From positions 186,001 to 250,000 of the forward strand of contig NZ_VOPL01000004.1 in assembly GCF_007993065.1 (NCBI RefSeq): 64,000 nt of DNA. The letters are read 5' to 3'. The stretch's first letter is position 1. Every line of letters begins with the position of its first letter. The notes below the pieces were generated by a model that worked only from the letters and a program-made list of their open reading frames with translations, had not been told where the DNA came from and searched no databases. This document shows positions 1-64,000 of this stretch, piece after piece. Made by a program: the position numbers and the translations under genes. The DNA is from Paracoccus aurantiacus. Its GTDB lineage: Bacteria; Pseudomonadota; Alphaproteobacteria; Rhodobacterales; Rhodobacteraceae.

Positions 1-13
1 TGAGGGAAGTCAT

Positions 14-1333
14 TTGAGTTATTCACCTTGGGTCGTCCTGACCGCGTTTGCCCTGACCTTTTCCACTCCTGCGACGCTTTGGGCACAGTCCGCGCCACCT
101 GCCGGTATGGCCAACCAGAAGGTGAGCGTCGGAACCGTTACGCTGTCGCCCGAGGCAGTCCCGCTGACGCTCGATCTTTCGGGAACGGCGGTTGCGGCGG
201 AAAGCGCCCAGATAAGGCCCTTGGTTCAGGGCGTTGTGCAGGAAATCCTGTATCGCCCAGACGAAAGGCTGAGCGTCGGCAGCCCGATGTTCCAGATTGA
301 CCCGACCAGTTATGACGCGGCCCTGGCTGTCGCCAAGGCCAGCCTATCCAGCGCCGAGGCCGCGCGCGACGAGGCACAGGCAAATGCTGATCGTTATGAC
401 GCGCTTGCGGGGCGGGGCGTCACGCAAGCGGATGCGGACAGCGCCAGAAGCACGCTGTTGCAGGCGCAGGCCGCTGTCGAGCAGGCCGAGGCAGAGGTGA
501 AAGCCGCGCAATTCGACCTCGACAATACAACGATCAAAAGCCCGCTGGAGGGTGAGGCTTCGGTCGCAGAAATCTCGGTCGGCGATCTGGTTACCAGCGG
601 GCAATCTGACATTCTTGCCACGGTGACAAAGCTTGACCCCATCTATGCCGATCTCGCGGATACCAGCGCCCGGATGCTGCGCTTGCGCGCCATGTTCGCG
701 CAGGGCGTCCTGAAACCGGGCGCGTCGCTTGAGGTCCGGCTGATCCTTGAAAACGGCGAGGAACTGAGCGGAGACGGCAAGGTCGTCTCGGTCGGCGATC
801 AGGTTTCGACCAGCACGGGGACGTTCAATGTTCGCGTGGAAATCGCGAACCCTGACCGCGCGGTGCTGCCGGGAATGTTTGTCACTGCCCGACTGACTTT
901 CGGAACGATGCAGGCGGTGCTGGTCCCGCAGGTCGCGGCGTCCGCGCAGGCGGATGGGACGATCGAGATCTTCACGGTCGAGGATGGAAAGGCAAAAGCA
1001 GTCTATGTGCAGCCCACCGGAAGCACGGATTCGGCATGGATCGTGCCGGAAGGGATTGCGCAGGGAACGATCCTGATCGTGGACAACAAGGATAACCTGC
1101 GCGACGGCGCGGACGTGCAGCCCGTCGCCGTCACCCTCGGCACCGGCGGCGTCGTCAGCGAGGCAGATGCAACAGCGCAGGCTCAGGCGGGCGGCGCAGA
1201 AACGTCTGGCACGGCCGGGACCGACGCAGCCGCCGAAACCGAGAGCCCGGCACCGGCGGAGCCTGCCGTCGCGAATGACGCGACATCAGGGGGCGCCGAT
1301 GCCTCGGCCAGTGATGCGCAGGCGGGGCAGTAA
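14..1333 (+). CDS. RND efflux periplasmic adaptor (membrane fusion protein), system 1
   Basis: This is the periplasmic adaptor that would link the RND pump encoded next to an outer-membrane channel. The 439-residue product has a hydrophobic N-terminal export segment ending near AQSAPPA (about residue 25). A lipoyl/barrel region is split by an Ala- and Glu-rich coiled-coil hairpin (about residues 100-165), as in the MexA/AcrA family. An Ala/Glu/Thr-rich low-complexity tail covers the last 55 or so residues. It ends 2 nt before the pump gene, so the two form an operon. The start used is TTG at 14 with GAGGGA ahead of it. The frame is open to the window edge and the signal peptide lacks basic residues, so the true start could lie upstream. 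No outer-membrane TolC-type gene is visible. Confidence 0.88.
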   Translation: MSYSPWVVLTAFALTFSTPATLWAQSAPPAGMANQKVSVGTVTLSPEAVPLTLDLSGTAVAAESAQIRPLVQGVVQEILYRPDERLSVGSPMFQIDPTSYDAALAVAKASLSSAEAARDEAQANADRYDALAGRGVTQADADSARSTLLQAQAAVEQAEAEVKAAQFDLDNTTIKSPLEGEASVAEISVGDLVTSGQSDILATVTKLDPIYADLADTSARMLRLRAMFAQGVLKPGASLEVRLILENGEELSGDGKVVSVGDQVSTSTGTFNVRVEIANPDRAVLPGMFVTARLTFGTMQAVLVPQVAASAQADGTIEIFTVEDGKAKAVYVQPTGSTDSAWIVPEGIAQGTILIVDNKDNLRDGADVQPVAVTLGTGGVVSEADATAQAQAGGAETSGTAGTDAAAETESPAPAEPAVANDATSGGADASASDAQAGQ

Positions 1334-1335
1334 CC

Positions 1336-4300
1336 ATGTCGCGCTTCTTCATTCACCGCCCGGTCTTCGCCTGGGTCATCGCCATTGTCACGATGCTTCT
1401 TGGCATGCTGGGGATGACCCAGCTTCCCGTGTCTCAATACCCCGAGGTCGCGCCGCCAACAGTCCGGATCAGCGCGACCTATACGGGCGCATCCGCCGAA
1501 GCGGTGCAGAACAGCGTAACCTCGGTCATCGAGGATGCGCTGACCGGCCTTGACGGTATGGTCTACATGACGTCGTCGTCATCGCGCGGCAGCGCCTCGG
1601 TTTCCGTGGTATTCGAGCAGGATGAGGACGGCGAGGATGCGCAGGTCCGGGTGCAGAACAAGGTATCGGGCGTCACCAGCCAGCTTCCGACAAGCGTTCA
1701 GCAGCGCGGGGTCACTGTCTCGCGCTCGACCTCGTCGATCCTGATGATCGGGGCGCTCGTCAGCGATGACGGTGCGCGCGAAACCATCGAGCTGGCCGAT
1801 CTGATGGAAAACTCGATCCAGGACAGCATCGAGCGGACCGAGGGTGTGGGCAGCGTCAATACGTTTGGTTCAGGCTATGCGATGCGCATCTGGCTTGACC
1901 CGGTGAAGCTCAAGCAATTCTCGCTGACACCATCCGACATTACCAGTGCCGTCGAGGCGCAGAACACCAATGTTTCCGTCGGTTCTATCGGCGATCAGCC
2001 GGTAGTGGAGGCGCAGCAATTCACGGCGGATGTGACCGCGCAAAGCCAGCTGACCACCGTGGACGAGTTCCGCGAGATCCTGCTGAAGACCACCGCAGAA
2101 GGGGCAATGGTCCGGCTTGGCGATGTCGCCCGGATCGAGATAGGGCAGGAAAGCTACGGCGGCGATTCGAGCTTCAACGGCAAGCCGGCCGCGGGCTTCG
2201 GCGTGAACCTTGCGACCGGGGCGAATGCCGTCGATACCGCCGCAGCGGTCCGCGAAACACTGGACAGGCTTTCAGGTTCGCTGCCCGAGGGCGTGTCGAT
2301 CCAGATTCCCTATGACACATCACCTTTCGTCGAACTGTCGATCGAGAAAGTCTATCACACGCTGGCCGAAGCTATCGTCCTCGTTTTCCTCGTCATGCTG
2401 GTCTTTCTTCAAAGCTGGCGCGCGACGCTGATTCCGACGCTTGCAGTTCCTGTTGTCCTGCTGGGCACTTTCGGTGTTCTGGCCATCGCAGGGTATTCGA
2501 TCAACACGATGACCATGTTCGCGATGGTTCTGGCGATCGGTCTGCTTGTCGATGACGCCATCATCGTGGTCGAGAATGTCGAGCGCGTCATGGAGGAAGA
2601 AGGCCTTCCCCCGATGGAGGCGACCGAGCAGAGTATGGGCCAGATCACCGGCGCGCTGATCGGCACGACCGCCGTGCTGTGTGCGGTATTCCTGCCCATG
2701 GCCTTTTTCGGCGGGGCCACGGGTGTGATCTATCGCCAGTTCTCGGTCACGATCATCTCGGCCATGGTGCTGTCGACGGTCTTCGCGCTGACCCTGACGC
2801 CGGCGCTGTGCGCGTCTTTGCTGCGACCGAAGAAGGGGCGTGAAATCGCACCTGCGCGCTGGTTCAACAACGGCTTTCAACGCACGCAGGACGGTTATAT
2901 CCGCGTTCTCGGCAGACTGCTTCGTATTCCGCTTGCGGCGATTGCCGGGTTGGCGGTCGTCGTTGCGCTGGCGGTTCTGTTCTATCAGCGCTTGCCCGCG
3001 TCGTTCCTGCCGGAAGAAGACCAGGGCGTGCTGATGACGATGATAAACCTGCCATCGGGATCGACCACCGCGCAGACCGCGGCAGCCATGACCGATGTCG
3101 AGGACTATTTGCTGAATGAAGAATCCGAAGGGGTAGAGGCTGTCTTCGGCTCGCTCGGATTCGGGTTCAGCGGCAGTTCGCAGAACTCTGCGATGCTGTT
3201 TGTGAAGCTTCGCGATTATGACGAGCGCTTAGCGATGGATGGCCAGAGCGCGGCGGAAATTGCCGGGCGGGCGACAATGGCATTCGCGGGCGATCGGCGC
3301 GGGCGGATATTCTTCATGCAGCCGCCGGCGATCATGGGCATGGGCAATACCGACGGGTTCAGTGCCTATCTGGTCGATCAGGGAAGCAACGGGCATGACG
3401 CACTTGTGCGCGCTGCGGAAGACCTGGTGGCCACCGGGGAGGCGAGCGGCGAGCTGACAAACTTGCGCGGCGCGGAAGATCAGCAGAAAACGGCGCTTCG
3501 GATCAATATTGACCGGGAACGTGCGGAACGTCTCGGGCTGACGCTCTCCTCGGTCAATGAGATGCTTTCGACCATTTATTCCGGCACCGAGGTCAATGAC
3601 TTTCAGCTTGGGGCGGAATTGAAACCTGTCATCGTGCAGGGCGATGCCCCCTATCGGATGCAGCCCGATGACATCGAGGACTGGAACGCGCGCAATTCCG
3701 ATGATGAAATGGTGCCCTTCGGCGCATTTTCGACCGTGAGTTGGGAGGACGTGCCGGTTTCGCTGGACCGTTATGGTGGGACCGCGGCACTGTCGCTGTC
3801 AGGGTCGCCTGCAGACGGCATAAGCTCTGGCGATGCCATGGACAGGATGGAGGCGCTGGCAGCCGATCTGGACGGTGGCTATGGGATCGCCTGGACGGGG
3901 ATTTCCTATCAGGAGCGGCTTTCGGGATCGCAAGAGGGTTTCCTTTACGCGATCTCTGCGCTGGTTGTGTTCCTGTCGCTTGCAGCGTTGTACGAAAGCT
4001 GGACGATCCCCCTGGCTGTCATGCTGGCGGTGCCGGTCGGCCTCATGGGGGCGCTTGTCGGTGCCGATCTGCTGGGTCAGTCGAACGATGTTTACTTCAA
4101 GGTCGGACTGCTGGCGACGATTGGGCTGGCGGCAAAGAATGCCATTCTGATCGTTGAATTCGCCGTTGAGCTGCAAAATCAGGGAAAATCGCTGCTCGAC
4201 GCGACGCTGACGGCTGCACGTCAGCGGCTTAGGCCGATTGTGATGACCTCGCTTGCCTTCATTCTGGGCGTGCTGCCACTGGCGCGCGCGACAGGTGCCG

Positions 4301-4461
4301 GTGCAGGCGCGCAGAACGCCATCGGCTCGGGCGTGATGGGCGGTATGATCGCGGCGACGCTGTTTGGTGTTTTCCTGATCCCATCGCTTTTCATGGTCGT
4401 GCGACGGGTCTTCGGCGGCTGGCACAAGCAGAAAACGGATGCAGTATCCCCGGCAGAGTGA
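1336..4461 (+). CDS. RND multidrug efflux pump, HAE1 (AcrB/MexB-like) permease, system 1
   Basis: This is an inner-membrane proton-driven pump that exports hydrophobic compounds through the adaptor encoded upstream. Its 1041 residues match the usual 1030-1050 of AcrB/MexB. The N-terminus begins directly with the FFIHRPVFAWVIAI-type first membrane helix. The proton-relay aspartates in helix 4 are D406 and D407 (GLLVDDAIIVVENVE). The helix-10 lysine is K934 (GLAAKNAILIVEFA). Two large periplasmic loops separate the two six-helix bundles. It follows the adaptor with a 2-nt gap and ends 29 nt from a convergent tetR-family gene. The substrate cannot be read from sequence. Confidence 0.95.
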   Translation: MSRFFIHRPVFAWVIAIVTMLLGMLGMTQLPVSQYPEVAPPTVRISATYTGASAEAVQNSVTSVIEDALTGLDGMVYMTSSSSRGSASVSVVFEQDEDGEDAQVRVQNKVSGVTSQLPTSVQQRGVTVSRSTSSILMIGALVSDDGARETIELADLMENSIQDSIERTEGVGSVNTFGSGYAMRIWLDPVKLKQFSLTPSDITSAVEAQNTNVSVGSIGDQPVVEAQQFTADVTAQSQLTTVDEFREILLKTTAEGAMVRLGDVARIEIGQESYGGDSSFNGKPAAGFGVNLATGANAVDTAAAVRETLDRLSGSLPEGVSIQIPYDTSPFVELSIEKVYHTLAEAIVLVFLVMLVFLQSWRATLIPTLAVPVVLLGTFGVLAIAGYSINTMTMFAMVLAIGLLVDDAIIVVENVERVMEEEGLPPMEATEQSMGQITGALIGTTAVLCAVFLPMAFFGGATGVIYRQFSVTIISAMVLSTVFALTLTPALCASLLRPKKGREIAPARWFNNGFQRTQDGYIRVLGRLLRIPLAAIAGLAVVVALAVLFYQRLPASFLPEEDQGVLMTMINLPSGSTTAQTAAAMTDVEDYLLNEESEGVEAVFGSLGFGFSGSSQNSAMLFVKLRDYDERLAMDGQSAAEIAGRATMAFAGDRRGRIFFMQPPAIMGMGNTDGFSAYLVDQGSNGHDALVRAAEDLVATGEASGELTNLRGAEDQQKTALRINIDRERAERLGLTLSSVNEMLSTIYSGTEVNDFQLGAELKPVIVQGDAPYRMQPDDIEDWNARNSDDEMVPFGAFSTVSWEDVPVSLDRYGGTAALSLSGSPADGISSGDAMDRMEALAADLDGGYGIAWTGISYQERLSGSQEGFLYAISALVVFLSLAALYESWTIPLAVMLAVPVGLMGALVGADLLGQSNDVYFKVGLLATIGLAAKNAILIVEFAVELQNQGKSLLDATLTAARQRLRPIVMTSLAFILGVLPLARATGAGAGAQNAIGSGVMGGMIAATLFGVFLIPSLFMVVRRVFGGWHKQKTDAVSPAE

Positions 4462-4490
4462 CGCGCGCAGGTCGATGCCTGCGGCGCCTC

Positions 4491-5144
4491 TCAGCCGCCC
4501 TGGGTGGATGCATCGCGCAAGACGCGCGTAATCAGGCGGTCGGCAAGGTCGATCGCCGGAACCGGGGTCAGCAACTCCAGTCGGCCCGACGCCCTGAGGG
4601 ATGCGATGCCCTGCACCGCCGCGAACATGGCCGCCGCCTCGCTTTTCGCGGCTTCGCGCGTCAGCTTCGGTGCCAATGCACGAAGTTCGATCGCAGCACC
4701 GTCGAGCAGGGTCGAGATCGCATCCATATACCAGTCGGGGAATTTCTCGGACTTCCGGGGGCCGTCGAACAGGGCGCGAAACAGCATCGGCTCTGCCTCG
4801 ACCAGGTCCAGATAGCGCACGGTCAGCGCGCGCAGGCGCTCGGCAGGGTCGTCGCCGGGCAAATCCTTGAACAGCGTGGCGATCCTGGAAAAGTTTTCGC
4901 GGTTCACCTGCCACAGAACGTCGGGCAGGCTGTCGAACAAGTTATAGATGGTGCCTGCGGTGTAACCCACTGCCTGCGCGAGACGCCGTGCCGTCAGTGC
5001 CTCGGGCCCGTCCTGCAAGATGATCTCGCGCGCGGCTGCGAGCGTCTCTGCGCGCAATTCCTCTCGGGTCCGGCGGGTCTGCGTGGCGCGCGGACCCGCT
5101 TTCCGGGGCTTGCCGGATCTGGTCGGCTTCGGTGATTGGGACAT
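4491..5144 (-). CDS. TetR/AcrR family transcriptional regulator
   Basis: This is a probable repressor of one or both neighbouring efflux systems. It has 217 residues. A basic, Arg/Lys-rich N-terminal arm precedes a TetR-type helix-turn-helix (ALTARRLAQAVGYTAGTIYNLF, given here only by its ends and centred near residues 40-65). The C-terminal ligand domain is divergent. The frame stays open to 5276, but ATG 5144 starts a normal TetR N-terminus. The longer form would translate through the promoter and operator described at 5155-5203, so 5144 is chosen. The gene is convergent with system 1 and divergent from system 2. The operator beside its own promoter suggests autorepression; regulation of system 2 is inferred from position. 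Confidence 0.88.
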   Translation of the reverse strand: MSQSPKPTRSGKPRKAGPRATQTRRTREELRAETLAAAREIILQDGPEALTARRLAQAVGYTAGTIYNLFDSLPDVLWQVNRENFSRIATLFKDLPGDDPAERLRALTVRYLDLVEAEPMLFRALFDGPRKSEKFPDWYMDAISTLLDGAAIELRALAPKLTREAAKSEAAAMFAAVQGIASLRASGRLELLTPVPAIDLADRLITRVLRDASTQGG

Positions 5145-5154
5145 CAGGATGGCA

Positions 5155-5172
5155 ACCTGTATATTTACAGGT
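5155..5172. promoter_or_regulatory. Candidate TetR operator palindrome
   Basis: The sequence ACCTGTA-TATT-TACAGGT is a perfect 7-bp inverted repeat with a 4-bp spacer. It lies 10 bp upstream of the tetR ATG and just downstream of its -10 box. Size and placement are typical of a TetR-family operator that blocks its own promoter. No second copy was seen before the system 2 adaptor at 5491. The region before the system 1 adaptor is outside the window. Confidence 0.72.
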
Positions 5173-5175
5173 CGA

Positions 5176-5203
5176 GTGTTACGTTCCTGAAGCGACACGT
5201 CAA
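5176..5203 (-). promoter_or_regulatory. Candidate sigma-70 promoter of the tetR-family gene
   Basis: On the minus strand TTGACG (5198-5203) is followed after 16 bp by TAACAC (5176-5181). The operator palindrome begins 4 bp beyond the -10 box, so a bound repressor would cover the transcription start. Confidence 0.55.
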
Positions 5204-5490
5204 TGAAAACGGTATCAAACAGGAATTTATGTTGAGATAACGCGCTTTTGGGGACAGAAATTGCGGCTGGCCTCAACTGAGCCGTGTATCGTCCGGGGCG
5301 TGGTCAGGGCCAGTTGTTGCTTATGTGATCGCTGGCCGCCCGGCTTGTCCTTTTTTATCCGGTGCGGCTGCTGTAGGCTTTCGCGCAAGAGCGACGGGGC
5401 GCATGTCTGACGGGACCGCCCGCAACATGATGTCCCGCGCAATGAGGAGCTTTTCACGTCGTCCTGAACTGGTGCGTCGTGCGCTAAGGG

Positions 5491-6765
5491 ATGAGCATGG
5501 TGTTTTGTCGGGTCGTTTTTTGTGCCTTTCTAAGCGCGCTTGCTGTCCTTGCACCCGTTGGCCCACTTGCCGCGCAAGAGGCCGGCGATCCGCCTGCAGA
5601 CGCGACGACAGGGGGCGGCGCCTTGCCGGTGACGGTGGTGCCGGCGACCGTTATGCCGATTGAAATCCGGGTTCCGGCCTCGGGCTCGTTGGTCGCGCGC
5701 GAGCTGGCGCTCGTCTATCCGCAACTGGCCGGGGACGAGATAACCGAATTGCTGGTTGAGGAAGGCGACCGCGTTACGAAGGGTCAGGTTTTGGCGCGGC
5801 TGTCCGATCTGACGGTGAAAGCGCAGCTTGCACAGGCAGACGCAGAGGCGCAGCGCGCGGATGCAGCCGTCGGTCAGGCACGCAGCCAGATCGACAGCAC
5901 GGAGGCGACGCTCGCGCAGGCTGCGGCTGCGTTGGAACGCACCCGTCAGCTTCAGCGCGGCGGCTCTGCGACACGCGCGGCGCTGGATGAGGTCGTGGCG
6001 AACGAAGCGGCGGCGCGCGCAGCGGCGGCCTCGGCGCGCGACGGACTTGCCGTGGCAGAGGCTGCGCGCGCGCAGGCAAATGCAGCGCTCGATCTGGCCA
6101 AGCTGAATCGTGATCGCACCAGCGTCACGTCCCCCGTTGACGGGATTGTCAGCGAACGCAGCGCCCGGCTCGGCGCGCTCGGCAGTGCGGCGGGCGATCC
6201 GATGTTCACCATCATTGCCGACGGGACCATCGAATGGCAGGCGGATGTGGTCGAAACCGCACTGAACAGGCTGAAGGTCGGCGATCCGGTGCTGGCCTCG
6301 GTCGCCGGGATGGGCGAGGTGCCGGGCGTGGTCAGGCTTTTGCCTGCTGCCGTTGATCCGGTGACGCGGCTTGGCGAAATGCGCATTTCGCTGGATCAGG
6401 TGGTGGGGCTGCGATCCGGCCTGTTCGCCTCTGGCTGGGTGATCGTGGATCGCCATGACGGGGTTGCGGTGCCGCTGACGGCAGTGCTGGAAGGCGACGG
6501 CGCGCAGATCGTGCAGGTCGTGCGCGACGGCATTGTCGAGACGCGCGAGATCAAAGCAGGCGCGATCTGGAAAGGCAATCGAGAGATACTGACCGGACTT
6601 GCGTCGGGCGAACAGGTCATCGAACGCGCAGGCGCATTCTTCCGCGACGGCGACAAGGTGTCCCCGGTCACGGCGGAGGAGCCGCCCGCAGAAAGCACGG
6701 TATCCGCGAAACAGGGCGAGAGTGCCGCGACACCGCGCGCGGCAATGTCAGGGGCCGGGCAATGA
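5491..6765 (+). CDS. RND efflux periplasmic adaptor, system 2
   Basis: This is the adaptor for the second RND pump. It has 424 residues with a signal peptide ending near LAAQEA (about residue 28). Next come a first barrel and lipoyl half, then a long Ala-rich coiled-coil hairpin (about residues 105-205). The returning lipoyl half carries TSPVDGIVSERSA, followed by a beta-barrel and membrane-proximal domain. The last 40 residues are a Pro/Ala/Ser-rich tail. Translation probably starts at ATG 5491, although ATG 5497 in the same frame is possible. It overlaps the pump gene by 4 nt (ATGA), so the two are translationally coupled. It is only distantly similar to the system 1 adaptor, so this is not a recent duplication. 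Confidence 0.88.
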   Translation: MSMVFCRVVFCAFLSALAVLAPVGPLAAQEAGDPPADATTGGGALPVTVVPATVMPIEIRVPASGSLVARELALVYPQLAGDEITELLVEEGDRVTKGQVLARLSDLTVKAQLAQADAEAQRADAAVGQARSQIDSTEATLAQAAAALERTRQLQRGGSATRAALDEVVANEAAARAAAASARDGLAVAEAARAQANAALDLAKLNRDRTSVTSPVDGIVSERSARLGALGSAAGDPMFTIIADGTIEWQADVVETALNRLKVGDPVLASVAGMGEVPGVVRLLPAAVDPVTRLGEMRISLDQVVGLRSGLFASGWVIVDRHDGVAVPLTAVLEGDGAQIVQVVRDGIVETREIKAGAIWKGNREILTGLASGEQVIERAGAFFRDGDKVSPVTAEEPPAESTVSAKQGESAATPRAAMSGAGQ

Positions 6766-9700
6766 ACCTTTCAACCTGGTCCATCCGCCACCCGGTCCCG
6801 CCGATTGCGCTGTTTCTGGTCCTCATGCTGGCCGGGTTCTACAGCTTCCGTTCGCTGGCGGTCACGCAGTTCCCGAATATCGACCTGCCGCTTGTGACGG
6901 TGTCGGTTGGCCAACCAGGTGCTGCGCCATCGGAACTGGTCACACAGGTCGTCCAGCCCATCGAGGATGCGATTGCCGCGGTTGTCGGTGTGCGGCACAC
7001 GACCGTGACGGCACAGGACAGTGCGGTTTCCTTCGTGGTGGAGTTCGAGCTGGAGACCGACAGCGACCGCGCCGTCAACGACATCAAGGACGCAGTGGCC
7101 GAGATCAGGGGTGAACTCCCCGACAGCGTGACCGAGCCAATCATCCGCAGGCTGGACGTCACCGGCGTCCCCATTCTGACCTATGCGGTGCGTGACGATA
7201 CACGCTCGATCGAGGAACTTTCGAAATTCGTCGATGATGTTGTCGCGCGTGACCTCGCCACGGTCGATGCGGTCGGAAAGGTCAGCCGGCTGGGCGGGGC
7301 GGATCGCGAAATCAAGGTCGAACTCGATCCCGACCGGTTGCTCGCACATGGGCTGACTGCGGCTGGGGTTTCAGAGCAGTTGCGCATGCGCAATATCGAC
7401 CTTGGCGGCGGGCGCGGCGACCTTGCGGGAACCGAATTTTCGATCCGCGCGCTTGGTGCGGCCGAAACGCTTGACCAGCTTGCCGCAACGCCGATCAGCA
7501 TTTCCGATGCGGCGACGGTGCGGCTCGATCAGCTTGGCAGGATCATCGACGGCGCATCCGAGGAGCGCGGCTTCGCGCTGTATGACGGCACCCCGGTCGT
7601 TGCCTTCGGCATCTTCCGCGCAAGCGGAGAATCCGACCTTCTGGCGGCCGAGGGAAGCAAGGAAAAGCTGGCCGAGTTGCAGGAGCGTTATCCCTCGACC
7701 GAGATTTACCTGATCGACGACACGACCGTCTATACCGAGGCCAATTTCCACCGCGCGATGGAAACCCTTTACGAAGGCGCGGCCCTGTCGATCGTGGTGG
7801 TCTTTCTGTTCCTGCGAAACTGGCGCGCCACACTCATTGCCGCGCTTGCGCTCCCGTTATCCATCATTCCCACATTCTTCATCATGGATATGCTGGGCTT
7901 CACGCTGAACACGATCAGCCTGCTCGGGATCACGCTGGTGACGGGGATTCTCGTCGATGATGCTATCGTCGAGATCGAGAACATTGTGCGGCATATCAAT
8001 ATGGGTGTGCCCGCCTATCAGGCGTCCGAGGAAGCCGCGACAGAGATCGGCACCACGGTTATCGCAATCAGCTTCTCGATTGTGGCGGTTTTCGCCCCGG
8101 TAAGTTTCATGTCCGGGATCGCGGGGCAGTATTTCAAACAGTTCGGCCTGACTGTCGCGGTTTCGGTCCTGCTGTCATTGTTGGTGGCAAGGATCGTCAC
8201 ACCGATGCTTGCCGCCTATTTCCTTAAAGATGCGCACCATGTCGACGCAAAGGACGGGATGGTGATGCGCAATCTGATGAAAGTTTCGGCGTGGACGCTG
8301 AAGCACCGCGCGCTGACACTGCTGGCGGGGTTTGCCATTTTCGCAGGCTCGATCTACTCGGCCACGCTTCTGCCGGGGGAGTTCATGCCGCCGACCGATA
8401 TCGGTCGCTCGACCGTCACGCTCGAACTGCCGCCCGGTGCCACCATATCTGAAACCGATGATGCGGCGCGCCTTGTCACCCGGCGGCTCGACAAGTTCCC
8501 GGATGTGAAGTCCGTCTTTGTCGAAGGCGGCGGCAGCGACGTGACCGAAGCGAAGCTGTTCGTGAATTACGGCCCGAAAGAGGAACGCGAGCGCAGCCAG
8601 TTCGAGATCGAGGAAGACATCAAGCAGGCCCTGTCCGACATTCCCGATATGCGGCTGAGCTTTCAGAACGAGAATGGCGAGAACGATCTTTCGATCAGCG
8701 TTCTTGGCAATACCGAGGAAAGCGCCGCCCTTGCCGCGCAGCGCCTTGCCGAAGCGATGGCAGGCATGCCGGAACTGGAAGGTGTGCTGAGCAATGCGAA
8801 CCTGCTGCGCCCTGAGATCACGATCACGCCGAAGCCTGATCTCGCGGCGCGTTTCGGGGTCAGCGCGGTCGATCTTGCTGCGACCCTGCGGATTGCGACG
8901 ATCGGCGATGTCGAGGAAAACCTCGCCAAATTCAACTCGGGCGACAGTCAGGTCCCGATTATGGTGCGGCTCAACCGGAATGCGCGCGAAGACATGGAAA
9001 TTCTGCGCAGTCTGCGGGTTCCCAGCTCGCAAGGGCTCATCCCTCTCGAAACTGTCGCCGACATAGGCTATAGCGCCGGCGCTGCCGAAATCGGGCGCTA
9101 TGATCGCCGTTATCGGGTTTCAGTGACAGCCAATCTTGTTGATGGCGCACGGCTCGGCCCTGTGAATGCTCAGGTGGCTGCGTTGCAGCAGACGCTGGAA
9201 CTTCCCCCCGGAACCGAGATACAGGCATCGGGCGACGCCGAAATCATGGCCGACATCTTTGAGGCGTTCGGCACTGCCATGGCCGCCGGCGTGATGCTGG
9301 TGTTCGTCGTGCTGGTGCTGCTGTTCCACAGTTTCATCACGCCTGTCTCGATCCTTCTTTCGCTGCCATTGGCCATTGGCGGCGCGATCTTCGCGCTGTT
9401 CTTCTTCAACTACGCCATGAGCCTGCCAGTGCTGATCGGCTTCCTCATGCTGATGGGGATCGTTACCAAGAATGCGATCATGCTGGTCGAGTTCGCCTTG
9501 ACGTCAATGAGCGACGGCGCGCCCAAGCGGGTCGCGCTTCTGGATGCGGTTCATAAGCGCGCGCGTCCGATCATCATGACCACCATTGCGATGACCGCAG
9601 GGATGGTGCCGTCTGCGATCGGCACCGGCGCTGGTGGTGAGTTCCGCGCGCCTATGGCGACGGCGGTGATCGGCGGGCTGCTTTTGTCAACGCTTCTGTC

Positions 9701-9818
9701 TCTGCTGTTCGTTCCCGCACTCTTTTCCGTGATCCACGGCGCGCAGACGCGGCTTGGCCAATGGCTGCGTCGCCGGATCGGGATCAACAGCGCATCCGGC
9801 GCGCGGGGGCATTCGTGA
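6762..9818 (+). CDS. RND efflux pump permease, system 2
   Basis: This is a 1018-residue inner-membrane RND transporter. Membrane helix 1 follows NLSTWSIRHPVPPIALFLV. The helix-4 proton-relay pair is D399-D400 (GILVDDAIVEIENI). The helix-10 lysine is K903 (GIVTKNAIMLVEFA). All twelve helices and both periplasmic loops appear present. It is divergent from the system 1 pump and closer to the generic AcrB/AcrD/AcrF superfamily than to MexB, so its substrate is unknown. The gene is coupled to the adaptor upstream and, unusually, overlaps the rRNA methyltransferase gene downstream by 4 nt (GTGA). Confidence 0.93.
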   Translation: MNLSTWSIRHPVPPIALFLVLMLAGFYSFRSLAVTQFPNIDLPLVTVSVGQPGAAPSELVTQVVQPIEDAIAAVVGVRHTTVTAQDSAVSFVVEFELETDSDRAVNDIKDAVAEIRGELPDSVTEPIIRRLDVTGVPILTYAVRDDTRSIEELSKFVDDVVARDLATVDAVGKVSRLGGADREIKVELDPDRLLAHGLTAAGVSEQLRMRNIDLGGGRGDLAGTEFSIRALGAAETLDQLAATPISISDAATVRLDQLGRIIDGASEERGFALYDGTPVVAFGIFRASGESDLLAAEGSKEKLAELQERYPSTEIYLIDDTTVYTEANFHRAMETLYEGAALSIVVVFLFLRNWRATLIAALALPLSIIPTFFIMDMLGFTLNTISLLGITLVTGILVDDAIVEIENIVRHINMGVPAYQASEEAATEIGTTVIAISFSIVAVFAPVSFMSGIAGQYFKQFGLTVAVSVLLSLLVARIVTPMLAAYFLKDAHHVDAKDGMVMRNLMKVSAWTLKHRALTLLAGFAIFAGSIYSATLLPGEFMPPTDIGRSTVTLELPPGATISETDDAARLVTRRLDKFPDVKSVFVEGGGSDVTEAKLFVNYGPKEERERSQFEIEEDIKQALSDIPDMRLSFQNENGENDLSISVLGNTEESAALAAQRLAEAMAGMPELEGVLSNANLLRPEITITPKPDLAARFGVSAVDLAATLRIATIGDVEENLAKFNSGDSQVPIMVRLNRNAREDMEILRSLRVPSSQGLIPLETVADIGYSAGAAEIGRYDRRYRVSVTANLVDGARLGPVNAQVAALQQTLELPPGTEIQASGDAEIMADIFEAFGTAMAAGVMLVFVVLVLLFHSFITPVSILLSLPLAIGGAIFALFFFNYAMSLPVLIGFLMLMGIVTKNAIMLVEFALTSMSDGAPKRVALLDAVHKRARPIIMTTIAMTAGMVPSAIGTGAGGEFRAPMATAVIGGLLLSTLLSLLFVPALFSVIHGAQTRLGQWLRRRIGINSASGARGHS

Positions 9819-10987
9819 CCCCGGCTGCGCGCGTCGCCGCGGCCATCGAAATTCTGGATCGGGTGCTGGGCGGTACCGCTGCCGAGGCAGCGCTGATCGG
9901 GTGGGCGCGCGCCAGCCGCTTCGCAGGGTCGGGCGATCGCGCTGCGGTCAGGGATCTTGTATTCGAGGCGTTGCGGCGTCGCGACAGCCTCGCGCTGCTT
10001 GGTGGCGGTCGGGACGGTCGTGCGCTGATGCTGGGTCTGCTGCGCACCGATGAGGCCAATCCGGACGAGTTCTTTACCGGGACGGGCCACGCCCCGGCTG
10101 CCCTTACCGAGAAAGAGCGCGCAAGTGGCGGCAGCGCGCAGGCCGCCGATCTTCTTCCCGATCTGCCGAACTGGCTCTGGCCGGATTGGCAGGCATCGAT
10201 CGGACAGCGTGCGCTGCCTCTGGCCCATGCGATGCGCGCAAGGGCGCCTGTCTGGCTGCGCGTGAACCCGCGACGCGCTTCCGTCAGCGCAGCACGCAAG
10301 GCGTTGGCGCAAGCCGGGATCGAAACGGTCGAAGCCGACGCATTGCCAACCGCCCTTCGCGTGACGGCGGGCGAAAGGAAGATCGCGAATTCCGAACCCT
10401 ATCGGGAAGGATGGGTAGAGTTGCAGGACCTGTCGCCGCAACTCGCCTGCGCGTCCCTGCCTCTCGCACAGGGCGCGCGTGTTCTGGATTACTGTGCAGG
10501 GGGCGGGGGCAAAGCGCTGGCATTGCTGTCTCGCGAAGATATCGAGGTTACCGCCCATGATGCGGCACCGAAGCGCATGGCAGATCTGCCCGAACGCGCG
10601 CGGCGTGCTGGCGTCGAGGTCACGCTTTCGCCGCCTGCTAAGTTGGGGGGCGACTATGATCTGGTGGTCGCGGATGTTCCCTGTTCGGGTTCGGGAACCT
10701 GGCGTCGGACGCCGGACGCCAAATGGCGATTGACCCGCGCCGGGCTGGATCAATTGCTGGCGGTCCAGAGCCAGATCCTTGACGATGCGTCCGGACTTGT
10801 TCGCGACGGGGGGCTGCTGGCCTATATGACCTGTTCGCTGCTCGATGCAGAAAATGGCGAACAGATCTCGGCTTTCACTGGCAGGCAGCCGCAATTCGTT
10901 GAAATAGAGCGCCAATCCTGGTCGCCTGAAGACGGCTCTGACGGGTTTTTCCTGGCGCTGCTTCGACGCGGGGCAGGCGGGCGTTAA
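9815..10987 (+). CDS. RsmB-family RNA (cytosine-5) methyltransferase
   Basis: This is an SAM-dependent m5C methyltransferase of the RsmB/NOP2/Fmu family, probably acting on 16S rRNA. The 390-residue product has a NusB-like N-terminal part and a Rossmann methyltransferase domain. The SAM loop is YCAGGGGKALAL. The two family cysteines are present: C290 in DVPCSGSGTW and the catalytic C340 in MTCSLLDAENG. The frame is open back to 9761, but GTG 9815 gives the family N-terminus (TPAARVAAAIEILDRVL) and overlaps the pump stop as GTGA, so it is preferred. Being the third gene of an efflux operon is odd. The exact target base is not provable from sequence. Confidence 0.86.
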   Translation: MTPAARVAAAIEILDRVLGGTAAEAALIGWARASRFAGSGDRAAVRDLVFEALRRRDSLALLGGGRDGRALMLGLLRTDEANPDEFFTGTGHAPAALTEKERASGGSAQAADLLPDLPNWLWPDWQASIGQRALPLAHAMRARAPVWLRVNPRRASVSAARKALAQAGIETVEADALPTALRVTAGERKIANSEPYREGWVELQDLSPQLACASLPLAQGARVLDYCAGGGGKALALLSREDIEVTAHDAAPKRMADLPERARRAGVEVTLSPPAKLGGDYDLVVADVPCSGSGTWRRTPDAKWRLTRAGLDQLLAVQSQILDDASGLVRDGGLLAYMTCSLLDAENGEQISAFTGRQPQFVEIERQSWSPEDGSDGFFLALLRRGAGGR

Positions 10988-11043
10988 TACTTCCTTAAAC
11001 TCTCGATGTTAGCTCGGGCAGACTGACATCGGGGGAAAGGTCC

Positions 11044-13110
11044 ATGCTGAGGCTTTTGCATCGGATACCGCGTCATGCCGTGCTCTGGGTTCCCTTGCTG
11101 GCCCTGCCACTGGTGATCGGTGAAATATGGCTGCATCTGCAGGGCGCGCGGCGAAATCCGGGGCTTGAAGTCTCGCTCTTGGCAATGACGGCGATACTCA
11201 GCTGGTATCTGCTTTCGGGCGGTATTGCGCTGTCCCGCGCCCGCGACGGAATACTGCAACGACGCCAGTTATCGAAATTGCGACCCATGCTGGAGGTTGC
11301 GGGCCAGCCGGGGTGGGCGGTCGCTGGCGGCGGCATGGTTCTTGCCCAATCGCCCGAGGCGCTTGATCGCTGGGGTGACTGGAAGGGGCGTCCGCTGTCG
11401 CAGCTTCTTGCAGGGCAGTTCGCCGATGCGGAGCGCGAAACTACTCGCCTGATCGCACGCGCATTGCGGCATGGTCGCGCCGAACGCGATCTTCCGGACG
11501 GCGTCAAGCTGCTGTTCGAACGCTCCGGCACCGATCTTCTTCGGATTTCAATGTCATCTCTGGTTGAAAGCGCCAGCCCTTCGACCGCCGATCCGATGGA
11601 TTACGAGCGTCTGCCGATCGCGATCCTGCGCCTAGCGCCTGACGGGACGATACTGAACGTGAACAGCGCCGCCACGCCCTTCTGTGGCCATGATGCGGTC
11701 GGAGCGCATGTGTCACGGGTTCTGGACGGGCTAGGGCGGCCCTTTGACGCATGGCTGCACGAAACGCTCGCGTCGCCCGGCACCTCGATCCCCGAGGTGC
11801 TGCGCGCGCCACATGCTGGGCAGGACCGCTTTATTCAGGTCTCCATGCATGCTGAGGATCACGGGTCGGCCCTTATTGCCGTGCTGTCCGACGCGCGCGC
11901 CCTCAAGACGCTTGAAGCGCAGTTCGTCCAAAGCCAGAAGATGCAGGCGATCGGGCAGCTTGCCGGCGGGATTGCGCATGATTTCAACAACCTGCTGACA
12001 GCCATCAGTGGTCATTGCGATCTGCTGATGCTGCGCCATGACAAGGGCGATCCAGACTTCTCCGATCTTGACCAGATCAGCCAGAACGCCAACCGCGCAG
12101 CCAATCTCGTCAGCCACTTGCTCGCCTTCTCGCGCAAGCAGACGCTGAAGCCGCAGCGCGTCGATCTGCGAAACACCATCGCCGATCTTTCGCATCTGCT
12201 GAACCGGCTAGTGGGCGAGAAGATCACGCTGGAACAACGGCACGATCCACGGCTTTATCCTGTTCGCGTCGACCGTGGCAAGTTCGAGCAGGTTGTGATG
12301 AACCTCGTCGTGAATGCGCGGGATGCAATGCCTCAGGGCGGCCGGATCGACATTGCCACGCAGAATATCGACCTGTCGCAGCCTCAGCTGCATGGTCGGT
12401 TTGCGGTCCCGCCCGGTCGGTATGTGCGCATAGACGTAACCGATCAGGGCTGCGGCATGACCGCGGATGTTCTTGGCAAGATATTCGAGCCTTTCTTTAC
12501 CACGAAGCGCGTCGGTGAGGGCACGGGTCTTGGCCTCTCGACCGCTTACGGGATTGTGAAGCAGACCGGCGGCTATATCATGTGCGAGAGCGCGCCGGGG
12601 CAAGGAACGACTTTCACGATCTATCTGCCCGCATATTTCGGTGCCGACGATACCCCGCCCGAGGAGATCGCCGATCCGGTGCGCAGCGTCAGCATGACAG
12701 CGCCGCCTGACCGTCGCGTGCTGCTGGTCGAGGATGAGGCGCCCGTGCGCGCCTTTGCCAGCCGCGCGTTGAAGCTGCGCGGTTATCAGGTGATAGAGGC
12801 GGAATCAGGCGAGGAAGCACTGGAATTGCTGACCGACGACAAGCTGACCGTCGATCTGTTCGTCTCTGACGTTGTCATGCCGGGGATGGACGGGCTGAGC
12901 TGGGTTAGGCGCGCGCTGCGCGACCGTCCCGGAACGCGTGTCATCTTCATGTCGGGCTATACCGAAGATGTGTTCGAGGACGGGCGCAGCTCGATCGAAG
13001 GGGCGTCGTTTCTGCAGAAGCCTTTCTCGCTCAGCGATCTCGTCGCTGCGGTCGGCGAGAAGTTCGATCACGCCGCCGAACTGCCCGCCCTTCAGACGAG
13101 CGAGGCGTAA
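11044..13110 (+). CDS. cckA: Cell-cycle hybrid histidine kinase CckA
   Basis: CckA is a membrane hybrid kinase/phosphatase that feeds phosphate through ChpT to CtrA in alphaproteobacteria. The 688 residues show two N-terminal membrane helices (about 12-31 and 40-62). A PAS-like domain lies near 180-285. The HisKA box has the phospho-acceptor H312 ([13 protein letters not shown]). A HATPase domain follows (N box [10 protein letters not shown] boxes DQGCGM and GEGTGLGLS). A C-terminal receiver carries the acceptor D609 ([11 protein letters not shown]). The RBS GGGGAAAGG lies before the ATG. The domain order and HisKA sequence match CckA; it is shorter than some family members because it has only one clear PAS. 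Its 3-prime end overlaps the convergent sulfotransferase gene by 19 bp. Confidence 0.9.
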
Positions 13111-13670
13111 AGCGCGAAATCCGCGGCAAGCGCCTGACGCAACGACGCCTCGGTTCCGGGTGAGAGTGACACATCTGCGGCGGGCGGCACGTTGATGCGC
13201 GGCAGGCTGATTTCACAGTCCAGCCATTCGTCGAGAAAGTTTGTGAAGGCCGGCATATCCTCGTACCGGAATATCCGGTCGACCGGGATGTCACCCCCTG
13301 TCAGAAAGGCGGCCTGCGTCCCGATACCCTGCGTAAGCGTCTTGCTATCGCCGAGATACGCCTGCACGAAATCCTCGAAACGCTCGGCGTCCGCATCCTG
13401 ATCCTGCGCATCGCGCAAATGGAAGCGATACCAGCTTCTGACCCAGTCGAGCGGCTCTCTCATCAGCGCGACGGTCGTGAAATGATCGGACGTCATCTCG
13501 GTCAGCCAGGGGTGAATATGGCGGTGAAAACCGGCCGCATCCGCATGCTTCATCTCCGGCGGGCGCTGAACGGCCAAGCTTGCAAGCGGTTCAAGCGCAA
13601 CTTCAACCGCGGTCGATCCGGCCTTCGGCGTTGCCAGGAAGACCAGCCTCTGGTCCCAGAAAATCAGCAT
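13092..13670 (-). CDS. Sulfotransferase family protein
   Basis: This is a small (192 residues) PAPS-dependent sulfotransferase-like protein. The 5-prime phosphosulfate loop is seen as ATPKAGSTAVEVAL (residues 13-26). The 3-prime phosphate motif is seen as LMREPLDWVRSWYRF (around residue 70). The start ATG 13670 has GAGGAAAG 4 nt upstream. It lies alone on the minus strand between cckA and recA, so the context gives no acceptor. The 3-prime 19 bp overlap the end of cckA. Confidence 0.78.
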   Translation of the reverse strand: MLIFWDQRLVFLATPKAGSTAVEVALEPLASLAVQRPPEMKHADAAGFHRHIHPWLTEMTSDHFTTVALMREPLDWVRSWYRFHLRDAQDQDADAERFEDFVQAYLGDSKTLTQGIGTQAAFLTGGDIPVDRIFRYEDMPAFTNFLDEWLDCEISLPRINVPPAADVSLSPGTEASLRQALAADFALYASLV

Positions 13671-13797
13671 GATCTTTCCTCGTGTTTTGTTGGCTATCCG
13701 ATAGGACGCGGCCGCTGTGGTGTAAACCTTCGGTTAAGATTTTGCCGATAGAGTTCTGAAGGTGGAGTCTTGCCAGAACGCGGCGATTCACTTATTA

Positions 13798-13812
13798 GAA
13801 CATTAACGGAAC
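13798..13812. promoter_or_regulatory. LexA (SOS) box of recA
   Basis: GAAC-ATTAACG-GAAC is an exact match to the alphaproteobacterial SOS box GAAC-N7-GAAC. It lies 15 bp upstream of the recA -35 element, where LexA would repress recA until DNA damage. Confidence 0.88.
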
Positions 13813-13827
13813 ATTTCGCGACATTGG

Positions 13828-13856
13828 TTGAGATGCCGGCACTGTTCCGAATATAA
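13828..13856 (+). promoter_or_regulatory. recA promoter
   Basis: TTGAGA (13828-13833) and ATATAA (13851-13856) are separated by 17 bp. The -10 box is 20 bp before the recA ATG, giving a very short leader with the RBS AAGGAG at about 13860. Confidence 0.6.
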
Positions 13857-13876
13857 GGGCAAGGAGTTTTGGCAGG

Positions 13877-14941
13877 ATGAGCGATACGAACATGGACAAG
13901 AGATCGGCCGACAAGCAGAAGGCTCTGGACAGCGCGCTTGCGCAGATTGAGCGGCAGTTCGGCAAGGGCTCCATCATGAAGCTTGGGGCCGACAACCCTG
14001 TGGCCGAGATCGAGGCGACGTCGACCGGGTCGCTCGGTCTTGATATCGCGCTCGGTATTGGCGGTCTGCCGAAGGGCCGCATCATTGAAATCTATGGGCC
14101 GGAAAGTTCTGGCAAGACAACGTTGACGCTGCACTGCATCGCCGAAGAGCAGAAGAAGGGCGGCGTTTGCGCCTTCGTGGATGCCGAACATGCGCTCGAT
14201 CCGCAATATGCGCGAAAGCTGGGCGTTAACCTTGATGAGCTTCTGATCTCGCAGCCGGATACCGGCGAACAGGCGCTGGAAATCGTTGATACGCTGGTGC
14301 GATCGGGTGCGGTCAGTATGGTCGTCGTCGATTCGGTGGCCGCGCTGACCCCTAAGTCAGAAATTGAAGGCGATATGGGCGATGCTCAGGTCGGCGCGCA
14401 GGCGCGTCTCATGAGCCAGGCGATGCGCAAGCTGACCGCGTCGATCGGGCGGTCGAACTGCATGGTCGTGTTCATTAACCAGATCCGCATGAAGATCGGC
14501 GTAATGTTCGGCAACCCGGAAACGACCTCGGGCGGCAATGCGCTGAAATTCTATGCCTCTGTTCGTCTCGATATCCGTCGCACCGGTTCGATCAAGGATC
14601 GTGACGAAGTGGTGGGCAATTCGACCCGCGTAAAAGTGGTGAAAAACAAGGTCGCGCCGCCGTTCCGCCAGGTCGAATTCGACATCATGTATGGCGAGGG
14701 TATCTCGAAAATGGGGGAACTGATCGACCTTGGCGTCAAGGCAGGCGTCGTCGACAAATCGGGTGCTTGGTATTCCTATGGCGACGAACGGATCGGCCAA
14801 GGGCGAGAGAATGCGAAGCAATTTCTGCGTGACAATCAGGCACTTGCGATAGAGATCGAGGACAAGATCCGTGCAAGCCACGGGCTCGATTTTGCGGTGC
14901 CCGGCGGTGCAGGCGAAGAGGATGTGCTGTCCGAAGACTGA
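13877..14941 (+). CDS. recA: Recombinase RecA
   Basis: RecA is the ATP-dependent strand-exchange protein and co-protease for LexA cleavage. It has 354 residues, normal for the family. The Walker A is GPESSGKTT (about residues 74-82) and the Walker B is VVVDSVAAL. The conserved MAW-type segment is seen as [19 protein letters not shown]. The DNA-binding loop 2 region [16 protein letters not shown] is present, and the C-terminus is acidic. ATG 13877 is preceded by AAGGAG. Expression is under the LexA box at 13798-13812. The gene is monocistronic and closed by a strong terminator. Confidence 0.99.
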
Positions 14942-14961
14942 TGGTCAGCCCTCTGGTATCA

Positions 14962-14991
14962 AAAGGCCCGCGCAGAATGCGCGGGCCTTTT
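14962..14991 (+). terminator. Rho-independent terminator of recA
   Basis: A perfect 12-bp stem (AAAGGCCCGCGC and GCGCGGGCCTTT) with a 5-nt AGAAT loop, followed by TC and a T, lies 20 bp after the recA stop. Confidence 0.9.
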
Positions 14992-15053
14992 CTTGACTGA
15001 ACTACCCCGTCCTCAAAGCGAGCGATCCCTCGTGCTGACGCAGACGCTTAGGC

Positions 15054-15392
15054 TCAGTCGCCGTCTTCATCGACCTCGTCATCATCGCCGAAGCGGGCAT
15101 CGTCGTCATATTCGTCTTCGCCCTCACCGACATATTTTGCGGAATTGCGGATCGAGCGGTCGTCATGCGCTTCGTCCATCACGACATCCGACGGGATTTC
15201 GCCGATCAGCCATTCGCGGATTTCTGCGCGGGCCTCTTCGACCTCAAGCTCCTCGGTTTCCGCGACAAGACGTACGAAGCGACGCTGATCGCCGTCAACC
15301 TCGTCCAGATCGGCTTCGTCAATACCGGGCCAGCGGTCGACGATCGCCTCGTAAAATGCTGGCCAATTCTCGGCGACATGATGCCACTTCAT
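15054..15392 (-). CDS. CsbD-like stress protein with acidic tail
   Basis: This is a small protein of 112 residues. Its N-terminal half (MKWHHVAENWPAFYEAIVDR, then WPGIDEADLDEVDGDQRRF) resembles the CsbD family of general-stress proteins, which share the W...W...DL..I.G pattern. The C-terminal 35 residues are almost entirely Asp, Glu and Gly and are probably disordered. ATG 15392 has AAGGA at correct spacing; the TTG two codons earlier does not. The gene sits downstream of the yejA-like gene on the same strand with an 85-bp gap. The assignment to CsbD is by pattern only; the molecular function of that family is unknown. Confidence 0.6.
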   Translation of the reverse strand: MKWHHVAENWPAFYEAIVDRWPGIDEADLDEVDGDQRRFVRLVAETEELEVEEARAEIREWLIGEIPSDVVMDEAHDDRSIRNSAKYVGEGEDEYDDDARFGDDDEVDEDGD

Positions 15393-15477
15393 CAGCAAAT
15401 TCCTTCATCCTTTGCGCGGATGCGCCTTTCCTTTGTTCGATCATGCGCCCCAACGGCGTCGCGAGGCCAGCGGTTCC

Positions 15478-17352
15478 TCAGGAACCGCCACCTTCTCGCC
15501 ACCAGGTTTCGGGAAGGAACCCCGGATAGTCGCCGTAGATCGGGATGTGCTCAGGAAATTTCAGCGTCGCATCATGTGCGAGATGGCCGACCGGCGAGAA
15601 ACCTGCTGGGATGACGTAGCGCCCGGCCGTCAGAACGCGGTCAAGTGCGTGAACAGCGGCCAGGAAATCTTCCTCGGACTCGGCGTTGACGATGGCGTTT
15701 ATCATGGCCTCGGCGGCGGGCGAATTCATGCCCATGAAGTTTCGCGTCCCCGGTTCCGTCACGCCGCTGGAGCCCCAATACAGCATCTGTTCGTTCCCTG
15801 GCGACAGCGACAAGGCGCGCAGATACCAAGTCATATCGAACTGATAATTCGTCGTTCTTTCAGTATATTGCGCGCTGTCGAGGAGGCTGATTTTCGCCGA
15901 CATGCCCAGATTGCGCAGGGCCTGCGCATAGATATCTGCGATCTGGCGCATCTCTGCAGCGGTGGTCGTGACGTCACCTGACAGGTTCAGCAATATCTCG
16001 AATTCGAAGGCGCGCCCTTCTGCATTTCGGAGCGTTCCGTCCGTGATTGTCCACCCTGCCTCTTCCAGCAGTTTGAGAGCGGAGCGCAGCGCCTTGCGGT
16101 CTAGCGCACGTTCAGAGCCTTCGGGAAGCGCATAGCCTTCGATCGTGCCGGGCGGGAGTTCGCCGGCGAAAGGTTCCAGAAGTTCCAGTTCCTTCCCCGT
16201 CGCCTGGGTGCCGGGCGTCATCCCAAGATCAGAGTTAGAGAAATACGACGTGATCCGCTGATCTGCGCCGCCCGAAACCGTGTTGTTGATAAACTGCCAG
16301 TTGAACGCTTCGATCATCGCCTGTCGCACGCGCCAATCCGCAAAGAGCGGATTGCGCGTATTCATCACGAGGCCCGAGATTCCGGACGGGCGCTGATGCG
16401 GGATGTCGGATTTGACAACCTCGCCCGACGACATGCGGGGGAAGCTGAACTCGGTGTTCCACTTGCTGGAACTCAACTCTCTCCAGACGTCCAACTCGCC
16501 CGCCTTGAACGCCTCGAACATGGCGTTTGCGTCGCCGTAATAGTCGTAAATAACGCGGTCGAAATTATGAAGTCCCTGATTGATCGGCAGATCCTTGCCC
16601 CACCAGTCGGGGTTCTTGCGAAGCGTCAGCGAGCGGCCCGGATCGACGTTATCGACAATATAGGGGCCGGAACCGATCGGAGCCTCCAGCCCCGAGGCAT
16701 CGAAATCCTTGCCCTCCCACTGTGCTTTCTTCAGGATCGGGCGCATCCCCATAAGCAGCGCCAATTCGCGGTCCGGCGTGTTGAAGGTGAAGCGGATCTT
16801 GTTCGGTCCGGTCTGTTCCATATTTTCGACCTTCGACCATGCGCCGCGATAGCGCGGGTGGCCCTTGGTACCGAGCGTTTCATAGGACCACATGACGTCC
16901 TCGACCGTCACCGGAGAGCCGTCGGAAAATTTCGCCTCGGGTCTCAGCGTAAATTCAATCCAGCTTCGCGCTTCATCTGTCTCGACCGATTCGGCGAGCA
17001 GACCGTAAAGTGTGAAGGGTTCATCCAGGCTGCGAAACATCAGCGTTTCCGCAATGACTCCGGGCATCGTGTAAACAGGCCAGGCGGGATTTCCCTTCAA
17101 AACCCAAGGATTGAGCGAATCGAAGCTGCCCGATTCGCCCAACCGAATCGAGCCGCCTTTCGCCGCTTCAGGGTCGGCATATGGCAGGTGAGAAAAATCG
17201 CTCGGCAACGCAGGTTCGCCATACATCGCAATGCCATAGGTCGGCTCGGCAAGGCTTGCCAGCGGCATCGCGGCAACAGTTGCGGCGGCCATAAGAACGC
17301 CCAGAAATGACCTTCTGATCGCGGAATCGTTAGAGTTTTTGAAGATTCGCAT
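15478..17352 (-). CDS. YejA-like extracellular solute-binding protein (family 5)
   Basis: This is a periplasmic peptide-binding component of an ABC importer. The 624 residues begin with a basic n-region and hydrophobic core and are cleaved near ASLAEP (about residue 36). The mature start TYGIAMYGEPALPSDFSH is characteristic of the YejA branch, which imports oligopeptides including microcin C-type compounds in other bacteria. The SBP_bac_5 signature FTLRPEAKFSDGSPVTVEDV is clear. GAGGGG lies upstream of ATG 17352. No permease or ATPase genes (yejBEF) are adjacent, so this is an orphan binding protein or its partners are elsewhere. The peptide substrate is inferred from the family. Confidence 0.85.
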   Translation of the reverse strand: MRIFKNSNDSAIRRSFLGVLMAAATVAAMPLASLAEPTYGIAMYGEPALPSDFSHLPYADPEAAKGGSIRLGESGSFDSLNPWVLKGNPAWPVYTMPGVIAETLMFRSLDEPFTLYGLLAESVETDEARSWIEFTLRPEAKFSDGSPVTVEDVMWSYETLGTKGHPRYRGAWSKVENMEQTGPNKIRFTFNTPDRELALLMGMRPILKKAQWEGKDFDASGLEAPIGSGPYIVDNVDPGRSLTLRKNPDWWGKDLPINQGLHNFDRVIYDYYGDANAMFEAFKAGELDVWRELSSSKWNTEFSFPRMSSGEVVKSDIPHQRPSGISGLVMNTRNPLFADWRVRQAMIEAFNWQFINNTVSGGADQRITSYFSNSDLGMTPGTQATGKELELLEPFAGELPPGTIEGYALPEGSERALDRKALRSALKLLEEAGWTITDGTLRNAEGRAFEFEILLNLSGDVTTTAAEMRQIADIYAQALRNLGMSAKISLLDSAQYTERTTNYQFDMTWYLRALSLSPGNEQMLYWGSSGVTEPGTRNFMGMNSPAAEAMINAIVNAESEEDFLAAVHALDRVLTAGRYVIPAGFSPVGHLAHDATLKFPEHIPIYGDYPGFLPETWWREGGGS

Positions 17353-17436
17353 CTCGACGATGGCCCCTCTGCGGCAAATGTCATTGTTTTCAATGCAGAG
17401 ACTATCCGAGCCAGTTTACCGATACAAACAACAGCC

Positions 17437-17465
17437 TTGGACTCACGCGCGGTTTCGCCTATACA
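17437..17465 (+). promoter_or_regulatory. Strong sigma-70 promoter for a candidate small RNA
   Basis: TTGGAC (17437-17442) and TATACA (17460-17465) are separated by exactly 17 bp. No open reading frame follows before the terminator at 17518-17546. Confidence 0.68.
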
Positions 17466-17471
17466 TGACTC

Positions 17472-17546
17472 ACTGCTCGATAGGTTTCTTGCCTGTATGA
17501 AACCTGCCTCATGACTGGCGCCCGCTTCGTGCGGGCGCTTTTTTTT
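17472..17546 (+). ncRNA. Candidate orphan small RNA (about 75 nt)
   Basis: A consensus promoter (17437-17465) is followed about 50 bp later by a strong intrinsic terminator, with no reading frame between. The transcript would hold a first hairpin, AGGTTTC (17482-17488) paired with GAAACCT (17499-17505) around a 10-nt loop TTGCCTGTAT. A single-stranded GCCTCATGACT linker precedes the terminator hairpin with eight T residues. Such a T8 tail is typical of stable, Hfq-binding small RNAs. It lies between the divergent yejA-like gene and bdhA. The start is inferred from the promoter (about 6-7 nt after the -10 box). I do not recognise a known family. Confidence 0.6.
17518..17546 (+). terminator. 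Rho-independent terminator of the candidate small RNA
   Basis: A perfect 8-bp stem GCGCCCGC/GCGGGCGC with a TTCGT loop is followed by eight consecutive T residues (17539-17546). It points in the plus direction, so it cannot serve the divergent yejA-like gene. Confidence 0.9.
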
Positions 17547-17643
17547 GTGCGCGAGCGCACGGTTGATGGCACCGCGGCCTTCACTTGAGGTCCGCTTGGG
17601 GCAGGCGTAGAAATCCCGCAGCATCAACTGGCGGAGCAAGACC

Positions 17644-18426
17644 ATGTTCGAGAATATCCTGAAGGGTAAGACGGCGATCGTTACCGGGTCCAATTCCGGT
17701 ATCGGATTGGGTATCGCGCGTTCATTCGCTGAAGCAGGTGCATCCGTCGTCATCAACAGCTTCACCGATGACGCCGCGGATCACGAACTGGCCACGGAAA
17801 TCGCGAAGGAATTCGGAACCGAGGTGCGATACATTCAGGCGGACATGTCAAAGGCAGATCAGTGCCGCGCCCTGATCGAAAAGGCCGGCGCTTGCGATAT
17901 CCTGGTGAACAATGCCGGCATCCAGCATGTGGCCGCAATTCCCGACTTCCCGGTCGAAAAATGGGACGCGATCATTGCGATCAACCTCTCATCGGCATTT
18001 CACTGCACGGCCGCTGCGCTGCCGGAGATGCAGAAAAAGGGCTGGGGCCGCGTCATCAACATCGCATCGGCGCATGGATTGACGGCGAGCCCGTTCAAAT
18101 CCGCCTATGTCGCCGCCAAACACGGCGTCGTCGGGCTGACCAAGGTGACCGCGCTTGAGGAGGCCGGAAAGGGCATTACCTGCAACGCCATCTGCCCCGG
18201 CTATGTCCTGACCCCCATCGTCGAAAAGCAGATCCCTGATCAGATGAAAACCCATCACATGGACCGCGAAGAGGTCATCAAGAACGTGATGCTCGCCCGT
18301 CAACCATCCGGTGAATTTGCTACGGTCGAGCAGATGGGCGGGACGGCAGTATTTCTGTGCAGCCCGGCGGCGGATCAGATTACCGGCACGACGATCAGTG
18401 TGGACGGTGGGTGGACCGCGCTTTGA
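17644..18426 (+). CDS. bdhA: 3-hydroxybutyrate dehydrogenase
   Basis: This enzyme interconverts (R)-3-hydroxybutyrate and acetoacetate with NAD, feeding on polyhydroxybutyrate breakdown. The 260 residues are those of a classical short-chain dehydrogenase. The cofactor loop is TGSNSGIGLGIA, followed by NNAGIQHVA. The catalytic residues are S142, Y155 and K159 (YVAAK). The substrate-loop signature CPGYVLTPIVEKQI with a downstream QPSGEF is typical of bacterial BdhA. GGAGCAAGACC precedes ATG 17644. The gene is followed by an 11-bp direct repeat and a hairpin. Other SDR activities are possible, but the whole-length pattern fits BdhA well. Confidence 0.92.
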   Translation: MFENILKGKTAIVTGSNSGIGLGIARSFAEAGASVVINSFTDDAADHELATEIAKEFGTEVRYIQADMSKADQCRALIEKAGACDILVNNAGIQHVAAIPDFPVEKWDAIIAINLSSAFHCTAAALPEMQKKGWGRVINIASAHGLTASPFKSAYVAAKHGVVGLTKVTALEEAGKGITCNAICPGYVLTPIVEKQIPDQMKTHHMDREEVIKNVMLARQPSGEFATVEQMGGTAVFLCSPAADQITGTTISVDGGWTAL

Positions 18427-18458
18427 TTTCTGAATGACCTTTTCTGAATGAAATCGTG

Positions 18459-18497
18459 GATTGAAGCGGCGCGCCGGGGGCTGTTGCCGCTTCAATC
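18459..18497 (+). terminator. Hairpin downstream of bdhA, probable terminator
   Basis: GATTGAAGCGGC (18459-18470) and GCCGCTTCAATC (18486-18497) form a perfect 12-bp stem with a 15-nt GC-rich loop. Only a weak TATTT tract follows, so termination may be partial or the stem may act as an mRNA 3-prime stabiliser. Confidence 0.65.
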
Positions 18498-18558
18498 TAT
18501 TTGGCTGGTCTAAGCCTGCGCATCGCGCTTGACGTGAATGGTCGCGTGCCGGATCGCA

Positions 18559-19455
18559 TCAGGCTGCAAGTTCGGAATCTTCCGCAACAATCTCCTCCTG
18601 CAGGAAGCGAAGAAACGACTTTATTGCGGGCCGGTTCCTGCGGGCATGGGGATAGACCAGCCAATAGCTTTTCTCGCCCTTCAGCACAGACGGAAAGGGC
18701 TGGACAAGTGATCCGGTCGCAAGCTCGAACCGGAAGAAACGCGGGTTCAGCAGCGCAATGCCTTCCCCCGCAAGCGCCGCCCGGCCCAGATGGGATTGCG
18801 CTTCGATCTCGAACCTGCGAGTCGGCGCGCAGGACAGCTCGGCCACCCCGTTCAGTTTCAGCCACCCGTCCCATTCCCGGTCAGTGCTGTTCAGCCAGGG
18901 CATGTCGATAACATCTTCGGGTTTGCGCAGCGGCCCATATTCTTCGATCAGGGCAGGGGACAGCATCGGGGTCACGTCCGAACTGAACAGAAAGTTCGAC
19001 ACAAGCCCTTCCCATTCGCCATGTCCATGACGCAGGGCCACGTCGACATCCTGCCGCGCGAAATCGACGACCTTGTCGTCAGTATCCAGCCTTACCGCGA
19101 GTTCGGAATGCCTGAGCTGAAAGCGACCGAGCCGATAGGCCAGCCAGTTGCTTGCAATCGTCGTCATGGTCGAGATCGACAATGTTTCCTGCTGCCCGGA
19201 GCTTGACGAGAATGCCTCGCGCAGCAGGTCGAACGCATCGGTTGTGGGTCCAGCGTAGCGCTGCCCGAGTTCGGTCAGTTCAAGCCCTTTGGGATTGCGC
19301 AGGAAAAGCTGTCCTCCCAACCGCTCCTCCAGCAGCTTTATCTGATAACTGACCGCCGCCTGCGTCATGCCCAGCCCCTCGGCTGCGCGGGTAAAGCTGA
19401 GCTGGCGGCTGGCGGCGTCAAAGACGCGCAGCGCTGCAAGGGGCGGAATCTCCAT
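18559..19455 (-). CDS. LysR-family transcriptional regulator (GcvA/VtlR-like)
   Basis: This 298-residue LysR regulator has the N-terminal winged helix-turn-helix (PLAALRVFDAASRQLSFTRA, then EGLGMTQAAVSYQIKLLEER). A periplasmic-binding-type effector domain follows. The N-terminus is of the GcvA/VtlR type. The frame opens at GTG 19461, but ATG 19455 has AGGAG with 5-nt spacing and is chosen. It is divergently transcribed from a DUF1127 small protein. In Brucella and Agrobacterium, LysR regulators of the VtlR class control DUF1127 genes and small RNAs, so control of the neighbour is plausible but inferred. Confidence 0.88.
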   Translation of the reverse strand: MEIPPLAALRVFDAASRQLSFTRAAEGLGMTQAAVSYQIKLLEERLGGQLFLRNPKGLELTELGQRYAGPTTDAFDLLREAFSSSSGQQETLSISTMTTIASNWLAYRLGRFQLRHSELAVRLDTDDKVVDFARQDVDVALRHGHGEWEGLVSNFLFSSDVTPMLSPALIEEYGPLRKPEDVIDMPWLNSTDREWDGWLKLNGVAELSCAPTRRFEIEAQSHLGRAALAGEGIALLNPRFFRFELATGSLVQPFPSVLKGEKSYWLVYPHARRNRPAIKSFLRFLQEEIVAEDSELAA

Positions 19456-19662
19456 AAGCACTCCTTATGCGTTGTTACTTGCGTTTTGTTGGATTTCCTT
19501 CAGCAAAGCTAGCATCATCTGAGTATCGATAGAAGCAGAAGCCAACACAGACGGCGAAATTCTGCAAGAGAACTCAATTCGACGCCCGATCCGGCGCCCC
19601 AGGCGGCACAAGCCCGCTTTATGAGGGAGGGATGACGCGTCGCCATGAAAGGGAGAGACAAG

Positions 19663-19917
19663 ATGACCATGACCCCGATCGAGCTGCCCGCCGTGGCACA
19701 TATGCAATCATCGCTTGCACGGGTTTTTCAGGCGATCGCGATGTGGCACGAAAAACGGCATCAACGTGCCATGCTGCGCGCCTCGCTGAAAGAGGTGCCG
19801 GAACATCTTCGCCGCGATATCGGCCTGGATGGCGGCGCAAGCCTTCGTCCATCGCGCGGAAGCGGCCGCATCCTCGATCACAATGTAGATCCCGCGCTGC
19901 GCCAGTGGGGCTGGTGA
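19663..19917 (+). CDS. DUF1127-type small protein
   Basis: This is a small basic protein of 84 residues. Its C-terminal half contains the DUF1127 hallmark in the form LKEVPEHLRRDIGLDGG (about residues 43-59), usually seen as L..L..hlLrDIGl. The N-terminal half is amphipathic and rich in His and Arg. ATG 19663 has GGGAGAG 5 nt upstream; ATG 19645 in frame has a worse-placed GGAGG. DUF1127 proteins in alphaproteobacteria are linked to RNA turnover and phosphate or sugar stress, but no biochemical role can be read here. The divergent LysR gene is its likely regulator. Confidence 0.7.
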   Translation: MTMTPIELPAVAHMQSSLARVFQAIAMWHEKRHQRAMLRASLKEVPEHLRRDIGLDGGASLRPSRGSGRILDHNVDPALRQWGW

Positions 19918-19924
19918 GTCAATG

Positions 19925-19956
19925 AAAAAAGCCCGTGCGCAGAACAGCGCACGGGC
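19925..19956 (-). terminator. Rho-independent terminator of the host-attachment-family gene
   Basis: A perfect 10-bp stem (GCCCGTGCGC and GCGCACGGGC) has a 6-nt loop. On the minus strand it is followed by six T residues. It lies between two convergent genes and may also end the DUF1127 transcript. Confidence 0.85.
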
Positions 19957-19980
19957 CGAATGATTGTCAGGGACAGCGGA

Positions 19981-20364
19981 TCAGGACAAAGCCTTCGCGA
20001 TATCTTCAGGCGACGCCTTGGTCAGATCCTTCGCAAGTTCTTTCTTCAGCTTGCCTTCCAGCTCTTTGTGATAGTGCTTGCGCAATGTGCCAAGCGTTGT
20101 CGGATCGGCAATGATCGCGAGTTGATCGGCCTTGTGACGCAAAACGATGCCGTTCAGCCGTTCTGCCAACTGCTTGGCGAAGGTCGCCTCGTCCTCATCC
20201 TTTGGTGATCGCTCCTGCGGCGCATGGCCTTCGGCCTCATCGGCGAGGTTCTTGGGGTTAAGCTGCTGAACCTCGGTTAGCTCGATCCCCTGTTTCGCGC
20301 TGTTGCGGTAAAGGATCGCGTGGTGTCCGTCAGCGACGACGACGAGTGCATTATGTTCCAGCAT
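19981..20364 (-). CDS. Host attachment family protein
   Basis: This 127-residue cytosolic protein matches the family annotated as protein required for attachment to host cells. It has the N-terminal strand NALVVVADGHHAILYRNS and the central ADEAEGHAPQERSPKDEDEATFAKQLAERL. The conserved core LAIIADPTTLGTLRKHYHKEL is followed by the closing KDLTKASPEDIAKAL. AAGGAG sits 7 nt before ATG 20364. The family name comes from an Agrobacterium mutant; free-living relatives have no proven role. It is a single gene with its own terminator. Confidence 0.83.
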   Translation of the reverse strand: MLEHNALVVVADGHHAILYRNSAKQGIELTEVQQLNPKNLADEAEGHAPQERSPKDEDEATFAKQLAERLNGIVLRHKADQLAIIADPTTLGTLRKHYHKELEGKLKKELAKDLTKASPEDIAKALS

Positions 20365-20408
20365 GACTGGCTCCTTGCTTGGTCTGCCGGAAAAACGCCC
20401 GTGCCCGA

Positions 20409-21647
<1,239 letters not shown>

Positions 21648-21687
21648 TCATATGCTGCGTTTTCCCGGGCCACAAGCGAGGCAAAGA

Positions 21688-22011
21688 ATGGAAGATCCCG
21701 ACATCCGGCTGAAACGGCTGCGGATGCGCAGTTGGCGGCGTGGGATGAAAGAGATGGACCTGATCCTTGGGCCTTTCGCGGATACCGCGCTTGCCGGGCT
21801 CGCCCCAGAACTGCTGGACGCATACGAGCAGGTGATGGCGGAGAACGACCAGGACCTTTATCGCTGGGTGATTGCACGTTCGCGTGGCGAGGATGCCGGC
21901 CCCGCCGAAATTGCGGACGTGCTGGATGTGATCGCCGCCCATGCATTCGGTCGGCTTGCCGAGATGCCTGCAGAGTTCACGAACCGTCCGCAAAAAGATC
22001 TCGCGGATTAA
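21688..22011 (+). CDS. sdhE: FAD assembly factor SdhE (succinate dehydrogenase)
   Basis: SdhE is a small factor needed for covalent attachment of FAD to the succinate dehydrogenase flavoprotein. The 107 residues include the diagnostic RGxxE-type motif in RSWRRGMKEMDLILGPFAD (residues 13-31). The helical ELLDAYEQVMAENDQDLYRW follows. The open frame extends back to 21433, but that part is antisense to aspC. ATG 21688 gives the family N-terminus (MEDPDIRLKRLRMRS) and has GCGAGG just before it. Confidence 0.9.
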   Translation: MEDPDIRLKRLRMRSWRRGMKEMDLILGPFADTALAGLAPELLDAYEQVMAENDQDLYRWVIARSRGEDAGPAEIADVLDVIAAHAFGRLAEMPAEFTNRPQKDLAD

Positions 22012-22063
22012 CCGAAGATTCTTGTTTTTGGGCGATGGTCATTCTCAGCAAGGGGATGACAAC

Positions 22064-22564
22064 ATGACTTCAGCGCTGCCCAGACAGGAATACCTGCCGC
22101 AACTCGACGCCGCAGAAAGCTACTTCCAGTGCCTCCAGCTTCTGGAGCGGCTGCATCGCCTGATGCTCGACCTGATAAAGGATGATTTCGAACGTGTCGG
22201 CCGGTGCGATCTCACGCCTGTGCAGGCGCTGCTGCTGTATAATCTTGGCGAGGCGGAGGTTTCAGCGGGCGAATTGCGCTCTCGCGGGATGTATCAGGGC
22301 TCGAACGTGTCCTACAATCTCAAGAAGCTTGTTGGGATGGGATATGTCCATCACGAACGCAGCGATCAGGACCGCAGATCTGTTCGCGTGCGTCTGACCG
22401 TGGACGGACAGTCTGTGCGCGAACAGATCGGCCAGCTTTTCGCGCGTCATGCTGCCGATCTGGTTGATACGGGCATCCTTGACGACCCACCGCTCGATGC
22501 CGTGAACCGGCAGTGGCGGCGGATCGAACGATATTGGCTCGATCAGATCCGCTATATCTACTGA
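22064..22564 (+). CDS. MarR-family winged-helix regulator (PetP/LdtR type)
   Basis: This 166-residue MarR regulator has a winged helix in the region VSAGELRSRGMYQGSNVSYN. The wing is KKLVGMGYVHHERSDQDRRS. A helical C-terminus ends in YWLDQIRYIY. ATG 22064 has AAGGGG at good spacing; the longer frame back to 21941 overlaps sdhE. The sequence resembles the alphaproteobacterial group that includes PetP of Rhodobacter and LdtR of Liberibacter. Target genes cannot be inferred from its position 52 nt after sdhE. Confidence 0.85.
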   Translation: MTSALPRQEYLPQLDAAESYFQCLQLLERLHRLMLDLIKDDFERVGRCDLTPVQALLLYNLGEAEVSAGELRSRGMYQGSNVSYNLKKLVGMGYVHHERSDQDRRSVRVRLTVDGQSVREQIGQLFARHAADLVDTGILDDPPLDAVNRQWRRIERYWLDQIRYIY

Positions 22565-22731
22565 CGGCACCATTTGCTGTCGTCTGATCGCAGGGCTGCC
22601 GGGACGCGGTACGAAGCGTTGTGCGGGTGCGTCGAAAATCTTGGGCCTGAAGCGATGCAGGTCCTGTCGCGGCTGGCATAAATGACGCAGAAAGCTCTGC
22701 GCCTGACCGCGAGGACCGGGTCGCCGCGCGT

Positions 22732-23157
22732 TTACCAATGGCCGGTATTTTCCATGCTCGCCCAGGGTTCCTGCGGTTCCAGATGTCCGTCCTGCAGCAG
22801 CTCGATCGAAATATTGTCGGGGCTGCGCACAAAGGCCATATGGCCATCGCGTGGGGGCCGGTTGATCGTGACGCCCGCATCCATCAGTTTCTGGCACATG
22901 TCGTAGATGTTATCGACGCGGTAAGCCAGATGACCGAAGTGACGGCTGTCGGATGGAAGGGCGTCATCACCGTCCCAGTTATAGGTAAGTTCGACCGGGC
23001 AGTCCTCCTGACCCGGAGGCGCCATGAAAACCAGCGTGAACCTCCCATTCTCGTTTTCGATCCGCTTCGTCTCCTCCAGTCCGAGGAGACGGAAGAAATC
23101 CATGGTCTTGTCGAGGTCTTTGACCCGAACCATCGTGTGCAGATAACGCAGCGGCAT
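22732..23157 (-). CDS. gloA: Lactoylglutathione lyase (glyoxalase I)
   Basis: This enzyme converts the hemithioacetal of methylglyoxal and glutathione to S-lactoylglutathione. The 141 residues follow the metal-dependent GloA pattern: the first metal histidine in YLHTMVRVKDLDKTMDFF (residues 5-22), PVELTYNWD, the second histidine in HFGHLAYRVDNIY, and the catalytic glutamate in SPDNISIELLQ. ATG 23157 is preceded by GGGAAAGGA. The frame upstream of it (to 23451) is antisense to thyA and is discarded. Glyoxalase II is not in the window. Confidence 0.94.
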   Translation of the reverse strand: MPLRYLHTMVRVKDLDKTMDFFRLLGLEETKRIENENGRFTLVFMAPPGQEDCPVELTYNWDGDDALPSDSRHFGHLAYRVDNIYDMCQKLMDAGVTINRPPRDGHMAFVRSPDNISIELLQDGHLEPQEPWASMENTGHW

Positions 23158-23298
23158 CGGTGTTCCTTTCCCTGAAGTGGTTGCGCGCAATGTGGCACGG
23201 ACCACCGGCCGCGACAATATTGGCGGTTTGCGGCAGGTTCCGGGAGCGATAAGAAGAGGGTCGAACAACACCGACAGGCACGGGGGCAGGGGACGAGG

Positions 23299-24132
23299 GT
23301 GCAGCAATATCACGACGCGCTGAGGACGATTCTCGAACAGGGAGAGCAGACGACCGACCGCACCGGCACCGGCACGCTGGCGTATTTCGGAATGCAAACC
23401 CGCTATCCTCTGGCCGATGGCTTTCCGCTGGTGACGACGAAGAAACTGCACCTGCGCTCAATCATTCACGAGCTGCTGTGGTTTCTCGCCGGCGACACCA
23501 ATATCGGCTATCTGAACGAGAACAAAGTCTCGATCTGGGACGAATGGGCCGATGAAAACGGCGATCTTGGCCCGGTTTACGGTGCACAATGGCGGCGTTT
23601 CCCCGCGTTGGAACCGGCGGGCGAAGACCCTGACGGCCAGCCGCTGTTTTTCGCGCGTTCAGTCGATCAGATTGCCGAATTGGTCGAAAACATTCGCAAG
23701 AACCCGGACAGCCGCCGCCTGATCGTGTCTGCGTGGAACCCCGGCGAGGTGCCGGACATGGCGCTGCCGCCCTGCCATACGCTGTGGCAGGTCCGTGTCA
23801 TCGGGCGAAAGATGCATCTTCAGCTTTACCAGCGATCGGCAGACATGTTCCTTGGCGTACCGTTCAACATCGCGTCTTATGCGCTGCTGCTGGCGATGCT
23901 GGCCCATGTGACGGGATATGAAGCCGGCGATTTTGTTCACACGATTGGCGATGCGCATATCTATTCGAATCACATGGATCAGGTGCAGCTTCAGCTTTCG
24001 CGCAAGCCAAAGCTGCTGCCGCAGCTTCGGATCACCCGCAAGGTCGATTCGATTTTCGACTTCAAGTTCGAGGATTTCGAATTCCTGAACTACGACCCCG
24101 ATCCCGCGATCAAAGCGCCGGTGGCCGTCTGA
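23299..24132 (+). CDS. thyA: Thymidylate synthase ThyA
   Basis: ThyA methylates dUMP to dTMP using methylenetetrahydrofolate, producing dihydrofolate. The 277-residue protein starts at GTG 23299 with GGGGACGAGG before it. It shows [32 protein letters not shown], the nucleophile C159 in PPCHTLWQV, the dUMP contact [18 protein letters not shown], and HIYSNHMDQ. Its stop overlaps the folA start (TGATG), so the dihydrofolate producer and the reductase that recycles it are coupled. Confidence 0.98.
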
Positions 24133-24614
24133 TGCTGACACTGATCGCGGCGCGTGCGCGAAACGGGGCCATTGGCAAAGACGGGAAGATCCCGTGGCAT
24201 CTGCCCGAGGATCTGGCTTTCTTCAAGCGCGAAACGCTTGGGGGTGCGATCATCATGGGACGGCGAACATGGCAGAGCCTTCCTTTCAAGCCATTGAAAG
24301 AACGCCTTAATCTGGTGGTCACCTCGACCTTGGATCTGCCGGGGCACGCCGTGGCCGATATAGATACGGCTTTAGCTGCCGCGCAGGCGGCGGGCTATGC
24401 GCGCATCTATGGCATCGGCGGAGAGCGGATTTATCGCGAGATGCTGCCCCGCGCTGACCGCCTTCTGATTACCGAGGTCGATACCCTGATCGAAGATGCG
24501 GATGCATTCTTTCCAGACTTCGACGATGCCGACTGGCACGAGCGCGCGCGCTATAAGCTGACCGAAAAGGGGGCAATCGCGACCGTCAGGGAACTGGATA
24601 GACGCAGTCGCTGA
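24132..24614 (+). CDS. folA: Dihydrofolate reductase
   Basis: FolA reduces dihydrofolate to tetrahydrofolate with NADPH. The 160-residue protein has the N-terminal LIAARARNGAIGKDGKIPWH and the catalytic Asp in LPEDLAFFKRETL. The NADPH motif IIMGRRTWQSLP is followed by VVTSTLD, the second nucleotide loop YGIGGERIYREML, and TEVDTLIEDADAFFPD. Its ATG shares one base with the thyA stop. It is the trimethoprim target. Confidence 0.97.
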   Translation: MLTLIAARARNGAIGKDGKIPWHLPEDLAFFKRETLGGAIIMGRRTWQSLPFKPLKERLNLVVTSTLDLPGHAVADIDTALAAAQAAGYARIYGIGGERIYREMLPRADRLLITEVDTLIEDADAFFPDFDDADWHERARYKLTEKGAIATVRELDRRSR

Positions 24615-24707
24615 AAAACTCGTTACCCGCGCGGGAATAAGATTGAAAACCCGATAGGCTCCAGTACCATCCTCGTTAACGGGATCTGTTTTTTCTGAGT
24701 AACGGGA

Positions 24708-25553
24708 ATGAGCAAGCTACAGCATATGCCGCGCCTGGTTTGGAAGCGCGCGTCAAATACATTTTCACTCTGGCGCTATTCTGATCGGATCGACGCAATT
24801 CTGGCCTCCTATCCGAAATCCGGGCGGACGTGGTTCAGGTACATCCTGTCATCCTATATCGCCCGGCTTTACAAGCTGGAACCTGCCCCGGATTTGCATA
24901 CGATGTTCAGGGTTCTGCCGAATTTCGATCTCGATCCGGTTCGCGGGCTTCCGGCATTTGCCTTTGCCGACCATAAACCGAAACCGCCACTGATCGCGGT
25001 CAGCCATCTTCGCTATGCCCGCAGGTGGTTCCGGTCCTATCCGACCGTATTCATGGTCCGCGATCCGAAGGACGTGCTGGTATCTGCATATTTTCACGCG
25101 ACGCGACAGAAGCATCGCTTCTCGGGCGATATCGACGCGTTTCTGGTTGATCCGAAACAGGGAATCTCGTCTCTGACAGAATATCTGAACGGATGGGCCG
25201 CAGGTCTTAGCGACCGTCCACATATCGTCATAAGCTACGAGAAACTTTCGAGCGATCCGGTGACGGAAACCGCGAAGGTTCTGGCCTTTCTCGGGCTGGA
25301 AGAAAATCCGGACATGTTAAACGCCGCAATCGAAACCGCGAGTTTCAAGCGGATGCTCAATCTGGAACTGAAATCAGGCCTGCCGGGGCATGAATATGAT
25401 CGCAGCGACAGCGAAAATCTTCGCATGCGTCGCGGCAAGGTCGGTGGGTTCGGCGATTACCTGACCGAAGCGCAGATCGCGTTGATTGACGACACCTGCG
25501 CGCGAAACCTGACGCCAGAGGCGAAGGCACTGCTTTCGCGCGCCGTCGCCTGA
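24708..25553 (+). CDS. Sulfotransferase domain protein
   Basis: This is a 281-residue PAPS-dependent sulfotransferase of the Sulfotransfer_1 type. The 5-prime phosphosulfate loop YPKSGRTWFRYILS lies near residues 35-48. The 3-prime phosphate motif MVRDPKDVLVSAYFHATRQ lies near 115-133. The later PAPS contact RRGKVGGFGDYLTEAQ is near 245. ATG 24708 follows AGTAACGGGA. The acceptor is unknown; such enzymes in marine Rhodobacterales often modify surface glycans. Unlike the 13092-13670 protein it is full-length for the family. It is convergent with the hydrolase gene, with a 17-bp gap. Confidence 0.87.
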   Translation: MSKLQHMPRLVWKRASNTFSLWRYSDRIDAILASYPKSGRTWFRYILSSYIARLYKLEPAPDLHTMFRVLPNFDLDPVRGLPAFAFADHKPKPPLIAVSHLRYARRWFRSYPTVFMVRDPKDVLVSAYFHATRQKHRFSGDIDAFLVDPKQGISSLTEYLNGWAAGLSDRPHIVISYEKLSSDPVTETAKVLAFLGLEENPDMLNAAIETASFKRMLNLELKSGLPGHEYDRSDSENLRMRRGKVGGFGDYLTEAQIALIDDTCARNLTPEAKALLSRAVA

Positions 25554-25570
25554 CAGCGCGTTAACCCGCG

Positions 25571-26407
25571 TTATTTGGTTCGGGCACGAAGCGCATCCAG
25601 CCATGAGTTGATCGCGCCGAGGCTCTCCGCCTCGTCAAGCCACGGGATATGGGCGCGGTCCGGCACCTCGGCATAGACGCCGTCTGGCCTGCGCCGCTGC
25701 ATTTCGGCGAAGGCATCGGGGCTGAGCAGGTCAGAATTCGCGCCGCGGATCACGGCAACCGGCAAGCCGGCAGTCGCGTCCCATAGTGGCCACAGGTCAG
25801 GGGCCTCGCCCTCGAACGCTGCAAGAAACGCATCGCGCAGGGCGGGATCGTATTTGATCTGCAACCCCTCGGGCGTTTCCGCATAATGTCTTTGCGCATC
25901 CGCCAGCCAGCGACCCTCAGGCGCATTGGCGAAGCCTGGCATATTCGCCGGCAACTTCGCGGCCAGCTCCTCATGGGTGTTGGCCATCGGGTTACGCCCG
26001 ACATAGTCGAATATGCGATCCAGCCCCGCACGCTCTATCGCAGGGCCGACATCGTTCAGGCACAGTCCCAGCAGCCGATCCTTCGCGACGGCGGCAAGAA
26101 GCAGGGCGATCAGCCCCCCGCGCGACGTGCCAAGGACGGCCGCCTTTTCGATGCCCAGATGATCGAGCAGAGCCAGCGCGTCCTTGCCCTCTTGCGGGAC
26201 GGTATAGGTCGCAGCGCCGGTGTGATCGGACTCTCCACGACCGCGATAGTCCATGCGGATCATTCGGACGCCTCGCAGATGCGGCGCGACATAGTCGAAA
26301 TCCGCCATGTTCCTCGTCAGCCCTGCCAGACACAGGACCGGCAGACCCTCACCCTCGTCTGAATAGGCGATACGGGCGCCGTCTTCCGCAGTGAAGAATT
26401 GCGTCAT
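25571..26407 (-). CDS. Alpha/beta hydrolase
   Basis: This 278-residue alpha/beta-hydrolase-fold enzyme has the strand-loop LPVLCLAGLTRNMADFDYVA. The nucleophile elbow is GTSRGG (Ser about residue 94). The acid is in IRGANSDLLSPDAFA, and the histidine in VPDRAHIPWLDEAES. GGAGG lies before ATG 26407. It begins 15 nt after fabI ends on the same strand, so it probably belongs to the fabB-fabI transcript. The substrate is unknown; fluoroacetate dehalogenase-, lactonase- and esterase-type activities are equally compatible. Confidence 0.85.
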   Translation of the reverse strand: MTQFFTAEDGARIAYSDEGEGLPVLCLAGLTRNMADFDYVAPHLRGVRMIRMDYRGRGESDHTGAATYTVPQEGKDALALLDHLGIEKAAVLGTSRGGLIALLLAAVAKDRLLGLCLNDVGPAIERAGLDRIFDYVGRNPMANTHEELAAKLPANMPGFANAPEGRWLADAQRHYAETPEGLQIKYDPALRDAFLAAFEGEAPDLWPLWDATAGLPVAVIRGANSDLLSPDAFAEMQRRRPDGVYAEVPDRAHIPWLDEAESLGAINSWLDALRARTK

Positions 26408-26422
26408 TTCGCCTCCGACCGG

Positions 26423-27211
26423 TTACAGATTTTCGCTCTGGGGCATCCCGAGGACATGATAGCCGCCATCGACCATGATGATTTCACCCGTCGTGGCATT
26501 GGCCCAATCGCTTGTCAGCCAGACTGCGGTGCCGCCAATGGCCTCCAGCGTCGCATTGGTGCGCAGGGGCGAATTCGCTGCCGTGTGGCGGAAGGTCTTT
26601 CGCGCGCCACCAATGGCGGCACCAGCCAGCGTCTTCATCGGGCCGGGGCTGATTGCGTTCACACGAATTGCGTCCGGGCCAAGATCGTTGGCAAGATACC
26701 TGACCGATGCCTCCAGCGCTGCCTTGGCGACGCCCATGACATTATAGAACGGCGTCACACGGTTCGATCCGCCGTAAGTAAGCGTCAGGATCGACCCGCC
26801 AGCACCCATCAACGGGTGGGCGCGGCGCGCGACCTCGATCAGCGAATAGCACGAGATATCCAGCGAGTGCTTGAAATTGGCGCGGCTGGTATTCATGAAC
26901 CGGCCGGCCAGCTCGTCCTTGTTGGAAAAGGCGATGGCGTGAACAAGAAAGTCGATCTTGCCCCACCGGTCGCCGATCTGCGCAAAGGCGGCATCCAGGC
27001 TGGCATCGTCGGTCACATCGACGTCGATCAGGAAGTCCGATCCGACCGATTCCGCCAAAGGGGCGACGCGGCCTGCGAACATGTCGCCCTGATACGAAAA
27101 GGCCAGTTCCGCACCTTCATCCGCCAGCGCTTTTGCGATCCCCCAGGCAATGGATCGGTCATTGGCGACCCCCATGACCAGACCGCGTTTGCCTTTCAGA
27201 AGATCGCCCAT
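26423..27211 (-). CDS. fabI: Enoyl-[acyl-carrier-protein] reductase FabI
   Basis: FabI catalyses the last, NADH-dependent step of each fatty-acid elongation cycle. The 262 residues follow the FabI-type SDR layout. The cofactor motif is GVANDRSIAWGIAKALADEG. The reductase catalytic pair is in YNVMGVAKAALEASVRYLA (Y-x6-K). The substrate loop is NAISPGPMKTLAGAAIGG. The frame opens at TTG 27217, but ATG 27211 has better RBS spacing. It sits 7 bp after fabB, so the two are co-transcribed. It is the triclosan target. Confidence 0.96.
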   Translation of the reverse strand: MGDLLKGKRGLVMGVANDRSIAWGIAKALADEGAELAFSYQGDMFAGRVAPLAESVGSDFLIDVDVTDDASLDAAFAQIGDRWGKIDFLVHAIAFSNKDELAGRFMNTSRANFKHSLDISCYSLIEVARRAHPLMGAGGSILTLTYGGSNRVTPFYNVMGVAKAALEASVRYLANDLGPDAIRVNAISPGPMKTLAGAAIGGARKTFRHTAANSPLRTNATLEAIGGTAVWLTSDWANATTGEIIMVDGGYHVLGMPQSENL

Positions 27212-27218
27212 TCTCAAA

Positions 27219-28448
27219 TCACTCCAGGAATTTCGACATCACCAGCGTCGCGTTGGTGCCGCCAAAGCCGAAGCTGTTGGACAGGACCGTGTCGAAATCG
27301 ACATTGTCGATACGCTGTGTAGCGATTTCCTCGGGTTTGAGTTCGGGGTCAAGCTCGGCCACGTTCGCCGATGCGGCAATGAAGCCATTTTGCATCATCA
27401 GCAGCGAATAGATCGCCTCGTGCACGCCGGTCGCGCCAAGGCTGTGGCCGGTCAGCGATTTCGTGGATGCGATGGGCGGGGTCGAGCCTTCACCAAAGAC
27501 ACGCCGGATCGCCTTGACCTCGCCGATATCGCCAACCGGCGTCGACGTCCCGTGCGAGTTGATATAGCTCACCACGCGATCCTCTGGCAGCGTCGCCAGC
27601 GCGACGCGCATGGACCTTTCGCCGCCCTCGCCGGATGGCGCGACCATGTCATAGCCGTCCGACGTGGCCCCGTAACCCGTCACCTCTGCATAAATCTTGG
27701 CGCCGCGGGCGCGGGCGTGTTCCAGTTCTTCCAGCACCACGACGCCGCCGCCACCTGCGATGACGAAGCCGTCGCGGCTGACGTCATAGGGACGCGATGC
27801 GGTTTCGGGCGTGTCGTTATACTTGGACGACATCGCGCCCATCGCGTCGAACAGGCAGGACAGGGTCCAGTCAAGTTCTTCGCCACCCCCAGCAAAGACG
27901 ATGTCCTGCTTGCCCATCTGAATCTGCTCGACCCCGTTTCCGATGCAATGCGCAGAGGTCGAACAGGCCGAGGTAATGGAATAGTTGACACCCTTGATCT
28001 TGAACGGTGTCGCAAGGCAGGCGGAATTCGTTGACGACATGCAGCGCGTGACCATGAACGGCCCCATGCGTTTGGGTGAACCTTTCTCGATAACGATCTG
28101 ATGTGCATCAAAGAAATTCGATGTGGATGGACCGCCAGATCCCATGATCAATCCAGAACGGGGGTTCGAGACGTCGCTTTCCTCTAGCCCCGCATCGGCG
28201 ATTGCCTGTTGCATCGCAAGGAAATTATAGGCCGCACCCGGACCCATGAAGCGCAGATTGCGCTTGTCTATATGATCTTCCAACACGATTTGGGGCATGC
28301 CGTGAACCTGACTGCGGAAGCCATGTTCGGCATATTCCGGTGCAAAGACGATGCCTGAGCGACCGGCCTTCAGGCTTTCGGTCACTTCCTGGGCGTTATT
28401 GCCGATGGGCGAGACGATCCCCAGCCCGGTGATGACGACGCGGCGCAT
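27219..28448 (-). CDS. fabB: 3-oxoacyl-[acyl-carrier-protein] synthase I FabB
   Basis: FabB condenses malonyl-ACP with acyl-ACP, including the unsaturated intermediates made by FabA. The 409-residue thiolase-fold enzyme starts [18 protein letters not shown]. The catalytic cysteine is in [15 protein letters not shown] and the two histidines in [16 protein letters not shown] and [14 protein letters not shown]. The C-terminus is [19 protein letters not shown] is 5 nt before ATG 28448. FabB rather than FabF is indicated by the [11 protein letters not shown] loop. fabA, its usual partner, lies 3.7 kb away on the same strand beyond an opposite-strand block. Confidence 0.95.
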
Positions 28449-28724
28449 GCACGCTCCTCTTCTCATTCCTTCAAGGGCTTGGCCCTGTTGACGTGACGAT
28501 AATCACGCTACCCCTCCCATACAAGTTGCGGGGGCGCATTCAAACCGATGCTGGCGGTCATCATAAACGAATCCACCGTCCCGCGCATAGGGCGACGGCG
28601 ACCCGCCCCAATCTTCAGGGCAATCTGGCGGCGTGACCGGTCCGGGCTTGCCCTTTGCACTGTGCGGCGGCACCACTTGTGGGCATATGATGGGACAAGC
28701 GACAGCAGCAGAAAGGAAACAGTC

Positions 28725-29069
28725 ATGTCGATCAAACGCCTTCACGCCGGTCCCCGGATGAGCGAGGCCGTCATTCACGGTGACACAGTCTATCTGGCCG
28801 GGCAGGTCGGCAACCCCGGCAGCGGCGTCATGGAGCAGGCGGAGGAGGCGCTTGCGGCAGTTGATTCGCTTCTGGCAGAGGCCGGGACCGACAAGTCGAA
28901 AGCGCTTCAGGTCATTGTCTGGCTGGCCGACATGGGCGACTTCGACGCCATGAACAAGGTTTACGAAGCCTGGATCGACAAGGATAATCCACCGGTCCGT
29001 GCCACGGGCGAGGCGCGTCTGGCAACGCCCGCCTATCGCGTCGAATTCATTGTGACCGCGGCGCTTTGA
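28725..29069 (+). CDS. RidA-family protein (YjgF/YER057c/UK114)
   Basis: This 114-residue single-domain Rid protein would hydrolyse reactive enamine or imine intermediates released by PLP enzymes. It shows YLAGQVGNPGSGVMEQAEEA, VIVWLADMGDFDAMNKVYEA, and the closing RATGEARLATPAYRVEFIVTA with the family arginine. The C-terminal half departs from canonical RidA (no Cys in the R-x-x-x-E region), so it belongs to another Rid subgroup. ATG 28725 has GAAAGGAAAC before it. It is 101 bp upstream of a TRAP transporter on the same strand, hinting at processing of the imported compound. Confidence 0.85.
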   Translation: MSIKRLHAGPRMSEAVIHGDTVYLAGQVGNPGSGVMEQAEEALAAVDSLLAEAGTDKSKALQVIVWLADMGDFDAMNKVYEAWIDKDNPPVRATGEARLATPAYRVEFIVTAAL

Positions 29070-29170
29070 CAGACGGCGGCCCGCCTCCTGCGGCGGACCG
29101 CCTGCGCCCCGCCAATGCTGTGAAATCCCGACCGGGGCCGGGACAATAAACCAAACGGGAGGAAAAACGG

Positions 29171-30229
29171 ATGAAAGTCTTCAATATCAGCATTGCCGCT
29201 GGCGCGGCGGCACTCGCGGTGCTTCTTGGCGCGGGCGGCGCGCTCGCGCAGGAGCACGTGTTCAAACTGCACCATTTTCTGGGCGCGGAATCGCCTGCGC
29301 AGAAGGATATGCTTGAGCCTTGGGCGAAGCGGGTCGAGGAGAACTCGGGCGGCAAGGTGAAAATCGAGATCTACCCGTCGATGACACTTGGTGGTCGCCC
29401 GCCGGAACTGGTCAGCCAGGTCCGTGACGGTGTTGTCGATCTCGTCTGGACGCTGAATGGCTATACGCCCGGCCTGTTCCCAAGGACCGAGGTGATGGAA
29501 CTGCCCTTCGTTTTCGTGAACGACCCGGTTGCCGCCAATCTTGCATTGGCCGAGCTTTATCCGGAACATCTGGCCGAGGAATACAAGGGCGTCGAGCCGA
29601 TGTTCCTGCACACCCATGCAGGCCAGGCGATCCAGACAGTATCGAAAGAGGTGCACTCGCCCGAGGATATGGCCGGCATGAAGCTGCGCATCCCGACACG
29701 CACAGGCGCCTGGGTGATCGAGGCACTTGATGCGCAACCCGTTTCGATGCCGGTACCCGATCTGCCGCTTGCGTTGTCGAAAGGCGTCGTGGACGGTGCA
29801 CTGATCCCGTGGGAAATAATACCGGCGCTGAAGATACAGGATCAGACGCAGTTCCAGATCGAAGGCGCAGACAAGACCCGCCTCGGCACATCTGTGTTTC
29901 AGGTTTCCATGAACAAGGCGCGTTGGGACAGCCTTCCAGAGGATGTTCAAAAAGCGTTCCGCGATGCGTCGGGCCATGACTGGCTGGTTGAGGTCGGCGA
30001 GATCTGGCGCAAGACGGATGATCGCGGCATCAAGGTCGCTGTCGATAGCGGCAATACGCATATCACTCTGACCCCGGAAGAAACCGAGGCTTTCCGCGCC
30101 AAGCTGGAACCTGTCGTGGATCGTTGGGTGAGCGAGGTTGAACCGCTTGGCATAGACGGTGCGGCGCTTGTCGCGACGGCTCGCGACCTGATCGCGAAGA
30201 ACACAGGCGACGAAGGGGCGTCGCAGTAA
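29171..30229 (+). CDS. dctP: TRAP transporter substrate-binding protein (DctP family)
   Basis: This periplasmic receptor belongs to a tripartite ATP-independent transporter for organic acids. The 352 residues begin with a signal peptide ending at GGALAQEH (about residue 27). The core shows FKLHHFLGAESPAQKDMLEP, the DctP segment VDLVWTLNGYTPGLFP, and the carboxylate-gripping arginine in MAGMKLRIPTRTGAW. GGGAGGAAAA precedes the ATG. It is the first gene of dctPQM, with the stop overlapping the dctQ ATG by one base. The ligand is not determined. Confidence 0.92.
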   Translation: MKVFNISIAAGAAALAVLLGAGGALAQEHVFKLHHFLGAESPAQKDMLEPWAKRVEENSGGKVKIEIYPSMTLGGRPPELVSQVRDGVVDLVWTLNGYTPGLFPRTEVMELPFVFVNDPVAANLALAELYPEHLAEEYKGVEPMFLHTHAGQAIQTVSKEVHSPEDMAGMKLRIPTRTGAWVIEALDAQPVSMPVPDLPLALSKGVVDGALIPWEIIPALKIQDQTQFQIEGADKTRLGTSVFQVSMNKARWDSLPEDVQKAFRDASGHDWLVEVGEIWRKTDDRGIKVAVDSGNTHITLTPEETEAFRAKLEPVVDRWVSEVEPLGIDGAALVATARDLIAKNTGDEGASQ

Positions 30230-30735
30230 TGTTCGAAGAAGAACGTTCCGGCCGCAGCGGCCTTGCCGCTGTGGTTGCCGTCCTTGCCACGGGATGGGCG
30301 CTGCTTGGCGGGCTGGTCCTGCTGGCGGTGGTGGGCATCAACGCCTTATCGGTTGCAGGTGCAGCTTTGGGCCACCCGCTTGCCGGCGATTTCGAGATGA
30401 CAGAGATGGGTATCGCCGTCGCCGTTTTCGCCTTCCTGCCGTATTGCCAACTGACCGACGCGAATGTCACTGCGGATATCTTTACCGCACGCGCCAGCGC
30501 CCGGTCCGTGTCTGCGCTGCGCGCGCTCGCGGCCCTTGTCGCATGCGGTTTCGCCGCCGTTCTGTTGTGGCGTATGTCGCTGGGTCTGGCCGATCACCGA
30601 AGCTATTCCTCAATCACGGCGATCCTGCAGATTCCCGTCTGGTGGGCCTTCGTTCCAGTTCTCGTCTCGCTCGTGCTGCTGATCGCAACCTCGGTGCTGA
30701 GCTTTATCGAGTCTCTGCGCGAGGCAGTCGCATGA
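30229..30735 (+). CDS. dctQ: TRAP transporter small permease (DctQ family)
   Basis: This is a 168-residue integral membrane protein with four hydrophobic segments (about residues 13-40, 58-75, 97-113 and 138-158), the DctQ topology. The family motif around NVTADIFTARASA is present. It starts in the dctP stop (TAATG) and ends in an ATGA overlap with dctM, so the three subunits are translationally coupled. It pairs with DctM in the cytoplasmic membrane. Confidence 0.88.
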   Translation: MFEEERSGRSGLAAVVAVLATGWALLGGLVLLAVVGINALSVAGAALGHPLAGDFEMTEMGIAVAVFAFLPYCQLTDANVTADIFTARASARSVSALRALAALVACGFAAVLLWRMSLGLADHRSYSSITAILQIPVWWAFVPVLVSLVLLIATSVLSFIESLREAVA

Positions 30736-32102
30736 GCGATCCGATCACCCTTGGCCTTGTCGCGCTGGTTCTGCTGGTCGCGCTGATCGCGATAAGGATT
30801 CCGATCGCCTATTCGATGATCCTCGTCGGGGCGGGGGGCATCATGATGCTGAGCGGCCCGGCACTGCTGCTGAGCCAGCTCAAGACGCTCGCCTACGGTC
30901 AGTTCTCTGTCTATGACCTGTCGATCGTGCCGATGTTCATCCTGATGGGAGAGCTGGCGACGGTTGCGGGTCTTAGTCAGGCGTTGTTTCGCGGCGCGAA
31001 CGCGTGGCTTGGCTGGATGCGGGGGGGCACGGCAATGGCGGCTATTGCGGGCTGTGCCGGGTTCGGCGCGGTTTGCGGATCGTCGCTCGCCACCGCATCG
31101 ACTATGGGCAAGGTGGCGCTGCCAGAACTGCGAAAATACCGCTATTCCGGCGCATTGGCGACGGGCTCGCTGGCGGCTGGCGGGGTGCTCGGTATTCTGA
31201 TCCCGCCCTCGGTTGTGCTGATCGTCTATGCCGTCATGGTCGAGGCGAATATCGTCACCATGTTCGCCGCTGCACTTCTGCCGGGCATACTCGCGGTATT
31301 CCTTTTCATCCTGACCATCGCGATCTATGTCGCCATCCGTCCCGAGGCAGGCCCGCGCGGCGGTGCGACATCGCGCGAGGAGTTCCTGTCCGCCAGCATC
31401 GGATTGCTTCCGGTGATCGGGATTTTCGGGCTCGTGCTTGGCGGCATCTATCTGGGCTTCTTCAACCCGACCCCCGCCGCCGCCATTGGCGTGCTTCTGG
31501 TCGCGCTTTATGGCCTGCTGCGCGGTTCCATCCGCTGGGGCTCGATGATCACGGCGTTGAAGGCGACGGCGCGCTCGTCCGGGATGATCTATCTGATCCT
31601 GCTGGGCGCGGAGCTGATGAAGATCTTCATGTCGCGCGCCGGACTGCCGCAGACTGCGGCCGCATGGATCGCCGACAGTGGCATGTCTCCCATGGCGGTC
31701 ATGGTCGTCATCCTGATCGCGCTGATACTGCTCGGCTGCCTGATGGACAGCCTTTCGATGATCCTGCTGGTGATACCCTTCTTCTGGCCAATGCTGCTGG
31801 AACTGAACGGAGGCCTTTACCAGATCAGCGCGGACGGCGCGGGCTTCGGCATGAGCACAGAGGACCTGAAGATCTGGTTTGGTATCCTCGCGCTGATCGT
31901 GGTCGAACTGGGGCTGATTACGCCGCCGGTCGGAATGAACGTGTTCATCATCTCCAGCCTCGCGAAGGACGTGCCGATGATCGAGACATTCAAGGGCGTG
32001 CTGCCGTTCTTCTTTGCCGAGCTTCTGCGCGTTGCGCTGCTGCTGCTGTTCCCGGTCATCACGCTTGCGCTTCCGCGCTTGCTGGCATCCTGGCCGACAT
32101 GA
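30732..32102 (+). CDS. dctM: TRAP transporter large permease (DctM family)
   Basis: This sodium-coupled transport subunit of the TRAP system has 456 residues with about 12 membrane segments. It includes RIPIAYSMILVGAGG, the FILMGELATVAGLSQALF loop, CGSSLATASTMGKVALPEL, and ILIPPSVVLIVYAVM. The C-terminal half carries LGCLMDSLSMILLVIPFFWP and ELGLITPPVGMNVFI, both family signatures. ATG 30732 overlaps the dctQ stop. Long antisense and out-of-frame readings across this gene are artefacts of composition. A hairpin terminator follows within 2 bp. Confidence 0.94.
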   Translation: MSDPITLGLVALVLLVALIAIRIPIAYSMILVGAGGIMMLSGPALLLSQLKTLAYGQFSVYDLSIVPMFILMGELATVAGLSQALFRGANAWLGWMRGGTAMAAIAGCAGFGAVCGSSLATASTMGKVALPELRKYRYSGALATGSLAAGGVLGILIPPSVVLIVYAVMVEANIVTMFAAALLPGILAVFLFILTIAIYVAIRPEAGPRGGATSREEFLSASIGLLPVIGIFGLVLGGIYLGFFNPTPAAAIGVLLVALYGLLRGSIRWGSMITALKATARSSGMIYLILLGAELMKIFMSRAGLPQTAAAWIADSGMSPMAVMVVILIALILLGCLMDSLSMILLVIPFFWPMLLELNGGLYQISADGAGFGMSTEDLKIWFGILALIVVELGLITPPVGMNVFIISSLAKDVPMIETFKGVLPFFFAELLRVALLLLFPVITLALPRLLASWPT

Positions 32103-32103
32103 A

Positions 32104-32129
32104 AAGGGCCGCTTTCGACGGCGGCCCTT
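32104..32129. terminator. Bidirectional terminator between dctM and fabA
   Basis: A 9-bp perfect stem AAGGGCCGC/GCGGCCCTT with an 8-nt loop lies in the 56-bp gap between the convergent dctM and fabA genes. T tracts are short on both sides, so strength is uncertain. Confidence 0.65.
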
Positions 32130-32158
32130 CATTCATCGTGCAGCGAAGGCAGGCAGGC

Positions 32159-32668
32159 TCAGCTTTCCGAAAGCGCGACCTTCATGTCCTTGACCTGATA
32201 GATCACCTCGCCATCGGCCTCGACGATGCCGTCGGCAACGCCCATCGTCAGCCGTCGGGTCTGCACGGCCTTGGTGAAATCGACCTTGTAGGTCAGCATC
32301 TTGCGGTCGGGCCGGACCATGCCGGTCAGCTTGACCTCGCCCACGCCAAGGGCGTAGCCGCGTCCCTGCCAGCCGCGCCAGCCGAGGTTGAAGCCGGTAA
32401 GCTGCCACAACCCGTCAAGACCGAGGCAGCCCGGCATGATCGGATTTCCGGGGAAGTGGCAGGGGAAGAACCACAGATCGGGATTGATATCGAATTCGGC
32501 CACGACATGGCCCTTGCCATGCTGGCCGCCATCTTCGGATATGTCGGTGATGCGGTCCATCATCAGCATCGGCGGTTCGGGCAGTTGAGCGTTGCCGGGT
32601 CCGAAAAGTTCGCCGCGCGCGCAAGCCAGCAGATCGTCCTTGTCGAATTTGGTCTTCTGCATTGCCAT
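32159..32668 (-). CDS. fabA: 3-hydroxydecanoyl-ACP dehydratase/isomerase FabA
   Basis: FabA dehydrates 3-hydroxyacyl-ACP and isomerises the C10 product, the branch point to unsaturated fatty acids. The 169 residues form a hot-dog fold. They show [30 protein letters not shown], the active-site His in [20 protein letters not shown] and the Asp at the end of the same motif, and [14 protein letters not shown]. The frame is open to 32704; ATG 32668 is preferred because E. coli FabA has a similar length (172). fabB and fabI lie 3.7 kb further along the same strand, split off by ridA-dctPQM. Confidence 0.94.
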
Positions 32669-32757
32669 GCCTGCAATCGCCTTCCTTAGTTGACGGGTCG
32701 TCACCCTGTTTCAGGCGCCCTGTCTAACGATCAACTTTCGTTCCCGCAAGCTGCGGT

Positions 32758-33618
32758 CTAGAACCACTGACCCGGCTCCATCAGGCCGAGATCCATCAGC
32801 TGCTGGGAACTCCACTCGAAGGGATGCGAATTGCGCCAGGTGAAGCGCTTGATCTCGTCGCGCGATCCCGGATTGCGCATCAGCGCCTTGGCGACCCTGA
32901 AGGACGCGATAGCGGCAGTCAGATTGTGATGCCAGGGGCAGGAATAGGTATTGTATTCCTGATCGTTGAAGCGGTGATCGGGCAGCAGTCGCAGTCCCGC
33001 GCGGGACTGGAACAGCGAGATGCGGTCGATCCTGCGGCGTTCCTCGGGCAGGTATTCCTCGAAGCGCCAGCGCAGGCCGCCGTGGAAATCCAGCTGCCGC
33101 TGCAGAAACTGTCCGGTCGCATCCTTGCGGCCAAGCGCGTAATAACCGATGCGGTCGAACATCGCGTCGGGCAGGCTGACGGCATCCGGAAAGCGCGTCA
33201 GATCCGGCGCGTAAAGGTCGATCACATAGCTCAGCATCGAGGCGCGGCGCTCCTCGGTATGGAATGCCAGCATTTCGCCGACACGCCGCGATTCCGAGAA
33301 GGGATAGAACAGATACTCGGCATTGTATCCGTAGTAGATCCATGTGCCCGCCGGCACGGCATCGTTCACCGCGTTGACAGCCTCTGCATGGGCGTTGGGG
33401 CGGCGGGTGTCGAAGATAAGGTTGCGTATCCCGTCGCGCGTCGCCTGAAAGCTCAGCGGTTCGGGCGACAGGGCAAGCAGCGTGCGAAACCCGGCGCGCA
33501 GTGCGTGATCGACGGTCGAGGCCGCTTCTGTCTCGTCCTCGAACAGGATAATCGCGATGGGCCCGGATTTAAGCTCTGCCGGGTGCGCGGCCAGATAATC
33601 GCGAAGTGACGGTGTCAT
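32758..33618 (-). CDS. Conserved hypothetical protein, possible glycosyltransferase-like fold
   Basis: I do not recognise this 286-residue protein with certainty. The N-terminus (GPIAIILFEDETEAASTVDH, then ALRAGFRTLLALSP) alternates strand and helix like a GT-A nucleotide-sugar fold. A motif GTWIYYGYNAEYLFYPFSES lies where such enzymes carry the metal site, but no DxD is seen. The middle is rich in aromatic and Arg residues. The C-terminal half contains HRFNDQEYNTYSCPWHHNL with clustered His and Cys. No signal peptide or membrane segment is present. Its ATG overlaps the stop of the next upstream gene (ATGA), so the two are coupled. Confidence 0.6.
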   Translation of the reverse strand: MTPSLRDYLAAHPAELKSGPIAIILFEDETEAASTVDHALRAGFRTLLALSPEPLSFQATRDGIRNLIFDTRRPNAHAEAVNAVNDAVPAGTWIYYGYNAEYLFYPFSESRRVGEMLAFHTEERRASMLSYVIDLYAPDLTRFPDAVSLPDAMFDRIGYYALGRKDATGQFLQRQLDFHGGLRWRFEEYLPEERRRIDRISLFQSRAGLRLLPDHRFNDQEYNTYSCPWHHNLTAAIASFRVAKALMRNPGSRDEIKRFTWRNSHPFEWSSQQLMDLGLMEPGQWF

Positions 33619-34355
33619 TGCAGCAATTCCCGAAGCCGGGCCAGCTGGGCCGATGGGTCATAGCCCTGAAGCGGGGGCGTGCTGTCAGGCAGCGCGGCAC
33701 GAGCCGCAGCGCCCGTCGCGGCGGCGCGGATAGCATTGGCTGCATCGCGATCCGCGTCTGACAGGATCGCTTCGACTTGCGCGGCCAGCCGGTTCCGCTG
33801 CTGCGCGACCAGCATGTCATCGGACGACGGTGGGGCCGATAACGCGTTGCGCATTGCGGCGCTGTCGAACGCCTGCGCATCAAGATACGGCGCCAGCACG
33901 TCGCGCAGATCGGCGCGCGCGGTATCGAGCGCCGCTTCCTCGGCGCGGGCTGTGGCTTCGGCGCGGGCGCGGGAATCGGCGGCGGCGATCACGGCTTCGG
34001 CAACGCGCTCTGTCTCGACAGCCATGGCGCTTCCGGTCTGCGCGGGAAGCGGCGCATCCATGGGTGCGGGCGTGGGCGTAGGCTCTGTTGCCGTGGCTGC
34101 GGCGGTGCCAGCCGTGTCAGACCTGGACGAGGCTGCATCGTCCGGTATTGCCGGGTCTGCCTGCGCTTGCGCCGGTTCGGTCATCGCTTCGGTCGAAGGC
34201 CCCGATGGATCTGTCGCAGATGGCGCGGTTTCTTCGGCAAGGGGCGGGAGCTTATCGCGCAATGCACCCGGCAACGCATCAGGATGCGTCCAGCCCCACC
34301 AGCCCGCGCCGCCAAGAAGAAGCATTATGATGACAATCGCGATCAGCCTGCGCAT
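33615..34355 (-). CDS. Membrane-anchored Ala-rich hypothetical protein
   Basis: This 246-residue protein has one N-terminal membrane helix (LIAIVIIMLLLGGAGWWGW, residues 4-22). A Pro/Ala/Thr/Glu-rich linker of about 90 residues follows. A largely helical Ala-rich region (about 115-190) is predicted to be coiled coil, and the C-terminal end is YDPSAQLARLRELL. This is the layout of a periplasmic or cytoplasmic scaffold tethered to the inner membrane. ATG 34355 has AAAAAGGAA at the right spacing; the longer frame to 34427 lacks support. It is coupled to the downstream unknown gene. No function is assigned. Confidence 0.6.
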   Translation of the reverse strand: MRRLIAIVIIMLLLGGAGWWGWTHPDALPGALRDKLPPLAEETAPSATDPSGPSTEAMTEPAQAQADPAIPDDAASSRSDTAGTAAATATEPTPTPAPMDAPLPAQTGSAMAVETERVAEAVIAAADSRARAEATARAEEAALDTARADLRDVLAPYLDAQAFDSAAMRNALSAPPSSDDMLVAQQRNRLAAQVEAILSDADRDAANAIRAAATGAAARAALPDSTPPLQGYDPSAQLARLRELLQ

Positions 34356-34441
34356 CGGGCGTTCCTTTTTGATGTCCCCTGTTGCCACAAGCAGCCTGTG
34401 GCGAAAAGCCCGCGCGTCGAAGGTCATAGCGGGGAATCCGG

Positions 34442-34470
34442 TTGTAACGCGCCGAACGAATCCCTATTTT
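34442..34470 (+). promoter_or_regulatory. infC promoter
   Basis: TTGTAA (34442-34447), a 17-bp spacer and TATTTT (34465-34470) form a good sigma-70 promoter. The in-frame TTG at 34469 lies within the -10 box and so cannot be the infC start. That leaves the ATA at 34508 behind AAAAGGAA. Confidence 0.62.
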
Positions 34471-34507
34471 GCCCGGCATTCAACCGCACCATAAAAGGAA
34501 TCCGACC

Positions 34508-35050
34508 ATAGCTCGTCGTCCGCACAACGCGCCGCCCCCGAACCGTGACGCCGGTCCCCGCGTCAATGAACGTATTCGTGTCGCCGAAATTCGCCTGATC
34601 GGCGCTGACGGTGAAAATGTCGGTGTCGTCTCGCCCGCCCGCGGGCTGGAGATGGCACAGGAAGCCGGTCTCGATCTGGTCGAGATCTCGCCCAATGCGA
34701 CCCCGCCCGTCTGCAAGATCATGGATCTTGGCAAGTTCAAATACGAACAGCAGAAGCGCGAGGCCGAGGCCCGCAAGAAGCAGAAGATCATCGACATCAA
34801 GGAAGTGAAGTTCCGTCCGGGTACGGATACGCACGACTACGACGTCAAGATGCGCAACGTCATGAAGTTCCTGGAAGCGGGCGACAAGGTCAAAGTGACC
34901 CTTCGTTTCCGCGGCCGCGAGATGGCGCACCAGGATCTGGGGCTGGACCTGCTGAACCGCGTTCGCGACGATGTCGGCGAGGCTGGCAAGGTCGAGAACA
35001 TGCCGAAGCTGGAAGGCCGGCAGATGGTCATGATGATCGCACCACGCTAA
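34508..35050 (+). CDS. infC: Translation initiation factor IF-3, apparent AUA start
   Basis: IF-3 binds the 30S subunit, blocks premature joining of 50S and checks the start codon. The 180-residue product has [20 protein letters not shown], the N-domain loop [19 protein letters not shown], the linker [20 protein letters not shown], and C-domain [17 protein letters not shown]. The family N-terminus (ARRPHNAPP) begins right after ATA 34508. An AAAAGGAA (34493-34500) lies 8 nt before it, and there is no ATG, GTG or TTG between the promoter and this point. E. coli infC uses AUU, allowing IF-3 to repress its own translation; the AUA here would do the same. Monocistronic with a strong terminator. 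Confidence 0.93.
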
Positions 35051-35067
35051 GGAGCGATATCCAATGG

Positions 35068-35089
35068 GGCCGCCCTCGGGCGGCCTTTT
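35068..35089 (+). terminator. Rho-independent terminator of infC
   Basis: An 8-bp perfect stem GGCCGCCC/GGGCGGCC with a TC loop is followed by TTTT. It ends 22 bp before the dut start, so dut needs its own promoter or read-through. Confidence 0.82.
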
Positions 35090-35110
35090 GCTTTGCCGGA
35101 AGGTCATGTC

Positions 35111-35566
35111 ATGCAGCCCGAAATTCTGATCCTCAAAGACGAGGGTGCCGATCCTCTGCTGCCCTTGCCTGCCTATGAGACGGCGGGTGCAGCGGGTGCC
35201 GACCTTCGCGCAGACCTGCGCGGGGACGAGGTCACGCTTGCGCCGCTGGAACGGCGGCTTATCCCGACCGGGCTGAAAATGCAGATCCCGCCGGGTTTCG
35301 AGGTTCAGGTCCGCGCCCGCTCTGGTGCGGCACTGCGCGATGGGCTTGCCATGGCGAATGGTGTCGGCACCATTGATTGCGATTATCGCGGCCCGGTCGG
35401 CGTGATTGCGGTCAACCTGTCGGATCGGCCTCTGGTCATTCGGCACGGCGACCGCATCGCGCAGATCATCGTCGCGCCCGTGGTTCAGGCGAAATTCACG
35501 CAAACGGCCTCGATCGACCAGACGGCGCGCGGCGAAGGCGGCTTCGGGTCCACCGGGCGGGGCTGA
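35111..35566 (+). CDS. dut: Deoxyuridine triphosphate nucleotidohydrolase (dUTPase)
   Basis: Dut hydrolyses dUTP to dUMP and pyrophosphate, keeping uracil out of DNA and supplying ThyA. The 151 residues contain the five dUTPase motifs: AGAAGADLRADL, RARSGAALRDGLAMANG, VGTIDCDYRGPVGV, GDRIAQIIVAPV and the C-terminal arm RGEGGFGSTGRG. ATG 35111 has GGAAGG 7 nt upstream; the earlier in-frame start at 35093 overlaps the infC terminator region. It is followed within 3 bp by the moeB-like gene. Confidence 0.96.
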   Translation: MQPEILILKDEGADPLLPLPAYETAGAAGADLRADLRGDEVTLAPLERRLIPTGLKMQIPPGFEVQVRARSGAALRDGLAMANGVGTIDCDYRGPVGVIAVNLSDRPLVIRHGDRIAQIIVAPVVQAKFTQTASIDQTARGEGGFGSTGRG

Positions 35567-35569
35567 GCG

Positions 35570-36694
35570 ATGGCGCTGATCCCCCTTGCGGTGCTGAGCT
35601 TTCTCGCCCTCGCATGGTGGATGGGCTGGGGCATCCTGCGGGTGCTGGTCGCGATCGTGCTGGTGTGGATCGTCGTGCTGGTCCTGATGCTGGCCGCCCC
35701 CGCAGCAGAGTTTCGCGCGGCCATCGGGATCGACCCGCAGGCGTGGTTCGCAGGCGGTGCGGTGCTGGGGCTGCTGCTTGGCTATGCCGCGCTGATCCGT
35801 CGTGCGCGCGCAGCGGCCGTGCGCCGATGGGGGCAGGCGGACAGTCCCGGTCTGGCGGCGCTGTCCGACAAGGCGGCGCGCGTAGACACGGCCACAAGCG
35901 ATGCCCGCAGAACGGGGTGGGGCGAGGCCCAGTCCGAGGCGTTGGACCGCTATGCCCGCCACATCGTCCTGCGCGAGATCGGGGGGCCGGGTCAGGCCAG
36001 GCTGCGCGACTCGTCCGTGCTGATCGTCGGGGCAGGCGGGCTTGGTGCGCCGGCAGCTCTCTACCTCGCGGCGGCGGGCGTGGGGCGCATCACCATCGCC
36101 GATCCGGATGAGGTCAGTGTTTCCAACCTGCAACGGCAAATCATCTATCGCAGCTCTGATGCGGGTCGGCCCAAGGGGCTGGCCGCTGCCGAGGCATTGC
36201 GCGCCCTGAACCCTTTGGTTCATATTCAGGCGATGCGCCGCGCCCTGGACAAGAATGATGAGGCGCTGATCGGCGAATTCGATCTCGTGCTGGACGGCAC
36301 CGACAGATTCGCGACGCGCGCGGAGATCGGCACGATTTGCGCGAAAGCCGGGGTGCCGCTGATTTCAGGCGCGATCTCGCAATGGGAAGGTCAACTGACG
36401 CTTTACGACCCGTCGGCGGGCGGGCCCTGTTTTGCCTGTATCTTTCCAGAAGCCCCGTCGGAAGGTCTGGCGCTTTCCTGCGCCGAGGCCGGCGTCGCCG
36501 GTCCGCTGCCGGGGGTCATAGGCTCGATGATGGCACTGGAGGCGATCAAGCAGATCACCGGCGCGGGCGCGTCGCTGCTTGGGCGAATGCTGATCTTTGA
36601 CGGTCTTTACGGAGAAAACCGCACGATTACCCTGCACCGCCGAAAGGATTGCCCGGTCTGTTCAGGGGTGGAACAGAACGACGCCGAGGCATAG
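35570..36694 (+). CDS. moeB: MoeB/ThiF-family adenylyltransferase with N-terminal membrane segments
   Basis: This E1-like enzyme would adenylate the C-terminus of the MoaD or ThiS sulfur carrier. The 374-residue protein has an extra N-terminal part of about 120 residues with two or three hydrophobic helices (about 4-45 and 58-76). The ThiF domain then follows: YARHIVLREIGGPGQARL, the ATP loop GAGGLGAPAALYLAAAGVG, DPDEVSVSNLQRQIIY and DGTDRFATRAEIG. The zinc CxxC pairs are in GPCFACIFPE and DCPVCSG. Typical MoeB has about 250 residues and is soluble, so membrane tethering is unusual. The catalytic Cys equivalent lies in LSCAEAGVAGPLPGVIG. Confidence 0.87.
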   Translation: MALIPLAVLSFLALAWWMGWGILRVLVAIVLVWIVVLVLMLAAPAAEFRAAIGIDPQAWFAGGAVLGLLLGYAALIRRARAAAVRRWGQADSPGLAALSDKAARVDTATSDARRTGWGEAQSEALDRYARHIVLREIGGPGQARLRDSSVLIVGAGGLGAPAALYLAAAGVGRITIADPDEVSVSNLQRQIIYRSSDAGRPKGLAAAEALRALNPLVHIQAMRRALDKNDEALIGEFDLVLDGTDRFATRAEIGTICAKAGVPLISGAISQWEGQLTLYDPSAGGPCFACIFPEAPSEGLALSCAEAGVAGPLPGVIGSMMALEAIKQITGAGASLLGRMLIFDGLYGENRTITLHRRKDCPVCSGVEQNDAEA

Positions 36695-36718
36695 GTTTCC
36701 CGCAAAAGGAGACATGCC

Positions 36719-38755
36719 ATGACCAACGACGCTTACCGCGAACTGACCGATTGGAGCGGCATCCACGGATTGCCGCGTTTCGACCTGATAAGGGATGAAG
36801 ATTTCGCGCCGGCCATGGACAGGGCCCTTGCCGATGCCGATGCCGCGATCGAGGCAATCGCGGCAAACCCCGAACCTCCTAGCTTCCAAAATACAGTTGC
36901 CGCGCTGGAAACCGCGGAGCAACCGCTGAACAATCTTTGCGCGGTGTTCTATACCCTCACGGGCGTCGACTCGAATGAGCGGCGCGAGGCGCTGAGCCGC
37001 GAATTCGCCCCGATACTTGCCGCGCATGGCAGCAAGGTCAGCATGGACAGGAGGCTTTACGACCGCGTCGCCGCCGTGTTTGAAGGCGCAGACGCGCTGC
37101 CGCCGCAGGATCGCCGCGTGACAGAGCTTGCGCTGCGCAGCTTTCGCCGTGCGGGTGCGGGACTGGACGGCGATGCACGCGCGCGCATGGCCGCGATTCG
37201 CCAGCGTCTTGCGGTGCTTCAGACCCAGTTCGGGCAGAATGTGCTTGCCGATGAGCGTGATTTGGTCATGCAGGTGCCCGATGATCGTCTTTCGGGCCTG
37301 CCTGACTGGCTGCTGACGGCGATGCGCGCCGCAGCGGCAGAGCGCGGCCGGGACGGGCAGATCGTCACGCTCAGCCGCTCTCTCATCGTTCCGTTTCTGC
37401 AATATTCCGATGATCGCGATCTGCGCGAGGCCGCGTGGAGGGCATGGGTCGCGCGCGGTTCGGGCGAAGGCGCGGGCGGCGCTGCGACGGATAATAATGC
37501 GATCGTCGCCGAGATACTCGCCCTGCGCCACGAACGCGCGCAGCTTCTGGGATACGAGGATTTCGCCGCATACAAGCTGGAACCCGAGATGGCCGGGACT
37601 GCCGAGCGGGTCGAGGAACTGCTGACCGAGGTCTGGAACGCGGCAAAGAAAAGGGCCGACAGCGACGGGGCGGAACTGGCCCGGATGCTTCAGCAGGATG
37701 GCGTGAATGCCGAACTGGCCCCCTGGGACTGGCGCTACTATGCCGAGCGCAAGCGCCGTGCCGAACACGATCTGGATGAGGCCGAGGTCAAGCCCTACCT
37801 GACGCTCGATGCCATGCGCGAAGCCGTGTTCGATGTTGCGAACCGCCTGTTCCGGCTGGAATTCGAGCCTTTCGACGCGCCGCTCTGGTCGCCGGATGCC
37901 CGTGCATGGCGGGTAATGCGCGACGGGCAAGAGATGGCGATCTTCATCGCGGATGACTTCGCGCGACCTTCTAAGCGGTCGGGGGCGTGGTGCGGCGCGC
38001 TGCGCTATCAGCACAAGATCGGCGACGGGCAGCGCGCGATCGTGGTCAATGTCTGCAATTTCACCCCGCCTGCGAAGCCCGGCGCGCCTGCCTTTCTGTC
38101 ATGGGACGATGCAGGGACGCTTTTCCATGAATTCGGCCATGCGCTTCATCATATCCTGTCGGACGTCCACTGGCCGTCGATTTCTGGCACATCTGTCGCG
38201 CGCGATTTCGTGGAACTCCCAAGCCAGCTTTATGAGCACTGGCTGGAACAGCCCGAGGTTCTGGACCAGCATGCGCGCCACGCTGAAACTGGTGCCGCGC
38301 TTCCCGCCGATCTGCGCGACCGGATCATCGCTGCCGGGAATGCAGATCAGGGCTTCTCGACGCTGGAATATCTGCAAAGCGCGCTTGTCGATCTGGGCTT
38401 TCATCGCGGCGAACCGCCTGCCGATCCGATGGCGCGTCAGGCAGAAATCCTTGCCGAACTTGATGCGCCGACTGCAATCCCGATGCGCCATGCCACGCCG
38501 CATTTCGGTCATGTGTTTTCCGGTGACGGCTATTCGGCGGGCTACTATTCCTACCTCTGGTCCGAGGTGATGGATGCCGATGCGTTCGAGGCATTCCGCG
38601 AGGCGGGCGATATATTTGACCCCGAAACGGCGCGCCGTCTGGAGGCGTCGATCCTGTCGCGTGGCGATTCGGCACCAGCGGATGACTTGTGGATAGAATT
38701 TCGGGAACAAAAACCGGGGATCAAACCTTTGTTATCAGGCCGTGGGTTGATCTGA
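36719..38755 (+). CDS. M3-family oligopeptidase (Dcp/OpdA type)
   Basis: This is a cytosolic zinc metallopeptidase degrading short peptides. The 678-residue protein has the helical N-terminal channel and the metal motif HEFGHALHHIL with H470. The third ligand is about 25 residues later, in ARDFVELPSQLYEHW. The substrate loop FGHVFSGDGYSAGYYSYLWSE is near residue 600. AAAAGGAG lies before ATG 36719. Dcp and oligopeptidase A are not separable by eye; the length fits both. It follows moeB by 24 bp and may share its transcript. Confidence 0.92.
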   Translation: MTNDAYRELTDWSGIHGLPRFDLIRDEDFAPAMDRALADADAAIEAIAANPEPPSFQNTVAALETAEQPLNNLCAVFYTLTGVDSNERREALSREFAPILAAHGSKVSMDRRLYDRVAAVFEGADALPPQDRRVTELALRSFRRAGAGLDGDARARMAAIRQRLAVLQTQFGQNVLADERDLVMQVPDDRLSGLPDWLLTAMRAAAAERGRDGQIVTLSRSLIVPFLQYSDDRDLREAAWRAWVARGSGEGAGGAATDNNAIVAEILALRHERAQLLGYEDFAAYKLEPEMAGTAERVEELLTEVWNAAKKRADSDGAELARMLQQDGVNAELAPWDWRYYAERKRRAEHDLDEAEVKPYLTLDAMREAVFDVANRLFRLEFEPFDAPLWSPDARAWRVMRDGQEMAIFIADDFARPSKRSGAWCGALRYQHKIGDGQRAIVVNVCNFTPPAKPGAPAFLSWDDAGTLFHEFGHALHHILSDVHWPSISGTSVARDFVELPSQLYEHWLEQPEVLDQHARHAETGAALPADLRDRIIAAGNADQGFSTLEYLQSALVDLGFHRGEPPADPMARQAEILAELDAPTAIPMRHATPHFGHVFSGDGYSAGYYSYLWSEVMDADAFEAFREAGDIFDPETARRLEASILSRGDSAPADDLWIEFREQKPGIKPLLSGRGLI

Positions 38756-38788
38756 CGCCTACGGAACCAACCAATAGAGAGGTCACAG

Positions 38789-39238
38789 ATGAACCGGATT
38801 ACAATGTTTACGGCCATTGGTGCCGTCGCCTTTGCCCTTGCCGGCTGCACCGTCGAGGAAGACCCGATCACGAAAGCCGAAGCCGATGTCCTCGCGGATG
38901 AGACAATGGCACCCGCGGCACCGGAAGCCGCGTCTGGCGCCGTTGCCCCGGCCAATAGCCTGAATGGCAGCTATAACCTGCGTTCGAGCGAGTGCGGTCA
39001 GGCGGCCAGCGAGGGCGCCCTGACTGTCGAAGGCACCAGGTTCAGCTTCTACGAGGCGCAGTGCAATGCTGTCAGCACGACCATCAAGGGTGACGCTGCC
39101 GAGACGCAGCTTTCCTGCGGTGGCGAAGGTCAGGCCTTCACCCGCCTTGTGCTTCTGCGCCTGTCGCCGGGCACGATGCAGATGGAAGAAAACGGCGTGA
39201 ACCTGCGCTACTACCGCTGCCCGACCCCCGGCGCATAA
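38789..39238 (+). CDS. Hypothetical lipoprotein
   Basis: This 149-residue secreted lipoprotein has the lipobox ALAGC (Cys at residue 20), so it would be anchored to a membrane from the periplasmic side. A Pro/Ala-rich linker of about 35 residues follows. The C-terminal domain (about 55-149) holds four cysteines (in SSECGQ, EAQCNA, LSCGGEGQ and YYRCPTPG) that could form two disulfides. I do not recognise the family. GAGAGG is just upstream. It lies after the M3 peptidase and is closed by its own terminator. Confidence 0.7.
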   Translation: MNRITMFTAIGAVAFALAGCTVEEDPITKAEADVLADETMAPAAPEAASGAVAPANSLNGSYNLRSSECGQAASEGALTVEGTRFSFYEAQCNAVSTTIKGDAAETQLSCGGEGQAFTRLVLLRLSPGTMQMEENGVNLRYYRCPTPGA

Positions 39239-39264
39239 GAGCCAGCGAAGTCATCACCACGCGG

Positions 39265-39292
39265 AAGGCGGCACCCTGCGTGCCGCCTTTTT
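39265..39292 (+). terminator. Rho-independent terminator of the lipoprotein gene
   Basis: A 10-bp perfect stem AAGGCGGCAC/GTGCCGCCTT with a 5-nt loop is followed by TTT. It lies between the convergent lipoprotein and selD genes and could act on both. Confidence 0.85.
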
Positions 39293-39315
39293 CGTTTCCC
39301 AACCACGTCGCGCTG

Positions 39316-40341
39316 TCAGCGTATCTCGATCCCTTCGCCTTCGGTGACTTCGCCGATAATCGCCGCTTTGGGATGGCGCTCACGTATCTGTGCCAGAACC
39401 TGATCCGCCGCTTCGGCTGCGACCGCAACCAGCAGACCGCCGGAGGTCTGCGGATCGGTCAGGATCATCCGCTCTGCGTCGGTGATGTCGTCAGGCAGCG
39501 TGACACGGCCGCCGACCGCGTCCCAGTTGCGCTGGCTGGCGCCTGTGCCGTGACCCGATGCCGCAAGCTCTGCCGCGCGGGCGAGCAGAGGGATAGCGTT
39601 GCGGTTGATATGCAGCGCGCAACCCGCGCCTCTCGCCATTTCCATCCCGTGCCCGAGGATGCCGAAGCCTGTTACATCGGTCAGGGCATGCACTTCGGGC
39701 AGCGCCGACAAATCCTGTCCGATCCGGTTCAGCGTGGTGCAGCTCGTAACCATCTCGGCGATGTCATCCGCCGTCGCCGTGCCTTTCTTGATCGCGTTCG
39801 AATAGATACCGACACCGACAGGCTTGGTCAGGATCAGCTTGTCTGTCGCCTGCGCGCCGCCATTGCGGCGAACGTCCCCTGGCGCACACAGCCCGATCAC
39901 CGCCAGCCCATAGATCGGCTCTGGCGAATCGATCGAGTGTCCGCCGGCAATGGGGATGCCTGCCTCGGCGCAGATATCGGCACCGCCTGACAGAATGTCG
40001 CGAATAACATCGGGTGGCATCTTGTTGATCGGCATTCCAAGGATCGCAAGCGCCATGACCGGCCGGCCACCCATCGCGTAAATGTCGGAGATCGCATTCG
40101 TGGCGGCAATGCGCCCGAAATCGCGCGGGTCATCCACCATCGGCATGAAAAAATCGGTCGTGGCGATCAGACAGGTATTCTCGTCGATCTGCCAGACGGC
40201 GGCATCGTCTGATTCGGCATTGCCGACCAGAAGTTGCGGAAACATCTGCCCCATCGGCTGGTCGGCGAGCAGTTCGCTAAGGACAGCCGGGCCGAGTTTG
40301 CATCCGCAGCCGCCGCCATGTGCCAGTTCGGTCAATCTCAT
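39316..40341 (-). CDS. selD: Selenide, water dikinase
   Basis: SelD makes selenophosphate from selenide and ATP for selenocysteine and selenouridine synthesis. The 341 residues start [18 protein letters not shown], where C12/C14 and K15 form the catalytic loop; the position that is selenocysteine in some species is Cys here. Other motifs are [48 protein letters not shown] and [17 protein letters not shown] 40341 has GGAG 6 nt upstream; the frame continues to 40431 without a good RBS. No selA, selB or selU is present in the window. The gene is divergent from the PPDK-like gene. Confidence 0.95.
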
Positions 40342-40449
40342 TGCAGTCTCCATCATTCGATATGGCGCAACGTTTTCGCTTGCTGCGGGCCGATAATCGA
40401 CATCTCGCACTTGCAGCAAATCCGGCGCCATGCCTTAATCCGCCACATT

Positions 40450-42993
40450 ATGACGCGCATGATAGATCCGAAAGACATCGTTGATATTACGCCCTCTGCC
40501 GGGATCTCGACCGCCATTCATGGCTGGCGGGCGAAATGTCTGCAACGTCTTATCAGGATGGATCTGCCGGTGCCGCGTTCGCACGCGATCTCGGCCGCGG
40601 CAGTCCGGTCGATGGCGCAGGGCGCGATGTTGCCGCAGGGAACGCTTGATGCGCTGTTTTCGAACGGTAATGGGCTTGTCAGTATTCGTCCCTCGGCGGT
40701 GATGCCCGAATGGGGCGGGCCGGGCACGGTCCTCAACGTTGGTATCAACGACGAGCGGCACCGACAGCTTGCAAAGACACGCGGGCAGGATGCGGCAGAC
40801 GCGATCTATCTTGGCTTCGTTCAGTCATATGCGGTGAATGTCGCACGGCTCGACCCCGACATGTTCGCCGATGGCAGCGAGGGGACGCTTGCGCGTGCGC
40901 TCGAAACCTATCGCAACGAGATGGACGAGGATTTCCCGCAGGACCCGGTGCGGCAGCTGACCGAGGTTCTGCGGTCCATGGCCCGCTCCTGGGACGCGCC
41001 GACCGCGCGGCTGCTGCGTCAGGCGAAGGGTGCGCCCGAAGATGCGCCGCTGGGGCTTGTCGTCCAGCAGATGGCGCTGGCGATCGGTCCGGGGATCACG
41101 GGTTCGGGCACGGTGCAGATGATCGACAGTGTCACCGGCGCGCCGATCCTGATGGGGCGCTTCAAGGGACAGATGCAGGGTCGTTCGCGCGGGCAGGGGG
41201 CGGAAACGCTGTATCTGACACGCGACGAGCGTGGGCCATCGCTGGAAGACCTCGCGCCCGACGCCTTCGCGGATCTGGTTCGTTTTTGCGAGGCCGCGCG
41301 GGTCAGGCTGCGTGACGAGATGCAGATCGAATTCGTGATGTCGGATGGCGAGCTTTCGATCCTGGATGCGGTCAGGACTCAGCGCTCGTCACGTGCCGCC
41401 GTGAATATCGCAGTTTCGCTAGCCCGCGACGGCATCATCCCACCCGAGGACGCCGTGATGCGGGTCGAGCCGCGCGCCCTGTCTGAACTGATGCATTACC
41501 AGATCGACCCGCGCGCGCCCCGCGACATCATCGCGCGCGGCATTGATGCAAGCCCGGGCGCGGCAACGGGCAAAATCGTCTTTACGGCCACCGCGGCGCA
41601 AGCCTCGGCCGCACGGGGCGAGCCGTGTATTCTGGTGCGTCGCGAAACCGTGCCAGAGGATATTCGCGGCATGCATGCGGCAGTCGGTGTTCTGACGGAA
41701 CGCGGCGGCATGACCAGCCATGCCGCCGTGATCGCGCGCGGCCTCGGCTTGCCCTGTATTGTCGGCGCGCACGGCATCAGCATTGATCCACGCGCCCGAG
41801 AGTTGCGCAGCGGCGGCCGCAGCTTTCGCGAGGGCGAGGAGATCACGATAGACGGCACATCGGGCGAAGTGCTGGCGGGATCTGCACAATTGCTGGAGCC
41901 GGCACTGGATGACAGCTTTAACCAGTTGCTCGACTGGGCCGACGAATCTCGCGATATGGGTGTGCGCGCGAATGCCGACACGCCCGAGGATGCGCGCACT
42001 GCCCGCATGTTCAAGGCGCAGGGGATCGGACTGTGCCGGACCGAGCACATGTTCTTTGACGAGATGCGCCTGCCGATCATGCGAGAGATGATCTTCGCCA
42101 ACAGTCCCGAAGATCGCCGCGTCGCGCTGGAGCGTTTGCTGCCGATTCAGCGGCAGGACTTTACCGAGCTTTTTGACATCATGGCCGGTATGCCGGTCAC
42201 GATCCGGCTGTTCGATCCGCCTTTGCACGAATTCCTGCCGCAGGACCGCGAAGGAATGCGCGAACTTGCCGAATCGCTGGACCTGCCTTTGTCCGATGTG
42301 ACCCGCCGGATCGAGGCCCTGTCAGAATTCAATCCGATGCTCGGCATGCGGGGCGTTCGGCTTGGCATTACCGTGCCTGAAATTTACGACATGCAGGCAC
42401 GCGCTATTTTCGAGGCCGCGATTGCGACCGCAAATGCGGGAGAGGGGGTCGTGCCAGAGATCATGATCCCGCTGGTCAGTGCCCGGCGTGAGGTCGAAAT
42501 CGTCAAGACCCGCGTCGACGCGGTTGCCGCCGCGCTGCGCAACGAAACCGGGCGCGACTTCACCTATCGTCTCGGCGTCATGGTCGAGACACCGCGCGCT
42601 GCGCTTCGCGCTGGTGACATCGCGCGTCATTCCGCCTTCCTGTCCTTCGGCACCAACGACCTGACACAGATGACCTATGGCCTGTCGCGCGACGATGCGG
42701 GCCGGTTCATGAACAGCTATGTCCAGCAAGGCGTTTATGCCGAAGACCCGTTTCATATCCTTGACGAGGACGGCGTCGGAGAGCTGTTGCTGATCGGCAC
42801 GCAGCGCGCCCGCGAGGCGCAGCCTGAAATCACCATCGCGGTCTGCGGCGAACATGGCGGGAACCCGCAATCCATCGCCTTTTGCCAGCGCGCAGGTCTG
42901 GACTATATCTCCTGCTCTCCGTTTCGGGTTCCGGTTGCTCGGCTTGCTGCAGCGCAGGAATCGATTCGAAGCCGGCGCGAGAAAAACCCCTGA
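40450..42993 (+). CDS. PPDK-like PEP-utilising protein with degenerate ATP-grasp domain
   Basis: This 847-residue homologue of pyruvate phosphate dikinase is intact in two of three domains. The phospho-histidine domain has GGMTSHAAVIARGLGLPC. The PEP/pyruvate barrel has GLCRTEHMFFDE, RLFDPPLHEFLP, NPMLGMRGVR, SFGTNDLTQMTYGLSRDDAG and the catalytic Cys in VCGEHGGNPQSIAFC. The N-terminal ATP-grasp region has lost its signatures. No GGKG loop is seen (GWRAKCL instead). SVRSGA has become SIRPSAVMPEWGG, FTRNPSTGE is absent, and LQTR has become LDAVRT. It probably cannot use ATP as PPDK does. A regulatory or phosphotransfer role is possible. ATG 40450 is used, with a weak RBS; ATG 40459 is an alternative. 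Confidence 0.85.
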   Translation: MTRMIDPKDIVDITPSAGISTAIHGWRAKCLQRLIRMDLPVPRSHAISAAAVRSMAQGAMLPQGTLDALFSNGNGLVSIRPSAVMPEWGGPGTVLNVGINDERHRQLAKTRGQDAADAIYLGFVQSYAVNVARLDPDMFADGSEGTLARALETYRNEMDEDFPQDPVRQLTEVLRSMARSWDAPTARLLRQAKGAPEDAPLGLVVQQMALAIGPGITGSGTVQMIDSVTGAPILMGRFKGQMQGRSRGQGAETLYLTRDERGPSLEDLAPDAFADLVRFCEAARVRLRDEMQIEFVMSDGELSILDAVRTQRSSRAAVNIAVSLARDGIIPPEDAVMRVEPRALSELMHYQIDPRAPRDIIARGIDASPGAATGKIVFTATAAQASAARGEPCILVRRETVPEDIRGMHAAVGVLTERGGMTSHAAVIARGLGLPCIVGAHGISIDPRARELRSGGRSFREGEEITIDGTSGEVLAGSAQLLEPALDDSFNQLLDWADESRDMGVRANADTPEDARTARMFKAQGIGLCRTEHMFFDEMRLPIMREMIFANSPEDRRVALERLLPIQRQDFTELFDIMAGMPVTIRLFDPPLHEFLPQDREGMRELAESLDLPLSDVTRRIEALSEFNPMLGMRGVRLGITVPEIYDMQARAIFEAAIATANAGEGVVPEIMIPLVSARREVEIVKTRVDAVAAALRNETGRDFTYRLGVMVETPRAALRAGDIARHSAFLSFGTNDLTQMTYGLSRDDAGRFMNSYVQQGVYAEDPFHILDEDGVGELLLIGTQRAREAQPEITIAVCGEHGGNPQSIAFCQRAGLDYISCSPFRVPVARLAAAQESIRSRREKNP

Positions 42994-43041
42994 TTCGGGG
43001 GGCTTGCTGCGCTGCAAAGCCAGATGCTGCAAGCGCGAATT

Positions 43042-43088
43042 GGCGAGTTCCCGCCAAATCGCGCGAACAGCTTCGGCGGGAACTCGCC
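43042..43088. repeat. Perfect 14-bp inverted repeat in the intergenic region
   Basis: GGCGAGTTCCCGCC (43042-43055) and GGCGGGAACTCGCC (43075-43088) are exact reverse complements separated by 19 nt. No T tract follows on either strand, so it is not a standard terminator. It sits 49 bp after the PPDK-like gene and 140 bp before the cell-wall hydrolase gene. The remaining gap (42994-43228) shows no other clear signal. Confidence 0.85.
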
Positions 43089-43228
43089 GGAAAAATGGTT
43101 AATTCGATGAAAAGCGGAACCTCACAGTCTCGCGCGTGGCGACGGCTGAAAGGCTTTGTGTAGTTTCCCTCTCGACCCACGTCGGCCTCTGCTCGGTCCG
43201 GCGATCCATGAGACAGGAATACTGCTTT

Positions 43229-43732
43229 ATGCTTACGCTGACCCGTAAACTGGCCGCCCTCGTTGTGGCCGCATCGCTCGCACTGCCACTTACGGCGAGC
43301 GCCGACCCGGTTAAAGGCCCCGAGACCGTCACCAAGGTTCGCTATGGCGGCGCGGACTCGCTCGCTTGCCTGACCGAGGCGCTTTACTTCGAGGCACGCG
43401 GCGAAGGGCGCAGCGGTCAGCGCGCCGTGGCAGAAGTCATCCTGAACCGCGTCGACAGCCGCGCGTTCCCGAATTCGGTCTGCGGCGTCGTCCACCAGCG
43501 CGGTCAGTTCACCTATAACAAGGGTCGGCGCATGTCGAATGCCGCCGCCGCCTCGCGCGCCCGTCAGATCGCCGCGGACGCGCTTGCAGGGGCACCTCGC
43601 GAACTGACCAATGGTGCGACTTACTTCCATACGACGCAAGTTCGTCCGTCTTGGTCGAAGCGCTTCACCCGGACGACGAAGATCGGCAGCCACATCTTCT
43701 ATCGTCAGGGTCGTCGCGTCGCCGCGAATTGA
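43229..43732 (+). CDS. Secreted cell wall hydrolase, SleB/CwlJ family
   Basis: This periplasmic peptidoglycan hydrolase belongs to the Hydrolase_2 (SleB) family. The 167 residues have a signal peptide cut near LTASADP (about residue 26). The SleB core follows: CLTEALYFEARGEGRSGQRA with the catalytic glutamate, VAEVILNRVDSRAFPNSVCG, and the distal NGATYFHTTQVRPSWSKRF. The chosen start is ATG 43229; ATG 43208 would add seven residues before the signal peptide. Spore-former relatives act in germination, but here it must serve ordinary wall turnover. The gene is closed by a terminator that abuts folB. Confidence 0.87.
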   Translation: MLTLTRKLAALVVAASLALPLTASADPVKGPETVTKVRYGGADSLACLTEALYFEARGEGRSGQRAVAEVILNRVDSRAFPNSVCGVVHQRGQFTYNKGRRMSNAAAASRARQIAADALAGAPRELTNGATYFHTTQVRPSWSKRFTRTTKIGSHIFYRQGRRVAAN

Positions 43733-43794
43733 CGCGTTCGCGGGTCGCGCCTTCGTTTCAGACGGCGTGATCTGCAATCTCTTCCTGCTGGACT

Positions 43795-43823
43795 GGCCTC
43801 GCCCCTTGCGGCGGGGCCTTTTT
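43795..43823 (+). terminator. Rho-independent terminator of the cell wall hydrolase gene
   Basis: GGCCTCGCC pairs with GGCGGGGCC (one T-G wobble) around a 6-nt loop, followed by TTTTT. It ends 16 bp before the folB ATG, so folB transcription must start inside or after this region, or rely on read-through. Confidence 0.78.
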
Positions 43824-43839
43824 CTTGGGATTTGGTGGC

Positions 43840-44622
43840 ATGGACGAACCAGACCGAATTCATCTGCGCGATTATCTCGTCGATGCCGAGATTGGCGCGT
43901 TCCAGTCCGAGCGCGGTCAGCGACAGCGCCTGCGGTTCAATCTGAATGTCGATCTGGCAGCGCCGGTCGTCGGGGCGGGCGACGACGTGGACCGCATTCT
44001 ATCCTACGACGTGCTGACAGAGGCCGTGGCTGCCGGACTTGCCGATCAGCGCTTCAACCTGCTGGAAACGCTTGCGGAAAGGATCGCTGCCGAGGTGCTT
44101 TCGCATCCGCGCGCGGCCCGCATCAGCGTCACGGTCGAAAAACTTGACCGCGTGCCGGGCGCACTGGGTGTGACGCTTGTGCGCCGGCGCGGTCGCGTTG
44201 ACGCCGGGGGCGCAGTCCTGTCGCCGGTGGTTCTGTTTCACGGGGCAGAGATTGCACGCCCGGAAGGCGCGGTCATTCTGGTCCCTGATGCGCCCGGACT
44301 GCCAGTGCCTGCTGGTGGGAACGAACGGCGCATGGCGCTTTTGGCACTGGATCAGGCGGCGTGGGCGCTTGGCGGGCGTCTTGGCCTTGATATCGCGGAC
44401 AGCCGCACGGAACTCGACTGGGCGGTGAAAGAGGCGCGCCCCATCGTCTGGGCCCCTGCGAGGATGTGCGCGGATGTCGCGGGGCTTGAAGCCACGCCGA
44501 TCGCGCTTGCCGTCTGGCTGGCCGAACGGATTGGCGCGCAGCGGCTCGACCTCGCGCTTCCGCGCGGTGCCGAAATGCCCGCGACCGACAGCGGTATCCC
44601 TCTTCATCGGATCACCGGATGA
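43840..44622 (+). CDS. folB: Dihydroneopterin aldolase FolB with long C-terminal extension
   Basis: FolB splits dihydroneopterin to hydroxymethyl-dihydropterin in folate synthesis. Residues 1-120 match the family: RIHLRDYLVDAEIGAFQSER, LSYDVLTEAVAAGLADQRFN, LLETLAERIAAEVL and VTVEKLDRVPGALGVTL with the catalytic lysine. Usual FolB is about 120 residues; this one has 260. The extra 140 (starting near VLSPVVLFHG and holding ERRMALLALDQAAWALGGRL and [13 protein letters not shown]) match nothing I recognise. ATG 43840 is preceded by a GGTGG stretch; a TTG at 43825 is less likely. It overlaps folP by 4 nt. Confidence 0.85.
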   Translation: MDEPDRIHLRDYLVDAEIGAFQSERGQRQRLRFNLNVDLAAPVVGAGDDVDRILSYDVLTEAVAAGLADQRFNLLETLAERIAAEVLSHPRAARISVTVEKLDRVPGALGVTLVRRRGRVDAGGAVLSPVVLFHGAEIARPEGAVILVPDAPGLPVPAGGNERRMALLALDQAAWALGGRLGLDIADSRTELDWAVKEARPIVWAPARMCADVAGLEATPIALAVWLAERIGAQRLDLALPRGAEMPATDSGIPLHRITG

Positions 44623-45602
44623 GCGGCCCCTATTGGCGCGCGATCCCCGAGGAGGGCGGCGAAATGCCGCTGGCAGGGGGCTGGCTGCAATTCTCGCGGC
44701 TGGAACGGCTGGAACGTGGTCGGGCACCCAAGATTGTTCCTGCGGAAGATGCGCCCGACCCTATCATCGCAGCCCTGACCGGTCCGCGCGCGGCGATAGC
44801 AGGCATCGACATGGCGCGACCGTCGCTTATGGGCATCGTGAATGTCACGCCCGACAGCTTCTCGGACGGAGGGCTTTACGAGGGCGTCGCGCAGGCCGAA
44901 CGGCTGCACTTGGACGGCGCGCATATCCTCGATATCGGCGGCGAATCCACCCGGCCCGGCGCTGCGGAGGTTTCGGAATCCGAGGAAGTCGCGCGCGTGG
45001 TGCCGGTGATCGAAGCGCTTGCGGGCAAAGCCATCATGTCCGTCGATACACGCAAGTCGGCCGTCGCGCGTGCCGCGATCAAGGCTGGCGCGGGGCTGGT
45101 CAACGATGTTTCGGGGTTCGATTTCGACGCGGAACTCGCCGGCGTTGTAGCAGAAAGCGGGCTTCCTGTATGCCTGATGCACGCGCAGGGCGTTCCTGAG
45201 ACGATGCAGGACAATCCCGAATATGACGATGTGCTGCTGGATGTTTACGACGCGCTGGAATTTCGCATCGCACGGGCAGAAGCGGCAGGGATAAGGCGCG
45301 ACGCGATCCTGATTGATCCGGGCATCGGCTTTGGCAAGACGACCGCGCATAATCTCGCGATTTTGCGCAGGATCAGCTTGTTCCATACGCTCGGTTGTCC
45401 GATCCTGCTGGGGCTGTCGCGAAAGCGGTTCATCGGCGAGATTGCGGGTGTGAAAGATCCGTTGGAACGCGGACCCGGCACGTTGGCGCTGACGCTGGCG
45501 GCAGTCGGGCAGGGGGTGCAGATGCACCGGGTACATGATGTGGCAACCGCCGCGCAGGGATTGGCGTTGTGGGGGCGAGTGACCGAAGGGACAAATACAT
45601 GA
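44619..45602 (+). CDS. folP: Dihydropteroate synthase
   Basis: FolP joins hydroxymethyl-dihydropterin diphosphate to p-aminobenzoate; it is the sulfonamide target. The 327 residues show an N-terminal extension of about 65 residues, then the TIM-barrel signatures [70 protein letters not shown], and the closing [15 protein letters not shown]. It overlaps folB upstream and glmM downstream (ATGA), giving a coupled folB-folP-glmM operon; folP-glmM is a common bacterial pairing. Confidence 0.97.
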
Positions 45603-46942
45603 CGCGCAAGCTGTTCGGGACGGACGGGGTTCGGGGCCGGGCCAACACGGACCCGATGACCGCTGAAATGGCGCTGCGCCTTGGCGCGGCGGCCGGTCGC
45701 TATTTCCGCCGGGACGGTCGCAACGGGCATCGCGTGGTGATCGGCAAGGATACGCGGCTGTCGGGCTATATGCTGGAAAATGCGCTTACCGCTGGCCTGA
45801 CCAGCACTGGGATGAACGTGCTTCTGCTCGGGCCTGTGCCCACACCGGCGGTCGGCTATCTGACGCGCTCGATGCGTGCCGATCTGGGGATCATGATCTC
45901 GGCCAGTCACAACCCCGCCGATGATAACGGGATCAAGTTCTTCGGTCCCGACGGATTCAAGCTGTCCGATGACGCCGAGGCCGAGATTGAGCGGATCGTC
46001 GCAGGTCAGATCCGCCCGGCAGAGCCTGCAAATATCGGGCGGGCGCGCCGGATCGACGACGGGCGCGGGCGCTATGTCGAATATGCGAAAACGACCTTTC
46101 CCGCCGGGCAACGGCTGGACGGAATGAAGGTGGTTATCGACTGTGCCAATGGGGCGGCATATCGCGCCGCGCCAGACGTGCTGTACGAACTTGGCGCCGA
46201 TGTCGTGCGCATCGGTGTTGATCCTGACGGCCGCAATATCAATGACGGCGTCGGCTCGACCCATCCGGGTGCTGCGGCGCAGGCGGTGCTGGACAATCGC
46301 GCTGACCTTGGCATCTGCCTTGACGGTGACGCCGATCGCGTGATCCTGATCGACGAGAAGGGGCGCGTTGCCGATGGCGATCAGCTGATGGCGCTGCTGG
46401 CCGGACGGTGGGCGGAACAGGGGCGTCTGGCAGGTGGCGCGCTTGTCGCGACCGTGATGTCCAATCTGGGGCTGGAGCGTTTCATGACGGATCGCGGCCT
46501 GCGGCTGGAACGCACAAAGGTCGGCGATCGCTACGTTGTAGAACGCATGCGCGAGGGCGGCTTCAATCTGGGCGGCGAGCAGTCGGGGCATCTTGTGATG
46601 ACTGACTATGCCACCACGGGGGACGGCCTGATCGCCGGGCTGCAATTCCTTGCCGCAATGTCGGAAACCGGTCAAAGCGCGTCAGAGCTTGTTCATCAGT
46701 TCGAACCGGTGCCGCAACTGCTGAAGAATGTGCGTTATGCCGCCGGGGCCGATCCGCTTGCCGTCGGTGCCGTCCAGCAGGCGATCACGGCAGGAGAGAC
46801 GCGCCTTAACGGCACCGGTCGGGTTTTGATCCGCAAATCAGGGACCGAGCCGCTGATCCGTGTCATGGCCGAGGCCGAGGACGAAGTTGTTCTGCGCGAG
46901 GTCGTGGACAGCATTGTCGAGGCGGTCGAGGACGCGGTCTAG
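45599..46942 (+). CDS. glmM: Phosphoglucosamine mutase
   Basis: GlmM converts glucosamine-6-phosphate to glucosamine-1-phosphate for peptidoglycan and LPS. The 447 residues have [20 protein letters not shown], the phosphoserine loop [18 protein letters not shown] (S103), the metal loop [32 protein letters not shown] and [17 protein letters not shown] 45599 lies in the folP stop. Its TAG stop shares the palindrome CTAG with the convergent monooxygenase stop. Confidence 0.97.
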
Positions 46943-48069
46943 GCGACCCGCTCTGCCACAGGGTCATAGTCGTAAAGCCAGTCGAACCGACGAAGTAAAG
47001 CGCCCGGCGCCAGCCGCGACAGCGTGCGCAGGCCCAGATGACCGATCACCCGCGCCGGCCCGGAAAGGTGGTAGTTCCGGGCATTGCCGTTCGCGGCTTC
47101 GACCACACGCCGGACGCGCGGCTCTCGGATCGCCTGAAAGCGCGCCAGCGCCGCAGGCTGATCCGCTATCGCGTCAAGGCTCTGCGCCAGGATCCACGCG
47201 TCTTCGATTGCCATCACCGCGCCCTGCGCCATGAATGGCAATGTCGGGTGCGCTGCATCGCCGATGATGACGTGTCGCCCATCATGCCAGTGCCGCGCGA
47301 CCTGATGTCGAAACAGGCCCCAGATACCAACCGACCCCACCCTTGAAAGCCAGTCGGGCACCGGGCCGCCGAAACCCGCGAACGCTGCGCGCAGGTTCCG
47401 CGGATCATCCTCGTGCGACCAGCCTTCTGCCGTCCAGCCGGGACGCTCCTGCACGGCCACAATATTGCGAAACCCCGATCCCAGCCGATAGCTGACCAGA
47501 TGCTGTTTCGGACCCATGAATACGCGGGCGAAGGGATCGTCGATGCTGTCCTCGATCAGCGCCCGCCATGCCGTCTGGCCGGTAAAGAAAAGCTTCTCGG
47601 CCCCGTTCAGCTTGCGGCGGAACGTGCTGTTCAGGCCGTCCGCCCCGATCAGAAGATCGGCCTTTGGCGGGTCCGTGATCTGATGACCGAGATGAATTGT
47701 CGCGCCGGCATCGCGGGCGGCAGCAGCCAGCACCTCGATCAGCCTCGCACGATGGATCATGCGGAACGCCGCGCCGGGGCGATGCGCCGCCAGGGGCAGC
47801 GAGGCAACCTGCTGCCCGGCACGGTCATGCAGCACAACCCCCGCTGACCGGACGCTGACCGCATCCAGCGCGGCATCAAGGCCCAGTTCAGAAAGAACGC
47901 GCCCGGCATTCGGGGAAAGCTGCAATCCCGCACCAACGTCGGTCAGCGCCGGCGCTCGTTCATGGACGCTGACGTGCGCGCCGCGCTGCGAAAGCGCAAC
48001 CGCAGCGCACAGTCCCGCCACGCCGCCGCCGATCACCGCGACCGAGCGATTCTTCAGGTGATTGCTCAG
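46939..48069 (-). CDS. FAD-dependent monooxygenase (salicylate hydroxylase-like)
   Basis: This is a flavoprotein of the aromatic-ring hydroxylase group, about 376 residues. It has the FAD motif [20 protein letters not shown], the arginine GRVLSEL region, [17 protein letters not shown], and [20 protein letters not shown]. The first normal start codon in frame is GTG 48036, but it would cut off the first beta strand of the FAD fold. CTG at 48067-48069 has GGAG 8 nt upstream and overlaps the upstream TGA as CTGA, so it is proposed as the start. Its 3-prime stop overlaps glmM. The substrate is unknown. Confidence 0.75.
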
Positions 48070-48656
48070 GCCGTATTCTCCGCCTGAAGAAGCGCGCGCA
48101 TCTGGTTCAGCTGATCCTCCGGCACACCGGCGGCGCGCAGAACTTCCTCGGCAAAGCTTCGGGGGGCGGTGCCGGGCGCTGTGATGATCCCGTTATCCGA
48201 GAGTGCGCGCGGCGTATCGCGATGCCGTTCACGACCCGCATATCCCGGCACGACGCTGTCCATGAAATCGGTCCCGTTGCTGGTGTGGTCTGTCCCTTCC
48301 AGCAGGCCCGCGCGGGCAAGCGCAGTGACGCCCGCGCAGATCCCGGCGATGACATGACCGGCATCCCGCGCCTTTCGCAGCATCCCCTCGACCTCAGGCG
48401 GATTGTCAGAGGCCCAGATATCGCCGCCACACAGCACGATGATTTCATCCGATCGGGGGGCAATATCGGGCAAACCAGTCACCCTCAGCCCCGCCATCGA
48501 AACAACGTCCCCGCCGCCCGGCGTAGCGTGACGGACCTGCACGCCATAAAAATCCGCGCCTGCAGCCGAAATCATCGGGGTTTCCCAATCGGCATAACCA
48601 TTCGGCAACACGATCAGGATCGGACGCAAGCTCTCGCGGTTATCCGGTTCGGTCAT
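48066..48656 (-). CDS. DJ-1/PfpI family protein
   Basis: This 196-residue DJ-1/PfpI fold protein has the nucleophile elbow AGICAGVTALARAGLLEGT (Cys about residue 107). The acid-bearing loop LPNGYADWETPMISAAG and the later TSNGTDFMDSVVPGY are also present. Relatives include YoaZ-type stress proteins, glyoxalase III and isonitrile hydratase; the type cannot be told here. It is coupled to the FAD monooxygenase by a 4-nt CTGA overlap, suggesting the two act together. Confidence 0.85.
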   Translation of the reverse strand: MTEPDNRESLRPILIVLPNGYADWETPMISAAGADFYGVQVRHATPGGGDVVSMAGLRVTGLPDIAPRSDEIIVLCGGDIWASDNPPEVEGMLRKARDAGHVIAGICAGVTALARAGLLEGTDHTSNGTDFMDSVVPGYAGRERHRDTPRALSDNGIITAPGTAPRSFAEEVLRAAGVPEDQLNQMRALLQAENTA

Positions 48657-48729
48657 CGCTCATCCTCTCAGGACCGCATCCTTGCAGTCACGTTAGGCCA
48701 AGCCTGCTGACAGAAGCCGTCAGCTTCCG

Positions 48730-49152
48730 TCAATCGTCGCGATGCACGCGCTCGCGGCGCTCGTGCTTTTCCTGTGCGGCGACTGTCATGGTCGCGATCG
48801 GGCGCGCATCCAGCCGCTTAAGGCTGATCGGCTCGCCGGTGACCTCGCAGTAACCGTACTCTCCATTGCCGATCCGCCTGAGAGCCGAGTCGATCTTGCC
48901 GACCAGCTTGCGCTGGCGGTCGCGGGTGCGAAGCTCCAGCGCGCGGTCGGTTTCTTCGGATGCGCGGTCGGCCAGGTCGGGCACGTTGCGGGCGCTGTCT
49001 TGCAAGCCTTCCAGCGTTTCAGCGGACTGTTCCAGTAACTCGGCCTTCCAGGCCTCCAGCTTGCGGCGGAAATATTCCAGCTGGCGATCGTTCATGAACG
49101 GTTCGTCTTCGGCTGGGCGGTAATCATCGGGCAGGAAAATCTGCTGTTTCAT
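48730..49152 (-). CDS. dksA: DksA-family RNA polymerase-binding factor with lost zinc cysteines
   Basis: DksA binds the RNA polymerase secondary channel and works with ppGpp at rRNA and biosynthetic promoters. The 140 residues show the coiled coil LEYFRRKLEAWKAELLEQSA and the tip DLADRASEETDRALELRTRD with the functional Asp and Ala. The zinc-finger region is GEYGYCEVTGEPISLKRLDA, RPIATMTVAAQEKHE. Only the first of the four cysteines remains, and the others are Thr, Thr and Ala. Cysteine-poor DksA proteins are known in Rhodobacter and as DksA2 of Pseudomonas, and they work without zinc. Single gene; GGAGG lies before the ATG. Confidence 0.93.
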   Translation of the reverse strand: MKQQIFLPDDYRPAEDEPFMNDRQLEYFRRKLEAWKAELLEQSAETLEGLQDSARNVPDLADRASEETDRALELRTRDRQRKLVGKIDSALRRIGNGEYGYCEVTGEPISLKRLDARPIATMTVAAQEKHERRERVHRDD

Positions 49153-49317
49153 ACGTCCTCCGAGAGGTCGGGATGCCTGTATCCCGGCCCTTGCGGCCCC
49201 CCATAAAGGATGCGGAACCAGATGTCACTAGCCCATTGTCCCGCATTGCGCGCAAGGCCGCTTGATGCCGGTCATCCGGAAAGCTAGGGTCCGGGCGCGC
49301 AGGATAAGGAGCGCATG

Positions 49318-50160
49318 ATGCAATTCGCCTCGACCGAAACTTATGTGGCGCCCGCGGAACTGGCCATGGCGGTCAACGCGGCGATCACGCTGGAACGCCC
49401 GCTTCTGGTCAAGGGCGAGCCGGGCACCGGCAAGACCGAGCTTGCCCGGCAAGTCGCCGCCTCGCTAAACCTGCCGATCATCGAATGGAACGTGAAATCA
49501 ACGACCAGGGCGCAGCAGGGGCTGTACGAATACGACGCAGTAAGCCGGTTGCGCGACAGTCAACTGGGCGATGCGCGTGTGCATGAAGTCGGCAACTACA
49601 TCCGTAAGGGCAAGCTGTGGCAGGCATTCGAGGCGCCGGGCAAGGTCGTGCTGCTGATTGACGAGATCGACAAGGCCGATATCGAGTTTCCGAATGATCT
49701 TCTGCAGGAACTCGACCGGATGGAGTTCCATGTCTATGAGACCGGCGAGACTGTCCGTGCCGCGCACAGGCCCGTGGTCATCATTACCTCTAACAACGAG
49801 AAAGAGCTTCCCGACGCGTTCCTGCGCCGCTGCTTTTTCCACTATATCCGCTTCCCCGACGCCGAGGTCCTGTCGAAGATCGTCGCCGTTCACTATCCCG
49901 GCCTGAAGCCCCGCCTTCTGGAAGAAGCGTTGAGCCAGTTTTTCGAGATTCGCGACGTTCCCGGCCTGAAGAAGAAGCCATCCACCTCTGAACTGCTGGA
50001 CTGGCTGAAGCTGATACTGGCCGAGGATCTGGCGCCCGACGATCTGAAGAAGGCGCCCGGTGAGATGCTGCCGAAGTTGCACGGCGCGCTGCTGAAGAAT
50101 GAACAGGATGTGGCGCTGTTCGAAAAGCTGGCCTTCATGGCGCGCCGGCAGGGGAGATAG
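49318..50160 (+). CDS. MoxR-family AAA+ ATPase
   Basis: This 280-residue AAA+ chaperone is of the MoxR class. It has the Walker A GEPGTGKTELARQVA, Walker B KVVLLIDEIDKADIEFPND, sensor 1 in PVVIITSNNEKELPD, and the arginine finger in FLRRCFFHYIRFPD. A helical lid continues to the C-terminus. AAGGAG precedes two adjacent ATG codons (49315 and 49318); the second has better spacing. MoxR proteins normally sit beside a VWA-domain partner. Here the next gene, 2 nt later, is a GNAT acetyltransferase, so the partner must be elsewhere. Confidence 0.9.
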   Translation: MQFASTETYVAPAELAMAVNAAITLERPLLVKGEPGTGKTELARQVAASLNLPIIEWNVKSTTRAQQGLYEYDAVSRLRDSQLGDARVHEVGNYIRKGKLWQAFEAPGKVVLLIDEIDKADIEFPNDLLQELDRMEFHVYETGETVRAAHRPVVIITSNNEKELPDAFLRRCFFHYIRFPDAEVLSKIVAVHYPGLKPRLLEEALSQFFEIRDVPGLKKKPSTSELLDWLKLILAEDLAPDDLKKAPGEMLPKLHGALLKNEQDVALFEKLAFMARRQGR

Positions 50161-50162
50161 GC

Positions 50163-50606
50163 ATGGACGTCAGGGCAGTCACGGCCGATGACAGGGATCA
50201 GTGGCAGGGGCTTTGGGACGGCTATCAGCGTTTTTATGGCCATCCCGACCGCCCGCAGGATTTTTTCGATACGGCCTTCGCGCGCCTGACCTCGGGTGAA
50301 GCCAATGACTTTCAGGGTTTTGTCGCGGATGACGGCGGCAGACTGATCGGACTGACACATTACGTCTTTCACCCGAACCTCTGGCGGCCTGGCGGTGTCT
50401 GCTATCTGCAGGATCTGTTCACGCTGCCCGAAGCGCGCGGGAAAGGTATCGGGCGCGCCCTGATCGAGGCGGTGTCAACTGCGGCGAAGGCGCGCGGCGC
50501 ACAATCGCTTTACTGGCTGACCGCGGAAGACAACTATGCTGGCCGCATGCTTTACGACCGGCTTGCCACGCGGACGCCCTTCATCAAATATCAACGTGAT
50601 TTCTGA
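50163..50606 (+). CDS. GNAT family N-acetyltransferase
   Basis: This 147-residue acetyltransferase contains the acetyl-CoA loop [20 protein letters not shown] (motif A, about residues 87-106). It also has a strand VCYLQDLFT before it and the C-terminal [19 protein letters not shown] typical of small-molecule GNATs. It begins 2 nt after the moxR-type gene and ends just before aroQ. The acceptor is unknown. Confidence 0.9.
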
Positions 50607-50622
50607 CAACAAGGCCAGTCCC

Positions 50623-51054
50623 GTGAAAACCATCCTTCTGCTGAACGGCCCGAATCTGAACCTGCTGGGAAAGCGCCAGCCGGAACATTACGGCTACGAG
50701 ACATTGTCGGACGTTGAAGCTCTCGCGCGCGATAACTGTGCCGACGGGTTTGAAATCGCCGCCCAGCAGTCCAACTGGGAAGGACAGTTGATCGACTGGG
50801 TTCACGAGGCGCGCGAAAACGCCGTCGGGATCGTCATCAACCCTGGCGGGCTGTCCCACACCTCCATCGCGCTTCTGGACGCGCTCAACGCGTTCGAAGG
50901 GCCGGTGATGGAGGTCCATATCAGCCAGATCCACAAGCGAGAGGCGTTTCGTCACCATTCCTTCATCAGCCATCGTGCCGATGCAGTGATCGCAGGTCTG
51001 GGGATCGACGGCTACGGCGCAGCGGTGCGGCGGATCTGCAAGCTGGTCGGTTAA
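50623..51054 (+). CDS. aroQ: Type II 3-dehydroquinate dehydratase
   Basis: AroQ catalyses the third step of the shikimate pathway. The 143-residue protein shows [19 protein letters not shown] with the catalytic arginine and tyrosine, [38 protein letters not shown], and [20 protein letters not shown] with the second histidine. The chosen start is GTG 50623 with AAGG upstream; GTG 50596 in the same frame would overlap the GNAT gene. The loop NPGGLSH differs from the more common NPGAYTH. Its stop shares TTAA with the convergent gene. Confidence 0.95.
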
Positions 51055-51392
51055 CCGTCGATCCGCGTGATTTCGCGTTTCAAAGCGGCGCTGATCCTGC
51101 TCCATTCGCTGCTGGCCAGCCGCGCCTTATGTGCGTTTAGTGCTGCTTCGTCGGCATAGAGCTCTTCGATCAGCCAGATTGCCGGGTCGTCGCTCTGCTC
51201 GGCGGCGAAGAACATGCAGCCCGGCTCGGCGCGGCTGAGCGCCACGTGATCGGGCAGATGTTCCAGCGCGATCCGCATCTCGGCGGCATCGGCGCAGAAA
51301 AGTTTCACCGAAAGCGCGATCTGGCCGGGCGCAGGGTCGGGGCGGCCCAAATGCGCGCTGGCGTCGTGGTCATGTCCACAGGAACAGCTCAT
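51051..51392 (-). CDS. Antibiotic-biosynthesis-monooxygenase-domain protein with metal-like N-terminus
   Basis: This 113-residue protein starts with a Cys/His cluster [16 protein letters not shown], a possible metal site. An ABM-type ferredoxin-like domain follows: [38 protein letters not shown], and [18 protein letters not shown]. Such dimers act as quinol or heme-linked monooxygenases, but many have no known substrate. ATG 51392 overlaps the stop of the DUF72 gene (ATGA), so they are coupled. The stop overlaps aroQ on the other strand. Confidence 0.75.
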
Positions 51393-52126
51393 ATCAATGC
51401 CTCTGCAAGGGCTATGGCGCAGTCCGGGTTGCGCTTCTTTTCGCCCGAGATCACGTAAAGGAAAAGATCGCGCCCGGACGCGATGCGCTTCGCTTCCTCG
51501 ACCCAACGCGAAAGATCCTTGTCGCGATAACCCTTCTCGACATCCGAGGTGCCCATGATGCGCAGATAGGCGAAATCGGCGGTATCGGCGTCGATCTCGG
51601 GAAATTTGCTGTCGCCGGCGCGAACGATCGCGATGTTGCGCGCCCGGCACAGGTCTGCGGCCTCGGGATCGGCAAAGCTCTCGTGGCGGGCCTCGATGGC
51701 GTGGCGAAGGGCGATGCCGTCCTGCTCGTCCGGCAAAAGCGCGAGAAACGCCGCGAAATCCTGTGGATCGAATTTCTTCGTCTCTGCCAGTTGCCAGTTG
51801 ATCGGCCCGAGTTTCGGACCCAGCCGAGTGATGCCCGAGGTCAGGAAACGCTGGACGCTTTCACCAGCATCTCCAAGCACCTTGCGATTGGTCGCGAATC
51901 GACTGGCCTTGACGGCAAAGACGAAATCATCCGGCGTTTCGTCATGCCATTTCTGGAAGCTTTCGGGCTTCTGGCTGCCGTAATAGGTGGCGTTGATCTC
52001 GATGCTGCTCAGCGCGCGGCTGGCATATTCCAGTTCGCGCCGTTGCGGCAGGTCGCTGGGGTAAAACACCCCCTTGCGCCATTCCGGAAAGTTCCAGCCG
52101 CCGATACCGATGCGGATTTGTGCCAT
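51389..52126 (-). CDS. DUF72 domain protein
   Basis: This 245-residue DUF72 (YecE-like) TIM-barrel protein has the N-terminal IRIGIGGWNFPEWRKGVFYP. SSIEINATYYGSQKPESFQKW is followed by FAVKASRFATNRKVL, LGPINWQL, and the C-terminal LYVISGEKKRNPDCAIALAE. It has no proven activity in any organism; the fold resembles phosphate-binding barrels. It is coupled to the ABM-domain gene downstream. Confidence 0.9.
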   Translation of the reverse strand: MAQIRIGIGGWNFPEWRKGVFYPSDLPQRRELEYASRALSSIEINATYYGSQKPESFQKWHDETPDDFVFAVKASRFATNRKVLGDAGESVQRFLTSGITRLGPKLGPINWQLAETKKFDPQDFAAFLALLPDEQDGIALRHAIEARHESFADPEAADLCRARNIAIVRAGDSKFPEIDADTADFAYLRIMGTSDVEKGYRDKDLSRWVEEAKRIASGRDLFLYVISGEKKRNPDCAIALAEALI

Positions 52127-52227
52127 TGCATCCCCTGTGACGGTTACGCCTGAACGGTCATGGCGAGAGCCTAGGGCGATTATTTAGCAATGCCCAGCCC
52201 GCAAAGTTGTCGGCGGCTGGAACTTTG

Positions 52228-52623
52228 TCAGGATGCCACGGCGGGCCGATCGGTTGCACTGCGTAGCGCCACAAGCTCTGCACAGGCGATCACACCGACG
52301 ACCGCGGCCTGCGCAAGGATGAACGCGACGCCGATCGCGTTCAGGCCAAGCATGGCCAACAACATCAGGCTTGCCAGAACCCAGATGATATTCACGGCGA
52401 CGACGGCGAGTGTTCCCGCAGCCGGGATGCGCGGGCGGGAGGCGAGCAGGGCGAAGATACCGCTTACCAGAATAAGGAACAGACCAGCCCAGAACAACAA
52501 CCCTGACGGAATTCTGGTCAGCCCGGCGATGAAACTGGGTAGCGTCGCGATCAGGGTGCCGAAGCCCAGACAGGTGGCAGCGTCGAGCCAGATAAGCTGG
52601 CGAAGGGTGAAGGGCAGTTTCAT
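52228..52623 (-). CDS. Four-helix integral membrane protein, hypothetical
   Basis: This 131-residue protein has four hydrophobic segments (about residues 12-30, 38-56, 65-85 and 95-117). It carries LGFGTLIATLPSFIAGL, LLFWAGLFLILVSGIFALLA and VAVVAVNIIWVLASLMLLAM and ends in polar residues. ATG 52623 has GAAAGG upstream; the frame open to 52686 crosses the operator region. It is divergent from an XRE regulator with a clear palindrome between them, so it is the probable target of that regulator. No family recognised. Confidence 0.72.
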   Translation of the reverse strand: MKLPFTLRQLIWLDAATCLGFGTLIATLPSFIAGLTRIPSGLLFWAGLFLILVSGIFALLASRPRIPAAGTLAVVAVNIIWVLASLMLLAMLGLNAIGVAFILAQAAVVGVIACAELVALRSATDRPAVAS

Positions 52624-52676
52624 TGCATGACCTTTCAAAATGACGAATCGAGCCCATAGCCTCGCAGCGGCAGGTA

Positions 52677-52707
52677 TTGACGCCAATTACGTCTCGGGTA
52701 ATTGGCG
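52677..52707. promoter_or_regulatory. Operator palindrome overlapping the XRE regulator promoter
   Basis: CGCCAATTAC (52681-52690) and GTAATTGGCG (52698-52707) are perfect 10-bp arms with a 7-bp spacer. A plus-strand promoter TTGACG (52677-52682), 16 bp, TAATTG (52699-52704) lies on top of it. The palindrome is midway between two divergent starts (52623 and 52737), the position of an operator acting on both. Confidence 0.75.
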
Positions 52708-52736
52708 CGACGCTTGGATGCCACTAGGCTTTGGCA

Positions 52737-53570
52737 ATGAGCGAAACACCTGAAAATCTCGTCGGTGATATATTGCGCGAATGGCGCGGGCGCCGCGGGC
52801 TCAGCCAGTTGGCGCTGTCGCTGGATGCCGGGGTTTCGCAGCGGCATCTGAGTTTCGTCGAATCCGGCCGGTCGCGTCCCAGCCGTGACATGCTGATCCG
52901 CTTTGCCGCAAGCCTTTCGATGCCGCTACGGGCACAGAACACGTTGCTGATCGCAGGAGGTTTTGCGCCCGCTTATCCTGAACGCCACCCGGACGACCCC
53001 GCTTTTCGCGCAGCACGTCAGATGGTCGAAACGATCCTGCGCCGGCACGAGCCGTTTCCCGCACTGGCGGTGGACCGTCACTGGAACATGATCTTCGCCA
53101 ATGCAGGGGCAGGGCAGATCATGCAGGCCGCCGATCCGTCGCTGCTGGCATCGCCGGTCAACGTGTTGCGCGCGGCCCTGCATCCCAATGGAATTGCGCC
53201 GATCATCCGGAATTTCGGCGAGTGGCGTGCGCATTTGCTGCATCGCCTATCCGCCCAGATTGAGGCAAGCGGAGATCCCGTGCTGGAGCGGTTGGAGGCC
53301 GAGTTGCGCGCATATCCCATTCCGCCCGGCGTCAGCGCTGGCACGTGCGGCGTCGATCTTGGCGGCATCGCCGTGCCCTTGCAGATCACGCTGGACGGGG
53401 CCGAGATGTCGTTCATCAGCACCACGACCGTGTTCGGAACGGCGACCGACATCACCTTGTCGGAACTAGTCGTCGAAACGTTCTTTCCCGCCGACGACCA
53501 GACGCATGACCTACTGATGCAGGGCTATTCCCACTCAATCGTACCCGGTGGCTTCGACGTGATGTCATAG
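52737..53570 (+). CDS. XRE-family regulator with MmyB-like ligand domain
   Basis: This 277-residue regulator has an N-terminal Cro/CI helix-turn-helix ([39 protein letters not shown], about residues 12-52). The C-terminal PAS-like domain is of the MmyB type: [40 protein letters not shown], and [23 protein letters not shown] 52737 is chosen over TTG 52731. The operator upstream suggests it controls itself and the divergent membrane gene. Its last 46 bp lie on the opposite strand of the guaA 3-prime end, so its last 15 residues are antisense to the conserved GuaA tail. Confidence 0.87.
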
Positions 53571-55078
53571 GTCACGCGGTTAATGCCCTTGACCTCGTTG
53601 ATGATCCGGGTTGCGGTTTCGCCAAGGAAATCATGGCTGAAGGGATAATAGTCCGCCGTCATCCCGTCGACCGAGGTCACGGCCCGCAGGGCGCAGGCAT
53701 AGTCATAGGTGCGGCCGTCGCCCATGACGCCGACGGTGCGGACAGGCAGAATGGCCACGAAGGCCTGCCAGATCTCGTCGTAAAGGCCGTGCTGTCGGAT
53801 CTGGTCGATGAAGACCGCATCGGCCTTGCGCAGGATGTCCAGCTTGTCGCGGGTGATCTCGCCTGGGCAGCGGATCGCGAGGCCGGGGCCGGGGAAAGGG
53901 TGGCGGCCGATGAACTTGTCGGGCAGGCCAAGCTCACGGCCTAAGGCGCGGACCTCGTCCTTGAACAGCTCGCGCAGGGGTTCGACCAGCTTCAGGCCCA
54001 TCTTTTCCGGCAATCCGCCGACATTGTGGTGGCTTTTGATCGTGACCGAGGGGCCGCCGCTGAACGACACGCTTTCGATCACGTCGGGATAGAGCGTGCC
54101 CTGCGCGAGGAATTCGGCCCCTTCGATCTCGTTGGCGTATTTCTGGAATACGTCGATGAACAGCTTGCCGATGGTCTTGCGCTTGACCTCGGGGTCGGAA
54201 ACGCCTTCCAGCGCGCCGATGAACAGGTCTGCCTCGTCTGCGTGGATCAGCGGGATGTTGTAATTGTCGCGGAACATCGACACGACTTCCTCGGCCTCGT
54301 TCTGGCGCAGAAGTCCGTGATCGACAAAAACGCAGGTCAGCTGGTCGCCGATCGCTTCATGGATCAGCACAGCCGCGACCGAGGAATCGACGCCGCCCGA
54401 CAGCCCGCAGATCACCTTTTTGTCGCCGACCTGTTCACGGATCTTGCGGATCGCCTCGTCCTTGTAAGCCGCCATGGTCCAGTCGCCGGTAAAGCCGGCC
54501 ATGCGCGTGAAGTTTTCCAGCATCTGCTTGCCATTCGGCGTGTGATGCACTTCGGGATGGAACTGCACGGCATAGAAACCGCGTCCTTCGTCCGCGGTAA
54601 TGGCATAGGGCGCGTTGGGCGAGGTGCCGACAACTTCGAAACCCGGCGCAAGCTGGGTCACCCGGTCGCCGTGGCTCATCCAGACCTGTTCGCGGTCGCT
54701 CAGCCCGGCGAAGATGCCATCCTTTTTATGGCCGGGCGCAGGCGTCACATAGGCACGGCCGTATTCGGCGTGGTGGCCCGCCTCGACGTTGCCGCCAAGC
54801 TGCTGCATCATCACCTGCTGACCATAGCAGATGCCGAAGACCGGCACGCCCATGGTCCACAGGTTTTCCGGCGCGCGGGTGCTGCCCTCTCGCGTGACGC
54901 TGTCGGGGCCGCCGGACAAAATGACGGCCTGTGGGGCGAAGTCCGTCAGGAATGCCGGCGAGACATTCTGATAGGGGTGGATTTCGCAATAGATGTTCAG
55001 CTCGCGCAGGCGGCGCGCGATCAGCTGCGTCACCTGAGAGCCGAAGTCGATGATGAGAAGGCGCTGATGCTGGGTCAT
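53525..55078 (-). CDS. guaA: GMP synthase (glutamine-hydrolysing)
   Basis: GuaA converts XMP, ATP and glutamine to GMP. The 517-residue protein has a class I glutamine amidotransferase domain: [19 protein letters not shown], the nucleophile Cys in [17 protein letters not shown], and [14 protein letters not shown] with the His and Glu. The ATP-pyrophosphatase domain has the P-loop [20 protein letters not shown]. The dimerisation domain has [20 protein letters not shown] and the tail [13 protein letters not shown] 55078 fits the family N-terminus; ATG 55087 is 3 codons upstream and neither has a strong RBS. Confidence 0.97.
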
Positions 55079-55211
55079 GTCCGGCATTTACGGCGCGCTG
55101 TCCATCAAGGCAAGAGCGTGGGCGCTGCGTGAGACGACGGGAACCCGATCTTCCTATGCGGCGTTGCAATTTAACGCGCCTTAACAATGACTTCAAACGC
55201 AGGAGATTGGC

Positions 55212-55781
55212 ATGTTTCGCCCCCCGCTTCTGGTAACGTCGGCGGCAGCCCTGACCGCAGTGCTTGCCCTGACCGCCTGTGACCGCTTTTCAGCGGCCGG
55301 CGATACCGACCGGCCCATCCCGATTGTGGCCGTTGCCGACCAATCTCTGCCCGAACCGGCGGTCGAGGAACTGGCCCCGGTCTGCGCCGCGCCCGACCCG
55401 GCGATGATCGCCCGCCTTGAGGAACAGGTGAATGCCGAGCGTGTGCGGCTTGGGCGCTCTCCATTGAAGTTCAAGGAAAATCTGGCTTTCGCAGCGCAAG
55501 CCCATGCGTGCGACATGGCCAGCATGAACAGGCTGACAGTCGCGGGTTCGAACGGCTCTTCCGTGGTGAATCGCGTTCGTGCCGTGGAATATACGGCCTG
55601 TTCATCCGCCCAGCTTATCGGGCGCGCTGGCGATGATTACAGCCAGATGTCGCGCTGGATGGGTTACAAGCCCGATCAGGAGATCCTCGTCCACAACAAG
55701 TTCGATGACGCGGGCGTTGGCGTGGTTCAGTCTGGCGGCACCTATTGGTGGTCGCTGGTCCTTGCAGACCATTGCGGCTGA
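55212..55781 (+). CDS. CAP/SCP-domain lipoprotein
   Basis: This 189-residue lipoprotein has the lipobox LALTACD (Cys at about residue 23). A linker is followed by a CAP (cysteine-rich secretory, SCP-PR1) domain: VNAERVRLGRSPLKFKENLA, AFAAQAHACDMASMNRL, and MSRWMGYKPDQEILVHNKFD, ending VGVVQSGGTYWWSLVLADHC. Several cysteines may pair. CAP domains in bacteria occur on secreted proteins of mostly unknown role. GCAGGAG precedes ATG 55212. It is convergent with the liv operon and shares its terminator. Confidence 0.85.
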   Translation: MFRPPLLVTSAAALTAVLALTACDRFSAAGDTDRPIPIVAVADQSLPEPAVEELAPVCAAPDPAMIARLEEQVNAERVRLGRSPLKFKENLAFAAQAHACDMASMNRLTVAGSNGSSVVNRVRAVEYTACSSAQLIGRAGDDYSQMSRWMGYKPDQEILVHNKFDDAGVGVVQSGGTYWWSLVLADHCG

Positions 55782-55799
55782 ACAGCTTGCGCAGTTCAT

Positions 55800-55826
55800 A
55801 AAAAAGGGGCCGCGAGGCCCCTTTTT
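55800..55826. terminator. Bidirectional terminator between the CAP lipoprotein gene and livM
   Basis: A 6-bp GC stem GGGGCC/GGCCCC with a GCGA tetraloop is flanked by six A and five T residues, so it reads as an intrinsic terminator in both directions. It serves two convergent transcripts. Confidence 0.88.
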
Positions 55827-55848
55827 GCATCGGCAATCGTGGCAGCGC

Positions 55849-57189
55849 CTATTTCTCGGGCACCAGACCACGGGGCGAGAACCGCAGGACCAGCAGCAGG
55901 ATAAGGCCCATCGCGATGAAACGCATATGCGGCGAGCTTTCCAGCAGATGCTGCTTCACCGCTCCGGCTGGCAGCGGGCTGGTCAGAAGCGAGATCAGCT
56001 GCGGCCCCCAGCTTTCAGCCTTGATCCACAGGAACCAGATCAGGATACCGCCAAGCGCTGCGCCCCAGTTGTTCCCGGACCCGCCGACAATCACCATGAC
56101 CCAGATCACGAAGGTATAGCGCAGCGGGTTATACTGGGTCGGGGCCATCAGCCCGTCATGGGTGATCATCATCGCGCCGGCGAGGCCCATGACCGCACAT
56201 CCGATCACGAAGATCTGCAGATGCCGGCCCGTGACGTCCTTGCCCATCGCTTCTGCCGCGGTTTCATTGTCACGGATGGCGCGCATCATCCGGCCCCAGG
56301 GTGATTTCAGCGCAAGCTCTGCCAGCAGGATCAGCAAAAGCAGCACCGCGCCAAACAGACCCGCGTAGCACAGCTTGACCCAGATGCCCGAAAGCTCGGC
56401 CACGGACATGCCCCAGTTCTGCGCCCTTTCGATAAAGGCGGGATCACGCTGAAGCGCGATTTCATAGGGGACCGGGCGCGGGATCGAGGTCACGTTCTTC
56501 ACGCCGCGCGCCAGCCATTCCTCGTTCTTCAGAACGGCGACGATGATCTCGCCGATGCCAAGCGTCGCAATTGCCAGATAGTCCGAGCGCAGACCGAGCG
56601 CGACCTTGCCGACGCCCCATGCGGCCGCTGCGGCAAACAGCGCGCCGACAGGCCAGGACAGAAGCACAGGAAGGCCAAGCCCGCCGAGATTCCCGAACTG
56701 CGCTGCCTGGTTCGCCTCGATCGCGTCAACGGCAGGATCGAACAGCCAGCGATAGGCGGCGAAACCCACGATCAGCACCGCCAGCAGCGCAAGCACGCGC
56801 AGCTTGCGTTGCACGCGCCGCCACACGACAGCGGCAAGAACAAGCGTGCCAAGGCCGACAATCAGCGCAAGGATGATGCGCAGACCGCCCGCCCCCCAGC
56901 CGCCTTCGACCGGCGCAACCGAGATCAGCACCGGCGCCAGGCCGCCAAGCGCCACGAAACCGACCACACCAGAGTTGAAAAGCCCCGCATAGCCCCATTG
57001 CATATTCAGACCGAGCGCGGTGACCGCAGAGATCAGGCCCATGTTCAGAATGGCGAGCGAAGTGTTCCACGAGCCGGTGAACAGCGCATTTCGCGTCGTG
57101 CCTTCAAGGATGAACAGAATGGCGAGCACGATGAACAGAACGGGCGCGCGCCACTTGCTGGAGGCTTCTGCCTGACGAGAGGTTGCCAT
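55849..57189 (-). CDS. livM: Branched-chain amino-acid ABC transporter permease LivM
   Basis: LivM is one of two membrane subunits of a HAAT-family importer. The 446 residues hold about ten membrane helices. The family blocks are LNMQWGYAGLFNSGVVGFVA, LRSDYLAIATLGIGEIIVAV, and the coupling-loop SPWGRMMRAIRDNETAAEAM, with FVIGCAVMGLAGAMMITHDG later. It is longer than E. coli LivM, mainly between helices 3 and 5. ATG 57189 follows livH by 13 nt, and it is the last gene of the operon. Confidence 0.93.
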   Translation of the reverse strand: MATSRQAEASSKWRAPVLFIVLAILFILEGTTRNALFTGSWNTSLAILNMGLISAVTALGLNMQWGYAGLFNSGVVGFVALGGLAPVLISVAPVEGGWGAGGLRIILALIVGLGTLVLAAVVWRRVQRKLRVLALLAVLIVGFAAYRWLFDPAVDAIEANQAAQFGNLGGLGLPVLLSWPVGALFAAAAAWGVGKVALGLRSDYLAIATLGIGEIIVAVLKNEEWLARGVKNVTSIPRPVPYEIALQRDPAFIERAQNWGMSVAELSGIWVKLCYAGLFGAVLLLLILLAELALKSPWGRMMRAIRDNETAAEAMGKDVTGRHLQIFVIGCAVMGLAGAMMITHDGLMAPTQYNPLRYTFVIWVMVIVGGSGNNWGAALGGILIWFLWIKAESWGPQLISLLTSPLPAGAVKQHLLESSPHMRFIAMGLILLLVLRFSPRGLVPEK

Positions 57190-57202
57190 ATCGCAGTCCT
57201 CC

Positions 57203-58204
57203 TTACACGGATTTGCCGCGGAACAGGCCAGTTGGCCGGAACAGCAGGACGATGATGAGGATGACGAAGCTGACGGCGAACTTGTATTCGGTCGACATCA
57301 GTTGCAGCAGGCCGTCTGACTGGAAGCCCAGATGACCCGCGACTTTCTTCCACGGGTAGGTGATCGCGACTTCCGAGAATGCGACGATGAAGCCGCCCGC
57401 AATCGCGCCGATCGGGCTGCCCAGACCGCCAACAATGGCGGCGGCAAAGATCGGCAGCAGAATCTGGAAGTAGTTGAAGGGCTTGAACGCCTTGTCGAGA
57501 CCGTAAAGCGTCCCGGCAATGGTCATCAGCGCCGCAGCGATGATCCATGTCAGGCGCACGACCTGTTCTGGGTCGATGCCAGACAGCAGCGCCAGATCCT
57601 CGTTATCGGAATAGGCGCGCATGGCTTTCCCCGATTTGGTGCGGTTCAGGAACCAGAACAGCGCCCAGACGACCAGCACCGCCACGATGACGGTAATCAG
57701 CTGCGTTGTGCGCAGGGCCAGACCTTCTGACAGGCCGCTCCATTCCCGGAAGCTGCGCACGTCGATGACAAAGCGCGCGCCATCATCGAAACGGATCTCG
57801 TCCACCCCGATCAGAATCCGGGTCAGGCCGTTCATGATGAACATCACGCCGACAGATGCCATGACCAGAATGATCGGATCGGATTTCTTCTTGCGGTAAA
57901 AGCGATAGACGATGCGATCGGTGCCAAGCACCATCAGCGCGCAACCCGCGATTCCGATGGGCAGCGCCAGCAGCGCCGTCGGGATCGGCCCGAGGCTGAT
58001 GCCAATCGCCTGAAGCGCCCAGGTCGCCATGATTGTAATGGCGGTCCCGAAGGCCATCGTGTCGCCATGCGCAAAGTTCGAGAAGCGAAGGATGCCGTAG
58101 ATCAGCGTCACCCCAAGCGCGCCGAGCGCCAACTGTGCGCCGTAAGCGGCGGCGGGGATGAAAACGAAATTCAGAAAGGCCACGAGGGCGTTGAGAAGAT
58201 CCAT
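57203..58204 (-). CDS. livH: Branched-chain amino-acid ABC transporter permease LivH
   Basis: LivH is the second membrane subunit, with 333 residues and about eight helices. Signature parts are LGALGVTLIYGILRFSNFAH, GDTMAFGTAITIMATWALQA, TKSGKAMRAYSDNEDLALLS with the EAA-like coupling loop, and AAIVGGLGSPIGAIAGGFIV. Its ATG shares one base with the stop of the small secreted protein gene upstream, so the unknown gene is translationally linked to the permeases. Confidence 0.93.
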   Translation of the reverse strand: MDLLNALVAFLNFVFIPAAAYGAQLALGALGVTLIYGILRFSNFAHGDTMAFGTAITIMATWALQAIGISLGPIPTALLALPIGIAGCALMVLGTDRIVYRFYRKKKSDPIILVMASVGVMFIMNGLTRILIGVDEIRFDDGARFVIDVRSFREWSGLSEGLALRTTQLITVIVAVLVVWALFWFLNRTKSGKAMRAYSDNEDLALLSGIDPEQVVRLTWIIAAALMTIAGTLYGLDKAFKPFNYFQILLPIFAAAIVGGLGSPIGAIAGGFIVAFSEVAITYPWKKVAGHLGFQSDGLLQLMSTEYKFAVSFVILIIVLLFRPTGLFRGKSV

Positions 58205-58707
58205 TACTTGGCGACCTCGCAGGAACCGATATAGGTGATCGCCATGATCGGGTCGGTCAGATGGGTGGTGAATCGCGCCTTGCCGTCCGGAAGAACCGTC
58301 AGCAGGCGCTGCTTGCCGGTCTCGCTCCCCGAGGAAGATGCGAGAACCGTTCCATTCGTCACGATCGCCGACAGCGAGATCGTTTCGGACGGATCAGCCC
58401 ATTCGCCCTCGGCCAGACCCGCACCATCACTGATGATTGTCAGCCGGCCCTGATACCCGGACGATGCGCATTCAGCGTCATTGCACTCGGTTTCGAAGGT
58501 GCAGGCCATGTCGATTGCCGTGGCATCCGGGCTGCCACCATCGGGTGCCACATCGGCAATCGGCGGAATTTCATCGACCGGGGCGTCGCCACCCGGCGGC
58601 AGAATATCGGTTTCGGCCGGCGGCAGCGCTTCATCAGGGGCCGCATCCTGCGCGAAGACGGGCAGGGCGGCGATCAGCGCAACGGCGGCGATCAGCGGGA
58701 ATTTCAT
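58204..58707 (-). CDS. Secreted hypothetical protein inside the liv operon
   Basis: This 167-residue exported protein has the signal peptide FPLIAAVALIAALPVFAQ (cut near residue 20) and an acidic Pro/Asp-rich linker (about 22-65). A domain with four cysteines follows, in MACTFETECNDAECASSGYQ and the C-terminal IGSCEVAK. It looks like a small disulfide-stabilised beta domain (LTIISDGAGLAEGEW, RFTTHLTDPIMAITY). I do not recognise the family. GGGAGG lies 8 nt before ATG 58707. It lies 4 nt after livF and overlaps livH by 1 nt, which ties it to this transporter. Confidence 0.7.
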   Translation of the reverse strand: MKFPLIAAVALIAALPVFAQDAAPDEALPPAETDILPPGGDAPVDEIPPIADVAPDGGSPDATAIDMACTFETECNDAECASSGYQGRLTIISDGAGLAEGEWADPSETISLSAIVTNGTVLASSSGSETGKQRLLTVLPDGKARFTTHLTDPIMAITYIGSCEVAK

Positions 58708-58711
58708 GGGT

Positions 58712-59536
58712 TTAACCTCCCAGGAAGGTGCGTCGCACCTCGTCGTTTTCCATAAGTTCCTTGCCGGTCCCGGTATGGGCATTCGCGCCCTGGACCAGCA
58801 CATAGGCCTTGTCGGCGATGTTCATCGCCTGCTTGGCGTTCTGTTCGACCATCAGCACCGGCAGGCCGCCCCGCGCGATGGCGATGATGCGGTCGAAAAG
58901 CTCGTCCATGACAATGGGGCTGACGCCCGCGGTTGGTTCGTCGAGCATGAGAAGGCTGGGCCGCGTCATCAGCGCGCGGCTGACGGCAACCTGCTGGCGC
59001 TGACCGCCCGACAGTTCGCCGGCCGCCTGCTTGCGCTTGTCGGCGACGGCGGGGAACAGGTCATAGACCTGCTCCATCGTCTCGCGAATGTCGTCATCGC
59101 GGATGAAGGCGCCCATTTCCAGATTCTCTTCGACGGTCATCGAAGGGAAGATATTGTTGACCTGCGGCACGAAGCCCATGCCCGCCTTCACACGGTCCTG
59201 CGGGTTCAACTGAGTGATGTCACGCCCGTTCAGCCGGATCGAGCCTTCGCGCAGGTTCAGCATCCCGAACAGCGCCTTCATCGCAGTCGACTTGCCGGCA
59301 CCATTGGGCCCGACGATGACCGCAATCTCGCCTTTTTCGACGGCGATGGTGCAATTGTGCAGAATATCGGGGCCTTTGCCATAGCCGCCCGTCATGTTCT
59401 CGCCGATCAGGAAGGGATCGCCTTCCTTTCCGGCACCGACCGGGCCTGACCGACGCGTTCCGTCGATTTCGCCGCGCCCGTGCTGGTTCACGATGGACGC
59501 ATCTCGGCTTTTGCCGAAGGGATCACTGTCGCTCAT
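58712..59536 (-). CDS. livF: Branched-chain amino-acid ABC transporter ATPase LivF
   Basis: LivF is an ATP-binding subunit. The 274 residues have the Walker A VGPNGAGKSTAMKALFG (about residues 75-91), the Q-loop in FVPQVNNIFPSMTVEENLEM, the signature LSGGQRQQVAVSRALMTRP, and Walker B LLMLDEPTAGVSP. About 45 residues precede the ABC core, rich in Gly, Ser and charged residues, and are absent in typical LivF. ATG 59536 overlaps the livG stop (ATGA). Confidence 0.95.
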   Translation of the reverse strand: MSDSDPFGKSRDASIVNQHGRGEIDGTRRSGPVGAGKEGDPFLIGENMTGGYGKGPDILHNCTIAVEKGEIAVIVGPNGAGKSTAMKALFGMLNLREGSIRLNGRDITQLNPQDRVKAGMGFVPQVNNIFPSMTVEENLEMGAFIRDDDIRETMEQVYDLFPAVADKRKQAAGELSGGQRQQVAVSRALMTRPSLLMLDEPTAGVSPIVMDELFDRIIAIARGGLPVLMVEQNAKQAMNIADKAYVLVQGANAHTGTGKELMENDEVRRTFLGG

Positions 59537-60315
59537 GCGCCGATCATCTCCTTGTTCTTCAGGCCACGGCCCAGATAGGCCTCGATCACGGCTTCATTCT
59601 GCATGATGCTGTCGGCGTTACCCTCGGCAAGAACCTTGCCTTCGGCCATAACGATGACCGGGTCGCACAGCTTTCCGATGAAATCCATGTCATGCTCGAT
59701 CACGCAGAACGTATAGCCGCGCTCCTTGTTCAGCCGGATGATGGCATCGGCGATCGTGCCCAGAAGCGTCCGGTTCACGCCCGCGCCGACCTCGTCCAGA
59801 AAGACGACCTTTGCATCGACCATCATCGTGCGCCCCAGCTCCAGCAGCTTTTTCTGACCGCCTGACAGGTTGCCGGCCTTTTCGTCGGCGACATGGCTGA
59901 TCGTCAGAAAGTCCAGAACCTCGTCGGCCTTGGCGCGCAGCTGTTCTTCCTGCTCGCGGATCTTGCCGCGTCCGAACCAGGTGTTGATGATCCGCTCGCC
60001 GCTCTGATCGGCGGGGACCATCATCAGGTTCTCGCGCACCGTCATGGACGAAAATTCATGGGCGAGCTGGAAGGTGCGCAGCAGGCCCTTGTGAAACAGC
60101 TCGTGCGGGGCCAGGCCGGAAATGTCTTCTCCATCCATGATGACGCGACCCGATGTGGGTGCGTAGACGCCGGCGATGACGTTGAACAGTGTGGATTTTC
60201 CGGCCCCGTTCGGCCCGATCAGCCCGGTGATGGAGCCGGTGCGGATTTCAAGGCTGGCGCCGTCCACGGCGGAAAAACCGCCGAATTTCTTGTGCAGGTT
60301 CTCGACCCGGATCAT
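59533..60315 (-). CDS. livG: Branched-chain amino-acid ABC transporter ATPase LivG
   Basis: LivG is the partner ATPase, with 260 residues. It shows Walker A GLIGPNGAGKSTLFNVIAGV, the Q-loop segment LLRTFQLAHEFSSMTVRENL, the signature LSGGQKKLLELGRTMMVDAK, Walker B VVFLDEVGAGVN and the H-loop FCVIEHDMDFI. A GTG at 60351 would add 12 residues; ATG 60315 has AGGGGGC at good spacing and starts as the family does (MIRVENLHKKFGGF). An AT-rich stretch near 60355-60375 probably holds its promoter, after the livK terminator. Confidence 0.95.
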   Translation of the reverse strand: MIRVENLHKKFGGFSAVDGASLEIRTGSITGLIGPNGAGKSTLFNVIAGVYAPTSGRVIMDGEDISGLAPHELFHKGLLRTFQLAHEFSSMTVRENLMMVPADQSGERIINTWFGRGKIREQEEQLRAKADEVLDFLTISHVADEKAGNLSGGQKKLLELGRTMMVDAKVVFLDEVGAGVNRTLLGTIADAIIRLNKERGYTFCVIEHDMDFIGKLCDPVIVMAEGKVLAEGNADSIMQNEAVIEAYLGRGLKNKEMIGA

Positions 60316-60395
60316 CTTGCCCCCTGTCGCATAAGATGATGTGTCAGTCACAAGCGCTTATAATATAATCTGATTTCGCGCTTTTATCCATTACG

Positions 60396-60423
60396 AAAAA
60401 GCCCGGCGCACAAAGCGCCGGGC
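60396..60423 (-). terminator. Rho-independent terminator of livK
   Basis: A 9-bp perfect stem GCCCGGCGC/GCGCCGGGC with a 5-nt loop is followed on the minus strand by five T residues. It separates the livK transcript from livG, allowing much more binding protein than transporter to be made. Confidence 0.86.
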
Positions 60424-60442
60424 AATATTCGCTGCGGGCAGT

Positions 60443-61624
60443 TCAGTGGAAGCCCACGACTTCCAGCTTGCCGTCCGTGATCGTCGTCTCGCGGAACGAA
60501 CCGGCGCTTTCGCCCGGCTCCACCAGTTCGACCGACGACGCACCGACATAGTCGATATCGGTCCCGGCGGCGAGAAGCTCCAGCCCCTTGGCCAGTTCAC
60601 CCGGCAGGACAGGCTCGCCCGGTGCGTTCGCGACTTCCATCACCTTTTCCTTTGCAGCGGCCGGGTCTGCCGACTTGGCGGCCTGCATGGAAAGAAGGAT
60701 CAGTGCAGCCGCGTCATACGCCTCGGCAGAGTAGGGGGCCGAAGGATCGAAGCCGGCAGCAGCGGCCAGTTCTTCGAACTTCGCGCGGCCATCGCCTTCG
60801 GCTGCCGGGTTGATCCCGATCGAGCCGTCAATTTCGGTGCCGAAACGCTCAACAAGCGCGTCGCCGATCATGCCGTCCGGGAAGATGAATTTGTCGAAGG
60901 CGCCGGTGTCGAGCGCGCCGCGCGTGATGCCCGAGCCGCCCTGATCGACATAGCCCACAACCGCCAGCGCGTCGCCGCCCGCCGAGGCGAGTGCCGCGAC
61001 TTCGGCAGAATAGTCCGCCTTGCCGTCGTCATGCGCGGCCGAGGTCGTCACCTGTCCGCCAAGCTTTTCGAAAGCGGCCTGGAAGCTGTCGGCCAGCCCT
61101 TTGCCGTAATCGTTGTTGGTATAGGTGATTGCGACCGATTCGATGCCCTGATCCTTGGCGAGCTGCGCCATGACCTCGCCCTGACGGGCGTCGGACGGTG
61201 CGGTGCGGAAGAACAGGCCGTTATCTTCGATGGTCGAAAGAGCCGGTGAGGTCGCCGAGGGCGAGATCATCATCACGCCGTTCGGGATGCCGACCTTTTC
61301 CAGCACGGCGATTGTCTCGCCCGAGCATTGGCCGCCGACCATCGCCTTGACGCCATCGGCGACCTGACGTTCTGCCGCGGCAACGCTGGCTGCGGCGTCA
61401 GTGCAGGTCGTGTCCGAACGCGAGGTCACGACGGTCGAGCCGTCCATGAACTTGCCGGAATCGCTGACTTCCTTGGCAGCCGCCTCGCCGCCAGCGGCGA
61501 TGTCGGGGGCCATGGATTCCAGCGGGCCGGTAAAGCCCAGATGCATGCCCAGCTTGACCTCTTCGGCACCAGCCGCGCCGGCAAGAAGCGCAGTTGCGGC
61601 GGTCGCGAGAAGCAGTTTTTTCAT
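60443..61624 (-). CDS. livK: Branched-chain amino-acid ABC transporter substrate-binding protein
   Basis: This periplasmic receptor has 393 residues. Signal peptide MKKLLLATAATALLAGAAGA is cut near residue 20. The Peripla_BP_6 domain starts VKLGMHLGFTGPLESMAPDI, with TTCTDAAASVAAAERQVADG, GVMMISPSATSPALS, YTNNDYGKGLADSFQAAFEK and the ligand tail YSAEAYDAAALILLSM. ATG 61624 follows CAGGGGATC. Two cysteines are present in the mature part. The ligand could be any branched-chain or small neutral amino acid. Confidence 0.93.
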   Translation of the reverse strand: MKKLLLATAATALLAGAAGAEEVKLGMHLGFTGPLESMAPDIAAGGEAAAKEVSDSGKFMDGSTVVTSRSDTTCTDAAASVAAAERQVADGVKAMVGGQCSGETIAVLEKVGIPNGVMMISPSATSPALSTIEDNGLFFRTAPSDARQGEVMAQLAKDQGIESVAITYTNNDYGKGLADSFQAAFEKLGGQVTTSAAHDDGKADYSAEVAALASAGGDALAVVGYVDQGGSGITRGALDTGAFDKFIFPDGMIGDALVERFGTEIDGSIGINPAAEGDGRAKFEELAAAAGFDPSAPYSAEAYDAAALILLSMQAAKSADPAAAKEKVMEVANAPGEPVLPGELAKGLELLAAGTDIDYVGASSVELVEPGESAGSFRETTITDGKLEVVGFH

Positions 61625-61814
61625 TTTAGATCCCCTGTTGGTCTTGATCATAAGTGGAACTTATCGGGGCATAAGTCCCCTTGTAAAGTTGATTGTCGCG
61701 CGAAATCGGCCAGCAATCGTTGCTGCTTCATGATAATTCATGCGATCGCGCGGTCTTTCCCTTCCTGCCGCCGACATCTATATACGGGGCGCGAAACACC
61801 AAGGAGTATCTGCC

Positions 61815-63221
61815 ATGACGCAGGAACAGCGCCCGACGACCGCCGCCCAAAGCTGGGACAAGGCTGGCTGGCGTGCATATCCGCGCGTCCAGATGCCCGA
61901 CTATCCCGATGCCGAAGCGCTGAACGCCGTCGAAGCGCAACTGGCGAAATACCCGCCGCTCGTCTTTGCCGGCGAGGCGCGGCGCCTTCGCGCGCATCTG
62001 GCCGATGTCGCGGCGGGTCGTGCATTTCTTCTGCAAGGCGGCGATTGCGCTGAAAGCTTCGGTGAATTCAGCGCCGACAATATTCGCGATACCTTCAAGG
62101 TCATGCTTCAAATGGCCGTCGTGCTGACTTGGGGCGCTCAGCTTCCGGTCGTCAAGGTCGGCCGCATGGCCGGACAGTTCGCCAAGCCGCGCAGTGCGCC
62201 CACGGAAACGGTCGACGGCGTCGAACTGCCGAGCTATCGCGGCGATATCATCAACGGCTTCGATTTCACCGCGGCGGCGCGCATTCCCGATCCGCAGCGG
62301 ATGCTGTCGGCCTATACGCAGGCTGCGGCATCGCTGAACCTGTTGCGCGCCTTCTCGACGGGCGGCTATGCCGATATTCATCGCGTGCAAAGCTGGATCG
62401 CCGATTTCACCTCTGGCCCCGAGGCAGAGCGTTATCGCGCGATTGCGGACCGGATCAGCGATGCAATGGCATTCATGCAGGCCGCCGGTGTGACCGCCGA
62501 AACCGCGCATGAACTGGGGCAGGTCGAATTCTACACCAGCCACGAGGCACTGCTTCTGGAATATGAAGAGGCGCTGTCGCGCATCGACACCACGACGGGC
62601 ATTCCTGTCGCGGGTTCGGGTCACATGATCTGGATCGGCGACCGCACACGTCAGCCTGACGGGGCGCATGTCGAATTCTGCCGTGGTGTTCAGAACCCGA
62701 TTGGGCTCAAGACCGGACCGACGACCACGGCGGACGATCTGAAAGTGCTGATGGAAAAGCTGAACCCGGAAAACGAGGCCGGTCGCCTGACCCTGATCGC
62801 GCGCTTCGGGGCCGGCAAGGTCGGCGATCATCTGCCGCGGCTTATCAAGGCGGTTCAGGAAGAAGGCGCGAATGTCGTCTGGTCCTGCGACCCGATGCAT
62901 GGAAATGTCATCAAGTCATCCACCGGCTACAAGACACGGCAGTTCGATTCGATCCTGCGCGAAGTGCGCGAGTTTTTCGCGGTCCACAAGGCCGAAGGCA
63001 CCATACCGGGCGGGGTCCATTTCGAAATGACCGGCAAGGACGTCACCGAGTGTACGGGCGGTGTACGGGCTGTGACCGACGAAGATCTCTCGGATCGCTA
63101 CCACACCGCCTGTGACCCGAGGCTGAATGCGAGCCAGTCGCTGGAGCTTGCATTTCTGGTCGCCGAAGAACTGCGCAACCGCCGCGTTGCCGAGCCCAAG
63201 CCGCAGGCCCGCGTCAGCTGA
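61815..63221 (+). CDS. Class II 3-deoxy-D-arabino-heptulosonate-7-phosphate synthase
   Basis: This enzyme condenses PEP and erythrose-4-phosphate, the first step of aromatic amino-acid synthesis. The 468-residue protein is of the plant-like class [90 protein letters not shown], and the later [20 protein letters not shown] and [23 protein letters not shown] precedes ATG 61815; the upstream frame from 61740 is unlikely. It is a single gene with its own terminator. Confidence 0.96.
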
Positions 63222-63240
63222 TCGCGTGATTTCGTATGAG

Positions 63241-63265
63241 AAAGGGGCCGCAAGGCCCCTTTTTT
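63241..63265. terminator. Bidirectional terminator after DAHP synthase
   Basis: A perfect stem AAAGGGGCC with GGCCCCTTT and a GCAA tetraloop is followed by further T residues. It separates the convergent DAHP synthase and ThiE-like genes and closely resembles the element at 55800-55826. Confidence 0.88.
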
Positions 63266-63281
63266 GTTGTTGGATTTCTGG

Positions 63282-63902
63282 TCACCGCCACAGGGCTGAC
63301 AAGGCCGTCACCGGCTCTTCCTCGGCCCAGATTTCGGCTCCGATTGCGAAGAAGTCGGTGATCGGGGCAAGCTTGCCGATCAGTGCGGCGTCCAGTCCTC
63401 CCTCGGCCACGACCGGCACCTCGATCATCTCGGACCACCATTCGAAAAGCTCAGCCGGGGCAAGTTCGCCCGACCCCAGACCGGTCGCGCCCACCGGGCC
63501 GAAGCTTACGTAATCGGCACCCGCTTCGGCAGCGCTCATCCCATCGTGGCGCGAGGCAGCGCAGAATGCGCCGACAATCGCATCCGCGCCCAGATCGCGA
63601 CGCGCCTGACGGACCTTGTTGATACCGCCGGTGATGTGAACCCCGTCCAGCCCATGGCGTTGCGCAATCTGGACATGGTCGTCGATGACCACGGCAATGT
63701 CATGGACATGGGCAAGATCGCGCACCATGTCGGCCATCCGGCCAAGCTGCGCCTCGTCGCCTGCGCCCGGAATGCGGATACAGGCGGGCGCGAACCGTTC
63801 CAGCAGTTCGGCCAGCATCGGACCGAAGGTGCCGGGTTCGGCGCCCACGGGCGTTATCAGGTAAAGCTGGGGCGCAGTCGGGGCGTCGGGCTGGTCGGTC
63901 AT
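63282..63902 (-). CDS. Thiamine-phosphate synthase family protein (ThiE-like)
   Basis: This 206-residue TIM-barrel protein has the ThiE/TenI fold: QLYLITPVGAEPGTFGPMLA, AVVIDDHVQIAQRHGLDGVH, ITGGINKVRQARRDLGADAI, VGAFCAASRHDGMSAAEAGA, DYVSFGPVGATGLGSGELAP and VPVVAEGGLDAALIGKLAP. The substrate loops differ from those of E. coli ThiE, and no thiamine gene is adjacent, so thiamine phosphate synthesis is probable but not certain. ATG 63902 has AAGGAAG before it. No gene is seen in the last 98 bp. Confidence 0.8.
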   Translation of the reverse strand: MTDQPDAPTAPQLYLITPVGAEPGTFGPMLAELLERFAPACIRIPGAGDEAQLGRMADMVRDLAHVHDIAVVIDDHVQIAQRHGLDGVHITGGINKVRQARRDLGADAIVGAFCAASRHDGMSAAEAGADYVSFGPVGATGLGSGELAPAELFEWWSEMIEVPVVAEGGLDAALIGKLAPITDFFAIGAEIWAEEEPVTALSALWR

Positions 63903-64000
63903 CTTGCTTCCTTCTTGTCGAACCCGCATATCAGCGCCCCGCGCCTCGCGCCAGAGTCTTGCGGGACAGCGCGCGTGGCGCTAACAGCGCGCCATCATGA

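Follow-up and report, generated by a model that had tools for sequence, protein, structure and literature searches.

An orthologue of pyruvate phosphate dikinase in Rhodobacteraceae with conserved phosphohistidine and PEP domains and an altered nucleotide domain

The PPDK-like gene and its locus

The window, a stretch of 64,000 nucleotides from Paracoccus aurantiacus, contains a gene for a homologue of the solved pyruvate phosphate dikinases (PPDKs). Its start codon lies at position 40450, its product has 847 residues, and the nearest named relatives of this protein are from Paracoccus. The gene, its domains, the residues discussed below and the neighbouring genes are listed in Table 1.

Table 1. 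Features of the PPDK-like locus in the window. Canonical residues are numbered as in C. symbiosum PPDK, the correspondence having been checked against chains 1dik, 2dik and 2r82.
Feature	Position	Strand	Remarks
selD-like gene (AIR synthase family)	39316..40431	-	divergent neighbour, outside the conserved locus
PPDK-like gene	40450..42993	+	847 aa; alphaproteobacterial ppdK orthologue (by locus in most relatives), nucleotide domain altered
N-terminal domain, residues 1-350	40450..41499	+	homologous to the PPDK ATP-grasp domain, most ATP-site residues gone
HGWRAKCLQRL, residues 24-34	40519..40551	+	occupies the place of LGGKGANLAEM; K22 replaced by R27
R80 (= R92, retained) through new P.WGGPGT segment, residues 80-93	40687..40728	+	
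R237, replacing canonical E271	41158..41160	+	on the presumed docking face for the His domain; R in 73/74 close relatives
EMQIEF...LD, residues 290-306	41317..41367	+	D321 replaced by Q292, E323 retained as E294, Q335 replaced by D306
Swivelling phospho-His domain, residues 356-480	41515..41889	+	Pfam match and residue alignment
Catalytic His424 (= H455)	41719..41721	+	His in 94/94 full-length altered sequences
PEP/pyruvate-binding barrel, residues 488-838	41911..42963	+	all tested catalytic residues present
Cell wall hydrolase (PF07486)	43136..43732	+	conserved downstream neighbour
folB, folP, glmM	43825..46942	+	downstream block, conserved in most loci

In Pfam, the protein matches the PEP barrel (PF02896) with 245 bits and the mobile His domain (PF00391) with 87 bits, and its score with PF01326 (PPDK_N) is 15.8 bits, below the cut-off of 27. 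With TIGR01828, the NCBIfam equivalog model of PPDK, it scores 825.5 bits (cut-off 843.45), and five relatives with the same alteration fall on both sides of this limit: L213 (854), L115 (876) and L119 (910) above it, L146 (840) and L127 (765) below it. Scores with the models of PEP synthase (TIGR01418, 145 bits, cut-off 739.75) and Enzyme I (TIGR01417, 120 bits, cut-off 341.7) are under the respective cut-offs, and the matches to the latter model are only local.

The host genome (3.79 Mb in 42 contigs, 99.95% complete) gave no match to PPDK_N at E up to 0.001, so it apparently encodes neither a canonical PPDK nor a PEP synthase. A second, canonical PPDK, whose possible presence elsewhere in the genome had been raised by the preliminary description of this gene, and a split ATP-grasp partner are both ruled out by the same search. 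An ATP-type PEP carboxykinase is encoded, and thus a route to PEP remains.

The genomic context of the gene is conserved in the family. In 41 family loci, the recurring gene order is glyQ - DUF6446 - glyS - PPDK-like gene - cell wall hydrolase - folB - folP - glmM, with glyS found in 36 of them, the hydrolase in 40, folB and glmM in 32 each, and folP in 30. The canonical PPDK gene also follows glyQ-glyS in 10 of the 11 loci examined from other alphaproteobacterial families, as well as in G114, the one Rhodobacteraceae genome with a canonical PPDK. Because the glyQ-glyS locus is common to both forms, the altered gene is the positional orthologue of ppdK; it is the true ppdK of Rhodobacteraceae, changed in place. 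The window locus itself is rearranged upstream, where glyQ-glyS are missing and selD stands in their stead, the same as in one other Paracoccus locus. The divergent pairing with selD had been described as a second oddity of the gene, but it proved incidental: selD occurs in the examined stretch of only 2 of the 41 family loci, one of them being the window, and a functional partnership was dismissed on these counts. The adjacency is a local rearrangement whose meaning is not evident. No new partner gene is visible near the PPDK-like gene in the family loci examined. The glyQ-glyS neighbourhood, being shared with canonical ppdK, points to no phosphate acceptor either.

Residues of the three domains

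Residues were compared in 74 close relatives (identity of 60% or more to the window protein, which is itself included), 20 more divergent sequences, and 14 canonical alphaproteobacterial PPDKs, one of them from Rhodobacteraceae. These 108 sequences were obtained from 140 extracted ones by dropping those with identical last 300 residues, which left 114, and then those shorter than 780 residues.

The histidine and PEP side of the protein is complete. His455 (part of the PPDK motif GGMTSHAAV), R561, E563, R617, D621, H626, E745, R749, N768, D769, C831, E833, and H834 show no variation across the 94 altered sequences, and the window protein retains all 13 of them (the regulatory Thr is set aside here), in agreement with the preliminary description, which had called both domains intact. 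The average share of canonical-invariant columns that the close relatives keep is 90% for the His domain, 95% for the PEP domain, and 40% for the N-terminal domain.

The N-terminal domain of the window protein lacks the GGKG, FTRNP, GEDVV, and LQTR segments, as had been noticed earlier. The residues K22, R92, E279, D280, D321, E323, Q335, and R337 bind ATP in PPDK. Only R92 (R80) and E323 (E294) of this eight-residue set are retained in the window protein; K22 is replaced by R27, D321 by Q292, Q335 by D306, R337 by V308, and E279/D280 by R245/S246. The alignment to solved PPDKs that had been proposed as a check, with the ATP contacts mapped on 1dik, 2dik, and 2r82, shows most contacts replaced. 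Their conservation in shifted positions is ruled out, as MAFFT, HHalign, and HMMER all pair R27 with K22 and D306 with Q335.

The same replacements recur in the close relatives, where K22 has become R, G23 has become A, and Q335 has become D in 74/74 sequences, D321 is Q in 66 and D in none, and none of the 72 sequences with a residue read at position 337 has R there. R92 is kept in 74/74, E323 in 73/74, and D280 is still D in 29/74. The divergent sequences are more heterogeneous, with K22 still K in 7 of 20, R92 retained in 19, E323 in 11, and Q335 changed to D in 15. The retention of R92 and E323 in most altered sequences was counted against independence from ATP.

A wider comparison covered the best 80 of at least 592 loci. 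Within these 80, the 27 named loci of the family type, which include Ruegeria pomeroyi, Rhodobacter ruber, and two entries titled only 'Proteobacteria bacterium', carry 1 to 4 of 10 ATP-site residues, and 50 of the 52 other named loci, bacterial and archaeal, carry 10 of 10. The two exceptions are the fragment L262 (4/4 of the covered residues) and Aureimonas L270 (5/10); the remaining locus, L253 from Pseudorhodobacter, comprises the C-terminal part only.

Two residues of the presumed docking face are affected as well. R219 and E271 are both present in 14/14 canonical PPDKs. All 74 close relatives have T or S at position 219, and position 271 is changed as given in Table 1. Of the 20 divergent sequences, 3 retain R219 and one retains E271, which has become R in 13 others. 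Relative to 1dik, chain 2r82 carries the substitutions R219E, S262D, and E271R. This engineered set, in work by Lim et al. from 2007, reportedly displaces the His domain from the nucleotide domain, so that only the PEP half-reaction is left and the overall reaction is lost. Of the three engineered changes, E271R occurs naturally in the close relatives, which have also lost a second of these residues, R219.

The altered domain was not swapped for another one, since it aligns with PPDK_N nearly end to end (HHalign probability 100 over 329 columns); its profile matches a solved PPDK with E=3.4e-55. The close relatives share 65 invariant positions in this domain, and among the residues fixed in 74/74 are H24, R27, A28, K29, C30, S82, G90, P91, and D306. 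Columns were regarded as fixed if the same residue was present in 13/14 canonical sequences and in 73/74 close relatives. Among columns fixed in both groups, 28/64 in the N-terminal domain hold different residues in the two groups, compared with 1/37 in the His domain and 2/123 in the PEP domain (28/64 vs 3/160, Fisher p about 8e-15). Sixteen of the 28 switched columns are at most 8 residues from 13 chosen ATP-site positions (90/350 positions qualify; p 0.0002), this distance having been set post hoc. Invariant columns are only weakly enriched at 11 ATP positions (p 0.035), and the switched-column test is the stronger of the two. Among Paracoccus, dN/dS is about 0.30 for the N-terminal domain, 0.22 for the His domain, and 0.17 for the PEP domain, the N-terminal domain evolving faster than the other two; these values are approximate, as they come from 373 pairs with dS under 1.2, and with dS near 1 synonymous sites are near saturation.

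Because of the new fixed residues and a dN/dS of about 0.3, the N-terminal domain of the close relatives is re-specified rather than left to decay. The earlier view of this domain as ruined or decayed does not hold for them, given also its nearly complete homology to PPDK_N. The situation differs in the 20 divergent sequences, whose identity is 0.32 in the N-terminal domain, 0.56 in the His domain, and 0.64 in the PEP domain. In some of the divergent genera (L123, L126, L127, and L130) the N-terminal domain is heavily eroded, and here loss appears to fit better than re-specification. A recent pseudogene is ruled out, since the gene is open in nearly all listed rows and dN/dS is low; internal stops or frame breaks are flagged in a few genomes (G031, G270, G061, and G222).

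Distribution and evolutionary history in Rhodobacteraceae

The altered ppdK is family-wide and not peculiar to the window genome. Homologues were found in 236 of the 248 sampled Rhodobacteraceae genomes (E up to 1e-150), and one of them, in G114, is a canonical PPDK. The altered form is assigned to the other 235/248 genomes mostly by score, residues having been inspected in the 94 full-length sequences, many of them from Paracoccus. All 37 sampled Paracoccus genomes, including that of the window, have the gene, in G031 as overlapping pieces. With the window protein as a query, canonical PPDKs of other sampled families reach 5e-214 at best, and most matches in Rhodobacteraceae are far stronger. 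The follow-up of 26 weaker family matches gave one canonical PPDK, that of G114, and a few genes present only as fragments; in G068 the N-terminal domain is not covered. Three family matches at 1e-284 to 1e-300 (G089, G207, and G261) are counted by score alone.

Eight of the 12 family genomes without a match are less than 90% complete. In G154 and G187, glyS adjoins the cell wall hydrolase and the PPDK-like gene is cleanly gone; its clean deletion in these two genera means that it is not indispensable. G162 and G191 yielded neither the PPDK-like gene nor glyS, and this absence may reflect an assembly gap. A class-wide sample of 190 genomes contains 139 PPDK-bearing genomes of other families (E up to 1e-100), each of which also matches PPDK_N somewhere in its sequence; the three Rhodobacteraceae members of this sample do not.

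The phylogenetic trees allow a single origin of the altered form. In a quick tree thinned to 40 rows, from which four of the five longest branches were left out and that of G114 was retained, all 28 altered rows are separated from the others by a branch whose support is only 32, against 98.9 when the canonical G114 is placed with them. In a tree of 51 rows that includes the long ones, the altered rows and G114 are joined at 99, with G114 nested among the altered rows.

The regulator of PPDK has largely disappeared from the family. PDRP (PF03618) regulates PPDK by modifying a Thr beside the catalytic His. It is present in 113 of the 139 PPDK-bearing alphaproteobacterial genomes outside Rhodobacteraceae and in 4 of the 48 without PPDK. 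In Rhodobacteraceae it is found in 9/248 genomes, the canonical G114 and 8 of the 235 altered-form genomes. The tree includes seven of these eight, and all seven lie outside the group of close relatives. Six of the eight (G061, G064, G117, G161, G222, and G271) have no PPDK_N match, the match in G075 is short, weak, and located elsewhere, and that in G134 is PEP synthase-like by length. The altered protein is thus the only evident target of PDRP in most of the eight genomes, which hints that its histidine may still be phosphorylated there. HPr was considered as the specific phosphate acceptor and rejected: it is present in 8/8 genomes tested, including two that lost the PPDK-like gene, and its presence is therefore uninformative.

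Possible function and comparison with known systems

A probable, though not strongly favoured, explanation is that this ppdK has lost its nucleotide half in place and now encodes a phosphohistidine protein that is driven by PEP and has ceased to be a PPDK. The ancestral Rhodobacteraceae ppdK would have lost the nucleotide half of the reaction, the gene being retained in this new capacity. The complete conservation of the half-site suggests that PEP still phosphorylates His424 with release of pyruvate. With most ATP contacts and the docking residues R219 and E271 gone, transfer from the His domain to a nucleotide would no longer take place. The re-specified N-terminal domain may have another ligand or partner, and an acceptor other than AMP/PPi, either a protein or a small molecule, may receive the phosphate. 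The rarity of PDRP in the family and the published flux data discussed below also speak for this explanation. The loss of the ATP site, its origin in place, its spread, the conserved PEP half, the re-specified N-terminal domain of the close relatives, and the disappearance of the regulator are observations; phosphorylation of the histidine in the cell, as well as the existence and nature of the acceptor, is what we infer from the sequences. The earlier suggestion of a protein that accepts phosphate from PEP and hands it to something other than ATP is partly supported: a protein that does not pass this phosphate to AMP/PPi appears to be the best reading, given the invariant His and PEP residues, the loss of ATP contacts, and the lack of another PPDK_N match in the genome. 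A broader proposal, for and against which the balance is about level, is that a gluconeogenic PPDK in the ancestor of most Rhodobacteraceae became a phosphohistidine switch that is powered by PEP, works without ATP, and has a remodelled ligand pocket, and would now serve roseobacters and Paracoccus as a core phosphotransfer or signalling protein distinct from the PTS.

Rather doubtful, but deserving attention, is the possibility of a pseudoenzyme sensor, in which PEP/pyruvate binding and phosphorylation of the histidine report the PEP:pyruvate ratio through the N-terminal domain to a partner, without net transfer. The loss of R219 and E271 alongside a His domain that hardly changed (1/37 columns switched) is consistent with a His domain that has ceased to dock on that face, and the gene can be lost outright; however, the invariance of all 13 catalytic residues of the PEP half across 94 sequences is more than a sensor alone would require, and a new partner gene is not visible nearby. 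An enzyme that hydrolyses PEP or acts on PEP plus phosphate, with phosphate or PPi released and no nucleotide involved, would be consistent with a complete PEP half-site and an absent canonical nucleotide site. We find this improbable: nothing specific speaks against it, but it would be wasteful of energy and leaves the constraint on the N-terminal domain unexplained.

The protein is similarly improbable as a pyruvate phosphate dikinase that still binds ATP through substituted residues. R92 and E323 are retained, K22 is replaced by another basic residue, and some members exceed the NCBI equivalog cut-off, such as the Ruegeria pomeroyi strain with 854 vs 843 bits. Against this stand the replacement of D321, Q335, R337, E279, D280, R219, and E271 in the window protein, the complete ATP site in 50/52 named PPDK loci outside the family (among the best 80 of at least 592), and the loss of PDRP in most of the family. 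Flux data point the same way: in Fürch et al. (2009; PMC2761930), the formation of PEP from pyruvate is given as zero in Dinoroseobacter shibae and Phaeobacter gallaeciensis despite an annotated ppdK, although these 13C data come from labelled glucose, where only a small pyruvate-to-PEP flux is expected anyway. Even less credible is a slowly decaying relic that persists by chance or through residual stability. It would account for the identity of 0.32 in the N-terminal domain vs 0.64 in the PEP domain among the 20 divergent members, the two clean deletions, and the few genomes with internal stops or frame breaks, but not for the presence of the altered form in 235/248 genomes (most of them assigned by score), its open frame in nearly all listed rows, a dN/dS far below 1, the 65 N-terminal positions that are invariant among 74 sequences, or the unchanged PEP site.

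If the phosphohistidine protein proposed above indeed cannot use ATP, the zero flux reported in 2009 gets a simple cause, and the metabolic maps in which the roseobacter 'ppdK' stands are wrong for most of the family; a further PEP-dependent function would be indicated. For Roseobacter denitrificans, Tang et al. (2009; PMC2749216) describe a weak flux from pyruvate to PEP and a low expression of ppdK; they also put roseobacters at 10-25% of the marine bacterial community. In PMC2761930, roseobacter ppdK is proposed as part of a CO2-assimilation route, and in PMC4334477 the name ppdK is given to SPO1359 of R. pomeroyi DSS-3. The altered form was read in a different R. pomeroyi strain, L213, and is presumed for DSS-3 and for the strains of the flux studies. 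Among the matches listed from open-licence PMC literature, we found no paper on the loss of the ATP site in Rhodobacteraceae ppdK.

In comparison with PPDK (EC 2.7.9.1; C. symbiosum 1kbl/1dik), the altered protein shares homology across three domains, the full His and PEP sites, and the same alphaproteobacterial locus, but its ATP-site and N-domain docking residues are mostly replaced, and most of the family has lost PDRP. Enzyme I of the PTS and EI-Ntr also combine PEP, a phospho-His swivel domain, and an acceptor other than a nucleotide. Unlike them, the altered protein has an N-terminal domain of PPDK descent, and the similarity is only local, in the His and PEP parts; a separate frame of 757 aa with weak matches in the host genome (G000:C34:321833-323545) is a putative EI-Ntr. 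Another parallel is provided by the two-component dikinase HpeHI and rifampin phosphotransferase, which according to PMC12167813 combine a swivel-His domain with a substrate domain; HpeH without its ATP-grasp partner is described there as shuttling phosphate between acceptors. These systems keep the ATP-grasp and have no PEP barrel, and the altered protein is the opposite case, with the barrel kept and the ATP part changed.

The closest analogy in the docking residues is with PPDK R219E/E271R/S262D (2r82), as position 271 is Arg and R219 is lost in both. The latter is a laboratory mutant with the rest of its ATP site unchanged, whereas in Rhodobacteraceae the change is natural, family-wide, and coupled with loss of the ATP site. 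If the proposed function is correct, the altered ppdK would be a natural counterpart of the engineered uncoupling of the His and nucleotide domains, maintained across more than 200 sampled genera.

Variants of the locus within Rhodobacteraceae

One Rhodobacteraceae genome, G114 (L103/L181), retains a canonical pyruvate phosphate dikinase (PPDK) at the same locus that carries the altered form elsewhere in the family, and the PPDK regulator PDRP is also present in this genome. G114 sits on a long branch, which makes its phylogenetic placement uncertain. PDRP is also retained in eight genera whose PPDK carries the altered N-domain (G061, G064, G075, G117, G134, G161, G222, and G271).

At two other loci, L275 (G154) and L276 (G187), glyS and the cell wall hydrolase gene are adjacent, and the altered gene that separates them in relatives is absent. 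Both genomes are nearly complete, and these clean losses are natural deletions of the gene.

In the window, a selD-like gene (39316-40431) occupies the upstream position that belongs to glyQ-glyS in most relatives. The same replacement is seen at one other Paracoccus locus (L173).

A PPDK of Aureimonas with a partly altered ATP site

A PPDK from outside Rhodobacteraceae, that of Aureimonas jatrophae (L270, NZ_FNIT01000003.1), has 5 of 10 ATP-site residues. The retained residues include K22, R92, Q335, and R337, and the changed positions are G21, E279, D280, D321, and E323 (Clostridium symbiosum numbering). No glyS was found in the flanking DNA retrieved around this locus. This PPDK may be a second copy.

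Annotation of the altered form

Altered members score on both sides of the cut-off (843 bits) of NCBI's PPDK model TIGR01828, with 854, 876, and 910 bits above it and 825, 840, and 765 bits below, and therefore annotation of the altered form in Rhodobacteraceae is likely inconsistent. Source names also differ among relatives of the window protein, some being called "putative PEP-binding protein" and others "pyruvate, phosphate dikinase."
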